A stretch of DNA of 52,737 nucleotides, taken from the NCBI GenBank assembly GCA_004283055.1, contig SHLP01000012.1, positions 1 through 52,737 on the forward strand, in the 5' to 3' direction. Below the pieces are notes generated by a model that saw only the letters and a program-made list of their open reading frames with translations, was not told the origin of the DNA and ran no database searches. Positions 1 to 52,737 of the stretch are shown here, in pieces (position 1 is the first letter of the stretch; every line of letters begins with the position of its first letter). The position numbers and the translations under genes are program-made. The stretch comes from Deltaproteobacteria bacterium. GTDB taxonomy: Bacteria > Myxococcota_A > Polyangia > Polyangiales > Houyiibacteriaceae.

Positions 1-2
1 GG

Positions 3-734
3 CCCACCCTGGCGCAGGCCCAGGACACGGGCACTGAAACTGACACTGACACTGACGCTGACGCTGACACTGACGCTGACGCTGTTACCCCCCCTCCCCC
101 CAAGCTCGCCGTCGTCGTCTCCGGCGACCCCGACGAAACCCTGCGGCAGACCGCCGCCTTCCTCGAAACCGAGGTGAAGCGCTCGGGGCTCCGCGTCCCA
201 ACCGACCCCGCGCTGCGCGCGGCCATGCGCGGGGAGCCTACGATCGTCGACGATGGGCTCGAGGGGCTTCGCGTCCTTCGCCGCGGCCTCGGCTTCGATC
301 CGCGCAAAGACCTGAGCTCCTACAGGCGCATCGGGATCATTGCCGGCGCCGATGCCTTGCTGGTCGTGCATCGCGAAGGCGCGATCGTGTTGGAGGTCTT
401 CGACGTGAGCGCGACGCAGTTCTATGAAGGCGCGCTCGAGTTCGACGACAGCAGCGCCGAGCAGCGACTGAAATTCATCCAAAGCCGCGCAGCGCAAGCG
501 CAGCTACGTTGGTCTGAACCCGTTCCGGCGCCCCCGGAACAGGCTGCTGTAAAAGTGAACGAACCCAAACCGCCGGCGGACGAATCGAGGGCGAAACGCA
601 GGATCAAAAAGGCTTGGCCGTATTTGGTCGCCGGGGTGCTCCTCGCGGGAGGTGTAACCTACCTCATCATAGATCGACGTCGTACTAACGAGCCGGGACC
701 CCCGCTGCTAAGCTTTAGACCCGGTGAAGAGTAG
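3..734 (+). CDS. Secreted, C-terminally membrane-anchored protein of unknown function (5' partial)
   Basis: The reading frame is open from the window edge, so the start lies outside. The visible product is about 243 residues. It begins with what looks like the end of a signal peptide (PTLAQAQ), followed by a Thr-Asp/Ala-Asp dipeptide tract and a proline run. A globular part then starts near KLAVVVSGDP and includes an IGIIAGADALLVV strand. A Pro/Lys-rich linker leads to one C-terminal membrane segment (WPYLVAGVLLAGGVTYLII) followed by Arg residues. That layout suggests a periplasmic domain anchored at its C-terminus. The GTG of the next gene at 724 overlaps its last codons, so the two are probably translationally coupled. 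I do not recognise the family. An internal GTG at 174 is in frame but would discard the export signal, so it is unlikely to be the start. Confidence 0.75.
   Translation, partial: PTLAQAQDTGTETDTDTDADADTDADAVTPPPPKLAVVVSGDPDETLRQTAAFLETEVKRSGLRVPTDPALRAAMRGEPTIVDDGLEGLRVLRRGLGFDPRKDLSSYRRIGIIAGADALLVVHREGAIVLEVFDVSATQFYEGALEFDDSSAEQRLKFIQSRAAQAQLRWSEPVPAPPEQAAVKVNEPKPPADESRAKRRIKKAWPYLVAGVLLAGGVTYLIIDRRRTNEPGPPLLSFRPGEE
33..86 (+). repeat. In-frame 6-bp tandem repeat encoding a TD/AD tract
   Basis: Nine successive hexamers of the type ACTGAC or GCTGAC, the first and last imperfect, encode alternating Thr-Asp and Ala-Asp. The unit is a multiple of three, so copy-number change would lengthen the acidic linker without shifting frame. 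It lies just after the probable signal peptide. Confidence 0.85.
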
Positions 735-1800
735 ACCCCATCTCGCTTCGTTTAGGGCATTGCTTTGCGCGTTCGCCGTCACCGCGGCGTCCGCCGGTGC
801 ATTGGCTCAGCAAGCGCCCGCCCCCTCGCTGCCGTCGCCGCTCGATGGGTACGCAACCGAGCGCGTGGGAGCGGTGACGTGGACCTTCCCGGAGTCCGAG
901 CGAAGTCGGGTGGATGCCCTCATCGATGGCGTCGAGAGCCACTGGGCCGAGCTGGCGGACAACTTCGGTGTACCGATCGACGATCAGCTCATCATCCGCG
1001 TCGCGCGAAATCCTCGCGAGATGCGGGCGATGGCGCCCTACGGCCATCCCCCGCCCGACTACGCGACCGGTGTCGCCTACTCGCAGTGGGGCGTGATCCT
1101 CTTGACGATGTCGGCGCCGGAGACCTGGCAGCCCCCCGATCTCGAGGTGGTCCTCGTCCACGAGCTCTCGCACGTAGCGCTCCATCGGGCGGTGCTCGGC
1201 CACTCGGTGCCCCGCTGGTTCAACGAAGGCGTCGCGATTCACCAATCCGAGGTGCGCTTGCTCCCACGAATGGAGTCGCTGCTGCGGGCGGCCGCCCAGC
1301 GCTCGATGCTCCGGCTCTCCGAGCTCGACGACCGCTTCCCAACTCGTCCGCACGAAGTGAACGTCGCCTATGCCCAGAGCGCGGACGTCGTCGGCTTCCT
1401 GCGCCGCACCGACAATGACGAGCGCCGCTTCCATCGATTGATTCAATCGATGCGCGAGGGCGAGACGTTCGATACCGCGCTCGCAAGCGCCTACGGCTGG
1501 ACGCGCATCGGCCTCGAACGCGAGTGGCGCGAAAGCCTTCGGACGAGGTACCGAATCCTGCCTGCCCTTTTTGCCGGTTCGACGATTTGGGTCGCCGCCG
1601 CGTTCCTCGTCGTGTTCGCGTACCGCAGGCGGCGCCGCTACCACCACGCGAAGCTGCAGCAAATGGCCTATCGCGAAGAGCTCGAAGCGCTGCGCCTTAC
1701 GAGCGAGCCTCCGCCCGCCCCAATCGCCTCAACCGACATGACCGCCGATACAGGCATTCCGATCGTCGAGCACGACGGCGAGTCGCACACCCTTCACTGA
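724..1800 (+). CDS. Peptidase MA-like zinc metalloprotease, exported and membrane-anchored
   Basis: The product is 358 aa. A GTG start is followed by a signal peptide (hydrophobic residues 10-28, ending ALAQ). The gluzincin signature HELSH is at residues 146-150, and the expected downstream glutamate is in WFNEGVA (E168). This is the arrangement of the peptidase MA family, whose two His and Glu bind zinc while the Glu of HExxH activates water. A C-terminal transmembrane segment (about residues 280-302) is followed by a basic, helical cytoplasmic tail. The catalytic domain would therefore face the periplasm. The start overlaps the previous gene by 11 bp. The substrate is unknown; some family members act as chaperone-like rather than proteolytic proteins, but the zinc site here looks intact. 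Confidence 0.85.
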   Translation: MKSRPHLASFRALLCAFAVTAASAGALAQQAPAPSLPSPLDGYATERVGAVTWTFPESERSRVDALIDGVESHWAELADNFGVPIDDQLIIRVARNPREMRAMAPYGHPPPDYATGVAYSQWGVILLTMSAPETWQPPDLEVVLVHELSHVALHRAVLGHSVPRWFNEGVAIHQSEVRLLPRMESLLRAAAQRSMLRLSELDDRFPTRPHEVNVAYAQSADVVGFLRRTDNDERRFHRLIQSMREGETFDTALASAYGWTRIGLEREWRESLRTRYRILPALFAGSTIWVAAAFLVVFAYRRRRRYHHAKLQQMAYREELEALRLTSEPPPAPIASTDMTADTGIPIVEHDGESHTLH

Positions 1801-1880
1801 CCCCGCATAGTCGCCGCTTTGCGCGTGCGACCGGGTCTGGCCCCGTAAAGTCTCCGCTTTGCGCCGACCACGGGGCTCGC
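1801..1880. repeat. Imperfect 40-bp tandem duplication between convergent genes
   Basis: Two adjacent 40-bp units start at 1801 and 1841. Their first 24 bases match with about four mismatches, both ending in CCGCTTTGCGC, and the rest is only loosely similar. The repeat lies just after the metalloprotease stop and before the end of the convergent small gene. No T-run follows, so I do not call it a terminator. Confidence 0.5.
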
Positions 1881-1882
1881 TC

Positions 1883-2026
1883 TCAGGCTTTGGAGGCGGG
1901 AGCCTCTTCCGGGTCGAGCGGGAACTTCGGGGTCGTCCCGAGCTTCTCGAGCTTCTTCTTGCGGTCCTTGCCTTGAGCGGCGACCTTGCGGCGCCGTTTC
2001 GCCTTCGTCTTACCTGTATCCGACAT
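1883..2026 (-). CDS. Small, highly basic 47-aa protein of unknown function
   Basis: An ATG at 2026 opens a 47-residue frame beginning MSDTGKTKAKRRRKVAAQGK. The N-terminal half is very rich in Lys/Arg (TKAKRRRK, KDRKKKLEK). The C-terminal half is acidic and proline-containing (TTPKFPLDPEEAPASKA). An AGGA lies eight bases before the ATG, a plausible ribosome binding site. The gene fills the space between the metalloprotease and the aminotransferase. The basic composition suggests nucleic-acid or ribosome contact, but that is inference from charge alone. A chance frame is possible; the RBS and charge segregation favour a gene. Confidence 0.55.
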   Translation of the reverse strand: MSDTGKTKAKRRRKVAAQGKDRKKKLEKLGTTPKFPLDPEEAPASKA

Positions 2027-2071
2027 TCGATTCGTCCTGGCCGCAGCGTGTACTTCGCCTCGGCCGAGCGG

Positions 2072-2950
2072 TCAAACCCCCGCCCCTGTCGCCTGCGATA
2101 CGGCCCGTAAATAGCCCGCGTGCAGCCGTTTTGTAACTGGACCAGGCCTCCCATCCCCGATCGTTCGACCCTCCGCGGACACCACCGGCATCACCTCCCG
2201 GATGCTGCTCGTGAGGAAGGCTTCATCGGCGCCGTAAAGATCCTCGGGCCGCACTTCGCCCTCGATGACCTCGATGCCCTCGTCTGCGGCCGCGGCGATG
2301 ACCGTCGCCCGGGTGATGCCCACCAGGATTCCCGGCTGTGGCTCGGGGGTCCGCACCTTGCCGCCCGTGACGATGAAGAGGTTGCTCGATGCGCCTTCGA
2401 GGATTTGGCCTTCACGTCCAAGCATGAGTGCCTCCTGCGCGCCCTTTTGCTGGGCCTCGTGGACCGCGAGCAGGTTGGCCAGGTAGTTCGACGCTTTGGC
2501 GCCCGCTGCCCGCACGTCATCGGTTGGCCGGGAAGCCTCGAGCAGCGCGACCGCGATGCCCTGCTCGTAGCGCTCGGCGGGCGGCACCGACACGGGGGCT
2601 GCGATGATCACGCGGAGCGGACTTTGGGCGGTCGTGGGGTCATAGGTGAGCGGGCCGGTGCCTCGCGTCACGATGACCCGCACATACCAGTCCCCCTCGC
2701 CCGCTGCCTCGAGGGTTGCCCGCACCTCGGAACAAAGCGTCTCGATCGACACCGGCATGGGGATCATGATGCGGGCCGCTGAGCGGGCGAGCCGTTCCAA
2801 ATGCTCCCGCTCCGCGAAGGGCACGCCCGCGTAGGTCCGATACACCTCGAAAACGCTGTCCCCATAGAGGAAGCCGCGGTCGAAGACCGATACGCGTGCC
2901 TCGTCGCGATCGAAGACCTCGCCATCGATTGCGACCTTTCCTTTGGCCAT
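2072..2950 (-). CDS. Class IV PLP-dependent aminotransferase (IlvE / PabC / D-amino-acid type)
   Basis: The product is 292 aa, the normal length for fold-type IV aminotransferases. The early motif DRGFLYGDSVFEV (residues 24-36), the lysine in AKASNYLANLLA (K152) that would form the PLP Schiff base, and ILEGASSNLF, whose Glu contacts the pyridine nitrogen, are all present. The LTSSIREVMPV segment near the end is also typical. Motifs do not separate branched-chain aminotransferase, D-amino-acid aminotransferase and aminodeoxychorismate lyase with certainty; the SNYLANLLA context leans toward branched-chain or general amino acids. The ATG follows the giant repeat gene's stop after three bases, with AAAGGG seven bases upstream, so the two are almost certainly cotranscribed. 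Confidence 0.9.
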   Translation of the reverse strand: MAKGKVAIDGEVFDRDEARVSVFDRGFLYGDSVFEVYRTYAGVPFAEREHLERLARSAARIMIPMPVSIETLCSEVRATLEAAGEGDWYVRVIVTRGTGPLTYDPTTAQSPLRVIIAAPVSVPPAERYEQGIAVALLEASRPTDDVRAAGAKASNYLANLLAVHEAQQKGAQEALMLGREGQILEGASSNLFIVTGGKVRTPEPQPGILVGITRATVIAAAADEGIEVIEGEVRPEDLYGADEAFLTSSIREVMPVVSAEGRTIGDGRPGPVTKRLHAGYLRAVSQATGAGV

Positions 2951-2953
2951 GGT

Positions 2954-5900
2954 TCAACCCTTTAGCTCTGCCAACAGCTCCGCAGCCTGCGCGTGGCCTG
3001 AGTCTTCTGCAAGGGCCCGCTCGAGCATCGTAATCGCTTTGCGCGTGTCGTCGGTCTTGGCGGCAATGTCGCCGAGGTAGAAATAGACGTCGGCTTTCTG
3101 AATGCCGGAGTCCGGCTCCAGCTTCTGGAGCAAGAGCGCGCGGAAGCTCTTCTGCGCGCGGTCGAGGTCGCCGGCTGCGTGGGTGAGCTTGCCGAGGTCT
3201 CGAAGAATCGCGACGTTGGTGAGGTCGATCTTGAAGGCCGCGTCGTAGGCGGCGAGCGCACCCTCTGCGTCGCCCATCGCCGCCAGCGCTTGGCCGAGCC
3301 TGTGCTGGTGCGCCGCGAGATCTTTGCTCCGCTGCCGCCCGTAGCTCTCGATGATTTGACGAAGGATGGGCACGGCGTCCTGCTGACGGCCCGCCGCCAT
3401 GTACAGATCGCAAAGCGGCACCAAGGCGGCCCGGTCGGAGCCGTCGAGCTCGACCGCGCGCTCGAGGTAGCTCGCCGCTTCGCCCGGGGCGTCGAGCTTG
3501 TCTCGGTAGACGTCGGAAATTGCCCGCAGCAGCGTCAGCCGGTCGGCGTCCGAGCCCGCGGCTCGAAGCTCCCCGTCCAGGACCTCGACGAGTGCCCCAT
3601 AGTCACCGTCGGTTTCGTAATAGGCCTTGAGTCTCTCGCGCGTATCGGCGTCCTGCGGGAATCGCTCGTGCGCCCCTCGCAGCGCCCGTCCCGCCTGCGC
3701 GATATCGCCGACCTTCTGTTCCCAAACGTCCGCAACTCGATGCGAGAGCTCAATGGCGGCTTCCCCGTCGAGGCGACCGGCGAGCCGTTCGAGCGTGTCG
3801 GCGACCCGGGTCCAGCTCCCTCTGCGTTCGTAGAGCCCGGCGAGCGCGCGGAGGGATTGCTCGTCCGAGCCGAGGTCCGCGTTGATGCGCTCGTAGATCG
3901 TGATCGCAGCTTCCTCGTCGTTGCGCTTGCCGAGGTGCAGGTCCGCGATGCGCGCAAGCAGGCCGCGCTGCACGTCGCTCGATGCATGGCCGACTCTCGA
4001 GAGCAGTAGCGCGATGAGCTCATCCCATGCACCGGTCGCCTGATACAGTCGGTCGAGCTCGGCGTTCGCCGTTTCGTGGCTCGGGTCGGCCAGCAAGACC
4101 TGCTGGAATATGTCGATCGCGGCGGCCTGGTCCGTGAACGCTTGCTCGTAGAGCTTCGCGAGCCGAAGCTGCACGGCCATCCGATCCTCGTCACCCGCAG
4201 AGCTGACCCGGCGTTCGAGCAAGCTCCGAAGCGCCTCGAGCCGATCGTTGTCGCGATAGAGCGATTCGAGCGCATCCATCGTGCCCACGTCATTCTCATC
4301 GATCTCGAAAGCGACCTCGTAGGCGCGAATGGCGGCCCGCGGATCGTCGAGTAGGTCCCGGTACACCTGCCCGGTTGCACGCGCCACCTCGGCACGTTCG
4401 TTGCCCGCGGTGAGCTCCATTTGCCGCTCGAGCAGCCCAACGGCCTCGTTCCATCGCGATTGATCGCGTCGAATCGTGACCAGGGCCCGGAGGGCGTCGA
4501 TGTCCTCGGGCTCGATGGAGATCAGCTCTTGATAGCAATCCGCGGCGAGCTCCGGCTCGGAGAGCTCGGCGCACGCCAGCTCCGCCGCTTCGCGCAGCAG
4601 GACAATGCGCCGATCGCTGCCCGGATCGACCTCGGCCCAGGCGCGAAGCGCGTTCACCAAGTCCCTCGTCCGCCCCTGCGATCGAATTAAGTCGACGCGT
4701 CGAGCGTGTGCTTCGAGCGGCTCCGGGTCGAGCCCGAGCGCCGCGGTGAGCTCGCGCTCGGCCGAGCGGGGGTCGGACAGGCGGTCCAGGTACCAGCCGG
4801 CCGATCGCAGCCGCAGCTGGTAGATCTCCCGGCGATCGAGGTCTCCGTGCTCCCCAATCTCCTCGACCAGACCATCGAGCGCCTCCCAGTTTTCAGCTTC
4901 CTCGGCGAGGCGCTCGAGCGAATCGATGAGGGACAGGTCGCGAGGGTCGGTTCGCACCGCGTCGCGCAGGGCCTTCAAGGCCTGCTCGGGACGCCCGATG
5001 TCGTTTTCCCAAATCGCGGCGGCTTCGGTGAGGAGCGCGACGCGATCTGCGTCGGTCTCCGCAAGCTCGACGCGCTCTTCGTAGAGCCGAACCACCTCTT
5101 CCAAGTCGCCGGCTCCCCGGTAGTGCGCCTCGAGCAGGTCGAGCGCGCTTGCAGCGACCTGCGGCTTGGCGGCCAGGCGTCGCACCGCTGCCAGCGTGTC
5201 TTCGCGCCCGGGGTCCTGCTCCATCGCCTTCTCGTATGCACCCAACGCACCCTCGTAGTCGCCTAACTGTTCGGCGCGAAGGCGCCCCTGCCTGAGCAGG
5301 AGCGTCGGCCGGTCCGCGCTCTGTAAGTCCAATCGGCGCGAGATGACCTCGTGCACGCGGTCCCATTGCTGAGTCTGCTGAAGAAGCCGGTCGAGGGTCT
5401 CGAGGGTCGCCGAATCGTCACCCAGCAAGGAAAGCGCCCGCTCCTGCGCGTCGATCGCTCTGCTCAAATCCCCGAGCTCTTCTTCGCAGATCCGCGCCAC
5501 CCGTCCATAGAGGGCTGCGCCCCGTCCTGTATCCAAGCTAGCGCTCGCCTCCGCGAACAAGACCTCTACCAGGTCCGACCAACGTTCCAGCCCGGCAGCC
5601 AGGCTCTCGGCCCGATCGAGAATCTCCTCGTCTTCGGGTCGCTCTCCGATCGACTGCAGGAGGGCGTCGAGCGCAGAGCTCGGGTCCTTGCGCCCATGCT
5701 CGTGTACCTCCGCCAAGGCGACCAGCTGCTCCGCTTTGTCCTGCGGGTCTGTCATGGCATCGGCCCGCAGCCGAAGCAGCGTGGCCAAGTCGTTCCAGCG
5801 TTCCTGCGCGCGAAGGTAAGGCTCGAGCACCGAAGCTGCGTCTTCGCGGTAGTCCGCGAGCTTGGTGATCCGAAGCAGCGCTTGGACCGAGGGCTCATGC

Positions 5901-8900
5901 CCCGGGTCGATCCGCAGAATCTGGCCGTACACTGCGATCGCGCTCAGCTCGTCGTCGAGCTCGCGCTCCATGATGTTGCCGAGCTGATGGGTGAGCTCGA
6001 CGCGCTCGGCTTCGTGCGCGGCCGTATCGGTCCGACGCTGAAGCACCTCGACCAGCTCGGGCCACTGCCCCTGCCGCTCGTACAGCCGGCTCAGGCCCTG
6101 CAAGGCGCCGCGATGATCGGGTTCGGCCTCGGCCACCGCCCTCAGCGCGTCGCAGGCCGCATCGGGCCGGCCGAGCTGTGCCTCGAAGAGCTCCGCCAGT
6201 CGCATGCCCACTTCGACTCGAACCTCGGGCTGCTCTTCGACCTGCATCCGCTGTTCGAGCACGTCGGCCAGCCGCTCCGAATCGTTGGCCGATGCGAAGA
6301 GCCGGTCGAGCGCTTCGTAGGCGACTCCGTCGTCGGGCTTCTCATCGGCGGCGCGTTGGTAGTATTCGACTGCGCGCTCGGGGCTCGACAGCTGCTCCTC
6401 CCAGAGTCCGCCGAGCCGGCACAGAAGCTCCGCACGGGGATCCGGCTCCTGAGCACGTTCGAGCTTCTGCTCGTAAACCCATGAAAGTCCTTCCCAATCG
6501 CCGACCATGACTTGAAGACCTTCCAAGTCGTCGAGGGTTTGGTCCGCCTCGGGATCGGCCTCGAGAAGCCGCCGATAGGTCCCTATCGAAGCGCGGGGAT
6601 CCCCGAGCTCCCGGTCCTGGGTCTCCGCGACACTTCTCAGAAACGACCCTTGAAGCGAGGGGTCCTCCGCTGCGACGGCCGCCTGTTCGCAGGTTTCGAT
6701 GTAGGCCTCCCAGCGCTCGAGCGCCTCGGCTAGTCGGTCCACCTCGCTGCGCGTCGCCTCGTCGGCGGGCTCGGCGACCAGCGCCTTGCCCCAGGCATCG
6801 AACGCTTTGCCAGCGTCGAGCCCCGGCCCCTCGTACAGGCGGCCAACCTCGCGCCAGGTTTCGGCCTGCTCGAAGCGCTCATCGAGCTGTCGTGCCTTGG
6901 CCTCGAGGAGACCCACCAGAGCCTGCCAGTCGCCGCTCTGCCGATGAATCGGTTCGAGAATCTGAACGGCACGAGGCCCGTGCTCCGCGTCCTCGATGAA
7001 TCGCGAGACCGCCTCGATGGCAGGGGCGTAGTCCGGTCGGTCGACCAGGACATCCTCGTAGATGTCGAGCGCCCCCGCCCGGTTGTCGAGCTTCGTCTCG
7101 GTGAGAGCGCCCAATCGCTGCCGGAGCTCGAGCGCGAGTCGGGGGTCCCCAGCGTTTCCGATCTGGAGCTCGATGTGGGCCGCGAGCTCGTCCCATTCGG
7201 CGGTGCGCTCGAGGAGAGCGTCCAGTTGGGTCACCGCCTCGTCGTTGGTCGGATCGAGCTCGAGAATGCGGCGGTAGGTCAGGACGCCGTCTTGCGGTGT
7301 GTCGAGCGCGTCGACCTCCGTTCGCGCGATTTCGTGCAGGATGGCGACCCGCTCTTCGTCGCTCTCTGCGAAACTCTCCCGCTCGCGGTCGAGGTCTAGG
7401 AGCGGTTCCCATCGGCCGCTTCGGGCATAGACCGAAGCAAGGGCCTGGCCGGCCTCCTTGTTGCTCGGATCATAGGTGAGCGCCCGCTGGTAGAAGTAGC
7501 CTGCACGGTTGAGCTCCTCGAGGCGTTGGTCGTAGAGCCTTGCAGTCGTCAGCGCGATCGCGGCGGTGTCGCCGTCGTCCACCTCGACCGCGCGAAGCGT
7601 CGCGTCGAGAATTGCCGCCAGTCGATCCCATCGGCCGAGCGAACGCGCCAGCCGAGTGAGAGTCTCCAGGCTGTGCGGGTCGTGCGGGTCTTCGGCAAAC
7701 AGCCGGCCGTAGGTCTCGAGCGCGCCGTCGAGGTCTTCGAGGTGCGACTCCTGGACGTCACCGAGGTGACGCAAGAGCTCGAGCCGCTGGCTCGGGTCGA
7801 CCTCGGCGTCGAGACGAACTTCGAGAATCTCGGTGACCTTGGCCCAGTCCATCCTTCGAAGGTAAAGAGGCTCGAGCATCTCCGCGGCGGCGCCACGGTG
7901 CTCGGACTGCTCGACCAGCGCTTCGAGGGCGCGGACCGTCGGTTCATGGTCCGGGTTCTGACTCAAGGCCTCGCGGAACTGGTCCAACGCGCGCAACGGC
8001 TCCCCGAGCCACTTGAGGCAGAGCTCACCAAGCTCGTAGCGCACCGCGGCTGGATCCCCGATTCGCTGGTCGATCTCCCGCTCGTAGAGCGTCGCCAAAT
8101 CGTCCCAGCGCTGCGTTCGACGGTAGAGGCGTTCGAGCCCTTCGTACGCCAAGGGGTGATCGCTTTCGCCGAGCGCTCGGTCGAGCGCCTCGATCGCCGA
8201 CTCGGGATCATCGAGCTCGCTTTGGTACAGATGTGCCTGGCGCACGAGGAGCGCCGCCCGCTCCTCGGGGTCGTCGCAGAGCTCGCCCTTGCGCCGCAGG
8301 AGCTCGACCAGCTCGCGGGTCGCGCCTGCCTCCTCCACCAGGGTCAGGAGCGCATCGAGCGCCGCCTCATGGTCCGGCTGCTCGTCGAGGACGCTCTGGT
8401 ACTGGGTCCGCGCGAAGTCGTCGTTGGAGAGACGTTCGCGGGCAATGCTGGCCGCCCGCATGCGCACCTGCGTCCGCAGGTCGGCGTCGAGCAGCTCGGG
8501 GGCGATGCGTCCGAGCGTAGCGATCAGCTCCGCCGTTCCCCCGGTCGCATCGGCGAGCCGCTCGTAGTCCCCTAGCACTCGCTCGAGATCATCGAGGTCC
8601 ACCCCTTCACGAAGGGCGCGCCCCGTGAGCTCGAATGCGGCGTCGAGGTCTTCGCTTTGGACTTCGGAGATCTCCGCAGCACTCAGCAGAGCACGAACCC
8701 GTTCGCCGGGGTCGTCCCCCGCCGCCACGATCTCGAGCATTCGAACCTGATCGTCGGGTCGACCGTCGTTCGCATACTGCTCGAGCAATCGGTTGGCGGC
8801 AGCCACCCGCAGGTAGGCATCCGCACCGGCCGCCAGCTCTTCGAGCGCGGCCACCGTCGGCGCATGCCCCGGAACGGCATCAAGAAGATCTCGGTAGAGC

Positions 8901-11900
8901 TCGAAGGCCCGCTCACCCTCGCCGGTCTTATTGCGCATGAGCTCGGCAGCCTCGAATCGGAAGCCCGTGCGTCGTTCCGGATCGTCCGCGTCTACGGCCC
9001 GCATTTCGGTGATCTCCAGGAGCTCCGGCCAGCGTTCGGTCTGCCGGTACAGCCGCGTGAGGGCCGCCAAGCTTGGTTCGTCGGAGCCGAAGCGGGAAAT
9101 CAGATCGCGATGCGCCGAAATCGCGTTCTCGACGCTGCCGAGCCGCTCTTCGTGGACCTCGGCGACACGCCTGGCCAGGCTGAGCTGCTCCTGTTCCTCG
9201 TCGCAGAGCTCGGCGCGGCGCTCGAGCACCTCGACCAAGGGCTCCCAGCGGTTCTGCGACGCGTAGAGCCGCTCGAGGGCCGCAAGCGCATCGACCTGCG
9301 TCGGATCGTTTTCCAGACGCTCTTGGTGGAGCTCGATCGCAGCGTCCGCGTCGTGCAACGTCGTCTCGAACAGATCTGCCAGCATCGGATACAGCTCGTC
9401 GCGACGTGCCTCATCCTCTTCAAATTGAAGCTGACGACGAAGATCGCGTGCGAGCGCGGCGTCATCGCCGGACTCGGCGTGAAGGCGCTCGAGAGCGCGG
9501 GAGGCCTTGAGAACGATCTCCGGGTTGTCCCGCTCGGCCCGAATCAGCTGCTGATAGGTTTTCTCCGCTTCCACAGGCTCGGGCTCCGACACGTCCCAGA
9601 GCTCGGCCAGCTCGACAAGAATCTCCGTCTTGACGAAGTCGTCGCCGACCGTGGCAAGGCCCCGTTCGAGGAGCTCCGCGCGCTGACGATGACGTCCGAG
9701 CTTGGAGGCGAGCCGCGCCAGATCCGAACGGGCAACGCCATCCGCCGCATCCTCGCGAACGGCGCGGGCGTAGGCGTCGAACGCGAGCTCGTCATCTCGG
9801 AGCTTGGTTTCGCTCAGCTCGCCGATGCGCACCAGATGCGCCGCCCGAGAGCTTGGGTCGCTGAGGTCCTCCAGCTGCACCTCCAGGACCTTCGCGAGCT
9901 CCCCCCACGCGCCCTGTGATTCGAAGATAGGCTGCAGAATCGAGGCGACGCGCTGCCGCTCATCGCGATTGCCCATCAGCCGCTCGAGCGCCTCCTGGGC
10001 ACGCAGATGCGTCGGGCTCGACGCCAGCACGAGCTCGAAGTGGTCCACGGCGTCGACGACGCGGCCGAGCCGGTTCTCGTAGATCGTGCCGAGCTCGTAG
10101 GCGAGGTCAACCGCCTCCTGTCCGCTCGCCTCGTCGAGGTCCCTCTCGAGCAGCTCGGCGAGCTCCGGCCAACGTTGGAGGCGGGCGTAAAGCCTTTGCA
10201 GGGCCCTGCGTGACGGCGTGTGAGTCGGGTCGAGCTCGAGCGCCTGCTCGTAGCTCGAGATCGCGTGCTTGGGCTCGTCCAGGATCTCCTCGAAGAGGAA
10301 GCAGAGCTGGAGAAGCAAGTCGAGCTTGGCGCCCGCGTCGGTCGTCGCTTCGATGCGTCCCTGGTAGAGCGCGCGGAGCTGGTCCCATTCCTCGTGCTTC
10401 GTGTAAACCTGCTTCAAGGCCGCAAACGCCGCTGCGTCGCCGGGCTCGAGCTCGAGGATGCGTGCGTGGAAGCGCGACGCCGCCTCGGGGGTGCCCAGGG
10501 CTACGTCGAAGAGCTCGGCTGCGCGCCGGCAAAGCGTCAGCTCGACCTCGCCTTCAGCGTCGCCCCCATCGAGGACCAGCACCAGGGCCCTCGAGAGAGC
10601 CTCCTGTTGATTCGATGCCTCGGCGACTCCGGTCAAACGGTCCAGCAGGCCCACATCCTGCGGATTGTCGAGGAAGACAGATTCGAGAGCCTCGTAGGCG
10701 CCTGTCGCGTCGTCCAGCTCCGAGGAGGACAGATCGGCCAGACGCAGCTTGAGCGTGCGTCGTTCGTCGGCATCTTTGGTATTTTCGAGTCGCGTGCGAA
10801 GCAGCTCCGCGAGCTTGGTGAAGTGGCCGCGTTTGGCGTACGCCGGCTCGAGAAGATCGATCGCGTCGAGCCCCGAGGCCCCGCCTTGCGCCGAGAGCGC
10901 TTCGAGGCCGGCAATGGCGACTTCGTTTCGACCATCCAACGCCAAAGCATTGCGGTAACACTCGAGGGCACCAGCGGAGTCCTCGAGATAGAGCCGGCGG
11001 AGGTCCGCGAGCTGCAGATAAACGGCAAGCCGGTCTTCGTCTCCCACCTTCGACTGAAGACGTCGAGCAAGCGCCGCGTCCAAGCGATCCCACTGCTTCA
11101 GTTGTTGCGACAGGCGTTCGACCGCTCGCAGCGCATCGACGTCGTGCGGGTTCTTCGACAAGATCTTCCAATGCCGCTCTGCGGCGGCCGGAAGGTCCCC
11201 GAGCTGCTCCTCTTCGACCTGAGCGACTTCATTCAGGAGCACCCACTCCTCCGATGGGTCGGCCGCGCTCTCTAGGCGGCGCTCGTAGAGGGCGCGCAAG
11301 TCGGCGAAGCGACGCTCGGCGCGGTACAAGCGATCGAGGACGGCGATCGCCTCGGCGTCGTTGGGGACGACCTCCAGGATACCTTCGAGCTGCCGAATCG
11401 ATTCCTCGGACTCGCCGAGGCGTTCCCCCGCAATTGAAGCGATGCGTCGCTGAAGATCCAGGCGCTCTTCTTCCGAAACGGTGGCGGTTGCCAATCGAGC
11501 GCGAAACAAGGCCACGAGGTCCGCGTAGGCCCCCGACGCCTCGGCCGACTCCTCGAGGCCAGCGACGATCGCCGGATCGGCAGGGGAAAGAAGGTACGCT
11601 CGCGTCGCCCAACCGAGTGAAGCTTCTGGGTCACGGATTCGGTTCAAGTAAACGCTGCGCAGCGAGATGAGTCGTTGGATCTGGACGTCGAGGTCCTCGT
11701 CTTTGTCGGACCCTGCGACGACCACCTCGAGGGTCTTGGCGTACTCCGGCCATTTGTGATCCTTTTCGTAGATCGGAAGGAGCCCCTCGGCGGCTTCGAT
11801 GTTCGTAGCGTCGGTAGCGAGCGCGCGCTCGTAGTAGCGAGCAGCGCGATGTGGGTCTCCGGCCCGGTCGGCGTAGATCTCCGCGGCGCGCAGGCTCAGC

Positions 11901-14137
11901 TTCACGCTCGACTCCGAGTCTTCGGCTTGCTCTGCGGCATGCCCGAGGAGCTCGGCGAAACCGGCCCAGTCTTCGCCCTCCGCATAGAGCTGCTCCAAGG
12001 ACTCCCAATCGTTCAGACGTAGATAGGCGTCCTTGAGCATGCGCCGGACACGGCTGTTGTCCGGGTCGAGTCCGAGCAAGCGTACCCAAACCTCGACGGC
12101 CTCGGCCGGACGTTCGAGCCGTTCCATGTACAGGGCTCCGAGCCGATGAAGGTGTTCGACCCGTTTGGCGTCGCTCGCGGCAGCGTCTGCACGGCTTTTC
12201 AAAACCTCAGCGAGCGTGTCCCAATCCTTCTCGCGCTCGGAAAGCTTCTCGAGCGCATCGAGCGCAGGCGCGGGCTCGGGGCTTTCGCTGAGGATTTCCT
12301 TCCACAGCGTGATCGCGTCGGCGTTTTTGTGAAGTCGCTCCGTGCAGAGCTGCGCCATCTCCACCTTCTTGTCGAGGCGCGTCGAAGGATCGTCGGCAAG
12401 ATCGGCTTCGCGGCCCAGGATCGCCACCAACGCTTCCCAGTTGCGCTTCTTCGTGTAGATGTCCTTGAGCTGCGCGAGTGCCTCCTGGTGGTCGGGCTGC
12501 AGCCGCAAAACACGTTCGAGCGGTTGCGTTGCCTGCTTCAGGTTTCCGAAGCGCTCGAGCCAAAGGCCGGCGATGCGGACGTAGAGCGCGACTTTGTCGT
12601 CGGTGTCCGAGGCAACCTCGGCTTGGCGATCGAGAATCTGGATGAGCTCGTTCCATCGGCCGGCACCCTCGTAGAGCTCCGACAGAGCGCTCAAAGCCTC
12701 CGAATCGAAGGGAGAGAGAACGAGAATCTCCCCGTAGACTTGAATGAGCATCGAATCGAGGTGGAGCGCGTCGCGGTAGATCGGGATCAAGTCGCGTAGC
12801 AGGCGCAGCTTTTCTTCCTTGGAGTCGGGCGAGAGCGCATCGACCTCGCCTCGAATCGACTCGGAAAGGGCGTTCCATTTGCCGCTGAGCTGGTAGAGCT
12901 GCTGAAGCGCAGCGCGCGCATCGACGTCGCCCGGAGCCAGCCGCTCTACGAGCTTCCACGCCTCCAGCGCGCGCTCGGGGCGGTCCTCTGTCTGCGCTCG
13001 GTGACCGAGCTCTCGGGCCAAGGCGAGCTTCTGCTTCGGGTCCGTCGTGGTGCGCAGCGCGTCGCCCAGGATGGTCAGGAAGCGTCCATTCAGATCCTCG
13101 TCTCCGATTCGACCACGGTAGAAGTCGAGCATCCCTGGATGAGCCGCATCGATCTTTCGAAGCCGTGTAAAAAAGGGCTCTGCGGATTCCGGGTCGTCGC
13201 GAAAGCGCCAATGGACCATCGCCAGCTGGAGGAGCATGCCCTTCTCCGCCTCGAGCGTCTGGCGTGAACGGAGCGCGCTCTCGTACATCTCTGCGAGCTC
13301 GTCCCAAGCTTCGAGCTCGGTGTAGTGCTCGACCAGCGCACCGAGCGCCTCCGAGTCGGTGGGCGAGAGCTTCAAAACCTTTCGGTATGCGTCGGCGGCG
13401 CGCTCCGAATCCTCCAGTGGACGCCGCAGCACGCGGGCGGCCTGCAACCAGGCGCTGGCCTTCTCTTCGCGGGTCCGAGCCGCCGTGGCAGCGCGAACGA
13501 AGACGGATACGACATCGTCCCATCGGCCGCGCGCCCTGAGACTCAGCGCATACTGCCGGGCGGTGCACATGTGCGACGGATCGGCGGCCAACGCCTCGTC
13601 GAAAATCGCGTCGGCCTCGTCGGCGATCGGATCGCCGCCGTACTGCCACATCAGGGACGCGGCACGGGTGAGCAGCGAAGTTCTGAGACGCGGGTCGACC
13701 GCTTCGCGAGCCTCCTCGATGAAGCGTCGCGCGATCTCGGCCCACTTCTCCTCGACTTGTTGGATCTGATCGACCGCCTGAGCGACCTCGGGGTCATCGG
13801 ACGCGAGACCGCCCAGCTGCTCGTAGGCGACCAGGGCGCCCCGGTCGTCCATAAGCTCGTCGCGGCGGACCCGGCCGAGCTCTTTCACGAGCACCTTCTG
13901 AAAGTCCGGATCATCGGCGACCAGCTCGGTCTCGAGCTCCATCAGCCAGGAGGCCGCCAGGAAATCACCGCGGCGCTCGTGTCCGCCACGGGCGGCCTCG
14001 AGCAATCGAAGAGGGTCTTGGTCGTCGTTCGCGGGGTTCGGACTCTTGAGAAACTCGCGCAGCCCGTCGACGAGCTCGATGTCGTACGGGTTCTCCAGCA
14101 GGAGGCCCAAGTACTCCGTCAGCGTCAGCTCAGACAT
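2954..14137 (-). CDS. Giant TPR-like helical repeat protein (about 3727 aa)
   Basis: One uninterrupted frame of about 3727 codons. I chose the ATG at 14137 (MSELTLTEYLGLLLENPYD) because AGGGG lies five bases upstream. ATGs at 14191 and 14281 would add 18 or 48 residues that look non-native. Nearly the whole protein consists of a degenerate repeat with a period near 73 residues. Each unit reads roughly AL..L..LY...RW.EL...LE.R, then LA.LYE..L.D...A...Y..AL..DP, which equals two TPR/HAT-like hairpins. This gives about 50 units. The final 120 residues resemble canonical 34-residue TPRs (GDAEGALAAYDAAFKID, DTRKAITMLERAL). There is no signal peptide, membrane segment or catalytic domain, so it is probably a cytoplasmic scaffold. 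Composition is strongly Glu/Asp/Leu/Ala/Arg. The aminotransferase gene follows three bases after its stop. Partners are unknown. Confidence 0.93.
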   Translation of the reverse strand: MSELTLTEYLGLLLENPYDIELVDGLREFLKSPNPANDDQDPLRLLEAARGGHERRGDFLAASWLMELETELVADDPDFQKVLVKELGRVRRDELMDDRGALVAYEQLGGLASDDPEVAQAVDQIQQVEEKWAEIARRFIEEAREAVDPRLRTSLLTRAASLMWQYGGDPIADEADAIFDEALAADPSHMCTARQYALSLRARGRWDDVVSVFVRAATAARTREEKASAWLQAARVLRRPLEDSERAADAYRKVLKLSPTDSEALGALVEHYTELEAWDELAEMYESALRSRQTLEAEKGMLLQLAMVHWRFRDDPESAEPFFTRLRKIDAAHPGMLDFYRGRIGDEDLNGRFLTILGDALRTTTDPKQKLALARELGHRAQTEDRPERALEAWKLVERLAPGDVDARAALQQLYQLSGKWNALSESIRGEVDALSPDSKEEKLRLLRDLIPIYRDALHLDSMLIQVYGEILVLSPFDSEALSALSELYEGAGRWNELIQILDRQAEVASDTDDKVALYVRIAGLWLERFGNLKQATQPLERVLRLQPDHQEALAQLKDIYTKKRNWEALVAILGREADLADDPSTRLDKKVEMAQLCTERLHKNADAITLWKEILSESPEPAPALDALEKLSEREKDWDTLAEVLKSRADAAASDAKRVEHLHRLGALYMERLERPAEAVEVWVRLLGLDPDNSRVRRMLKDAYLRLNDWESLEQLYAEGEDWAGFAELLGHAAEQAEDSESSVKLSLRAAEIYADRAGDPHRAARYYERALATDATNIEAAEGLLPIYEKDHKWPEYAKTLEVVVAGSDKDEDLDVQIQRLISLRSVYLNRIRDPEASLGWATRAYLLSPADPAIVAGLEESAEASGAYADLVALFRARLATATVSEEERLDLQRRIASIAGERLGESEESIRQLEGILEVVPNDAEAIAVLDRLYRAERRFADLRALYERRLESAADPSEEWVLLNEVAQVEEEQLGDLPAAAERHWKILSKNPHDVDALRAVERLSQQLKQWDRLDAALARRLQSKVGDEDRLAVYLQLADLRRLYLEDSAGALECYRNALALDGRNEVAIAGLEALSAQGGASGLDAIDLLEPAYAKRGHFTKLAELLRTRLENTKDADERRTLKLRLADLSSSELDDATGAYEALESVFLDNPQDVGLLDRLTGVAEASNQQEALSRALVLVLDGGDAEGEVELTLCRRAAELFDVALGTPEAASRFHARILELEPGDAAAFAALKQVYTKHEEWDQLRALYQGRIEATTDAGAKLDLLLQLCFLFEEILDEPKHAISSYEQALELDPTHTPSRRALQRLYARLQRWPELAELLERDLDEASGQEAVDLAYELGTIYENRLGRVVDAVDHFELVLASSPTHLRAQEALERLMGNRDERQRVASILQPIFESQGAWGELAKVLEVQLEDLSDPSSRAAHLVRIGELSETKLRDDELAFDAYARAVREDAADGVARSDLARLASKLGRHRQRAELLERGLATVGDDFVKTEILVELAELWDVSEPEPVEAEKTYQQLIRAERDNPEIVLKASRALERLHAESGDDAALARDLRRQLQFEEDEARRDELYPMLADLFETTLHDADAAIELHQERLENDPTQVDALAALERLYASQNRWEPLVEVLERRAELCDEEQEQLSLARRVAEVHEERLGSVENAISAHRDLISRFGSDEPSLAALTRLYRQTERWPELLEITEMRAVDADDPERRTGFRFEAAELMRNKTGEGERAFELYRDLLDAVPGHAPTVAALEELAAGADAYLRVAAANRLLEQYANDGRPDDQVRMLEIVAAGDDPGERVRALLSAAEISEVQSEDLDAAFELTGRALREGVDLDDLERVLGDYERLADATGGTAELIATLGRIAPELLDADLRTQVRMRAASIARERLSNDDFARTQYQSVLDEQPDHEAALDALLTLVEEAGATRELVELLRRKGELCDDPEERAALLVRQAHLYQSELDDPESAIEALDRALGESDHPLAYEGLERLYRRTQRWDDLATLYEREIDQRIGDPAAVRYELGELCLKWLGEPLRALDQFREALSQNPDHEPTVRALEALVEQSEHRGAAAEMLEPLYLRRMDWAKVTEILEVRLDAEVDPSQRLELLRHLGDVQESHLEDLDGALETYGRLFAEDPHDPHSLETLTRLARSLGRWDRLAAILDATLRAVEVDDGDTAAIALTTARLYDQRLEELNRAGYFYQRALTYDPSNKEAGQALASVYARSGRWEPLLDLDRERESFAESDEERVAILHEIARTEVDALDTPQDGVLTYRRILELDPTNDEAVTQLDALLERTAEWDELAAHIELQIGNAGDPRLALELRQRLGALTETKLDNRAGALDIYEDVLVDRPDYAPAIEAVSRFIEDAEHGPRAVQILEPIHRQSGDWQALVGLLEAKARQLDERFEQAETWREVGRLYEGPGLDAGKAFDAWGKALVAEPADEATRSEVDRLAEALERWEAYIETCEQAAVAAEDPSLQGSFLRSVAETQDRELGDPRASIGTYRRLLEADPEADQTLDDLEGLQVMVGDWEGLSWVYEQKLERAQEPDPRAELLCRLGGLWEEQLSSPERAVEYYQRAADEKPDDGVAYEALDRLFASANDSERLADVLEQRMQVEEQPEVRVEVGMRLAELFEAQLGRPDAACDALRAVAEAEPDHRGALQGLSRLYERQGQWPELVEVLQRRTDTAAHEAERVELTHQLGNIMERELDDELSAIAVYGQILRIDPGHEPSVQALLRITKLADYREDAASVLEPYLRAQERWNDLATLLRLRADAMTDPQDKAEQLVALAEVHEHGRKDPSSALDALLQSIGERPEDEEILDRAESLAAGLERWSDLVEVLFAEASASLDTGRGAALYGRVARICEEELGDLSRAIDAQERALSLLGDDSATLETLDRLLQQTQQWDRVHEVISRRLDLQSADRPTLLLRQGRLRAEQLGDYEGALGAYEKAMEQDPGREDTLAAVRRLAAKPQVAASALDLLEAHYRGAGDLEEVVRLYEERVELAETDADRVALLTEAAAIWENDIGRPEQALKALRDAVRTDPRDLSLIDSLERLAEEAENWEALDGLVEEIGEHGDLDRREIYQLRLRSAGWYLDRLSDPRSAERELTAALGLDPEPLEAHARRVDLIRSQGRTRDLVNALRAWAEVDPGSDRRIVLLREAAELACAELSEPELAADCYQELISIEPEDIDALRALVTIRRDQSRWNEAVGLLERQMELTAGNERAEVARATGQVYRDLLDDPRAAIRAYEVAFEIDENDVGTMDALESLYRDNDRLEALRSLLERRVSSAGDEDRMAVQLRLAKLYEQAFTDQAAAIDIFQQVLLADPSHETANAELDRLYQATGAWDELIALLLSRVGHASSDVQRGLLARIADLHLGKRNDEEAAITIYERINADLGSDEQSLRALAGLYERRGSWTRVADTLERLAGRLDGEAAIELSHRVADVWEQKVGDIAQAGRALRGAHERFPQDADTRERLKAYYETDGDYGALVEVLDGELRAAGSDADRLTLLRAISDVYRDKLDAPGEAASYLERAVELDGSDRAALVPLCDLYMAAGRQQDAVPILRQIIESYGRQRSKDLAAHQHRLGQALAAMGDAEGALAAYDAAFKIDLTNVAILRDLGKLTHAAGDLDRAQKSFRALLLQKLEPDSGIQKADVYFYLGDIAAKTDDTRKAITMLERALAEDSGHAQAAELLAELKG

Positions 14138-14298
14138 CCGCACCCCTGCGAGCCGTTTCGGAAGAGTTTTCGCACCCTTCGGTGATCTCATGAAGCCCCC
14201 AAAAGCAAAAGGATCCTGCGACCTAAGGTCCCCACGGCGCAGGCCTCTCCAATGGTAGCGGCGCGACGATTGGATGGGCAAGCTCAGAGATGCAAGAA

Positions 14299-14331
14299 AG
14301 CCCTCGGAATGTGGAAGTTCGTGAGAGGGCT
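14299..14331 (-). terminator. Possible hairpin after the b561-like gene
   Basis: A 7-bp perfect stem (AGCCCTC at 14299-14305 pairing with GAGGGCT at 14325-14331) encloses a 19-base loop. It lies immediately after the stop of the minus-strand b561-like gene. There is no U-tract and the loop is long, so it is a weak terminator candidate. Confidence 0.25.
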
Positions 14332-14332
14332 C

Positions 14333-15052
14333 TCAGAAGACCATCAGCGCGCCCTGGGCGGTCAACGAGCCCCAGGTGACGAAGCCCACGGTCAAGTGAG
14401 CGGTGGCGATCGCACGAAGTGTTTTGTAGTTATTCGCTCTATCCAGCCCAAACCATTCAGAGTTTGCCGTAACGAGCCCGAGCGCGATTTGAGCGATGAA
14501 GCCGGCAAAGGTCACCCAGCGCAGCGCCTTGTGGGCGCGAAGCCTCTTCGCGAACTTGCTGTCGCCCTCGCTCACCCCGAGCGGGTCGGGCATCGCGAAC
14601 GAAAGCCCGAAGGTCGTGAAGAACGCGGCCCCAGCCAGCACCGATAGTGTCAGGTGACCGGTGGGTGTGCCGCTACACTGGTTTTGAGTCGGCCACGCGT
14701 TCCCGGTCACGCAGGGGTTGGTCGACTGGCTCTGGTACCACCCGTATTGGTTGTAATACTGGACGAAGCCCGAGGCGACGGTGAGCGTGGTGAGCGCCCA
14801 CGTGGTGATTCCGAACCACTTGTGGATCTTTTTGATCTTATTCCGCCTACGAACGAGGTCAGCGGTGGTCGGCTCGTTCGGCTCTTCGAGGTCGGTGGAG
14901 ATCTGAACCGCCAGGACCACGGCCGGCTCGAGCGCGGCGGACGGGGCTTCGAGCACCGAAGTATCGACGTGCAAGGACAGTCCAAACAGCGGAGTCGCGA
15001 GCATCAAGGCGGTCAGAGTGGCCATGCGGGCCGGAGTATCCACCAAAACCAT
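14333..15052 (-). CDS. Four-TM membrane protein with cytochrome b561-like histidine pattern
   Basis: From the ATG at 15052 the product is 239 aa; a second ATG at 15025 is also possible, and neither has a clear ribosome binding site. The open frame extends further upstream, but that stretch runs antisense into the HMG-CoA lyase and is not protein-like. A hydrophobic N-terminus (MATLTALMLATPLFG) may be a signal peptide. Four membrane segments follow, at about 80-98, 132-152, 177-195 and 215-238. Four histidines lie at the segment ends (H77 in IHKWF, H133 in GHLTL, H174 in AHKALRW, H219 in AHLTVGF), the pattern expected for two-haem b561-type cytochromes. Two cysteines (114 and 126) in the first external loop could pair. 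The haem role is inferred from spacing only. Confidence 0.7.
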   Translation of the reverse strand: MVLVDTPARMATLTALMLATPLFGLSLHVDTSVLEAPSAALEPAVVLAVQISTDLEEPNEPTTADLVRRRNKIKKIHKWFGITTWALTTLTVASGFVQYYNQYGWYQSQSTNPCVTGNAWPTQNQCSGTPTGHLTLSVLAGAAFFTTFGLSFAMPDPLGVSEGDSKFAKRLRAHKALRWVTFAGFIAQIALGLVTANSEWFGLDRANNYKTLRAIATAHLTVGFVTWGSLTAQGALMVF

Positions 15053-15122
15053 CTTCAGGGCTAGGTATCTACGGGACCTTCGACGGCTTTTCACGAGGCC
15101 CGAGGCGCTGTAGAGGAGAGAT

Positions 15123-16043
15123 ATGGCGTCTTCTGCGAAGCTCCCGAAACGCGTCTCGGTATACGAGGTATCCCCGAGGGACGGACTGCAAAACGAGAGC
15201 GCCCAGGTGGCAACCCACGCGAAAGTCAGGCTCATCGAGGCTCTCGTCGATGCCGGTATCAGCAGGATCGAGGTCGGTAGCTTCGTGGCGCCGAAGTGGG
15301 TTCCGCAAATGGTCGATGCCGATGAGGTCTGCAGGATGATCGGGCGTCGGCCCGGCGTCACCTACGCCGGCCTATGTCCCAACGCCCGGGGGCTCGATCG
15401 CGCCCTTGCGGCGAAGGTCGACGAAATCGCCGTCTTCGTGAGCGCAAGCGAGACCCACAACCGTAAGAACGTCAACAAGACCATCGGGCAAACGCTGAAA
15501 GCATTCGAGCCCGTCATCGGGCCCGCCGTCGACGCGGGGCTCAAAGTCCGCGCGTACGTCTCCACGATGTGGGGCTGCCCGTACGAAGGCGACGTCGACC
15601 CAAAGCGCGGCCTCGAGCTGGCCCAGCACTTGCTCGGTGAGGGCTGCTATCAGGTATCGCTTGGCGACACGATCGGAGTGGGCACACCGACCCAAACCGA
15701 GAAGATTCTCGATCTCTTTGCGACGGAGGTGCCGGTCGAGCAGATCGCCCTGCATCTGCACGACACGCGAGGCACCGCCCTCGCCAACGTCTTGGTGGGC
15801 TTGCAGGCAGGCATCACCGCTTTCGATGCGTCGGTGGCCGGGCTTGGCGGCTGCCCGTACGCACCGGGGGCTGCGGGCAACCTCGCCACCGAAGATCTGG
15901 TCTACACCCTCGACGGGATGGGCATCGAAACCGGAATCGACCTCGAGAAGCTCTGGCAGGCCGGCCAGGTCGCCGAGGCCATCGTCGGCCGCGAGCTGCC
16001 GGGAAAAGTTCACCGCGCCGGGGTCCGCTCGCTCGGCAAGTAA
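15123..16043 (+). CDS. mvaB: Hydroxymethylglutaryl-CoA lyase
   Basis: The product is 306 aa. It cleaves HMG-CoA to acetyl-CoA and acetoacetate in leucine breakdown. The start of the TIM barrel reads VYEVSPRDGLQNE, carrying the Arg-Asp pair that binds the divalent metal and substrate. HLHDTRGTALAN gives the metal-binding histidines, and VAGLGGCPYAPGA contains the signature catalytic cysteine. GNLATEDLVYTLDGMGI is also family-typical. Length matches bacterial HMG-CoA lyases. GAGGAG a few bases before the ATG is a good ribosome binding site. The next gene starts nine bases after its stop, so this is the first gene of a three-gene run with an aminopeptidase and a P450. No other leucine-degradation gene is in the window. 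Confidence 0.95.
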   Translation: MASSAKLPKRVSVYEVSPRDGLQNESAQVATHAKVRLIEALVDAGISRIEVGSFVAPKWVPQMVDADEVCRMIGRRPGVTYAGLCPNARGLDRALAAKVDEIAVFVSASETHNRKNVNKTIGQTLKAFEPVIGPAVDAGLKVRAYVSTMWGCPYEGDVDPKRGLELAQHLLGEGCYQVSLGDTIGVGTPTQTEKILDLFATEVPVEQIALHLHDTRGTALANVLVGLQAGITAFDASVAGLGGCPYAPGAAGNLATEDLVYTLDGMGIETGIDLEKLWQAGQVAEAIVGRELPGKVHRAGVRSLGK

Positions 16044-16052
16044 GGGATTCAC

Positions 16053-17312
16053 GTGCCAGTTCAAGATCTCCTCCAATTCATCAACGGCTCCCCCACCCCA
16101 TTCCACGCGGTCGCGGAGACCGTCGCGCGCCTCCAAGCGCACGGCTATCGTCAACTCGACGAAGCGGAGGCTTGGAGCGTCGACGGAGGAGAAAAGGTTT
16201 ACGTCGTGCGGGGCGGTGGGTCGATCGCAGCGTTCCACCTGGGGAGCGCGCCGCCACAGGAAGCTGGCTTTCACCTGATCGGCGCGCATACCGACTCACC
16301 CAACCTCCGGGTCAAACCGAACCCTGAGCGGGACAAGGCAGGCTACAAGCAGCTTGGCGTCGAGCCGTACGGCGGGGTTTTGCTGCACACTTGGCTCGAC
16401 CGCGACCTCTCGCTCGCAGGTCGCGTATCGCTAGCAGACGGCGGGGCGAGGCTCGTCGACTTCCAGCGCGAGCTGCTGCGGGTTCCGTCGCTGGCGATTC
16501 ACCTCAACCGCACGGTGAACACCGAGGGCTTGAAGCTCAACGCACAGACGCACATGGCGCCCATCCTCGCCCTGAACGAGCTCGGGGACAGCACCCTCCG
16601 TGCTCTGCTCGCCGACGAGCTCGGCGACGTCAAAACCGAAGACGTGCTCGCCTGGGACTTGATGGCCTACGACGTGCAGCCCGCCACTCGAAGCGGCCGC
16701 AGCCGGGAGTTCATTCACGCGGGCCGCATCGATAATCTCGCGAGTTGCCACGCGGGCCTGAGCGCCCTCCTGGCCGCCGAGCGCGACGCGAAGATGACTC
16801 GGGGGCTCGTCTTGTACGACCACGAGGAAGTGGGGAGCCGCAGCGCGCAGGGAGCCGCCTCGGACTTCCTGCGAAGCTGCCTGCAGCGGCTCTCGGGCGA
16901 TTCGACCGAAAGCTTTCATCGAGCTGTTGCCAAGTCGTTCTTGATCTCGGCGGACATGTCCCACGCCATTCACCCGAACTACGCCGACCTCCATGAACCG
17001 ACGCACCAGCCGGTGCTGGGCGGGGGCCCGGTGGTGAAGATCAACGTCAATCAGTCGTACGCGACCGACGGCGAGAGTTGGGCCAGCTTCGAACGCTGGG
17101 CGAAAGAGGCCAAGGTCAGTACGCAGCGGTTCGTCGTGCGCTCCGACCTCGGCTGCGGAAGCACCATTGGCCCAATCACCGCCGCCGAGCTTGGCATTCG
17201 TACGGTCGATGTGGGCAACCCGATGCTCTCGATGCACTCGTGCCGAGAGGTCGCCGCAGCCTCCGATGTGCCGCGAATGATAGACGTGATGAAACGGTAC
17301 TTTCATGCCTAG
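16053..17312 (+). CDS. apeB: M18 family aminopeptidase (aspartyl aminopeptidase type)
   Basis: The product is 419 aa, typical for M18 enzymes, which are cytoplasmic two-zinc peptidases removing N-terminal (often acidic) residues. Visible metal-site motifs are GAHTDSPNLRVKP, GRIDNLASCHAGL, YDHEEVGSRSAQGA (the general-base Glu pair) and the C-terminal MLSMHSCREVAA. ISADMSHAIHPNYADLHEP is highly characteristic of the family. It lies nine bases after HMG-CoA lyase and overlaps the start of the P450 gene by 8 bp, implying one transcript. The substrate is assigned by family only. Confidence 0.95.
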   Translation: MPVQDLLQFINGSPTPFHAVAETVARLQAHGYRQLDEAEAWSVDGGEKVYVVRGGGSIAAFHLGSAPPQEAGFHLIGAHTDSPNLRVKPNPERDKAGYKQLGVEPYGGVLLHTWLDRDLSLAGRVSLADGGARLVDFQRELLRVPSLAIHLNRTVNTEGLKLNAQTHMAPILALNELGDSTLRALLADELGDVKTEDVLAWDLMAYDVQPATRSGRSREFIHAGRIDNLASCHAGLSALLAAERDAKMTRGLVLYDHEEVGSRSAQGAASDFLRSCLQRLSGDSTESFHRAVAKSFLISADMSHAIHPNYADLHEPTHQPVLGGGPVVKINVNQSYATDGESWASFERWAKEAKVSTQRFVVRSDLGCGSTIGPITAAELGIRTVDVGNPMLSMHSCREVAAASDVPRMIDVMKRYFHA

Positions 17313-18660
17313 GCTTCGCAGGCCCCCCGGACCCCCGAACCGTCTCGGCCTCGGCAACCTTCGCGGCATGATGCAGGACCAGCTCCAGTACATGACGGAG
17401 GCCGCAAAGTACGGCCCGCTCGTCGACCTGCCGATCCTGTCCGAGCGCTACGTCTTGGTTCTCGATCCGGACCTCATTCAGCAGAGCTTGGCCCAAGGGT
17501 ACGCCGTCATGCAGAAGGACCGGTTCACACACGAGCTCGGCCGTGTGCTCGGGCAAGGTTTGGTGACGAGCGAAGGCGCGCTTTGGCGGACCCAACGCAA
17601 GCAGGTCGCGCGCGCTTTCATCCCGCGCCGGATTCGAACCTACGCCGATTCGATGGTCGCGGCCGCACATCGTTCGCTCGACGACTGGAGCGACGGGAGC
17701 GTGATCCCAATTCACGAGGCGATGGCCGAGCTGACCCTCGACATCGTCGGGCGCACGCTGTTCGATGCGGACGTTCGAGGGACCGCAAAGGAGGTCGGCG
17801 ATGCGCTCAAGGTGATCAGTGACTTCTACTCAGATGTGCTCGAGAGCCCGATCAAGCCGCCACCATGGTGGCCTTCTCCGCGAATGTTTCGGTTTCGCAA
17901 AGCGGTCCGCAACGTGGATCGCATCGTATCGGGAATCATCGACGATCGGCGCCAGAGCGCGGAAGACCGAGGTGACCTCCTGAGCGCGCTGCTCCAAGCA
18001 CAGGATGACGAGGGCGCGGCCATGAGCGACCAGCAGCTTCGCGACGAGTGCATCACGCTCTTTCTTGCCGGGCATGAAACCACCTCGATCGCGCTCGCCA
18101 ATACGCTCTATCTGCTTTCCAAGCACCCCGAGATCGAAGCGCGGGTGCACCAGGAGGCAGCTAACCTGCTTGCCGGCCGTCGCGCGACCTCCGACGACTA
18201 CGACCGGCTGGAATACACCGGACGGGTCATCAAGGAGTCCATGCGGCTCTACCCCCCGGTGTACACCATCGGCCGGCAGCTTCTCGAAGACTTCGAGCTC
18301 GGCGGCTATACGTTTGCGAAGGGGGACACCCTGCTCTTCGTGCAGTGGGTCACCCACCGGAGCGCCCAGTGCTTTTCGGACCCGCTCCGCTTCGACCCCA
18401 ACCGCTGGCTCCCCGAGCGCGCCAAGTCGATGCACAAGTACGCGTACTTCCCATTTGGCGGAGGCCCGCGCATCTGCATCGGGAACCACTTCGCGATGAT
18501 GGAAGCGGTACTGGTCCTGGCCACCCTGCTCTGCGACTACCGATTTGAGCTGCTCCCGGGCCAAACCCTCGAGCTCCAGCCTGCGGTCACGCTTCGGGCG
18601 GCGAAAGACCTTCAGATGCGGCTCGTGGCACGCGGTTCGAAACCAGCGAGGGCCGCTTAG
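17305..18660 (+). CDS. Cytochrome P450 monooxygenase
   Basis: The product is 451 aa with every P450 landmark. The I-helix oxygen-binding motif AGHETTS is at 255-261, the K-helix ExxR (ESMR) at 311-314, and the haem-ligand loop FPFGGGPRICIG has Cys391 as the thiolate ligand. The N-terminus (PRLRRPPGPPNRLGLGNL) is a proline-rich hinge without a membrane anchor, so the protein should be soluble. The KYAYFPFGGGPRICIGNHFAMMEA context resembles CYP4/CYP102/CYP110-like fatty-acid or terpene hydroxylases; the substrate cannot be read. No ferredoxin or reductase gene is adjacent. Its ATG lies inside the end of the aminopeptidase gene, so expression should depend on that operon. Confidence 0.95.
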   Translation: MPRLRRPPGPPNRLGLGNLRGMMQDQLQYMTEAAKYGPLVDLPILSERYVLVLDPDLIQQSLAQGYAVMQKDRFTHELGRVLGQGLVTSEGALWRTQRKQVARAFIPRRIRTYADSMVAAAHRSLDDWSDGSVIPIHEAMAELTLDIVGRTLFDADVRGTAKEVGDALKVISDFYSDVLESPIKPPPWWPSPRMFRFRKAVRNVDRIVSGIIDDRRQSAEDRGDLLSALLQAQDDEGAAMSDQQLRDECITLFLAGHETTSIALANTLYLLSKHPEIEARVHQEAANLLAGRRATSDDYDRLEYTGRVIKESMRLYPPVYTIGRQLLEDFELGGYTFAKGDTLLFVQWVTHRSAQCFSDPLRFDPNRWLPERAKSMHKYAYFPFGGGPRICIGNHFAMMEAVLVLATLLCDYRFELLPGQTLELQPAVTLRAAKDLQMRLVARGSKPARAA

Positions 18661-18673
18661 CCATCGCGCGGAC

Positions 18674-20161
18674 TCACTCCACGTAGCCGAGCGCCCGCAG
18701 TTGCTCGACCACAGCAGGGTCGACCTCTCCGCCGCGAGTCTTTCCGGCCTCGATCGCTGCGACCAAGGCTTCGAGCTCCGGGCGCTTGGGATGATCGCCA
18801 AGCGGCATCGGTGAGCGCTCGCCGGGATCGGAGGCGAGATCGATCCGCATGTACTTCCCGCCGGCCCAAAGCAGCTTCTCGTGACCGAACCACATGGCCG
18901 CCGCCGGCATCGCCGCTGGTCCGGTCTTCGGTCCTCGATCGGGATTCGGAATCGCAACCGACTCGACCGCTGGCATGGGTTGGGGAAGCCGGCCGTCGCG
19001 TAACAGCGAGTGCACGGCGATGGCGGGGAACGGCTCGGGCAGCGCGGGGGCGTTACCGTCGGTCCAGTACAGAAACGGAACGCGAGTGTTGCCTTCGTAC
19101 ACGAAGAGGTGCCTCCACATGCCGTGCTCCATCAGCATCTCACCATGGTCCGCCGTGATGCCCATCCGGTAGCCGGCTTTGAGCCAACCGGCGCGTTCCA
19201 GCGTCGAGAGCGACCGCTGCAATGCCCGGTCCTCTCGATAGACCCCGTAGTCATAGAGATCGGTGAGCTGCGCGCGCAGCACGACCTCCTTGCTTGGCTC
19301 GAGCACGTTCCGCAGGTAGAGGCGGAAATCGGCCTTGAAGCCCGCTGGCGCCATTTGCGGATCGAGCAGGTCCCAACCCAAGCCGGGGTCGGGCGCTACC
19401 CAAGGGTCGTGCGCCTGGATGAAGTTGAGTACGAGAAACAGGGGCACCTTGGGGTCGACGTCTCGTGCGAGGACGCGTCGGAGCGTCGGCGGCACCCAAT
19501 CGGCGCGCGGGTCGTGTTTCCGCGGACGCGTTGCAACGACCGAGAAACCACGCTGCAATCCCGCTTCGCCAAGAAGCCCGTTGTCGCTCACGAGCACCGT
19601 CTGATAGCCGCGGTCTTGCATCTCTTCGGCCAAGGTGCGGACCTCTTCACGAAGCGGATACACGTACAGCGAGCGAACGCGCTGACCCTTCTCGTCTTTG
19701 ACGTCGTGCGCGTAATGCGCGCCGTGCCACGCAACCGAGACGCCCGTGAAATAGCTGGCATGGGTTGGCAGGCTCCAGTCCCCTGGCGTGTAGGCGCGGC
19801 AGCTATGCACCGCTCCACGCGCCTTGAGCGACTCCAGGTAGGGCGTCGTCCTGCGTCCGTATCCACACAGTGAGCTGTGATCGGCGCGGACCGTATCGAG
19901 CACGGCCAAGACCACCGTGGGCGCCTTGACCTCGGCGCGCGGCGGCTCCGCCGATTGGATGTTCAAGGCGTCGTCCAGCTGAAACGGACCGCGTGGGATC
20001 ACCTCGTAGATTTCGTCGACGTCAGGGGGCGGCCGCTGTCCTTCGATCGCGCTTGCCTGTTCCGTGCCGTCACGATTGCACGTGCCCCCACCTCGGCATG
20101 CTGCCACGGAAAGCAGCGCAGCGGTCAGGCGCAGCGCAACATGCCGGTCCACCGATCCCAT
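18674..20161 (-). CDS. Sulfatase-like (alkaline phosphatase superfamily) lipoprotein
   Basis: The product is 495 aa. A lipoprotein signal peptide ends in SVAAC (C22), so it is predicted to be lipid-anchored. The core begins TVVLAVLDTVRADHSSLCGYG with the metal-binding D89, and the late ADHGEML motif supplies further metal ligands. Where formylglycine sulfatases have C/S-x-P-x-R, this protein reads DWSLPTHAS: Ser130 is at the nucleophile position but the conserved Arg is replaced by His. True sulfatase chemistry is therefore uncertain, and a phosphohydrolase or phosphotransferase is possible. The C-terminus LRALGYVE is shared with the second sulfatase-like gene at 29978-32224. It converges on the P450 gene with a 13-bp gap. 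Confidence 0.88.
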   Translation of the reverse strand: MGSVDRHVALRLTAALLSVAACRGGGTCNRDGTEQASAIEGQRPPPDVDEIYEVIPRGPFQLDDALNIQSAEPPRAEVKAPTVVLAVLDTVRADHSSLCGYGRRTTPYLESLKARGAVHSCRAYTPGDWSLPTHASYFTGVSVAWHGAHYAHDVKDEKGQRVRSLYVYPLREEVRTLAEEMQDRGYQTVLVSDNGLLGEAGLQRGFSVVATRPRKHDPRADWVPPTLRRVLARDVDPKVPLFLVLNFIQAHDPWVAPDPGLGWDLLDPQMAPAGFKADFRLYLRNVLEPSKEVVLRAQLTDLYDYGVYREDRALQRSLSTLERAGWLKAGYRMGITADHGEMLMEHGMWRHLFVYEGNTRVPFLYWTDGNAPALPEPFPAIAVHSLLRDGRLPQPMPAVESVAIPNPDRGPKTGPAAMPAAAMWFGHEKLLWAGGKYMRIDLASDPGERSPMPLGDHPKRPELEALVAAIEAGKTRGGEVDPAVVEQLRALGYVE

Positions 20162-20233
20162 GACCTTAGCCTAGAGCGACGCTCTCTAAACCACCAACAA
20201 TCGGTCGCGTAGCCGCGACGACGCCGAACGCAG

Positions 20234-20428
20234 CTACGTCAGCTCGAAGTCCTTGCAGAACAGCAGCGCGGCGCTCGGATCCTCGTAGCGCGACTTCCGA
20301 TGGCGATGCGTGGGGAAGCCGTGGGCACAGCCCGCCGCCGGGTCGAAGAGGACGCAATCCTCGCAGTTCCATTTGAGGCGAAATCGTTCTCGCTGCTCGC
20401 GGAAGCGTTCGTCCTGCTCGACCTTCAT
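20234..20428 (-). CDS. Small Cys/His-rich putative metal-binding protein (64 aa)
   Basis: The ATG at 20428 overlaps the rpiB stop as ATGA, a classic translational-coupling junction, which decides the start. The 64 residues contain C22xxC25, C34, H36, H41, H43 and C58, in the order NCEDCVLFDP, GCAHGFPTHRH and FCKDFELT. This is a likely zinc or iron-sulfur site. The first 20 residues are charged and helical (EQDERFREQRERFRLKW). There is no export signal. It is the last gene of the fatty-acid/rpiB run. I do not know a named family; similar short CxxC...FCKxFEL proteins are, from memory, recurrent in deltaproteobacterial genomes. Confidence 0.75.
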   Translation of the reverse strand: MKVEQDERFREQRERFRLKWNCEDCVLFDPAAGCAHGFPTHRHRKSRYEDPSAALLFCKDFELT

Positions 20429-20862
20429 GAAGAAGCTTCGATCTTCTCGACGCGACGCTCGTGGCGGCCGCCTTCGAAGTCGTGGCTCAGGAAGGCCTCG
20501 AGGATGGCCGCAGCGAGACCCGGGCCCACGACCCGCGCCCCAACGCAAAGAACGTTGGCGTCGTTGTGCTGGCGGCTCATCGAAGCGCTAAAGACGTCGC
20601 CGCAGAGCGCAGCGCGCACCCCTGGGTGCCGGTTGGCCGCCATCGACATCCCGATCCCCGTGCCGCATACGAGCAGCCCAAGCCCATCGCCCCGGGCCAC
20701 CGCGCTCGCGACCCGGTGCGCGTAGTCCGGATAGTCGGTGGAATCGCTGCTGTCCGTGCCGAGGTCGACGACCTCGTACCCAAGGTCGGCGGCCACCGCA
20801 CTAAGCTCGCGCTTGAGGCCCAAGCCGGCGTGATCGGAACCAACGATGAGTGACTTGGCCAT
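20425..20862 (-). CDS. rpiB: Ribose-5-phosphate isomerase B
   Basis: The ATG at 20862 (MAKSLIVGSDHAGLGLK) gives 145 aa, the usual RpiB/LacAB size; the longer open frame upstream runs into fabF and is not real. Family motifs are GSDHAG at the phosphate site, the catalytic Cys in VCGTGIGMSMAANR, and SRQHNDANVL. It interconverts ribose-5-phosphate and ribulose-5-phosphate in the cytoplasm. It starts two bases after the fabF stop and overlaps the next small gene by 4 bp. Placement at the end of the fab operon is common in this part of the bacterial tree. Confidence 0.95.
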   Translation of the reverse strand: MAKSLIVGSDHAGLGLKRELSAVAADLGYEVVDLGTDSSDSTDYPDYAHRVASAVARGDGLGLLVCGTGIGMSMAANRHPGVRAALCGDVFSASMSRQHNDANVLCVGARVVGPGLAAAILEAFLSHDFEGGRHERRVEKIEASS

Positions 20863-20864
20863 GG

Positions 20865-22103
20865 CTACGGGGCCTTTAGCACGAGCGTGCAGTTCGTTCC
20901 GCCAAAGCCGAAGGAGTTGTTCATGAGGGCGCGAATCGGTCGCTCCTGTGCCTCGTTGGGCACCAGATTCATCCCGTCTGCCTCCGGATCGGGCTTCTCC
21001 AGGTTGATCGTCGGCGGCATGAGGCCGTCGCGCATGGCTAGCGCACACAGAACGGGCTCGAGTCCCCCTGCGGCGCCGAGGAGGTGCCCGCTCATGCTCT
21101 TGGTGCTCGACACGGCAAGCCCGTCGCTGGCATGAGCGCCGAACACTCGACGAATCGCTTGAAGCTCCCCGACGTCGCCCTGCGCCGTCGAAGTCCCGTG
21201 CGCGTTGATGTAGTCGAGGTCGTCTGGATTGAGCTTCGCGTCGGCCAATGCTGCCTTCATCGCGCGCTGCGCGCCTTCAGCCTCGGGCGCGGGTTGCACC
21301 ATGTGATGTGCATCCGAGGTGGCGCCGTAGCCGACGATCTCGGCGATGATCTCGGCGCCGCGCGCCATCGCAGCCTCCCGCTCTTCGAGAACCATCACGC
21401 CCGCACCCTCGGCGATCACGAATCCGTCCCGGTCGGCATCGAACGGCCGGCTCGCAAGCTCGGGCTCGTCGTTGCGCCGCGACAGCGCACGCATCGAGGT
21501 GAATCCGGCCACACCCGTTGCTGTAACCGCCGCCTCGGCGCCACCCGCGACCGCAGCGTCGATTTCGCCTCGCTGAATCCAGCGAAACGCGTCTCCGATG
21601 GCATGCGCACCCGACGCGCACGCGCTGGTGTGCGTGTAGCTCGGCCCCTTGAATCCCCAGTCCAGCGTGACCTGGCCCGGCGCGAGGTTGGAAATCACCG
21701 ACGGGATGAAGTACGGCGAAACCCGGCGCGGCCCCTTGTCGAAGAGTGTCTTGCAGGTGTCTTCGAAGACCTCGAGCCCGCAGAAGCCGACCCCTATGAA
21801 AGTGCCAACGCGCTCCTTCGCTTCGTCGCTTGGATCGAAGCCCGAGCTCTTGATCGCCTGCGCGCTCGAAGCGATGGCGAATTGTATGAAGCGCGCCGCT
21901 TCCCTGAGGCGTCGCTTCGGCATGTACTGAAGTGGGTCGAAGTCCGTGCACTCACCCGCGATTTGTGACGCGAAATCGCTGGGGTCGAATCCCGTGATGC
22001 GCGCAATGCCGCTCCGCCCCTCGGATACGTTCTTCCAAGTGGTCTCGACATCCGCGCCGCATGGACTGACGGTGCCCAGCCCCGTGATGACTACTCGCCG
22101 CAT
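20865..22103 (-). CDS. fabF: Beta-ketoacyl-ACP synthase II
   Basis: The product is 412 aa, normal for KAS II. It elongates acyl-ACP with malonyl-ACP. The Cys-His-His catalytic set is visible: the nucleophile in TSACASGAHAIGDA, the first His in NAHGTSTAQGD and the second in TKSMSGHLLGAAG. The start MRRVVITGLGTVSPCG is the standard FabF N-terminus. It follows acpP by 34 bases and precedes rpiB by two. The Cys-His-His set marks elongation rather than initiation activity, which matters because no fabH is present in this operon. Confidence 0.97.
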   Translation of the reverse strand: MRRVVITGLGTVSPCGADVETTWKNVSEGRSGIARITGFDPSDFASQIAGECTDFDPLQYMPKRRLREAARFIQFAIASSAQAIKSSGFDPSDEAKERVGTFIGVGFCGLEVFEDTCKTLFDKGPRRVSPYFIPSVISNLAPGQVTLDWGFKGPSYTHTSACASGAHAIGDAFRWIQRGEIDAAVAGGAEAAVTATGVAGFTSMRALSRRNDEPELASRPFDADRDGFVIAEGAGVMVLEEREAAMARGAEIIAEIVGYGATSDAHHMVQPAPEAEGAQRAMKAALADAKLNPDDLDYINAHGTSTAQGDVGELQAIRRVFGAHASDGLAVSSTKSMSGHLLGAAGGLEPVLCALAMRDGLMPPTINLEKPDPEADGMNLVPNEAQERPIRALMNNSFGFGGTNCTLVLKAP

Positions 22104-22137
22104 CGACCCGCCCGCTCTCGGAGAGCGCAGTGGACTG

Positions 22138-22371
22138 TCAGCCCTTGTGCGCTTCTATGTATTTGATCGCGTCGCGGACGGTTTTGATTTTCTCTGTGTC
22201 CTCGTCTGGAATCTCAATCTCGAACTGCTCCTCGAGGGCCAAGACCACTTCGACGATCGCGAGTGAGTCGGCCTTGAGGTCTTCGATGAAATCCTGCTCT
22301 TCTTGAATGTCGGCCCCGTCGACGTCGAGCTTGTCCGACACGATTTCTTTGACCTTCTCCGCGATGTCCAT
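22138..22371 (-). CDS. acpP: Acyl carrier protein
   Basis: The product is 77 aa, acidic and helical. The phosphopantetheine attachment serine is S36 in [12 protein letters not shown] (the usual motif is DSLDxVE; here Ala replaces the Asp after Leu). It carries growing acyl chains. GGAAG precedes the ATG at about seven bases. Between fabG and fabF it keeps the usual gene order. Confidence 0.96.
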
Positions 22372-22394
22372 CTGCTTCCTCCGTCATGCGCGCC

Positions 22395-23141
22395 TTAGAC
22401 GTGCATGCCTCCATTGACCCGGACTACCTGTCCGGTGATATAGCCCGCTTCGTCGCTTGCCAAAAACACAACTGCGGCGGCCACCTCCTCGGGCCGGCCA
22501 ATCCGGCCCAGCGGCGTCTGATCCACGATACCCTGCCGGGCGGCCTCGGGCAGATCTGCAGTCATATCGGTCTCGATGAAGCCCGGGGCCACCGCGTTCA
22601 CCGTAATCCCCCGAGAGGCGTACTCGCGTGCGAGCGAGCGCGTGAGGCCCAGTAGAGCCGCCTTCGAGGAAGCGTATACGGCCTGGCCGGCGTTGCCGGA
22701 CTCCGCCACCACGCTCGAGAGATTGATGATGCGTCCCCAGCGGTTCTTCATCATCGGGCGGATGCACGCCTTGGCGCAGTACACCGCTCCATTCACATTC
22801 GTCGCCCAGGTCATCTGCAGATCCTTTGCAGACACTCTCAACAGCAGCTGGTCGAGCGAGATTCCGGCGTTGTTGACGAGAATGTCGATTCGCCCGTGCC
22901 GCGTGACCGCCTCTTTGATGTTTCGTTCTACTGAATCGGGGTCAGCAACGTCGAATGCAACGAGCTCGGCTCGCCCACCGGTCTCTTCGATGAGCCGCAC
23001 GGTTTCCCGCGCAGCCTCCTCGTTCGACCGATAGTTCACGAGGACGAGGGCGCCTGCCTGCGCGAGTGCAACGCTGGTCGCCCGGCCGATGCCTCGTGAC
23101 CCCCCAGTCACGATGGCGGTTTTCCCGGCCAGATCGAACAC
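22395..23141 (-). CDS. fabG: 3-oxoacyl-ACP reductase
   Basis: The product is 248 aa, standard for FabG. It is an NADPH-dependent short-chain dehydrogenase/reductase reducing beta-ketoacyl-ACP. It shows the nucleotide-binding TGGSRGIGRAT loop, the NNAGIS motif, the catalytic Ser in NLSSVVAESG, and the YxxxK pair in VYASSKAALLGL. The C-terminus GQVVRVNGGMHV is typical. Its start is three bases after the rpmF stop, exactly where plsX, fabH and fabD are normally found. Confidence 0.96.
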   Translation of the reverse strand: MFDLAGKTAIVTGGSRGIGRATSVALAQAGALVLVNYRSNEEAARETVRLIEETGGRAELVAFDVADPDSVERNIKEAVTRHGRIDILVNNAGISLDQLLLRVSAKDLQMTWATNVNGAVYCAKACIRPMMKNRWGRIINLSSVVAESGNAGQAVYASSKAALLGLTRSLAREYASRGITVNAVAPGFIETDMTADLPEAARQGIVDQTPLGRIGRPEEVAAAVVFLASDEAGYITGQVVRVNGGMHV

Positions 23142-23144
23142 GCG

Positions 23145-23339
23145 CTACTCGAGCTCTTCGTTCTTGCCCTTGATGACCTGCCGGCCTTTGTAAAAGCCGC
23201 AGGCGGGGCAGGCCCGGTGTGGGAGCATCACGTCGCCGCAGTTGGGGCATGCGCTCACGTTCGGGGCGGTGATTTTGTCGTGATTGGCGCGCCGCTGATC
23301 GCGCTTCATCGGGCTGGTTCTGCGTTTAGGTACTGCCAC
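23145..23339 (-). CDS. rpmF: Ribosomal protein L32
   Basis: The start is GTG at 23339, decided by protein content (mature start AVPKRRTSPMKRDQRR) and by GAGGA about nine bases upstream. The product is 64 aa. Two CxxC pairs (C31xxC34 in CPNCG and C44xxC47 in CPACG) make it the zinc-binding form of L32. Its place directly after yceD is conserved across bacteria. The open frame continues upstream inside the end of yceD but is not L32-like there. Confidence 0.95.
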   Translation of the reverse strand: MAVPKRRTSPMKRDQRRANHDKITAPNVSACPNCGDVMLPHRACPACGFYKGRQVIKGKNEELE

Positions 23340-23343
23340 GGAA

Positions 23344-23904
23344 TCATTCCTCGTTCTTCGTAAGTGCTTCTTTGAGTTTGAGCAGGGGAGCGAAGCGCGC
23401 GTCCGGCGCCGCATCCCCAAAGACCTCGGCTGGCGGCCGAAGGTGATCCGGAATCGCGATGCCTTCGCACGCGTCCGAACAGAGCGGTTTCATGGGCGCT
23501 TCGAGCAGCAAGTACTCGCGCACCATCGGGTCCAAAACGACCTCGGCCCCGGCGTAGTAGTCCCGGTTGACCTCGTCCAGCTGAACGTCGATCTCATCGC
23601 TCTCCGCGCTCCCGTGCGGGCGCATGTGCTCGGGGCTGAACAGCGCTGTTAGAGGCAGGTCGACGGCGATGGGAACGTCGGCCAGACAACGCGCGCAGGT
23701 CGCGCTGAGCTCGGCCTCGACGTGCGCCTGAACGAGCACATCCATCCCGGTTCGCTGCGCGTGGACGGTCAGCCGGCCACTGTCTGCCCCGGCGCTCAGC
23801 TCCGTGTCGGCGAGCGCAGACGTCAACCAATCCGTGCCGATGGCAAAGTTCCAATCCTTCCCGGCCTCATCGAGGTCCTGGATCTTTAGGACGAAGGTAG
23901 ACAT
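23344..23904 (-). CDS. yceD: YceD family protein (DUF177)
   Basis: The product is 186 aa. The family is linked to 23S rRNA accumulation and almost always precedes rpmF. The family core ELSATCARCLADVPIAVDLPLTALF is clear, with a CxxC that may bind metal. The acidic DEIDVQLDEVNRDYYAGAEVVLDPMVREYLLLEAPMKPLCSDAC is typical, including the conserved C-terminal cysteines. The next gene starts four bases after its stop. It is the first gene of the fab operon, with a good promoter about 60-85 bases upstream. Confidence 0.93.
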   Translation of the reverse strand: MSTFVLKIQDLDEAGKDWNFAIGTDWLTSALADTELSAGADSGRLTVHAQRTGMDVLVQAHVEAELSATCARCLADVPIAVDLPLTALFSPEHMRPHGSAESDEIDVQLDEVNRDYYAGAEVVLDPMVREYLLLEAPMKPLCSDACEGIAIPDHLRPPAEVFGDAAPDARFAPLLKLKEALTKNEE

Positions 23905-23960
23905 TGAGCTCAGAGTGAGAAGCGACCGCCAAGCGACCCTCCCAGGCCGCAGAACGCGCT

Positions 23961-23989
23961 ACTATTCGTTGTGCTCTCAGGGCTGTCAA
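23961..23989 (-). promoter_or_regulatory. Sigma-70-type promoter for the yceD-rpmF-fab operon
   Basis: On the minus strand a perfect -35 TTGACA (23989-23984) is followed by a 17-base spacer and AATAGT (23966-23961), which matches the -10 consensus at four of six positions including the key A and final T. Transcription would start near 23954, giving a 5' leader of about 50 bases before the yceD ATG at 23904. Confidence 0.6.
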
Positions 23990-24178
23990 GGAGGGTGGCG
24001 CGCGCCCTGCTCGGCTGGTTAACTGTTTGTAATGCGGTCGCTTTTGGGCGACGTGTCGCTGCCGGACGCTGGCACTCGCGCTGGGCCCCACAGACTGTGC
24101 CCCTGCACCCCTGCAGGAGCCCCCTGCCCGCTCCGTCCCCGGTCGCCAATCTGTCGGAGCGTGATACGTTTGCGCCTC

Positions 24179-25021
24179 ATGGCTGACGAATTTCGAAGGT
24201 TTTCGGGTACTTCTACTTATCTCACCAGCGAGGCGCTCGAGTCCGCCGTCAACTGCGCGGTCGTCCTCGAGCGACCCCTCCTGATTCGCGGCGAGCCGGG
24301 CACCGGCAAAACCCTCCTCGCCGAGGCGGTCTCCGAATCTCTCGGCCTGCCTCTGATTCGCTGGAACATCCGCAGCACGACCCGCGCCCAAGACGGTCTG
24401 TATGTGTACGACACCGTGCAGCGCCTCTACGACTCCCGGTTTGGAGACAAGGACGTCAATGACATCAGCGAGTACATCAAGCTCGGCCCGATGGGAGAGT
24501 CCTTCAACGCCAAGGAGCGGGTGGTCCTGCTGATCGACGAAATCGACAAAGCCGACGTCGAGTTCCCGAACGACCTCCTCAACGAGCTGGACCGGATGCA
24601 GTTCCACGTCGACGAAACGCAGCAAGACATCGTCGCCGAAGAGCGCCCCATCGTCATCATCACCAGCAACGCCGAGAAGGAGCTGCCCGATGCGTTCCTT
24701 CGACGCTGCGTGTTCCACTTCATCGATTTCCCCACGCCGGAGCTGATGACTGAAATCGTCCAGGTTCATCATCCCAAAGTCCACGAAAGCCTCGTGGAGC
24801 AGGCGCTCAAGACCTTCTACGAAATCAGGAGCATGCGTCGCCTCCGCAAGCGCCCGAGCACCAGCGAGCTCGTCGACTGGATCGCGGTTCTTCAGCGCGC
24901 CGGCATCGAGAGCGTGAAGCTCGAAGAAAACCTCCCCTTCCTGGGCGCCCTGCTCAAAAAAGAACAAGACCTCGTCGCGTTCGCCGATCAGCTGTCGGGC
25001 GGCCGCCAATGGAGAAGCTGA
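24179..25021 (+). CDS. MoxR-type AAA+ ATPase
   Basis: From the ATG at 24179 (MADEFRRFSG) the product is 280 aa. The open frame upstream is Cys/Pro/Arg-rich and not AAA-like, so I exclude it. Walker A is GEPGTGKT (38-45), Walker B is VVLLIDEID (115-123), sensor 1 is in IIITSNAEKELPDAFLRRC, and an arginine finger is plausible in FLRRC. MoxR ATPases act with VWA-domain proteins to activate or assemble target enzymes, and a VWA gene starts 16 bases downstream. No strong ribosome binding site precedes the ATG. The target is unknown; no dehydrogenase or CO-dehydrogenase genes are nearby. Confidence 0.93.
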   Translation: MADEFRRFSGTSTYLTSEALESAVNCAVVLERPLLIRGEPGTGKTLLAEAVSESLGLPLIRWNIRSTTRAQDGLYVYDTVQRLYDSRFGDKDVNDISEYIKLGPMGESFNAKERVVLLIDEIDKADVEFPNDLLNELDRMQFHVDETQQDIVAEERPIVIITSNAEKELPDAFLRRCVFHFIDFPTPELMTEIVQVHHPKVHESLVEQALKTFYEIRSMRRLRKRPSTSELVDWIAVLQRAGIESVKLEENLPFLGALLKKEQDLVAFADQLSGGRQWRS

Positions 25022-25037
25022 AATCCTAGTTCCGTTC

Positions 25038-26210
<1,173 letters not shown>

Positions 26211-26278
26211 GCCCCCTCGGATTCGAGGCGCTGGAGCGAAATTTGGGCCTCGGCCTCGGGGTCGCTTACCCTGGGAGC

Positions 26279-26758
26279 GTGGGGAAGAGCACAATCATCG
26301 TGGCCGTCGTCTTGTTCGCTAGCGGGGTGGGCAGCGCCTCGGCCGAGGAGTCCTCGTACGCCGGCGTAACCCCCGGCTCGGAGACCTCGGAGAACCTGCC
26401 GCCCAAGGCGGACGAAATTCCCGAAGGCGCCCTCATGCTCACCTGGCCGGGTTTCATGATGCTGGAGGACGGCTCCTCGTTTTTCATCCAGACCTCGAAA
26501 CCGGTGAAGTTCGGAACCAGGAAGTCCGAGGGGCGCCTGGAGCTGGTCCTGCACAACACGCAGGTTCATCTCAAGAACAACTTCCTGCCGCTCGAGACTC
26601 AGTTCTTCGACACACCGGTGGTTCGGGCCACCGTGCAGCGCAAGGGCAAGAAGAGCCTCGTGATGGTGTTCGAAATGCGCGAAGACGCCACTCCGAGCAT
26701 CACGCAGAAGATCGGCAAGGACGGGTTCAACTACGTCTTTGTCAAGTTCAGCCGGTAA
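26279..26758 (+). CDS. Exported AMIN-like beta-domain protein
   Basis: I place the start at GTG 26279, which yields a signal peptide (VGKSTIIVAVVLFASGVGSASA, the first residue being Met in vivo) and a 159-aa precursor. The mature part is beta-rich. FFDTPVVRATVQRKGKKSLVMVF and VKFGTRKSEGRLELVLHNTQV resemble the AMIN fold of PilQ and amidases, where such domains bind peptidoglycan. That assignment is tentative. It sits 68 bases after the VWA gene and 70 before hisS, in the same direction. The Gly/Leu-rich upstream in-frame sequence overlaps the end of the VWA gene and is discarded. Confidence 0.7.
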   Translation: MGKSTIIVAVVLFASGVGSASAEESSYAGVTPGSETSENLPPKADEIPEGALMLTWPGFMMLEDGSSFFIQTSKPVKFGTRKSEGRLELVLHNTQVHLKNNFLPLETQFFDTPVVRATVQRKGKKSLVMVFEMREDATPSITQKIGKDGFNYVFVKFSR

Positions 26759-26783
26759 AACCGCTGCTCCATCTCGCCTGCTC

Positions 26784-26809
26784 GGCTTCGCCCTTGCTTG
26801 GGGCGAGCC
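26784..26809 (+). terminator. Possible hairpin between the AMIN-like gene and hisS
   Basis: GGCTTCGCCC and GGGCGAGCC can form a 9-bp stem with one bulged T around a 7-base loop. No T-run follows. It could partly terminate the upstream operon or be chance in GC-rich DNA. Confidence 0.25.
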
Positions 26810-26828
26810 CATCGAGTAACCGGACGCC

Positions 26829-28088
26829 ATGAGCATTCGCGCCGTCAAAGGGATGAAGGACATCCTGTCGGACGAGATCTCGAAGTGGCATGGCCTCGAG
26901 AAGGCGTTCCGCGATCGAGTCGAAGGCTACGGATTCCGGGAAGTGCGCTTCCCCATCGTGGAACCGACCGCGCTGTTCGTGCGCTCGATCGGCGAAACCA
27001 CCGACATCGTCGAAAAAGAGATGTACACGTTCACCGACCGAGGCGACAAATCGCTCACGCTGCGTCCCGAGGGCACGGCGTCGGCGGTGCGTGCCTACGT
27101 ACAGCACAGCGTGCAGGCCCGTGAGCCGGTCACGAAGTGGTACTATCTCGGCCCTATGTATCGTCGGGAACGGCCTGCCAAAGGGCGCTACCGGCAATTC
27201 TACCAAGCTGGGATCGAGGTCTTCGGCGATCCCGGTCCGTACGTGGACGCTGAGGTCATCGACATGGTCGTCGGCCTCGTCGGGAGCCTCGGCATCAGCG
27301 AGGTGGAAGTGCTGGTCAACTCGATCGGCGGACCCGAGACGCGTGAAACATATCGCCACGCGCTGCTCGTCTATCTGACCCCTCATCGAGCCGAGCTGTG
27401 CCCCGACTGTCAGCGGCGAATGGATGCCAATCCCCTTCGCGTGCTGGACTGCAAGGTGCCTCGCTGCGCTGAGATCGCGGCCGGCGCGCCGTCGATTCTA
27501 GAACAGCTCACCGACGAGGACCGCGCGCACTTCGAGGGGCTTCAAGAGACGCTGACGATCCTCGGGACACCCTATCGCGTCGACGGCTCGCTGGTGCGGG
27601 GCCTCGACTACTACAGCCGAACGCTTTTCGAAGTGCTTGGAAAGGGCGAAGGGTTGGGCGCTCAAAACGCCTTGCTCGGCGGAGGCCGATACGACCAAAT
27701 GGTCAGAAGTCTCGGCGGGCCGGACACCCCGGCGATCGGCTTTGCGATGGGGCTCGAGCGCTTGCTCATGGCCATGCCCGATGGGGGCACCACTTCGCAT
27801 GTCGACGTATTCATCGTCGCTGCACAGGCAGGCGTTCGTGGTCAAGCGACCCTGCTCGGCCGCGAGCTGCGCGACAGCGGGCTCCGCGTGGATAGTGACC
27901 TTCGCGGCGGGTCGCTCAAGAGCCAACTCCGCCGCGCCGACAAGCTCGACGCGCGCATCGCGATGATCCTCGGAGAGGACGAAGTCGCGCGAGGCGTCGT
28001 GCAGCTCAAGGACCTCCAGAACAAGACCCAAGAGCAGGTGCTACGCGCCGACGCCGCGCCCCGCGTTCACGCCCTGCTCTCCGATTGA
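26829..28088 (+). CDS. hisS: Histidyl-tRNA synthetase
   Basis: The product is 419 aa, the normal bacterial length. It charges tRNA-His. N-terminal IRAVKGMKDIL, motif 2 LTLRPEGTASAVRAYVQH, and the histidine-specific GLDYYSRTLFEVL and GGGRYDQMVRSLGGPDTPAIGFAMGLERLL (motif 3) are all visible. The C-terminal anticodon-binding domain starts near HVDVFIVAAQAG. It converges on the PHP-domain gene with only eight bases between stops. Confidence 0.97.
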   Translation: MSIRAVKGMKDILSDEISKWHGLEKAFRDRVEGYGFREVRFPIVEPTALFVRSIGETTDIVEKEMYTFTDRGDKSLTLRPEGTASAVRAYVQHSVQAREPVTKWYYLGPMYRRERPAKGRYRQFYQAGIEVFGDPGPYVDAEVIDMVVGLVGSLGISEVEVLVNSIGGPETRETYRHALLVYLTPHRAELCPDCQRRMDANPLRVLDCKVPRCAEIAAGAPSILEQLTDEDRAHFEGLQETLTILGTPYRVDGSLVRGLDYYSRTLFEVLGKGEGLGAQNALLGGGRYDQMVRSLGGPDTPAIGFAMGLERLLMAMPDGGTTSHVDVFIVAAQAGVRGQATLLGRELRDSGLRVDSDLRGGSLKSQLRRADKLDARIAMILGEDEVARGVVQLKDLQNKTQEQVLRADAAPRVHALLSD

Positions 28089-28096
28089 CCCCTGCA

Positions 28097-29971
28097 CTAA
28101 GGGTGGTTGAAGAAAATCGGGCTCGACCAGGCCATCTCGCCGTCGGCCTGCGTCACGCGACAGTACACGTACCGGTCGTCGACCTCGCCCGAGAACGATG
28201 CCGATGGCGACTTCGGCTCGTCCGAAGCCGCGACCCCACCGGGCGTCACCAACTCGATCCGCTCGATGTCGGTCGTCCCTAGCGCTCGCGCGTGGACTTC
28301 GACCGGCCCGTCGATGTCGAGCTCGCTCCCCATCGGGAAGCCGGCGACGTGCACGTCGAGCAGAATTTTGGCGCCGCTTGTGGCGTAGCAGCGCCGAGCG
28401 CGAATCGCCTCGAGAATCGCCTCGCGTGTTCGCGTCGAACAGATCACCGCCGTCAGCCCGGTCCGAAACGGGTCGCGCTTGCGGCATTCGCCGTGATGCC
28501 AGAGAAGCCCGTGGCTGTCCGAGTTCGCGATGAAACCAAAGCGCATACCGGCGTCGAGCAGCGGTTTGGCAAACTGGTCGTTGAGCTCGCCGCGGCATCC
28601 GAGCGGATGATCGGGGTGCTCGTAGCAACCGTGACAGGAGCAGATCTCCCAGACCGGTTGCCCCTCGGGATCGTGTCCAGAGACGTCGGCGCCCGTCCAA
28701 CCGATGTGGTGCGGCCCGGTGAATGCGCCCTGCGCGCTGATCTTTTGGACGATGTCCCGCCCCTCGGGAACATCGTCCCGAGAGATGATCGGAAAGCCCG
28801 AGCCCGGGAGGTAGATGCACTTGTGCCCCGGCCCCGGATACGACTTGCCGGTCCATTCGTACGCGACGATCGTAGCGAACTCGCCGGGCTCATCGTGCCT
28901 TTCGGTCACCGCCTGCAGGTAGGCCCACTCGCCCGGGCCGATGCGTTTGCCGAGGAACGATTCGTGATCGGTGAGCGCCGCAAAGTCGTCACCGTAGCGG
29001 TAGCGCGCGCGCAGGTAGGTTTCGTCCGCGCTGCCCACGCCATCGGAATGGCTGCTGTGCTGCTGGATGTCACCGAACAAGACCTGGGGCCCCGACCAGG
29101 CCGCCACGTGTGCAGGCGCAGGTTGGAACTCGCCGACCTCGACCTTCGCCTCGACGAGCTCGGGCGCCCCGCCGGACGGCTGATCGAATGATTCGATGCG
29201 AATGCCCTTGCGACCGCGCCATGCCGCCAGCGTCGTTCCGTTCGCGATGCGAGCTGCGGTCACGCGCCTTCCTCGACAGCCCCATTGGGCATCGTCGATC
29301 CGTACTCTGGCGGCGAAGCCACGCGCGTTGAGCCTCTGGCGGTACATCGTGTGGGAGCCCCGCCCAAAGAGATCGATCGCGCCGTCGTCCCCGACCACGA
29401 TCGCTGGAAACTCGAAACCCTGCTCCTCGCCCTCGAGGTCGCGGTCTCGGTCGGTCATGGGTGCGGCTGGCTCCAAGACGGTGCCCTTCATGTCGACGAA
29501 TCGCACCGCAATCCACTTCGCGATGTCCGGCACCCCGGTGTCCTCTCGAACGTCGTGGTGAAAGGCGACCCAGGCGCCACCCGGCGCGGCGCTGATGCAG
29601 GGCGCGGCCGCAATCCCAAACGCAGTCCAGACGACGAACTCGCCGCCAGACGGAGGCGCGACCAGCACAGTCGACCGAGCGCCTTCATGCCGTACCTCGA
29701 CGCGCCAGCCCTGATGCTCCGCCGCGAGCTCGGCGAGCGGGTCGTTGATCGGATGCGAGACACCCGGCGCCCAGGTCATGATCGCAGCGCTGTGGTCCGT
29801 CGCTCCGGCCTCGCCACGCACCGCCCCGTCATCGGCCAAGTCGAATCGCAGGACGCATTCCTCGTCGCTCCCGCCCCAGGCGATGACGTGCAGGAGCGCG
29901 CCCCCGTCGGCCACGGGCTCCAAGCGCGGGCTTCTCAGGTACCGCTCCGGAGTTTGTTCGATGAGGGGCAT
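28097..29971 (-). CDS. PHP-superfamily/DUF3604-like metal-dependent protein
   Basis: The product is 624 aa with no signal peptide. Residues 1-290 are beta-rich, with Trp/Gly turns (GGAWVAFHHD, GTTLAAWRGRKG), suggesting a beta-propeller or sandwich. From residue 298 a PHP-like domain runs to the end. FGDIQQHSSHSDG (299-311), ALTDHESF (333-340), AYEWTGKSYPGPGHK (370-384) and the late FIANSDSHG match the four PHP metal motifs. In motif I the first His of HxH is Gln (Q303-Q-H305), so one metal ligand is changed. PHP proteins are mostly phosphoesterases; DUF3604 members have no settled activity. The ATG is six bases after the stop of the sulfatase-like gene, so the two are probably one operon and may act on the same substrate. 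Confidence 0.85.
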   Translation of the reverse strand: MPLIEQTPERYLRSPRLEPVADGGALLHVIAWGGSDEECVLRFDLADDGAVRGEAGATDHSAAIMTWAPGVSHPINDPLAELAAEHQGWRVEVRHEGARSTVLVAPPSGGEFVVWTAFGIAAAPCISAAPGGAWVAFHHDVREDTGVPDIAKWIAVRFVDMKGTVLEPAAPMTDRDRDLEGEEQGFEFPAIVVGDDGAIDLFGRGSHTMYRQRLNARGFAARVRIDDAQWGCRGRRVTAARIANGTTLAAWRGRKGIRIESFDQPSGGAPELVEAKVEVGEFQPAPAHVAAWSGPQVLFGDIQQHSSHSDGVGSADETYLRARYRYGDDFAALTDHESFLGKRIGPGEWAYLQAVTERHDEPGEFATIVAYEWTGKSYPGPGHKCIYLPGSGFPIISRDDVPEGRDIVQKISAQGAFTGPHHIGWTGADVSGHDPEGQPVWEICSCHGCYEHPDHPLGCRGELNDQFAKPLLDAGMRFGFIANSDSHGLLWHHGECRKRDPFRTGLTAVICSTRTREAILEAIRARRCYATSGAKILLDVHVAGFPMGSELDIDGPVEVHARALGTTDIERIELVTPGGVAASDEPKSPSASFSGEVDDRYVYCRVTQADGEMAWSSPIFFNHP

Positions 29972-29977
29972 CGGGCC

Positions 29978-32224
29978 TCAGTGCGCGTAGCCGAGCGCTC
30001 GCAGCTGATCGCGAATCGTGTCGTCCATCTCAGCGTTCTCCCGTCGAAGCTGTGTACCGCCCTTCTGCTCTGCGCTCAACCAGTCGGCCCGGTTGGTCGC
30101 CCCGAGGAACTGGCCCAGCAAGGTTCGCGAGTAGCGCCGCGCGATCGGAAACGCGGACGCGTCGAGCTGATTCAGCTCCAACGGGTCGGCCGCGAGGTCG
30201 AACATGGTCGAAGTCAGGTTCCCCCGGACAATCAGCTTCCATCGAGCGCTCGTGATCACGCGGCGGTCGTCTTGGAAGTCGCTGAAGGCGACGGTCGGTC
30301 GTATCCCCGCCTCGCCCATCATCAGACCCACGAGCGGATGTCCTTCGTTGCCCGCCATCTCCGGAACGCCAAGGAGATCGGTCACGGTAGCGGAGATGTC
30401 CAGAGTGCTGACCGCGTCGCCGATCTTGCCCCCTGCCGGAAGCCGGTTGGGGAGACGAAAGATCAAGGGCACGTGAAGCAGCTCCTGGTACACCGAGTGA
30501 CCGTGGCCCCACGATCCGTGGTCATCGAACTCTTCGCCGTGGTCCGAGGTCACGACGATCAGCGTGTCGTCAGTCAGTCCAAGCCCGCGCAAACGCTCGA
30601 GGAACTTGCCGAAGAAGTGATCGTGTTTCGTGATTTCGCCATCGTGCAGCGCCTTCAATCTTCGCTTATCGCGCGCGTCGAAAACGACCTGCGGCGGCCT
30701 GCGTTTGGCTTTTTCCAGAAGGTCACCGGTCATCCTCGGCTTGACCTGCCCGGCATACTCGCTCGGGTCGTACATCCGAAGGTACTCGCCGGGCGGATCG
30801 TACGGGACATGTGGATCGATGGTCTGGACGTATGCGAAGAACCGCCCGTCTTTGTGGGCCTCGATCCAGTTTCCAGCTTCCTCGAAAACGTCCTCGGCCT
30901 CGGTGCTCTTCCCTTCTCGAATGTAGTTGCTGTAGTCATCCCAGCCCTGGTCGAATCCAAATCGGTCGGACACATAGCCGTTCGCGATGAAGCTTCCGGT
31001 CGCAAACCCTTCCCCCTGCAGGTGCTCGCTCAAGAGCTCGGCCGAGCTCGGCAACGCGGCGTCGCCGGTCTTCTGCTGATGGGTTTGGGGGTGCAGCCCG
31101 GTGAGGATCGAAGCCACGGCCGGCTTGGTCCAGTTCTCGGGCGACTGCGCGAGCTCGAAGACGACGCCTTCGGAGGCGAGCTTGTCGATGGCCGGCGTTT
31201 TCACCCGGGTCCCCGGGTTGAACGGCTGGAGCTTGTCGGCGCGAAGCGTGTCGATCACGAGCACGATGACGTTGGTCGCAGGCTCGAGATCTCGTTCCGG
31301 CGGTGTCGGCACGAGGATTCGCGGTGAATTCCATGCCAACCGGCCGGCGCCCTGTCCCTTAGCGCGAAGGTCGATGCGAACGGTTTCACCCGCGAAGCGG
31401 CTCAGGTCCACGTTGTAGTCGGTCCATGCGCCCGAAGCGGCGCCGCTCAGCACTTCTACCGTGGGCTGCCCGTCGGCCGTCACCTCGATCGTGAAAGGCG
31501 CCTCGCCTTCCCCTTCGACACCGACCCCAAAGCCGAGCGAACCATCTGCCGGGACCATGACGTGATAGCGCAGCGTCGACGCCCGCGACAACGCGATCGC
31601 CTGCCGCTCCTCTTCGCCGAAGCGAACGTTGGCGACCAAGCCGTCGTACGTTGGGGCGCGCGTCGCGTTTGGCGGCTCGGAGGCGTTTCGAATCCAAATC
31701 GAATCGACGGCCACCGAAACGTCCTGGCCCTCGATCGGAGTCGTGCCCCCAAAGGTCAGCAACAGGTAGTTCTCCCCGGCCTCGACCTTCTCCCTCGGGA
31801 GCTCGACGTCGTAGTCGGCGAAGCCATCGCCTTTACCAAGATGAATCGACGCTAGCTGTTGATTGTTGAGGTACGGCGTTAAGGCTTTGGTCCCGTGCGG
31901 TCGCAGTCGGACGCGTGCAACCAGCGCTTCCGGGCGCTCAGCTTCGAAGTACACCCGACCTCGCATTCCGACGCGTGCGTAGCGGGTGTCGCCATCGACC
32001 CCTTTTCCGACCCAGCCGCTGCGCCAGTCACCCACCGTGTACTTGGACTGCGCGGGAGTGCCAAAGTCGAGATACCAGCCGCGAACGTTCACCTCGGCCA
32101 GGTGGCGAAGCTCGGTCAGGTCTGCGTGGGTATCGAGCCCCTCGAACGGATTCGCTGGGGACCCTACCCGACTGCACCCTGCCACCACTCCGAGGGTTGC
32201 GAGCACCACCAAAAACAATCGCAT
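29978..32224 (-). CDS. Sulfatase-like lipoprotein with N-terminal beta-sandwich region
   Basis: The ATG at 32224 is chosen because GGGAGGAAGG lies just upstream and it gives a clean lipoprotein signal (LATLGVVAGC, lipid on C17); the longer frame adds only an Arg-rich stretch. The precursor is 748 aa. Residues 40-310 are beta-rich, with two similar segments (YVGM/RYARVGMRGRVYFE and TLRYHVMVPADGSLGFGV) that look like carbohydrate-binding-type sandwiches. From about 318 an alkaline-phosphatase-superfamily domain begins NVIVLVIDTLRADKL (metal D325). The nucleophile position reads NWTKPAVASILTG, so Thr366 replaces formylglycine-forming Cys/Ser. VVTSDHGEEFDDHGSWGHGH supplies the remaining metal ligands. 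The C-terminus QLRALGYAH matches the other sulfatase-like gene. Thr suggests phosphotransfer or phosphohydrolysis rather than desulfation. Confidence 0.88.
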   Translation of the reverse strand: MRLFLVVLATLGVVAGCSRVGSPANPFEGLDTHADLTELRHLAEVNVRGWYLDFGTPAQSKYTVGDWRSGWVGKGVDGDTRYARVGMRGRVYFEAERPEALVARVRLRPHGTKALTPYLNNQQLASIHLGKGDGFADYDVELPREKVEAGENYLLLTFGGTTPIEGQDVSVAVDSIWIRNASEPPNATRAPTYDGLVANVRFGEEERQAIALSRASTLRYHVMVPADGSLGFGVGVEGEGEAPFTIEVTADGQPTVEVLSGAASGAWTDYNVDLSRFAGETVRIDLRAKGQGAGRLAWNSPRILVPTPPERDLEPATNVIVLVIDTLRADKLQPFNPGTRVKTPAIDKLASEGVVFELAQSPENWTKPAVASILTGLHPQTHQQKTGDAALPSSAELLSEHLQGEGFATGSFIANGYVSDRFGFDQGWDDYSNYIREGKSTEAEDVFEEAGNWIEAHKDGRFFAYVQTIDPHVPYDPPGEYLRMYDPSEYAGQVKPRMTGDLLEKAKRRPPQVVFDARDKRRLKALHDGEITKHDHFFGKFLERLRGLGLTDDTLIVVTSDHGEEFDDHGSWGHGHSVYQELLHVPLIFRLPNRLPAGGKIGDAVSTLDISATVTDLLGVPEMAGNEGHPLVGLMMGEAGIRPTVAFSDFQDDRRVITSARWKLIVRGNLTSTMFDLAADPLELNQLDASAFPIARRYSRTLLGQFLGATNRADWLSAEQKGGTQLRRENAEMDDTIRDQLRALGYAH

Positions 32225-32308
32225 TCGCCGCCTTCCTCCCTTGCTCCGGCGGCCGTTCTTGCCCGTGATTTCTGCCCCTCGGAACCTAGCTGCGGTTAGC
32301 ATGAGGTT

Positions 32309-34384
32309 TCAGCGAGCGTCAACAAAGCCACCCGGCTGTGTCACGACCTCCAGTGAACGTGTCGCGCCCGACTTCACGTAATAGAAACGGTCGGTGGATC
32401 GCGCCCCAAACCGATAGCGAACTCGGTGGGTGCCCTCGTCGAGAACGAGCGACCTTGGAAGCGCTCCACGTGCTACCTCGTTCACCTCGACCGACACCTC
32501 AGCCGGGCCGGTGAGCTCGAGCACACCTTGCCCGGCTGCGACAGAAAGCGACGCGTCGACCCCCGCCCGAAGGCTCCCCGAAAATACCGAGAGGGCGCGG
32601 TCGACGGGCGAAACCGGAGGTACGGTTCGCTGTGACGGCTCCTCGAGGTCGACTCGGACTTCGACTGGGATATCGATCTCGATCGGGGGCGCCGTAGGCG
32701 CGGAGGACTCGGAGGGCAGGCCGCCGGACCAGATCTGATTTCCGATGAGAAAGGCCACCGTGGCAGCGAGCAGCGCGACAAAGGCCAAACCGAATAGACG
32801 TGGAGTCGCGTGGAGTTCCATCCCGAACCCAGAGCCGCCCTCCGCACCGGCGAGCGCCGCCCCGCCGCCGAGGCGCCAGACAGGATAGCTCCAGCGCGGG
32901 GCCCTGTTGGCTGGCTCACGATGCATGGCCACCGCGGACTGCGCGCGCGTATTCTGTCGCTCGATCGGATCCGTCACCGGTCCAAAGTCTTGCTCGCCCT
33001 CCGGCACATTCAACTCGAGACCGGACTCGGCTGAGCCCACCGGGCCAGCGGCCTCGCCCTCCGCCTGCTCGGGCGCTCGAACATCGCGGATCGCACCTTG
33101 CCGAGCGAGGGTGATCAGCAAGGCGTCGACGAGCGCACGTGAGCCGGCCCCGGATTCCCACAATAGATCGGGCGGCCCCCCCGCGACGAGGGCGGCGATC
33201 AGGCGCTGAACTCGAACCGGCGAATGGCGCACGTACGTCCCAAGCACGTCCGGATCGAATTCGACGCGGCAATCGGGATGCGCTGCGATGGTGTTCAGAA
33301 AGGCGCCAAGTCGCCGGGTCGTCTCCATGTACGCGTCATCGAGAGGCTCGGGCGGCGCTTCGACCTGCGTGGCGGGCCGCTCGGCGACAACGAATCGCCC
33401 CGAGCTCATCCCGACGAGCGCGGGCAAGGCCTCCGCTCCCTCTTTGATCGCACCGTCGATCGCGGTTCGGGTCAGGCCGATGATCGCGCCGTCACGCAGC
33501 TCCAAGTCGAACAGACTCCAAGGGTCCTGCAGGACGACGCTCGCGTTGGGTCGAAGGCGGCGCACGGCCCGCAGAAGGCGGGTGGCGCCAAGCTCTTCCA
33601 AGTCGCCGCGCGCCTCTCGTTCACCCTCGAGTGCGTCTTCGAGGCGCGTCAACGGCTCGAGCACACCTAGCACGCGATCGAGCACCTGACGCGCGGGCAC
33701 TTCCTTGCGGAGGTACCCCTGTGCATCCGCCCGAAGCTCGCGCATGCGGTGCAAAAAGTCGTCGCGCCAGGACAAGAGCACGACGGGCACCCCGTCGAGG
33801 AGAGGCTCGCGGCGGACGGCTGCGCACAGTGCGAGGCCGTCGAGCCGAGGCATGACGATGTCCGCGAGAATCACATCTGGAGACTCCCTCCGCGCAAGCT
33901 CGAGGGCCTCGACGCCGTCGCGAGCTTCAATGACCCTGGCGCCGGACTCGCGAAGGATGCCGACGTAGAACCAACGAACCTCGGCGTCGTCATCCGCGAC
34001 CAAAATCGAGCGTCCTCGCAGGCTTGGCTCTGAAGCCGCAGAGACGGCCGGTCGCGTACCGGACTGGGCCGGCAGCGCCGCAAGTGGCTCGTAGCGCCAA
34101 GCCAGCACCCGAACCGCACGGAGCGAAGCGGGCCCAAACGCCTCCCGCTCGAGCCTGGTCAAAACCTCGGTCAGCGCGGCCTCGAGATGCGTCAGGCCCA
34201 GCTCAGCCGCCGATCGGCGAAGGTCGCCGAGGTGGCCGGCGAGCGCCGCCTGCGCCACCTCATCGTCCGGCGCGATGCTCAAGATCTCGGTTAAGCGCAC
34301 TGTTTCCAGGCTTTTGGCAGCCAAAGCTTGGATGAAACTAGCGTTTCGAGACGCTGCCTCGGGGTCTCCATGAGCACTCTGCAC
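32309..34384 (-). CDS. Receiver-domain membrane protein with PATAN-like and PEGA-like domains
   Basis: From a GTG at 34384 the product is about 691 aa. The start is uncertain: no good ribosome binding site is visible, and the frame extends to 34567 over the divergent obg gene. Residues 30-95 are helical, with GHLGDLRRSAAELG faintly like a histidine phosphotransfer motif (H51). A receiver domain spans 126-239: acidic pair D131/D132, phospho-acceptor D175 in ILADIVMP, S205 and K227. A PATAN/DUF4388-like region follows at 259-340. After a long linker comes one membrane segment (LFGLAFVALLAATVAFLIG). The C-terminus VSVEVNEVARGALPRSLVLDEGTHRVRYRF is PEGA-like and would be periplasmic. A response regulator with an external wall- or ligand-binding tail is unusual. 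Confidence 0.82.
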   Translation of the reverse strand: MQSAHGDPEAASRNASFIQALAAKSLETVRLTEILSIAPDDEVAQAALAGHLGDLRRSAAELGLTHLEAALTEVLTRLEREAFGPASLRAVRVLAWRYEPLAALPAQSGTRPAVSAASEPSLRGRSILVADDDAEVRWFYVGILRESGARVIEARDGVEALELARRESPDVILADIVMPRLDGLALCAAVRREPLLDGVPVVLLSWRDDFLHRMRELRADAQGYLRKEVPARQVLDRVLGVLEPLTRLEDALEGEREARGDLEELGATRLLRAVRRLRPNASVVLQDPWSLFDLELRDGAIIGLTRTAIDGAIKEGAEALPALVGMSSGRFVVAERPATQVEAPPEPLDDAYMETTRRLGAFLNTIAAHPDCRVEFDPDVLGTYVRHSPVRVQRLIAALVAGGPPDLLWESGAGSRALVDALLITLARQGAIRDVRAPEQAEGEAAGPVGSAESGLELNVPEGEQDFGPVTDPIERQNTRAQSAVAMHREPANRAPRWSYPVWRLGGGAALAGAEGGSGFGMELHATPRLFGLAFVALLAATVAFLIGNQIWSGGLPSESSAPTAPPIEIDIPVEVRVDLEEPSQRTVPPVSPVDRALSVFSGSLRAGVDASLSVAAGQGVLELTGPAEVSVEVNEVARGALPRSLVLDEGTHRVRYRFGARSTDRFYYVKSGATRSLEVVTQPGGFVDAR

Positions 34385-34464
34385 GTGCGCAGTGTACGCA
34401 TCCCACCAATTTGTTCGAGCACCAAGTCGGTTGCCCTCCCAATCGCGGCGACGTACGGACGAGC

Positions 34465-35475
34465 GTGGATTTCGTCGATGAAGTGACCCTCGAGGTCGCC
34501 GCGGGAGATGGCGGCAATGGCTGCATCGCGTTCCGTCGGGAGAAGTTCGTCCCGCTCGGCGGTCCATCCGGAGGCGACGGCGGACGGGGCGGGAGCGTGA
34601 TTCTCGTCGCTCACGACCGGCTCAGTACCTTGCTGGATCTTCGCTTTCGCAAGATCGTTCGAGCCCAACGCGGCGAGGACGGTCGGGGCAAGGATCAGTT
34701 TGGCAAGGCGGGCCAGGACATTCGCATCCAAGTTCCAGTAGGCACCCAGGTCTACGACCAGGAGAGCGAGGCGCTCCTTGCGGACCTCAGCGAGGCAGGC
34801 ACCGAGATCGCGATCGCGCAAGGCGGCCGCGGAGGCCGGGGGAACATCAAGTTCGCCACCCCGCACGACCGCGCTCCACGACGCGCCAGCCCCGGCACCC
34901 CTGGCGAACGAAAGAAAGTTCGGCTCGTCCTCAAGCTGCTCGCCGACGTCGGAATCGTTGGATTCCCCAATGTCGGCAAGAGCACGTTCATCGCCACCGT
35001 CTCGCGGGCGCGCCCAAAGGTCGCCGACTACCCCTTCACGACCTTGGTGCCCAATCTCGGTGTCGTCTCGCTGGGCGTCGACCGCACCTTCGTCATCGCG
35101 GACATCCCGGGCATCATCGAAGGGGCGGCGGAAGGCGCGGGCCTAGGACTGCGCTTTCTCAAACACGTCGAGCGAACCAAGGTGCTCCTGCACATGCTCA
35201 GCGTCGACCCGGACCCCGCGCGGGATCCGCTGGCGGATTTCGAAGCGCTCATGTCGGAGCTCGGCCGATTTGATGCGAGCCTGCTGGAGCGCCCCATGGT
35301 CATCGCCGTCAGCAAGTGCGACCTCCCGGAAGCCCGCCAAGCGCACGAAACCGTTCGTCTAGCGCTCGAGCCCCGGGGGTTCCAGGTGTTCGCGATCAGC
35401 TCGGCGACTCAGGAAGGACTTACACCTCTGCTCGAATCGCTCGAGGCTATTCTGAGGCAGCCAGACGACGGCTGA
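34465..35475 (+). CDS. obg: Obg family GTPase
   Basis: I start at GTG 34465, giving MDFVDEVTLEVAAGDGGNG, which aligns with the standard Obg N-terminus; upstream in-frame codons are not Obg-like. The product is 336 aa. The glycine-rich Obg fold (GGPSGGDGGRGG, AQGGRGGRGN) precedes the G domain: G1 GFPNVGKS, G2 region YPFTTLVPNLG, G3 DIPGIIEGA, G4 SKCD and G5 ISSA. It is involved in 50S ribosome assembly and stress control. No extra C-terminal OCT domain is present. The start is divergent from the receiver-protein gene, and the 3' end overlaps convergent queG by 29 bp. Confidence 0.96.
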   Translation: MDFVDEVTLEVAAGDGGNGCIAFRREKFVPLGGPSGGDGGRGGSVILVAHDRLSTLLDLRFRKIVRAQRGEDGRGKDQFGKAGQDIRIQVPVGTQVYDQESEALLADLSEAGTEIAIAQGGRGGRGNIKFATPHDRAPRRASPGTPGERKKVRLVLKLLADVGIVGFPNVGKSTFIATVSRARPKVADYPFTTLVPNLGVVSLGVDRTFVIADIPGIIEGAAEGAGLGLRFLKHVERTKVLLHMLSVDPDPARDPLADFEALMSELGRFDASLLERPMVIAVSKCDLPEARQAHETVRLALEPRGFQVFAISSATQEGLTPLLESLEAILRQPDDG

Positions 35476-36514
35476 GCTCCGTCCTGCCCCAGCTCGCGGC
35501 TTCTCGAACGACCTCGGAGCGATGATTCTGACGCGCGTCGTCCAGCACCCGGAGATGTGGCTTCTCGCCACGATTCCCGAGGACTAGCGCGGCGTTACGC
35601 GCCAAACCTTCTGGTCGTGCGCGCTTCACGGCTGAGCCCGCGGCCCAGACATGGAGCTGTTCGTCGCTCATTTGAAGGAGCTCGGCGACCTCGAATCCTC
35701 GCCAGCGCTCGGATGGCTCGAACGCGTCGAGCGATCCCTGCGTCGCACCCGCCGTTTGGTTGTAGGGACAGACATCCTGGCAAACGTCGCATCCGAACAG
35801 CCACGGTCCGAGGGCCTGACGCTGTGCGTGCGGAATGGGCCCTCGATGCTCGATCGTCAGATATGAAATGCACCTTCGGGCATCGAGGCTCCGCGGGCCG
35901 CTGAACGCCCGCGTCGGACACGCGTCGAGGCAGAGCGTGCAGGTCCCGCAGCGACGGCCCATCGGCGCGTCGGCGCGCAGGGGGGCGGTCGTCACGACGC
36001 AGGCCAGGAACACATGCGAGCCAAGCCCAGGGACGATGAGACAGCAGTTCTTGCCGACGAACCCGACGCCGGCCCTCTCGGCCCACGCGCGCTCGAAGAC
36101 CGGCTTGGAGTCGACGGCGACCCGTGCGGCGTAGCCCGCCTCCTGAAGCAAACGCGCGAGCTTCCGGCTCTTCTTGCCGAGCACATTGTGGTAGTCGCGG
36201 CCGAGCGCGTACTTCGCGACCCGTCCCGGGGACGGTCCCTCGTAGCCGCTGCGCCCGAGATAAGGCGCCGCCATCACGATGACGCTCCTCGCATGCTCGA
36301 GCATCCTCGGGTCGCGCGGGTCCTTTCGAACGGGCGCCGTCTCGGCCATCCAGGACATCTGCCCGTGATTCCCGGCGGCAAGCCAGGCATCGAGGTGCGC
36401 GCCGTCCTCGTGCAAAGCACCGGCCTGCGCGACACCTGCCCGCGCGAAGCCCTGCGCCTCGGCCTCGGCTTTGACGCGCGCGGTCAGCGCGGCCTCCCCT
36501 TCGCCGTGGCTCAT
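35447..36514 (-). CDS. queG: Epoxyqueuosine reductase
   Basis: The product is 355 aa. It performs the last step of queuosine synthesis in tRNA, using cobalamin and two [4Fe-4S] clusters. Cluster motifs are RRCGTCTLCLDACPTRAF and FGCDVCQDVCPYNQ. The N-terminal region ARSVIVMAAPYLG and KYALGRDYHNVLGKK are family hallmarks. The C-terminal HEAT-like helices (EGLARNAALVLGNRGE) are retained. Its ATG overlaps the stop of the TonB-C gene (ATGA at 36511-36514), so translation is coupled to an envelope gene, an odd pairing. Confidence 0.95.
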   Translation of the reverse strand: MSHGEGEAALTARVKAEAEAQGFARAGVAQAGALHEDGAHLDAWLAAGNHGQMSWMAETAPVRKDPRDPRMLEHARSVIVMAAPYLGRSGYEGPSPGRVAKYALGRDYHNVLGKKSRKLARLLQEAGYAARVAVDSKPVFERAWAERAGVGFVGKNCCLIVPGLGSHVFLACVVTTAPLRADAPMGRRCGTCTLCLDACPTRAFSGPRSLDARRCISYLTIEHRGPIPHAQRQALGPWLFGCDVCQDVCPYNQTAGATQGSLDAFEPSERWRGFEVAELLQMSDEQLHVWAAGSAVKRARPEGLARNAALVLGNRGEKPHLRVLDDARQNHRSEVVREAASWGRTELSRRLAASE

Positions 36515-38109
36515 CCCAGGCCGGCGCCGGGGGGTGGAGGCGGAGCGGAGGGCGCCGGCTCTTCCTTTTCCTTCGGCTGCGCGGGCGGTGATTTCTCTGG
36601 TGGCCGCTTGGGCTCATCGTCTTGCTGCGATTCCTCCTCGCGCGTGCGCCACGTCGGCTTCGCGTCTCCCGGGACGACCGTGTCCCAGTCGGGCGCATCG
36701 GTCAGGCCGTCCTTGCGTCCGGTTGAGCCGCGCGGATTCGGAAGAATGTAAGGTTCCGCGTTGAAGGTCCCGCACTGCCGCTGATTTCGATAGAAGCCCC
36801 AGTGGAAGTAGACCCGACCGTCACCGCTCAGAATCGACGAGGGCGCCGGCGGGTACGGCTGGCCGCGGAGCACCGAGTTGAACGCACCGAAGTCGAACGG
36901 CAATAGCCCGCTCGATCGGACGACGCCCACGCGATGCACGGAGCCGTCGCGATTGAGCACGATTTCGAGCTTGGTCACGAGCGTCGGATCCTGATACGGG
37001 CTGCCGCCGATCGGCAGGCTCCGAAGAAACCGATCCGCAAACTCCTGGTGGATGCGTCGGTGCACCGCTGCGATGTAGGCTGCAAAAGGCGAGGCCGCCG
37101 CATTCAGCGCCGTGGTCCCCCCGCGCTTTACGCCGGGCACATAGTTCTCGATCGCCGCGCGGAATTCGTTCCATGTCTTTTCGCGCGCAATTCCGCGCTG
37201 CGATGACTTGCGCTCCGCAAGGTAAGCCCGTCGATCCTGGTCGAGTTTCTCGGAGCCCACGGCGGCTTCGAACTGAGACCAAGCCATCTTGCCACCAGGG
37301 CCTTTGCCCCCGGCCCGCTGGCCGCCGCCCTGCGCGGAGTTGCTGGGTCGGCGAATGCTAAACGTCCCGGCGGGATCGGTAATCGTGATCGTGTCTTCGG
37401 CGGCCTGGGCCGTGCGGTCACCGGCGTCGCTCGACCGCTTGCCGTCTGGCGCTCGACGGCTCACGCGCTCGGCCTTGATCGGATCTGCTTTGATCGCCTT
37501 GTCGGGACGCTTGCGCTGGGCTTCCTCTTCGGTGACCTTGCGCGCGTCGCTTCCGTCCTTGTTGCGAAGCTCGGCGATCTCCTCCTCGCGGGAGTTGCCC
37601 TGCTCTTCGAGCGTATCGGACGCCTTCTGCTGCGACCCGGGCGACGGAGTCGCGTCGTCGCGGATCATATTGCGAACCCGGGCGACGGTTTCCTCTTCGA
37701 CCCGATTGTTCTCCTCTGCGATGAACTTGGGGTTGTCCGGCTCGAGACTCGGGTTGGTGCTCTGCTGCTGGACGGCTTGAGGCGATGTGAGCTCGGGCGG
37801 CGGTGCCTGCTTCTGCTGCGCCTGCGCGCGCGTCTCGGCCTCCACCGCTTTCGCTAAACGCTTCCGCCTCGCCTTCGCTCGTTCCCGTGCGGCCTTTTTC
37901 GTGCGGCGCTGGGGCTCCGCGCTGCCAGGCACTTCGAAGTCCACCTCCGCCGGCTCGAACGTGACAGCCTTCCGCGCCTCCTCCTCCTGGAGCCGAATGC
38001 GGTCGGCGAGATCGCCCAGAACTTCGTACACCGGAAGGTGGACAAACAGCGATGCCATCAACGCGAGCGCGAAGGCGATGGCGACCGGTTCTCTGTAACG
38101 TCGACGCAC
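36511..38109 (-). CDS. TonB C-terminal-domain envelope protein
   Basis: The product is 532 aa. An N-terminal membrane anchor (residues 9-27, AIAFALALMASLFVHLPV) is followed by a long Lys/Glu/Gln/Pro-rich disordered and coiled region (40-260). A TonB-C-like domain lies at about 343-440: FAAYIAAVHRRIHQEFADRFL, KLEIVLNRDGSVHRVGVVRSSG and FDFGAFNSVLRGQPYPPAP. A charged Pro-rich tail (490-532) follows it, unusual because TonB domains normally end the protein. No exbB/exbD is nearby, so it may serve another motor or an envelope-spanning complex; TonB-C proteins of this form are known in myxobacterial gliding and secretion loci (recalled, not checked). It is coupled to queG downstream. Confidence 0.82.
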   Translation of the reverse strand: MRRRYREPVAIAFALALMASLFVHLPVYEVLGDLADRIRLQEEEARKAVTFEPAEVDFEVPGSAEPQRRTKKAARERAKARRKRLAKAVEAETRAQAQQKQAPPPELTSPQAVQQQSTNPSLEPDNPKFIAEENNRVEEETVARVRNMIRDDATPSPGSQQKASDTLEEQGNSREEEIAELRNKDGSDARKVTEEEAQRKRPDKAIKADPIKAERVSRRAPDGKRSSDAGDRTAQAAEDTITITDPAGTFSIRRPSNSAQGGGQRAGGKGPGGKMAWSQFEAAVGSEKLDQDRRAYLAERKSSQRGIAREKTWNEFRAAIENYVPGVKRGGTTALNAAASPFAAYIAAVHRRIHQEFADRFLRSLPIGGSPYQDPTLVTKLEIVLNRDGSVHRVGVVRSSGLLPFDFGAFNSVLRGQPYPPAPSSILSGDGRVYFHWGFYRNQRQCGTFNAEPYILPNPRGSTGRKDGLTDAPDWDTVVPGDAKPTWRTREEESQQDDEPKRPPEKSPPAQPKEKEEPAPSAPPPPPGAGLG

Positions 38110-38195
38110 GGAAGCTTCAGGGGGTTAAATGCACTTCCCCGTATAGGGTTACACCGCCCCCGCTGCGGAGCAAAGAGTCGACGAGAGACGAAGGG

Positions 38196-39476
38196 TTAAC
38201 GGGCGCGGCCACGGCCTGAACCGGCCTGTCCGGACCTCCCGTAGCCGCCGCCCGGGCGAGACCAGCCCGAAGAGCTGGGGCGCGACCAGCCCGAGGAGCT
38301 GGGGCGCGACCAGCCGGAGCTAGGACGTGCCCGGGGTGAGCTAGGTCGGCTGACGCCGCTGGCGCGGGACGAATTGAGCCTCGGTCGATTGACGGACCGA
38401 TTGACGCTGCTCGCGCGTGAGGGGCTGACCCGTGGCTGGCTGACGACGCGCCTGCTGGCGCCCGATCGTGGGACGGAGCTCGTGAGCGTGGGACCGCCGC
38501 GAGCTCGGCCGACGGCGCCCGTCGGCACCCGGGTGCTGGGTGGGCGATGTACGACGGTCGTCCGGGCGGGCGTCGTGCGGATGCGGTTGACCGAATCGAC
38601 GCGGTTCGCGCTGGGTCGTGCGCGCGTCACCGTTCCGGTCCTCGTGCTTGGAGTTCGTGTGACCGTTCGGCTTCGCGTGCTTGGGGTCCGTGCCACTGCT
38701 CCGGTCCGCGTGCTTGGGGCGCGTGTGACGGTTCTAGTTCGTGTGCTCGAAGGTCGCGTTGCAGTTTGGGTGCGCGCCGGGTTGACGCGGGTGCGGCCCA
38801 CTGTGTTCCGTGGATTCACGTTGCCTCGCCCCGCGGACGGCCGTGCGCGAACGGTGGTGGACCGGTAGGGCACGCCTCGGTGGACCGGAACCGGACGGCG
38901 CGTGTGGTAGTAGGAGCGGTAATACGGCGGGTACCAGTGCCAAGGTCGGTAGTAGCCAAACCCCACGTAAACGCCCCACGGCCGATAGTAGCCGGGCACG
39001 AACCACCACACGTTCGAGTAGAAATCCCAACGCGGCTGGACGAACACGTAGTTCACCCGCTCGACGACGCAGTGGCCGTCGACCCAGACGTAGTCGCCAT
39101 TGCTGTAGGCCCAGTGGCCGTCGACCCAGATCGCTCCGGGGCATTGCACCTCGGGTTGCACGACCACGACCGTCTGCGGAGCTGGCGGCGCCTGTTCGGT
39201 GGCAGCCAACGGCTCCGGCTCTTGGACGACGATCACCGTTTCGCCATCGACCACCTCAGTGGTGCCGTCCTCGGTCTCGATGACCACATATGTCGTGGCA
39301 TCGGCTGCTGCGCCGGTCTGGCCTTCACGCTGGTAGCCGTCGTGCGAGACATCGAACCCGCCGCCGGTCGGCTCGCCATAGCCGTCTGCGCCGTCGTAGT
39401 CGGCTGCTGCGGGGGCGGCCAGCGCGACCGCTGCTCCGAACGCCACGAGGCAAGTAAAACGAACGAGGGAATCCAT
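38196..39476 (-). CDS. Exported YXWXXGXW-repeat protein with low-complexity basic tail
   Basis: The ATG at 39476 has TAGGAG upstream and opens a signal peptide (LVRFTCLVAFGAAVALAAPAAA), giving a 426-aa precursor. After an acidic segment, two copies of the YXWXXGXW-type repeat appear (IWVDGHWAYSNGDYVWVDGHC), then an aromatic block rich in Trp/Tyr (WDFYSNVWWFVPGYYRPW). From about residue 190 to the end the sequence is almost only Arg, Ser, Thr, Pro, Val and Gly. It includes TRTPSTRTGTVTR-like and SSGWSRP tandem repeats. It resembles outer-membrane-associated proteins of unknown role; the basic tail could bind DNA or polysaccharide. It diverges from the UDP-sugar pyrophosphorylase gene. Confidence 0.8.
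   Translation of the reverse strand: MDSLVRFTCLVAFGAAVALAAPAAADYDGADGYGEPTGGGFDVSHDGYQREGQTGAAADATTYVVIETEDGTTEVVDGETVIVVQEPEPLAATEQAPPAPQTVVVVQPEVQCPGAIWVDGHWAYSNGDYVWVDGHCVVERVNYVFVQPRWDFYSNVWWFVPGYYRPWGVYVGFGYYRPWHWYPPYYRSYYHTRRPVPVHRGVPYRSTTVRARPSAGRGNVNPRNTVGRTRVNPARTQTATRPSSTRTRTVTRAPSTRTGAVARTPSTRSRTVTRTPSTRTGTVTRARPSANRVDSVNRIRTTPARTTVVHRPPSTRVPTGAVGRARGGPTLTSSVPRSGASRRVVSQPRVSPSRASSVNRSVNRPRLNSSRASGVSRPSSPRARPSSGWSRPSSSGWSRPSSSGWSRPGGGYGRSGQAGSGRGRAR
38257..38318 (-). repeat. 24-bp tandem repeat encoding SSGWSRPS
   Basis: Between two and three copies of a 24-bp unit sharing GACCAGCCCGAGGAGCTGGG (plus-strand reading) lie near the 3' end of the exported low-complexity gene. The unit length preserves frame and encodes repeated SGWSRPSS. 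Confidence 0.75.
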
Positions 39477-39589
39477 AGCTCCTACTCCATGTGTATGGCC
39501 GTCCAGCCCTCCCGTCATCCCCCGGGTGCCGAGCAGGCGCGGCCCGCTCGACAGAGCGCGTGGAAAGTGCTTGGGTTTTGGCAATTCTG

Positions 39590-40708
39590 ATGAACTCACG
39601 AGAAATAGACGCCGCAACGGCCCAACTTCTTCAACAGTACGGATTCGAGGATATCCCCTTCGAATCCCTGAAACAGCGGATGCTCCGAGGCGAGCTCGGG
39701 GAGGCCCAAAACCGGATCACCGGCAGCGTGGAACCGCCTGAGGCAGGCGACCTGCAAGCCCTGCCCCCGCTTGGAGGCGACCTCCGACGGGCCTTGGCCG
39801 CGCGCGGCGAGGAGGCGATGCGTCGGGGTGAGGTTGGGGCCGTCATTCTCGCAGGCGGAATGGCCACCCGCTTCGGGGGAGTCGTCAAAGCCGCCGTCGA
39901 GGTCCTCGACGGGCAGTCGTTCCTCGAGCTCAAGCTCAAAGACATTGCAGCCGTGGCCGAGCGAGCCGATGCTCGAATCCCCGTTTACCTGATGTCGAGC
40001 TTCGCCACCGATGAGGCGATACGGACGATGTCTGAGCCGCTCAGCACGGAGCGCGTTCCCATTCAGACCTTCCCGCAGTTTATTTCGCTGCGCATCGCGC
40101 CCGACGGCGAGCTTTTCCGAGACGGCTCTGGCGCGCTCTCGCCTCATGCTCCCGGACACGGCGACCTGACGTTCGCGCTTCGACGCTCCGGTATCCTGAA
40201 GGCTTTCCGTGACGGCGGCGGCCGCGTCCTGATGATGTCGAACGTCGACAATCTCACCGCGACGCTCGACCCGGCGATCATAGGTGCCCATCTGGAGTTC
40301 GGCGCGGCGCTGACCGCGGAAATGGCACCGAAGGAGCCTGGTGACAAAGGCGGCGCGCCCGCGCGTGTCGACGGCCGTGCCCAAATCGTCGAGGCGTTTC
40401 GCTTCCCCGAGGGCTTCGACCAGGAGCGCATTCCGGTCTTCAACACCAACACCTTCGTGCTTGATGCCAACGCCATCGACGCCGAGTTCGCTTTGACCTG
40501 GTTTGCCGTCAAAAAGACGGTGGACGGAATGCCTGCGGTGCAGTTCGAACGTCTGGTCGGCGAGCTGACCTCGTTTCTCGATTCGGCGTTCCTGCGCGTC
40601 GAACGGCACGGGCCGGACGCGCGCTTTCAGCCGATCAAGACCCCCGACGACATGGACAAGGAACGCCCCGACATCGTCAAAGCCCTCAAGGCGCGAGGCA
40701 GTCTCTAG
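39590..40708 (+). CDS. UDP-sugar pyrophosphorylase (UDPGP family)
   Basis: From the ATG at 39590 (MNSREIDAATAQLL) the product is 372 aa. The nucleotide-binding loop VILAGGMATRFGG (85-97) with the following Lys (GVVKAAVEV), LMMSNVDNLTATLDP, and VFNTNTFVLDANAI match the pfam01704-type UTP:sugar-1-phosphate uridylyltransferases, which are more eukaryote-like than bacterial GalU. It probably makes UDP-glucose or UDP-N-acetylhexosamine. Upstream in-frame codons back to 39491 lie in the divergent promoter region and are not included. The last four bases overlap convergent rlmN. Confidence 0.85.
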   Translation: MNSREIDAATAQLLQQYGFEDIPFESLKQRMLRGELGEAQNRITGSVEPPEAGDLQALPPLGGDLRRALAARGEEAMRRGEVGAVILAGGMATRFGGVVKAAVEVLDGQSFLELKLKDIAAVAERADARIPVYLMSSFATDEAIRTMSEPLSTERVPIQTFPQFISLRIAPDGELFRDGSGALSPHAPGHGDLTFALRRSGILKAFRDGGGRVLMMSNVDNLTATLDPAIIGAHLEFGAALTAEMAPKEPGDKGGAPARVDGRAQIVEAFRFPEGFDQERIPVFNTNTFVLDANAIDAEFALTWFAVKKTVDGMPAVQFERLVGELTSFLDSAFLRVERHGPDARFQPIKTPDDMDKERPDIVKALKARGSL

Positions 40709-41814
40709 TCCGCATCGGCACGCGCTGCGCCACGCCCAACTCCCCGCGGAGAGCCGTGGAACGCGAGTTGCCCGCACGCTGCGGCGACGTCATCTCCACG
40801 TGTCTTGCGGATGAACACCGAAAGCCCGCGCCGCGTCAGCTGCTCTTGAAAACGCGTGACGTGGCTCGCGTCCGGCGCACGTAGGTCCGATGCGGAAATC
40901 GGGTTCATCGGAATCAAGTTGACCTTGACTGGAATCCCTCGGAGCAGCTCGACCAAGCCGTTTGCATCGCGCACGGAGTCGTTGATGCCTTTGATGAGCG
41001 TGTACTCGATGGTGATCCGCTGGCGCTTCGAGAGCGGGTACCGTCGCAGCGCCTCGGTGAGCTCGCCAAGCCCATGCTTGCGGTTGACTGGCATGATTTT
41101 GCTGCGCTCTTCGTCGCGTACGGCGTGCAGGGAAATCGCGAGCTGCACCTGACCGTCGAAGTCTTTGCCCAGCCGATCGATCTGCTTGACGAGTCCGCTG
41201 GTGGAAACGGTTACGCGTCGTTTGGAAAGATCGAGACCGTCCGGATGTGTGAGCAATACCAGAGCGCGCGCGACAGCATCGTAGTTGTGGAGCGGTTCGC
41301 CCATCCCCATGAAGACGACGTTGCGAATGCGTTGACCCGGGCCGAGCTCGCGCCGGCCGAGTAAGACCTGGGCCACGATCTCGGCATCGGTCATTTGACG
41401 TTTCAGCCCCGCCACGCCGGACGCGCAGAACACGCAGCCCATGGCGCAGCCCACTTGGCTCGAAATGCACTGGGTCACGATGCTTTCATCGCCGAGCTGG
41501 GGAATCAGAACCGTCTCGACCTGTTCGCCATCGTGCATGCCGACGAGCAATTTCGTTGTCCGGTCTTGGGACTCGTGCATCGAAACGATGCGGATGGGCC
41601 AGCCCAGCCCTTCGTCCTTCAGGCGCGCGCGAAGGCGCTTCGGAACATTGCTCATCTCGTCGGGATCGAGAACGCCTTGCCGGTGAATCCAATCGAAAAT
41701 CTGCTTGCCGCGGTACCGAGGCTCTCCCCAGGCCGCGACACACGCCTCCCACTCGGCGGGCAATCGCGCGACGGGGTGTGAGGCCGGGGCCAAGGAATCT
41801 GCTGAAAGCTTCAC
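40705..41814 (-). CDS. rlmN: Dual-specificity 23S rRNA/tRNA adenine-C2 methyltransferase
   Basis: The product is 369 aa. It is a radical-SAM enzyme methylating A2503 of 23S rRNA and A37 of some tRNAs. The CxxxCxxC cluster motif is CAMGCVFC inside SSQVGCAMGCVFCASG. GMGEPLHNYD, VTVSTSGLVKQID and the C-terminal catalytic Cys (AAACGQLAF) are all family-diagnostic. The C-terminus is slightly extended after HGSPRG. It lies 82 bases downstream of the TRAP-binding-protein gene in the same direction. Confidence 0.95.
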   Translation of the reverse strand: MKLSADSLAPASHPVARLPAEWEACVAAWGEPRYRGKQIFDWIHRQGVLDPDEMSNVPKRLRARLKDEGLGWPIRIVSMHESQDRTTKLLVGMHDGEQVETVLIPQLGDESIVTQCISSQVGCAMGCVFCASGVAGLKRQMTDAEIVAQVLLGRRELGPGQRIRNVVFMGMGEPLHNYDAVARALVLLTHPDGLDLSKRRVTVSTSGLVKQIDRLGKDFDGQVQLAISLHAVRDEERSKIMPVNRKHGLGELTEALRRYPLSKRQRITIEYTLIKGINDSVRDANGLVELLRGIPVKVNLIPMNPISASDLRAPDASHVTRFQEQLTRRGLSVFIRKTRGDDVAAACGQLAFHGSPRGVGRGAARADAD

Positions 41815-41896
41815 GACCCTGAGCGGTGGCAGAGTTTGCGGTGGGACGCAATCGCGCGGTTCGGGCTGACCTCGTACGGACGGTCGCCGCTCCGGC

Positions 41897-42889
41897 TCAC
41901 TTCTTGAGGATCTCTTGGACTCGGCTCAGGAGCGCCCGTGAGTACATTCGGCCGACCAGTGATTCACGCGCTGTAAACTGGACCTCCTCCCACTGACGCT
42001 GCGCCCTGAAGAGGTTGACCACCTTGAGGCGCTTCGAGAGCGTGATGGCCGCTTCGTCGTCGAGCTTCCGGCCTTCCACGCGGAAGATCTCTTCGGTCTC
42101 CCCGGAGACCTCATCGAGATAGTCCCGCGCCTCTTGGGGGAGCGACGCCAAATGCTCTTTCCGGACGACGAAGGCCCCGGTCACGATCCCACCTGCCTGC
42201 TTCGCCATGGTCTTGAGCTTCGTATGCCACTGGAAGGCCAGCACGCCGACGGAAGACGCGATGATCGTGTCGATGATGCCGGTCTGCAGGCCGGAGTAGA
42301 CCTCGGGCAGGTTGAGCAGGACACCGTTCGCCCCCGAGGCCTTGATGAACGCCCTCATCGTCGCCGAGTCACGCCAGACCCAGGGCCGCACGTTTCGCAA
42401 GTCCGAAGGCCCGAAGATCTTGTGAGTCGAGAAGATTCGAGTCTTCCCCGCGTCGCCCCAGGCTATGAGCTTGTAGCCGGCCTTGTCGAACAAGGCCTCG
42501 AGCTGCGGCGCCAGCTGCTCGCGAACGGCGTCGAGCTCTGGGTAGCTTCGAATGAGCCCGGGCGCTTCCATGACGAGCACCTGCCGCACGAGCGCGGAGA
42601 GGCCGGTGGACGTAATCAGAGCGCCATCGAGCTGGCCGACGCGCATCTTGCGAACGACCGTGATCTCGTCGCCGGCGACGCCGCCGTAGTACATCTTCAT
42701 GTTCACTTGGCCGCCCGTGCGCTTCTTCATCTCGACTTTGAGGTTCTGATAGACCTCGCCGAGAGAGGACTGGCGCGGGGCCAAGGTCGCGATCCGCAGC
42801 TGGTGCGTCGCCTCCGCGCGGGCTTCGGCTGTGAAGGAATCGCCGCTGATCAATAGGCCCACGGCCAAAAGGAGGAGAATGCTGCGCAT
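41897..42889 (-). CDS. TRAP-type (DctP family) periplasmic binding protein
   Basis: From the ATG at 42889 (MRSILLLLAVGLLISGDSFTAEARA) the product is 330 aa with a clear signal peptide; GGAGGA-type sequence does not precede it, but upstream in-frame codons are Arg/Pro-rich and not native. LRIATLAPRQSSLGEVYQNLKVEMKKRTGGQVNMKMYYGGVAGDE is the DctP N-terminal lobe. LRNVRPWVWRDSATMRAFIKASGANGVLLNLPEVYSGLQTGIIDT carries the ligand-binding Arg and the conserved turn. DctP proteins bind carboxylates for TRAP transporters. No DctQ/DctM membrane genes are in the window, so this is an orphan receptor here. Confidence 0.9.
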   Translation of the reverse strand: MRSILLLLAVGLLISGDSFTAEARAEATHQLRIATLAPRQSSLGEVYQNLKVEMKKRTGGQVNMKMYYGGVAGDEITVVRKMRVGQLDGALITSTGLSALVRQVLVMEAPGLIRSYPELDAVREQLAPQLEALFDKAGYKLIAWGDAGKTRIFSTHKIFGPSDLRNVRPWVWRDSATMRAFIKASGANGVLLNLPEVYSGLQTGIIDTIIASSVGVLAFQWHTKLKTMAKQAGGIVTGAFVVRKEHLASLPQEARDYLDEVSGETEEIFRVEGRKLDDEAAITLSKRLKVVNLFRAQRQWEEVQFTARESLVGRMYSRALLSRVQEILKK

Positions 42890-42957
42890 CCGCCATCTAA
42901 ACACGAATGCGCAACAGACTACAAGACGGGAATGGCGCGGCTCCAGGCTGACCCCGT

Positions 42958-43653
42958 TTATGGGTCCAGGGGCAGCTCCGCGACGCTCAGCGACGTGCAG
43001 GAGGGCAGGCGTTTGTCGTGGAGCACGAACGCATCGCTCCAGTCGGTCCACCGATCCAACAGGGACTGGTTGCCCATCCGCATGATTTCCGGCCCCAGGA
43101 CGGAGATTTGGTCGCGCTGCTCCCGAAAGAGCGAACGCCACAGGACCCATTGCTCGCGCGGAAAAACATCCGCGATGTGCTTGAGCTTTCCGCGACCGTT
43201 CTCGAGCCATTCATCGAGGAACCGCATCCCGAAATCGGACTTCCGAATCATCATGAAACCGCAGTTGGGCGGGCGTAGGGAGCGTGCAGAGACCACCCCG
43301 CGCAGGCTGAGCGGCATGGGGATCCCAAACCGCCGCGAGCAGTCCTCCGAGATCAGGAAGTCCTTCCCAGGGTGTGCGAGCACGAGGTCGGAGAGCTCTC
43401 TCTCCGGCTTGTTGACGACGGTGTCGGCGTCGACCACCACCAGCCAGTCAGCGGTCATCTGGCGAATGTGTCGTCGCATCCACTCGATCTTCGACCAGAT
43501 CAAATGCATGTCGTCGAGGACGGTTTCTCGCCAGCAGACGAACTGGTAGCCGTGACGATCACAGTACCCCTGCCAGTTGGCCTGCGTCGCCTTTGCGTAG
43601 TGGTCGATGTGAGGTGTCGCTAGCATGGCGACGTCGAACGATAGCTTGGTCAA
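42958..43653 (-). CDS. Glycosyltransferase of the GMA12/MNN10 (GT34-like) type
   Basis: The product is 231 aa and appears soluble. DVAMLATPHIDHYAKATQANWQGYCDRHGYQFVCW is the typical N-terminus (nucleotide-sugar domain), and WSKIEWMRRHIRQMTADWLVVVDADTVVNKP carries the DxD metal/nucleotide site (D75-A-D77). PPNCGFMMIRKSDFGMRFLDEWL and REQWVLWRSLF match the acceptor half. It likely transfers a hexose to an envelope glycan or glycolipid, but donor and acceptor are unknown. It is 68 bases upstream of the TRAP-binding protein gene, same strand. Confidence 0.82.
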   Translation of the reverse strand: MTKLSFDVAMLATPHIDHYAKATQANWQGYCDRHGYQFVCWRETVLDDMHLIWSKIEWMRRHIRQMTADWLVVVDADTVVNKPERELSDLVLAHPGKDFLISEDCSRRFGIPMPLSLRGVVSARSLRPPNCGFMMIRKSDFGMRFLDEWLENGRGKLKHIADVFPREQWVLWRSLFREQRDQISVLGPEIMRMGNQSLLDRWTDWSDAFVLHDKRLPSCTSLSVAELPLDP

Positions 43654-43696
43654 CTCTACCTCGATTTCGAAAACCGGTCTGCCGCTCTAGTCACTG

Positions 43697-44530
43697 CTAG
43701 ACCGAAACCCCGAAGTCGCGAAGCGCCTCATTCAGCGTCACCTTCTTGTCGGTGCTGGCTTTGCGTTGTCCGATGATGAGTGCGACCGGGACCTGGTACT
43801 CGCCGGCAGGGAACTTCTTGCTTTGCGTTCCGGGGATCACGACGGAGCGCGGCGGTACGTAACCGCGCATTTCGACCGGCTGGGGGCCCGTGACGTCGAT
43901 GATCTTCGTGCTGGAGGTGATCACGACGTTCGCGCCGAGAACCGCCTCTTCCCCGATGCGTGAGCCCTCGACCACGATCGCCCGCGAGCCGACGAAAGCC
44001 CCGTCTTCGATGATGACCGGCTTGGCGCCAGGCGGCTCGAGAACACCCCCGAGGCCCACCCCGCCCGAAAGGTGAACGCCCTTTCCCACCTGCGCGCACG
44101 AACCCACCGTCGCCCAAGTGTCGACCATCGAACCGGCACCGACATAGGCGCCGATGTTCACGTAGCCGGGCATCAGAATCGAACCGGGCTCCATGTGCGC
44201 GCCGTAGCGAACCGTGCCGGGCGGCACGACCCGAACGCCCTGCTGGTCGAGGTTCTTCTTGAGAGGGATCTTGTCGTGGTACTCGTACGCTCCGACTTCG
44301 ACGCGCTCCATCTGGCGAATACCGAAGTAGAGAAGAATCGCCTGCTTGGTCCAGGCGTGCACCGTCCACTCGCCGTCGTCACCGCGTGTCGCAACCCGGA
44401 TTGCGCCCTTGTCGAGGAGCGCGAGCGTCTCCTCGACGGCGGAGCGGTATTCGGGCGATTCGAGCTTCGAGCGGTCTTCGAATGCTTGCTCGACCAGCGG
44501 TCGCAGCTGGGTTTCAATCGACTCGCTCAT
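43697..44530 (-). CDS. dapD: Tetrahydrodipicolinate N-succinyltransferase
   Basis: The product is 277 aa, the classic DapD length. It uses succinyl-CoA to acylate tetrahydrodipicolinate in lysine/meso-DAP synthesis. Left-handed beta-helix hexapeptides are visible (IGAYVGAGSMVDTWATVGSCAQVGKGVHLSGGVGLGGVLEP). The preceding PPGTVRYGAHMEPGSILMPGYVNIGAY and the C-terminal YVPPRSVVIPGTQSKKFPAGEYQVPVALI are diagnostic. It starts three bases after the ndk stop; its co-substrate succinyl-CoA is made or used by SucCD, encoded upstream in the same run. Confidence 0.96.
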   Translation of the reverse strand: MSESIETQLRPLVEQAFEDRSKLESPEYRSAVEETLALLDKGAIRVATRGDDGEWTVHAWTKQAILLYFGIRQMERVEVGAYEYHDKIPLKKNLDQQGVRVVPPGTVRYGAHMEPGSILMPGYVNIGAYVGAGSMVDTWATVGSCAQVGKGVHLSGGVGLGGVLEPPGAKPVIIEDGAFVGSRAIVVEGSRIGEEAVLGANVVITSSTKIIDVTGPQPVEMRGYVPPRSVVIPGTQSKKFPAGEYQVPVALIIGQRKASTDKKVTLNEALRDFGVSV

Positions 44531-44533
44531 CGA

Positions 44534-44953
44534 CTACTTCAGCGCGTATTCGGGAAAGAAGTACGCGACTTCGATTTGGCCGTTCTCGACGCTATCCGAT
44601 CCGTGGCACGCATTTTCGCCGATGTCGGTGCCGTAGGCTTTGCGAATCGTGCCTTCGTCGGCCTCGGCAGGATTGGTCGAGCCCATCAGCGTTCGGTAGC
44701 GCGCGACGGCGTCATCGGCCTGCAGCGCGCTCACGACGACGGGGCCGCGGGTCATGAACTCGACGAGCTCGCCGAAAAACGGGCGGTCTTTGTGAACCGC
44801 GTAGAAGCCCTCGGCCTGCGCTCGACTGAGGTGAAGCATTCGCATGCCGAGAATCTCGAGGCCTGCGCCCTGAATCATGGCCAGGATGTTCCCGATGTTG
44901 TTCTGCTCGACCGCGTCGGGTTTGATGATGCTGAGGGTCCGTTCGACAGCCAT
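44534..44953 (-). CDS. ndk: Nucleoside diphosphate kinase
   Basis: The product is 139 aa. It balances NTP pools by phosphotransfer through His117 in [28 protein letters not shown] and [19 protein letters not shown] are all standard. AAGGGAG lies five bases before the ATG. sucC/sucD-ndk proximity is common because succinyl-CoA synthetase makes an NTP that Ndk can equilibrate. Confidence 0.97.
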
Positions 44954-44984
44954 TTGACTCCCTTTACTGGTGCTATTTGTGGTG

Positions 44985-45013
44985 GGGGCAAAGCCCCGTG
45001 GCGACGAAGTCGC
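44985..45013 (-). terminator. Two tandem GC-rich hairpins between the hydrolase gene and ndk
   Basis: GGGGCAAAGCCCC (44985-44997) and GCGACGAAGTCGC (45001-45013) each form a perfect 5-bp stem with a 3-base loop, three bases apart, directly after the hydrolase stop. No T-run follows on either strand. They may attenuate or stabilise the mRNA between hydrolase and ndk. Confidence 0.35.
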
Positions 45014-45904
45014 TTACGGGGTAGCGCGTTTTGATTGCTGGGCAATGTCCTTGGCGAAAGCCGCGATATGAGCGGAGATGACCGCGGGTTGCTCTTCCTG
45101 CAGGAAGTGCCGAGCGTCGACTCGGTGATCGGCGCGCAGAGGAAAGACCTGCTTGATGTAATCGAGCTGAGCCCGCGGAATGGCGATCTCCTGCTCTCCC
45201 CAGATCAGCTGCATGGGCTTGTCGATCGCGAGCAGGCCGTCGCGCAGCCAGTCGCGGTGCTTTTCACTGAGGTCGAATCCGTCCATGATTTCGAGGAAGC
45301 TGTGGTGCCCACCGTTGTTCTTGAGAAGGTAGATGTAACTCGCGATCACATCTTCATCGACGGCGTCTGGGTTCTTGACTCCGCTGTGCCGAAAAATCGG
45401 CAACATGGCTTTGCTGCTCAGGGTTGAAAACACCAGATGCCGCATCACGGGAACGCGGAAAGCCCACATCGGGAATGGCGGGGTGAAGTGAGCGACATCG
45501 AGCAGGGTGTTGGTGACGGTAATCGAACGCACTTTCACCGGGTTTTTGATCGCCCATTCGGCGCCGACCGGCCCCGCGATGTCGTGAAGGATCAGATGAA
45601 CCGGCGGGAGGGACAGCGCGTCGACCACGTGGCCGACCCAGTCCGCAAGCGAGTGCCAGTCGTAGTCCATGTCTTTGGGCTTGTCGCTAAGACCGACGCC
45701 CGGAAAATCGAAGCAGATCGCACGAAGTCCAAGTCCAGCGAGCTCTGGAAGCATCTTTCGAAACAGGAACGAGCTCGATGGGACGCCGTGAAGAAGAAGA
45801 ACCGGCTCCCCTTCGCCTTCTTCGCGGACGAAGATATGACAGTCGCCGATGACGATGCGCTTGCCCGCCGCCTCGTGCTCTTCGACCAGCCTCGGCTTTC
45901 GCAT
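45014..45904 (-). CDS. Alpha/beta hydrolase, haloalkane dehalogenase/epoxide hydrolase branch
   Basis: The product is 296 aa. The oxyanion motif LLLHGVPSSSFLF (36-48) is followed by FDFPGVGLSDKP. The nucleophile elbow is LILHDIAGPVGAEWA with Asp108, as in haloalkane dehalogenases and epoxide hydrolases. The catalytic His lies in DARHFLQEEQP, also dehalogenase-like. In haloalkane dehalogenases the residue after the nucleophile is a halide-binding Trp; here it is Ile109, which argues against dehalogenation and for ester, epoxide or other hydrolysis. It sits between mdh and ndk, in the same direction, 36 bases after mdh. Confidence 0.88.
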   Translation of the reverse strand: MRKPRLVEEHEAAGKRIVIGDCHIFVREEGEGEPVLLLHGVPSSSFLFRKMLPELAGLGLRAICFDFPGVGLSDKPKDMDYDWHSLADWVGHVVDALSLPPVHLILHDIAGPVGAEWAIKNPVKVRSITVTNTLLDVAHFTPPFPMWAFRVPVMRHLVFSTLSSKAMLPIFRHSGVKNPDAVDEDVIASYIYLLKNNGGHHSFLEIMDGFDLSEKHRDWLRDGLLAIDKPMQLIWGEQEIAIPRAQLDYIKQVFPLRADHRVDARHFLQEEQPAVISAHIAAFAKDIAQQSKRATP

Positions 45905-45940
45905 CGCGGCACCGCCTCCCCGGTTGGAATAGGAAGCAGA

Positions 45941-46924
45941 CTAGACCAAATGCGCGACGGCGGCAGCTTCTTCTTGAAGCTCGGCAGCGGTGGCATCCAT
46001 CTTTGCTCGGCTGAACTCGTTGATTTCGAGCCCTTGGACGATGGACCAGGTCCCGCCGGCGCAGCTGCACGGGAAACCGTAGAGAATGCCCTCGGGGATG
46101 CCGTAGCTTCCGTCGGACGGAACCGCCATCGAGGCCCACTCGCCGGCTTCGGTTCCCAGGTGCCAATCGCGAACGTGGTCGATCGCAGCATTGGCCGCCG
46201 ACGCAGCGCTCGAAAGGCCGCGTGCGTCGATGATCGCTTTACCACGCTGCTGGACGGTCGGAATGAAGTCGTTCTCGATCCAGGCCTGATCGTTGATCAG
46301 CGAGGCGACGCTCTTTCCGTCGATCTGCGCATTGAAGAGGTCGGGGTACTGCGTTGCGGAATGGTTCCCCCAGATGGTGACTTTCTTGATGTCGGTCACC
46401 GGTCGGCCGGTCTTGGAAGCAACCTGAGAGATCGCGCGGTTCTGGTCCAAACGAACCATTGCGGTAAAGCGGGAGGGATCGAGGTCCGGCGCGTTCTTCA
46501 TGGCGATGTAGCTGTTGGTGTTGGCCGGGTTTCCGACGACCAGCACCTTCACATCGCGGCTGGCCACGTCGCTCAGCGCCTTGCCCTGCCCGGTGAAGAT
46601 TGCGCCGTTTGCCTCGAGCAAGTCCTTTCGAAGCATGCCCTTGCCACGTGGCCGCGCGCCTACGAGCAGCGCCACGTCACTGTCCTTGAAGCCCACCGTC
46701 GGGTTGTCGCTAGCCTCCATGCCCGCGAGGAGTGGAAACGCACAGTCCTCGAGCTCCATCATCACGCCGCTCACGGCCTTCATGGCTGGAGGAATGTCGA
46801 CGAGCTGCAAGATGACCGGCTGATCGCCGCCAAGCATCTCACCTGCCGCAATTCGAAAGAGAAGGCTGTAGCCAATCTGACCTGCAGCACCTGTGACCGC
46901 GACACGCATGGGTTTCTTCGACAT
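45941..46924 (-). CDS. mdh: Malate dehydrogenase
   Basis: The product is 327 aa, matching the NAD-dependent cytosolic-type [22 protein letters not shown] is the dinucleotide fold. [22 protein letters not shown] contains the mobile-loop arginines, [13 protein letters not shown] the Asn of substrate binding, and [12 protein letters not shown] the catalytic His. It oxidises malate to oxaloacetate in the TCA cycle. GGAGGGAG precedes the ATG. It lies 27 bases after sucD. Confidence 0.97.
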
Positions 46925-46951
46925 GGTTTGCTCCCTCCGAAAAATTGATGG

Positions 46952-47821
46952 CTAGAGAAGACTCTGCAGGGTGGTCCCCATGTCGGATGGCGTCGGGGCG
47001 ACCTTCACTCCAGCGTCCTCGAGGGCCTCGATTTTGGCGTCCGCGGTCCCCTTGCCCCCGCTGATGATGGCGCCCGCATGGCCCATGCGTTTGCCGGGCG
47101 GAGCGGTACGCCCCGCGATGAAACCGGCAACCGGCTTGTTGAAGTTCGCCTTGATCCAGGCCGCAGCCTGCTCTTCGGCGTTGCCGCCGATTTCTCCGAT
47201 GAGGATCACACCGTCGGTATTGGGGTCGTCGTTGAACAGCTTCAAGACGTCGATGAAGTCGGTGCCGTTGATCGGATCGCCGCCAATGCCGACTGCCGTG
47301 CTCTGACCGATTCCAAGGGCCGTGAGCTGGCCGACCGCTTCGTAGGTCAGGGTGCCGCTCTTCGAGACCACGCCCATTCGCCCGGCCTTGTGGACATGGC
47401 CGGGCATGATGCCGATCTTGCATTGGTCCGGGGTGATGACGCCCGGACAATTTGGCCCGATCAGTCGGGTCTTATCCTGCGAATCCAAAACCCGTCGAAC
47501 TTTGATCATGTCCATCACGGGGATGCCCTCCGTGATGCAGACGACCAAGGGGACCTCGGCATCGACGGCCTCCAAGATGGCGTCCGCGGCGAAGGGCGGC
47601 GGCACGAAGATGCACGACGCATTGGCCCCAGTCTGCTTCACGACCTCGCGCATCGTGTCGAAGATCGGGACGTCCATGAGCGACTGGCCGCCCTTCCCCG
47701 GCGTGCACCCGGCGACGACCTTGGTGCCGTACGCCAGCATTTGTTCGGTATGAAACTGCCCGACACTGCCGGTCATGCCCTGCACGACGAGCCTGGTGTT
47801 CTTGTCTACGAGAATCGACAT
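46952..47821 (-). CDS. sucD: Succinyl-CoA synthetase alpha subunit
   Basis: The product is 289 aa, full length. The CoA-binding Rossmann start [27 protein letters not shown], the [12 protein letters not shown] segment, [12 protein letters not shown] and the phospho-histidine loop [18 protein letters not shown] are all present. With SucC it interconverts succinyl-CoA and succinate with NTP synthesis. It starts five bases after the sucC stop. Confidence 0.97.
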
Positions 47822-47826
47822 CGCCT

Positions 47827-49005
47827 CTATTCCTTTGCCAATTCGACGATCTTTTTAGCGCCCTCGGCCATCGTGGCCGCCGACGTGATAGCCAGCCCAG
47901 AGCCGTCGAGGATCTTTCGGCCCTCGTCGACCTTGGTGCCCTCGAGCCGCACGACGAGCGGAACCGTCAATCCGAGCTCCTTGGTGGCGGCGACCACGCC
48001 GTTGGCGATGGTATCGCAGCGCATGATGCCTCCGAAGATGTTGACGAAGATGCCCCTCACGGCATCCGACTCGAGGATGATCCGGAAAGCCCGCGTGACG
48101 GCCTCTTGGCTTGCACCCCCTCCGACATCGAGGAAGTTCGCCGGCTCGCCGCCATAGTACTTAATCGTGTCCATCGTACTCATCGCTAGGCCGGCTCCGT
48201 TTACGAGGCAGCCGATGTTGCCGTCGAGCTGAATGAACGATAGTCCCGCTTCCTTGGCCTCCGTTTCGGTAGGCGCCTCCTCGGACAGGTCGCGAACCGA
48301 ATCCCAAAACGCTTTGTGCCGGAACTCCGCGTTCGAGTCGAAGTTGACCTTTGCGTCGAGCGCGATGACCTGCTCGTCCTCGGTGAGGATGAGCGGATTG
48401 ATCTCGGCGATTGAGCAGTCTTCGTTTTCGAATAGCTTTGCTAGCCCGACGAGCAGCTTGGTGAAGTTCTTCTGCTCTTGCTTCGAGAGCCCCAGCCCGA
48501 ACGCGAGCTGCCGAGCCTGGTAGCCTTGAAGCCCCACCGCAGGATCGATCGCGATCGTGTGGATCTTTTCCGGGGTCTTGGCGGCCACCTCTTCGATGTC
48601 CATGCCGCCCTCGGTCGAGGCCATGATCGCGATTCGGCGACTCTCGCGGTCGACGACGAGCGCGAGGTAGAGCTCGCTCTTGATCGCCAGCCCTTGCTCG
48701 ACGAGGAGGCGCTGCACCACCTTGCCTTCAGGACCGGTTTGATGGGTAATCAGCGTCTTGCCGAAGATCTCGTTTGCCGCCGCGGTTGCGGCATCCACGC
48801 CTTTGACGACTTTGACGCCGCCCGCCTTGCCTCGGCCACCGGCGTGAATCTGGGCTTTGACGACTACGACCTCGTTGCCCGTTTCGTCGATGAGTTTCTT
48901 TGCCGCAGCCGTCGCTTCTGCGGGAGACATGCAGGGGATGCCATTCGGCACGGGAATCCCGTACTTTCGATAGAGTTCTTTCGCTTGGTACTCGTGAATG
49001 TTCAC
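47827..49005 (-). CDS. sucC: Succinyl-CoA synthetase beta subunit (ADP-forming type)
   Basis: The start is GTG at 49005, supported by GAGGAGG eight bases upstream and by the standard N-terminus [15 protein letters not shown]. The product is 392 aa. The ATP-grasp lysine region [19 protein letters not shown], the metal loop [19 protein letters not shown] and the C-terminal [15 protein letters not shown] are diagnostic. It is the first gene of the sucC-sucD-mdh run. No upstream TCA gene lies in the 85-base leader. Confidence 0.97.
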
Positions 49006-49090
49006 GGTGCTTGCCTCCTCAAGGTCGCCTCCATTGCGTGCAGAGCGGCAGGCGTATAGCACGACTCCACCGAGGCGCCCGAATCCCGAT

Positions 49091-49612
49091 TCAGTTTGCC
49101 TCGGTCGGCAGTTGGACGAGGACGCGGCGCGCCCCGATCAGGGTGGAGGTGCGCACGATTTGCTCGACCTCCGCGGAGGTGACGCCTCGATATACGACCG
49201 CGTCTCGGCGTACCAAGCTCTGCGCATCGGCGATTACGGTCTCTTCCTGATCGAGGTCATCGGGCAGCGTCACCAGGAGGTAATGTGCGAATCGAAAGCC
49301 GAGCTTGTCGGACTCACAAACCGCGATGTCCCGAGCGCCCGCGGAGTGGAGCTTCTCGACGAAGGTATCGACATAGTCGGGGCGTCGAACGTACTGTCGC
49401 GTTGCCGAGGAGCCTAGGTATGCGCGCGCCTCGTGCAGCTCGCAGCTCTGTTCTCGTAGAGTCCGATCGATCCACCGCTCGGCGGCCCCTCGGTCCCCGT
49501 TTCGAGCCGCTTCGAGGCCTGCCGCACCCGCCTCGCGGCGCCACGCATTTAGCCCCCATGCCAATGCGAGTGAGACGACGAACCAGAGGACCTTTGGCAG
49601 ATGTGGCGCCAC
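49091..49612 (-). CDS. Small membrane-anchored protein of unknown function (173 aa)
   Basis: The start is GTG at 49612, with GGAG nine bases upstream overlapping the preceding gene's stop region. One N-terminal membrane segment (residues 8-24, [17 protein letters not shown]) is followed by a soluble domain of about 145 residues with an alpha/beta look ([59 protein letters not shown]). Two cysteines (in EQSCELHE and AVCESD) are visible. It begins five bases after the stop of the L7/L12-like protein gene, so the two are likely cotranscribed. I do not recognise the family. Confidence 0.72.
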
Positions 49613-49617
49613 CGCAA

Positions 49618-50280
49618 CTAGCTCCTGACACTGGTGAAGAGGCCGTATCCGCCTGAGCCAACGAAGTAGATCCCCAGACCATCAAACCCGATGCCCATCC
49701 AGTCGGCGTCGCCGCGGAAGACCGAGCTCCCGAGCAAGTACCCAATGGCGAGGATCGCAAGACCTGCTCCGAGGGTCAACGCTGCCCGTCTGACGCCTGT
49801 CTGCTGGAGCGCTGCCGGCGCGGGTGACGCCGACGAATCTCCCGGCGCCTCGGGCAGCTCCACCTCGGATGGAGCGCCGCGGTCAGCGTCGGCCGTCGGC
49901 GGAACCGCGTCATCGACTGAGATGCGAGGCGCGCCCGGCTCGCCTGCGCTCGAGAACGGGTCGATCGCGGAGACGCGCCCGGCTGGGAACAAGTCGGCTC
50001 CCGGGGGGTGGAACACAGCGGCGCTGTCACGCCTGGTCGACCCGGCAACGGGCTTGACCTCCCTCGATGGGCGACATTCGACCACCGCTCCGATCGCCTC
50101 GAGGGCGACGCGCATCTCTCCGGCCGCTTTTGCGGGCACCGCGTGCTTGACGATCTTCGGTACGCTTTGTTCGAGTGAGCGCGCGCTCGTCGGGTCGATG
50201 CCGAATGCCTTCTCCAGGCGTTCCGCCGGAGAGGCATCCAGCGGCTCGAAGCGCATGATCCAGACGTCGAACCTCGCCAT
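49618..50280 (-). CDS. Protein with an N-terminal ribosomal L7/L12 C-terminal-like domain and a membrane segment
   Basis: From the ATG at 50280 ([22 protein letters not shown]) the product is 220 aa; no Shine-Dalgarno is evident. Residues 5-70 read like the L7/L12 C-terminal domain: [20 protein letters not shown], then [17 protein letters not shown] and [11 protein letters not shown]. Residues 75-155 are an acidic, Pro/Ala-rich linker. A membrane segment follows ([24 protein letters not shown]) with a short Gly-rich C-terminal part. The domain would face the cytoplasm. The longer upstream open frame overlaps the recombinase gene and is not real. Function unknown. Confidence 0.75.
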
Positions 50281-50360
50281 GAACGGGAGGATACCCACTT
50301 GGCGACCGCAGGGCGACTCCTCGGCGTCCCTTGCGCAAATCCCGCCGCCGCGCGTGAAAC

Positions 50361-51254
50361 CTACCCGCGAGGGTGATATCGCTCGTGCATCTTGCGCAGG
50401 TGATCCCCGCTGACGTGCGTGTAGATCTGGGTCGTCGAGATGTCCGCGTGCCCGAGCATCGTCTGCACCGACCGGAGGTCGGCGCCACCATCGAGCAGAT
50501 GCGTGGCAAAGGAGTGTCGGAGCTTGTGCGGGGAAATCGGCTTGGTGATGCCGGCTTCGATCGCGTAGCGCTTGATCAGCTTCCAAAACCCTTGGCGAGT
50601 CATGGCCTTCCCGCGCGCGGTCAGGAAGCAAGAGCGGCTCGCGGGTCGCGCCCATTTCGGCCGCACCGCGGAGAGGTAGTCGGCAAGCGCCGCTCGTGCG
50701 TGTGCGCCGATCGGAACGATGCGACGCTTGTTGCCCTTGCCGAGCGCAGAGATGAATCCGTCCTCGAGATTGACATCGCCGAGTTCGAGCTCCGTGAGCT
50801 CGGTCACGCGGAGCCCCGCCGCATACATGGTGTGCAGCATCGCGCGATCTCGAATACGGTTCGACTTCGTCCCGCTTGGTGCATTTAGCAGGCGGACGAC
50901 CTCGTCGCGATTGAGGAGGTCCGGCAGCTTCCGCAGGAGGCGCGGCCCTTCGAGGAGCTCGGTCGGATCGAGTGGCTGTCGCCCTTCCCGAACGAGGAAC
51001 CGGAAAAAACCCCGAATGGAGCTCAGCGCCCGAGCCTGTGTGCGTGCGCTCAGTCCGGCCTGCGAAAGCATGACGAGATGGGCGGCAACTCGCGGTTCGT
51101 CGACTTGGTCGAGCGCGACGCCCACGTCGTCGAGCCAGGCAACGAAGCGCGCCAGATCGTGGGCGTAGGCATCCACCGTGTGTGTCGAGAGGCCCCGCTC
51201 CACACTCAAGTGCTGAATGTAGTCATCCAACGCACCGTCCAATGCGACGGACAT
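50361..51254 (-). CDS. xerD: Tyrosine recombinase XerC/XerD
   Basis: From the ATG at 51254 the product is 297 aa; a GTG at 51269 would add five residues. The SAM-like N-terminal DNA-binding domain ([25 protein letters not shown]) precedes the catalytic domain: R149 in [12 protein letters not shown]173 in [11 protein letters not shown]243-R246 in [13 protein letters not shown]269 in [12 protein letters not shown], and nucleophile Y278. The full catalytic set and length fit chromosome-dimer resolution recombinases; XerC and XerD cannot be told apart without alignment. No integrase-associated genes or att-like repeats surround it, so a housekeeping role is likely. Confidence 0.93.
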
Positions 51255-51419
51255 AGGATGCGGTACCACGAATCTAGTCTCAGGCCTATTTTGTGTGCGT
51301 CCAGAACCGACCTGTGGGCCCCCGTTTCATTGATGCAGATCGGGACGCGTGGTAGCAATTGACATGGGGATTGGTCATGAAGCAGGACTCTACTTGCACT
51401 TCACTTGGTGGGTCGAACG

Positions 51420-52232
51420 ATGAGTAGGCTCATCGGTTACGTCTCAAATCGAGCCGACCGCATGCGCGATGCCCTTTACCAAGAACGGGCCGTACTACAG
51501 CACGAAAATGCCTCTGAAGACGCGAGTGGTTGGGGCATCGGCTTTTATCACGGGGACGAGGTTCTCCATAAGAAGCGCCCCACGCGCGCAGGCGAACGAG
51601 TCGATTGGCAGAACATCGCGGGCGACGTTCGTTCCGACTGCGCCGTGCTGCACATGCGTCAACCAACGGTCGGCGATTTCCGCGCCGAGAACGCGCATCC
51701 GTTTCGGATGCGCAGTTGGCTATTCGCGCATCAGGGGACCATCCGGGGCTTCGACGCGATCCGAGACAACCTGGCAGAGATGATCCCCGACTTCCTTCGA
51801 CGCAACATCCGCGGCCAAACGGACAGCGAGTATCTCTTCCACGCGGTGCTCACCATGCTCCACGATGCAGGCCAGCTCGACAATCCCGATGTGAGCGAGG
51901 CGCAGGCGCTTCCGGCGATCAGCGCAGCGGTCACACTCGTCGAACGGCTGGCTGCGGAAGTCGGCAATACCAGCAACAGCCTCAGCTTCATTCTGACCAA
52001 CGGCCGTTCGATGTACGCGCTCAGGCACGGTGCCGCGATGATCTACGTCGAACGTCAAGGCCTGCACGACCCACCGGAGGACTACACACCGCCTCCGCTA
52101 GGCAGCACACAGCTGCGCTACGTCATGGTGGTAGGCGGAGTCGAGGAGGACCACGTCGGCTACGAAACGATTGCTGAACGCTCTGTCGCGGTGATCGACC
52201 GAGGATTGGACGTGGGCGTCCACGCCCTTTGA
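51420..52232 (+). CDS. Class II glutamine-amidotransferase-fold protein with Ser in place of the catalytic Cys
   Basis: From the ATG at 51420 (MSRLIGYVSNRADRMRDALYQ) the product is 270 aa; GGTGGG lies seven bases upstream. The fold resembles the YafJ/EgtC group: SGWGIGFYHGDEVLHKKRP, AVLHMRQPTVGDFRAENAHPF, FAHQGTIRGFD and TDSEYLFHAVLTML. In active members residue 2 is the N-terminal nucleophile Cys (MCxLxG) and the oxyanion motif is HNG. Here residue 2 is Ser and the motif is HQG. It may be a Ser-type Ntn hydrolase or a non-catalytic relative. A GTG at 51405 would add five residues and bury the Ser. cutA starts 13 bases after its stop. Confidence 0.87.
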   Translation: MSRLIGYVSNRADRMRDALYQERAVLQHENASEDASGWGIGFYHGDEVLHKKRPTRAGERVDWQNIAGDVRSDCAVLHMRQPTVGDFRAENAHPFRMRSWLFAHQGTIRGFDAIRDNLAEMIPDFLRRNIRGQTDSEYLFHAVLTMLHDAGQLDNPDVSEAQALPAISAAVTLVERLAAEVGNTSNSLSFILTNGRSMYALRHGAAMIYVERQGLHDPPEDYTPPPLGSTQLRYVMVVGGVEEDHVGYETIAERSVAVIDRGLDVGVHAL

Positions 52233-52245
52233 GTATGCTCGGCAC

Positions 52246-52584
52246 GTGAGCTCAGAACACGAACTGCTCGTCGTCCTGTGCACGGCGCCCGACCTGGCCG
52301 CTGCAGAGAAACTAGCCAAAGGACTGGTCGAGGGCCGGCTGGCCGCGTGCGTAAACGCGATTCCGGGCCTGACTTCGTTTTATCGCTGGCAGGGCAAGGT
52401 CGAGATCGACCGCGAAGTTCAGCTGCTGATCAAGACGCGCAAGGGCCTGTTCGAGGAGCTGGCCGCTTGGATCGAGGCGAATCATCCGTACGAGGTGCCC
52501 GAGATCGTGGCGCTGCGGGCGGAGCAGGTGAGCGACGGCTACCTGGCTTGGGCGCTCGGGCAGACCGGGTTATCGAGAAGCTGA
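52246..52584 (+). CDS. cutA: CutA-type divalent cation tolerance protein
   Basis: The start is GTG at 52246. The product is 112 aa, matching the trimeric CutA1 family (PII-like ferredoxin fold). TAPDLAAAEKLAKGLVEGRLAACVNAIPGLTSFYRWQGKVEIDREVQLLIKT and HPYEVPEIVAL are the standard core. The role is associated with copper/divalent cation tolerance, though its direct function is unclear. It follows the amidotransferase-like gene by 13 bases. Confidence 0.95.
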   Translation: MSSEHELLVVLCTAPDLAAAEKLAKGLVEGRLAACVNAIPGLTSFYRWQGKVEIDREVQLLIKTRKGLFEELAAWIEANHPYEVPEIVALRAEQVSDGYLAWALGQTGLSRS

Positions 52585-52737
52585 CTTCGTAGACGCGAAC
52601 GGGGCGCGGAAAAAAGCGCGATAGGGGGCTACGCCGAACGGCTCGGCTTGCAAGGGTGGTCGGAAGCACTTGGGGGCCTGGACCACGCAAGCCTCGCCTC
52701 GGAACTCGCGCCAATCTGCGGTGGTTGCTGTCTTGCA
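52570..52737 (-). CDS. Possible C-terminal end of a gene entering from the right edge
   Basis: On the minus strand, 55 sense codons run from the window edge to a TAA at 52572-52570 (…DWREFRGEACVVQAPKC … GVAPYRAFFRAPFAST…). Third-codon GC is about 70 percent, as in neighbouring genes. The end overlaps the cutA 3' end by 15 bp. No family is recognised and the start is outside, so this is tentative. Confidence 0.3.
   Translation of the reverse strand, partial: CKTATTADWREFRGEACVVQAPKCFRPPLQAEPFGVAPYRAFFRAPFASTKSASR

Follow-up and report, generated by a model that had tools for sequence, protein, structure and literature searches.

A giant TPR solenoid protein conserved in Myxococcota and its putative ancient kinship with the gliding protein GltI

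Introduction

What could an 11-kb bacterial gene do whose product is almost entirely a repeated helical array, and is such a gene under selection? The question is raised by a stretch of 52,737 nucleotides (contig SHLP01000012.1), here called the window, which encodes a giant TPR protein, here protein A. A protein of this kind is known from Myxococcus xanthus: GltI is a 4132-residue TPR protein with no predicted signal peptide or transmembrane segment, encoded in the gliding cluster MXAN_4870-4862 (PMC3169522). We describe A together with a second giant of the same genome, protein B.

Results

Protein A is an array of 49 double TPR units

The open reading frames of the window place gene A on the minus strand, from an ATG at 14137 to a stop at 2954, giving a product of 3727 residues with a computed mass of 418 kDa and pI of 4.6. 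A sequence-only reading had described a frame open from end to end; this holds for the minus strand, whereas the plus strand of 2954–14137 contains many stops. A longer alternative frame starts at a TTG at 14281 (3775 residues). The ATG is preferred because the proteins of relatives L002, L003 and L006 are exactly 3727 residues long and can be aligned with A from residue 1.

2954..14137, minus strand: coding sequence of giant TPR protein A, ATG at 14137, dN/dS 0.11–0.13
2984..13999, minus strand: array of 49 TPR-TPR units, residues 47–3718, period 72 (unit profile, autocorrelation)

The self-similarity of A is maximal at a lag of 72 residues (z = 19.5 against 30 shuffles) and also high at lags of 216, 144 and 288. 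An iterated unit profile, with the consensus EALERLYEASGRWDELAELLERRLEAAEDPEERAELLLRLAELYEERLGDPEAAIEAYERALELDPDD, recovered 49 non-overlapping copies, each made of two TPR hairpins, or about 98 hairpins in total. The array spans residues 53–3715 by match bounds and about 47–3718 by projected unit ends. Successive units start 71–77 residues apart, save at eight junctions of 85–91 residues, and the normal junctions between these long ones follow the pattern 8|4|3|4|3|3|4|2|9. A conserved Trp occupies unit position 13 in 31 of the 49 units.

All Pfam matches of A are to TPR or TT21 ARM models, with TPR_7 (9.5e-35) and TPR_19 (2.9e-31) among several TPR models; no HAT model appears among the matches to E 0.01, nor does any non-TPR domain. 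The highest 19-residue hydropathy is 1.29, and no membrane segment was found. The sequence-only reading had claimed about 50 copies of a 73-residue repeat, each with two TPR/HAT-like hairpins and a conserved Trp, in a very large all-helical solenoid lacking catalytic or membrane domains. The repeat, the Trp, the TPR hairpins and the domain content are borne out; the period is corrected to 72 and the HAT assignment falls.

Two conserved elements lie upstream of A.

14252..14281, minus strand: probable promoter of A, TTGCCC, 18 nt, TACCAT (upstream alignment, read by eye)
14181..14218, minus strand: conserved leader box CAGGATCCTTTTGCTTTTGGGGG..TTCATGAGATCACC (upstream alignment; single copy in the genome)

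Conservation is our basis for proposing the promoter; the scan for consensus promoters and terminators listed nothing in 14100–15200. A similar promoter pair occurs at the same place in members of the genus and in L019, L022, L023, L024 and L026. The leader box, conserved at the DNA level within the genus and weakly beyond, continues into CACC-GAAG-GGTG, a small inverted repeat; it is a candidate promoter, operator or 5' UTR element. No Rfam family matched the window at the gathering threshold.

Models of A show an unbroken solenoid with extra helices

Two segments of A were modelled with AlphaFold2. Residues 1–810 (mean pLDDT 90.2) and 1280–2420 (89.8) were both predicted as unbroken helical hairpins with alternating helices, in agreement with the solenoid proposed earlier. 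The pTM values of 0.53 and 0.39 are low, which is normal for solenoids of this length and flexibility, and they leave the global curvature of A unfixed. At each of the four long junctions inside the second model a single extra helix of 8–13 residues is predicted, giving a five-helix unit.

9977..10006, minus strand: extra helix before unit 19, residues 1378–1387 (model residues 99–108)
8831..8863, minus strand: extra helix before unit 24, residues 1759–1769 (model residues 480–490)
7907..7945, minus strand: extra helix before unit 28, residues 2065–2077 (model residues 786–798)
7004..7027, minus strand: extra helix before unit 32, residues 2371–2378 (model residues 1092–1099)

The nearest solved folds found by Foldseek in the PDB were Ctr9, Ski3, IFT-A subunits, Naa15 and OGT, which might suggest that A, like Ctr9, Ski3 and Naa15, is an adaptor of the transcription, RNA or translation apparatus. 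TM-scores, however, were mostly below 0.3 and identities 11–16%, the values of generic alpha-solenoid matches that would not identify a function, and we consider such a role unlikely. The eukaryotic Ctr9, Ski3, IFT-A subunits and Naa15 resemble A as long TPR-type solenoids but are several times shorter, and no specific homology links them to it. The top PDB sequence matches were designed consensus TPR (CTPR) superhelices (9qhb, 9qhc, 7obi, 8bu0), which share the repeat type; they are engineered from consensus repeats, whereas A alternates two hairpin types per 72-residue unit and carries the extra helices.

TPR superhelices usually contain 7–8 TPRs per turn, so that A would form about 12 turns, that is, tens of nanometres. 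Because the length of A is constant and the extra helices lie 6–10 hairpins apart, one may imagine a mechanical element of fixed, selected length, a ruler or spring linking distant sites of the cell, in which the extra helices would set one register per turn. This reading too appears improbable to us.

The adjacent aminotransferase is a neighbour of A in part of one order

The closest candidate partner begins just behind the stop codon of A.

2072..2950, minus strand: class IV aminotransferase (branched-chain/D-amino-acid type), 3 nt past the A stop; neighbour kept in part of one order only
14336–15025, minus strand: small membrane protein whose histidines are conserved, adjoining A on its upstream side in families f1 and f5; cytochrome b561 match weak (E 6e-4, below cut-off)

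The aminotransferase is nearest to branched-chain enzymes (PDB; NCBIfam subfamily scores, all under cut-off) and is probably cotranscribed with A. It lies downstream of A at six of six f1 loci, two of two f5 loci and two of three f4 loci (f numbers are family labels), and directly after A or within two genes of it in several f2 genomes. In G164 (f2) the two genes are convergent, and in G266 and G038 (f32) the aminotransferase is divergent and upstream. Beside A it was not found in the other classes sampled. Most f32 and f41 loci have a phosphatidylserine decarboxylase-like gene (named from sequence) downstream of A, and at f32 loci L079, L080, L097 and L075 this gene takes the place of the aminotransferase immediately behind A; HemW-like, GltX-like and other genes are further neighbours outside the aminotransferase lineages. 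In f1 and f5 the upstream side of A also has an HMG-CoA-lyase-like gene besides the small membrane protein. At the loci examined, none of the conserved neighbours of A belongs to a gliding, polarity or envelope machine.

The aminotransferase had been named as the one obvious cotranscribed partner. Close spacing and probable cotranscription stand, but the enzyme does not always follow A in Myxococcota: since it does so in much of one order and not elsewhere, it is a neighbour and not an obligate partner. A metabolic complex in which A scaffolds or regulates this enzyme would fit the 3-nt spacing, the downstream place kept in f1, f5, f4 and part of f2, and the two f32 genomes with another orientation. 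Against it, other classes have an A of full length, with the junction pattern retained, beside unrelated neighbours, and a 418-kDa partner is disproportionate to a 32-kDa enzyme. We regard a metabolic complex as quite improbable.

A and B, the giant of a Glt-type cluster, are ancient paralogues

The genome that contains the window (G000) encodes a second giant, B, of 3350 residues (C164:8313-18365, composed of L043:8313-11600 and L044:1-6765). Homologues of GltG, CglF and GltE adjoin B, as the corresponding gliding genes adjoin GltI in Myxococcus. Their scores (GltG 394.5 bits, cut-off 650; CglF 63, cut-off 90; GltE 113, cut-off 225) are under the NCBIfam curated cut-offs, so they are homologues and not proven equivalents. 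Markers of the GltG/GltE/CglF type accompany B-type giants in G183, G150, G112, G042 and G252, and G008 and G151 have GltG matches no more than a few kb away from B. Tgl, used as a marker in looking for M. xanthus, did not reach its model's cut-off in any of 14 genomes; the GltJ model matched nowhere, not even in the controls, and is uninformative. The last 330 or so residues of B form a domain without a Pfam match of its own, which is missing from A; used as a query, this C-terminus matches B-type and not A-type giants. A third TPR giant of the same genome, C194 (L045:8977-14046), has 1689 residues in 19 units and no long junctions; by eye, its C-terminal part resembles the end of B.

In the best profile alignment, A residues 481–3668 pair with B residues 23–3056 at 25% identity over about 3000 columns. 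This register scores 3774 and the next 3429, a modest lead, which is normal for repetitive sequences.

12698..14137, minus strand: N-terminal extension of A, residues 1–480, absent from B (best profile alignment)

In trees built from 29 proteins of type A and 14 of type B, the two types separate with support of 0.995 for the head region and 1.0 for both the full length and the middle. Both clades contain members of the same class, of f22 and of f32, and A and B coexist in the same genomes. The repetition of the same lineages in two fully supported clades argues for an ancient duplication, and we infer that an already giant ancestor was duplicated before the sampled lineages split. B would then be the counterpart of GltI, and A an ancient sister of GltI.

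In size class, TPR content and lack of a membrane segment A resembles GltI/AgmK (MXAN_4863), and it is collinear with the positional counterpart of GltI, B. It differs, however, with B as the stand-in for GltI, in occupying another locus without glt genes, in its 480-residue N-terminal extension, in its 49 units and junction pattern, and in lacking the C-terminal non-TPR domain. In its own genome and the others examined the glt-like cluster contains B and not A, and A falls outside the clade of glt-cluster giants while occurring in the same genomes. That A itself is the local GltI orthologue is thus largely refuted and, in our judgement, very unlikely.

A is widespread and its units are individually conserved

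Searches for A were made within Myxococcota. Its first 300 residues match 215 of 284 genomes drawn from the phylum at E 1e-5 or better, a count that includes TPR paralogues. With its last 1000 residues as query, matches at 1e-40 were obtained in 22 of the 32 genomes selected, some of them through B-type giants; in many of the 22 nearly the whole query is covered and open frames measure about 3570–4100 residues. No match to this query was found in f18, f19, f20, f21, f25, f26, f28 and f34 (one genome each). G135 and G042 (L118) have a B-type giant and no A was found in them; as G135 belongs to the genus of the window, its missing A reflects an assembly gap or a recent loss.

Thirty orthologues, representing several Myxococcota families and classes, align over 3672–3727 of the 3727 residues (at least 98.5%), with identities of 27–88%. 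The dN/dS of A is 0.106 against L003, 0.124 against L002 and 0.133 against L006. In a windowed best-match test close relatives show a constant offset over the full length, and this signal fades by degrees as the relationship becomes more distant. Unit k best matches unit k for 44 of 49 units in G173 and for 16 of 49 in G151 (chance about 1), with orthologous-unit mean identities of 43.5% and 27.3%, against about 17% for non-matching units and for units within A. The units are therefore old and individually conserved, not freshly copied. Many orthologues (G173, G047, G058, G108 and G265, for example) keep the junction pattern exactly or almost exactly, and others keep it in part; in the most distant orthologues some units are missed or split by the unit profile. 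Repeat number and the sites of the eight longer junctions are thus mostly conserved.

Conservation peaks in units 4–10 and again in units 48–49, both candidate docking regions.

11798..13342, minus strand: most conserved stretch, units 4–10, residues 266–780, per-unit conservation 0.50–0.60

The second half of units 4–10 is conserved in B too, at 32% identity.

These data show that A is a real, constrained gene: the low dN/dS and the length conserved elsewhere rule out a frame artefact. Slippage can lengthen long tandem arrays, but the low identity of the units, the dN/dS and the unit number and order kept in distant families refute neutral expansion and leave an unselected array or an assembly artefact practically no credence.

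Discussion

The TPR fold and the lack of any other domain lead us to see A as a scaffold. Our preferred reading, held with moderate confidence, is that A is a cytosolic, non-enzymatic, multivalent TPR scaffold, GltI-like and an ancient duplicate of B. One continuous solenoid of about 98 TPR hairpins, broken by longer junctions at eight places, would present many different docking sites along a single chain. A would then work on the cytosolic face of an envelope or polarity assembly, in the manner proposed for GltI, and perhaps serves an envelope-associated assembly. This part of the scaffold reading is drawn by analogy. GltG homologues are also present in genomes without A, so not every Glt-like machine needs A, and co-occurrence does not settle a GltI-like role. 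The lack of gliding, polarity or envelope-machine genes among the conserved neighbours of A, and of the C-terminal domain of B, likewise speaks against the preferred reading. It had been held that function is not predictable from the repeat. Function is indeed only inferred here, but it is less unpredictable than supposed because paralogue B, in its Glt-type gliding cluster, provides a comparison class.

Other TPR hubs of myxobacteria and other predatory bacteria may be compared with A by fold. In Bdellovibrio, the 353-residue TPR hub Bd2492 binds the Ras-like GTPase MglA, and MXAN_5766 is its 1031-residue Myxococcus counterpart (PMC3983030); passages of PMC12288465 and PMC7668184 link the M. 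xanthus TPR protein SgmX to MglA. Bd2492 and MXAN_5766 are far shorter than A and are compared by TPR fold alone. The binding of MglA by Bd2492 makes MglA-type modules worth testing for A, and no more.

We found no description of paralogue A in the searchable literature, and it may be undescribed so far. A is a second giant TPR protein widely kept in Myxococcota, a parallel to a known component of gliding, and its repeat number and junction sites are conserved where repeat arrays usually drift. The division of labour between two sister scaffolds of 350–450 kDa, and solenoid length as a selected property, can now be tested.
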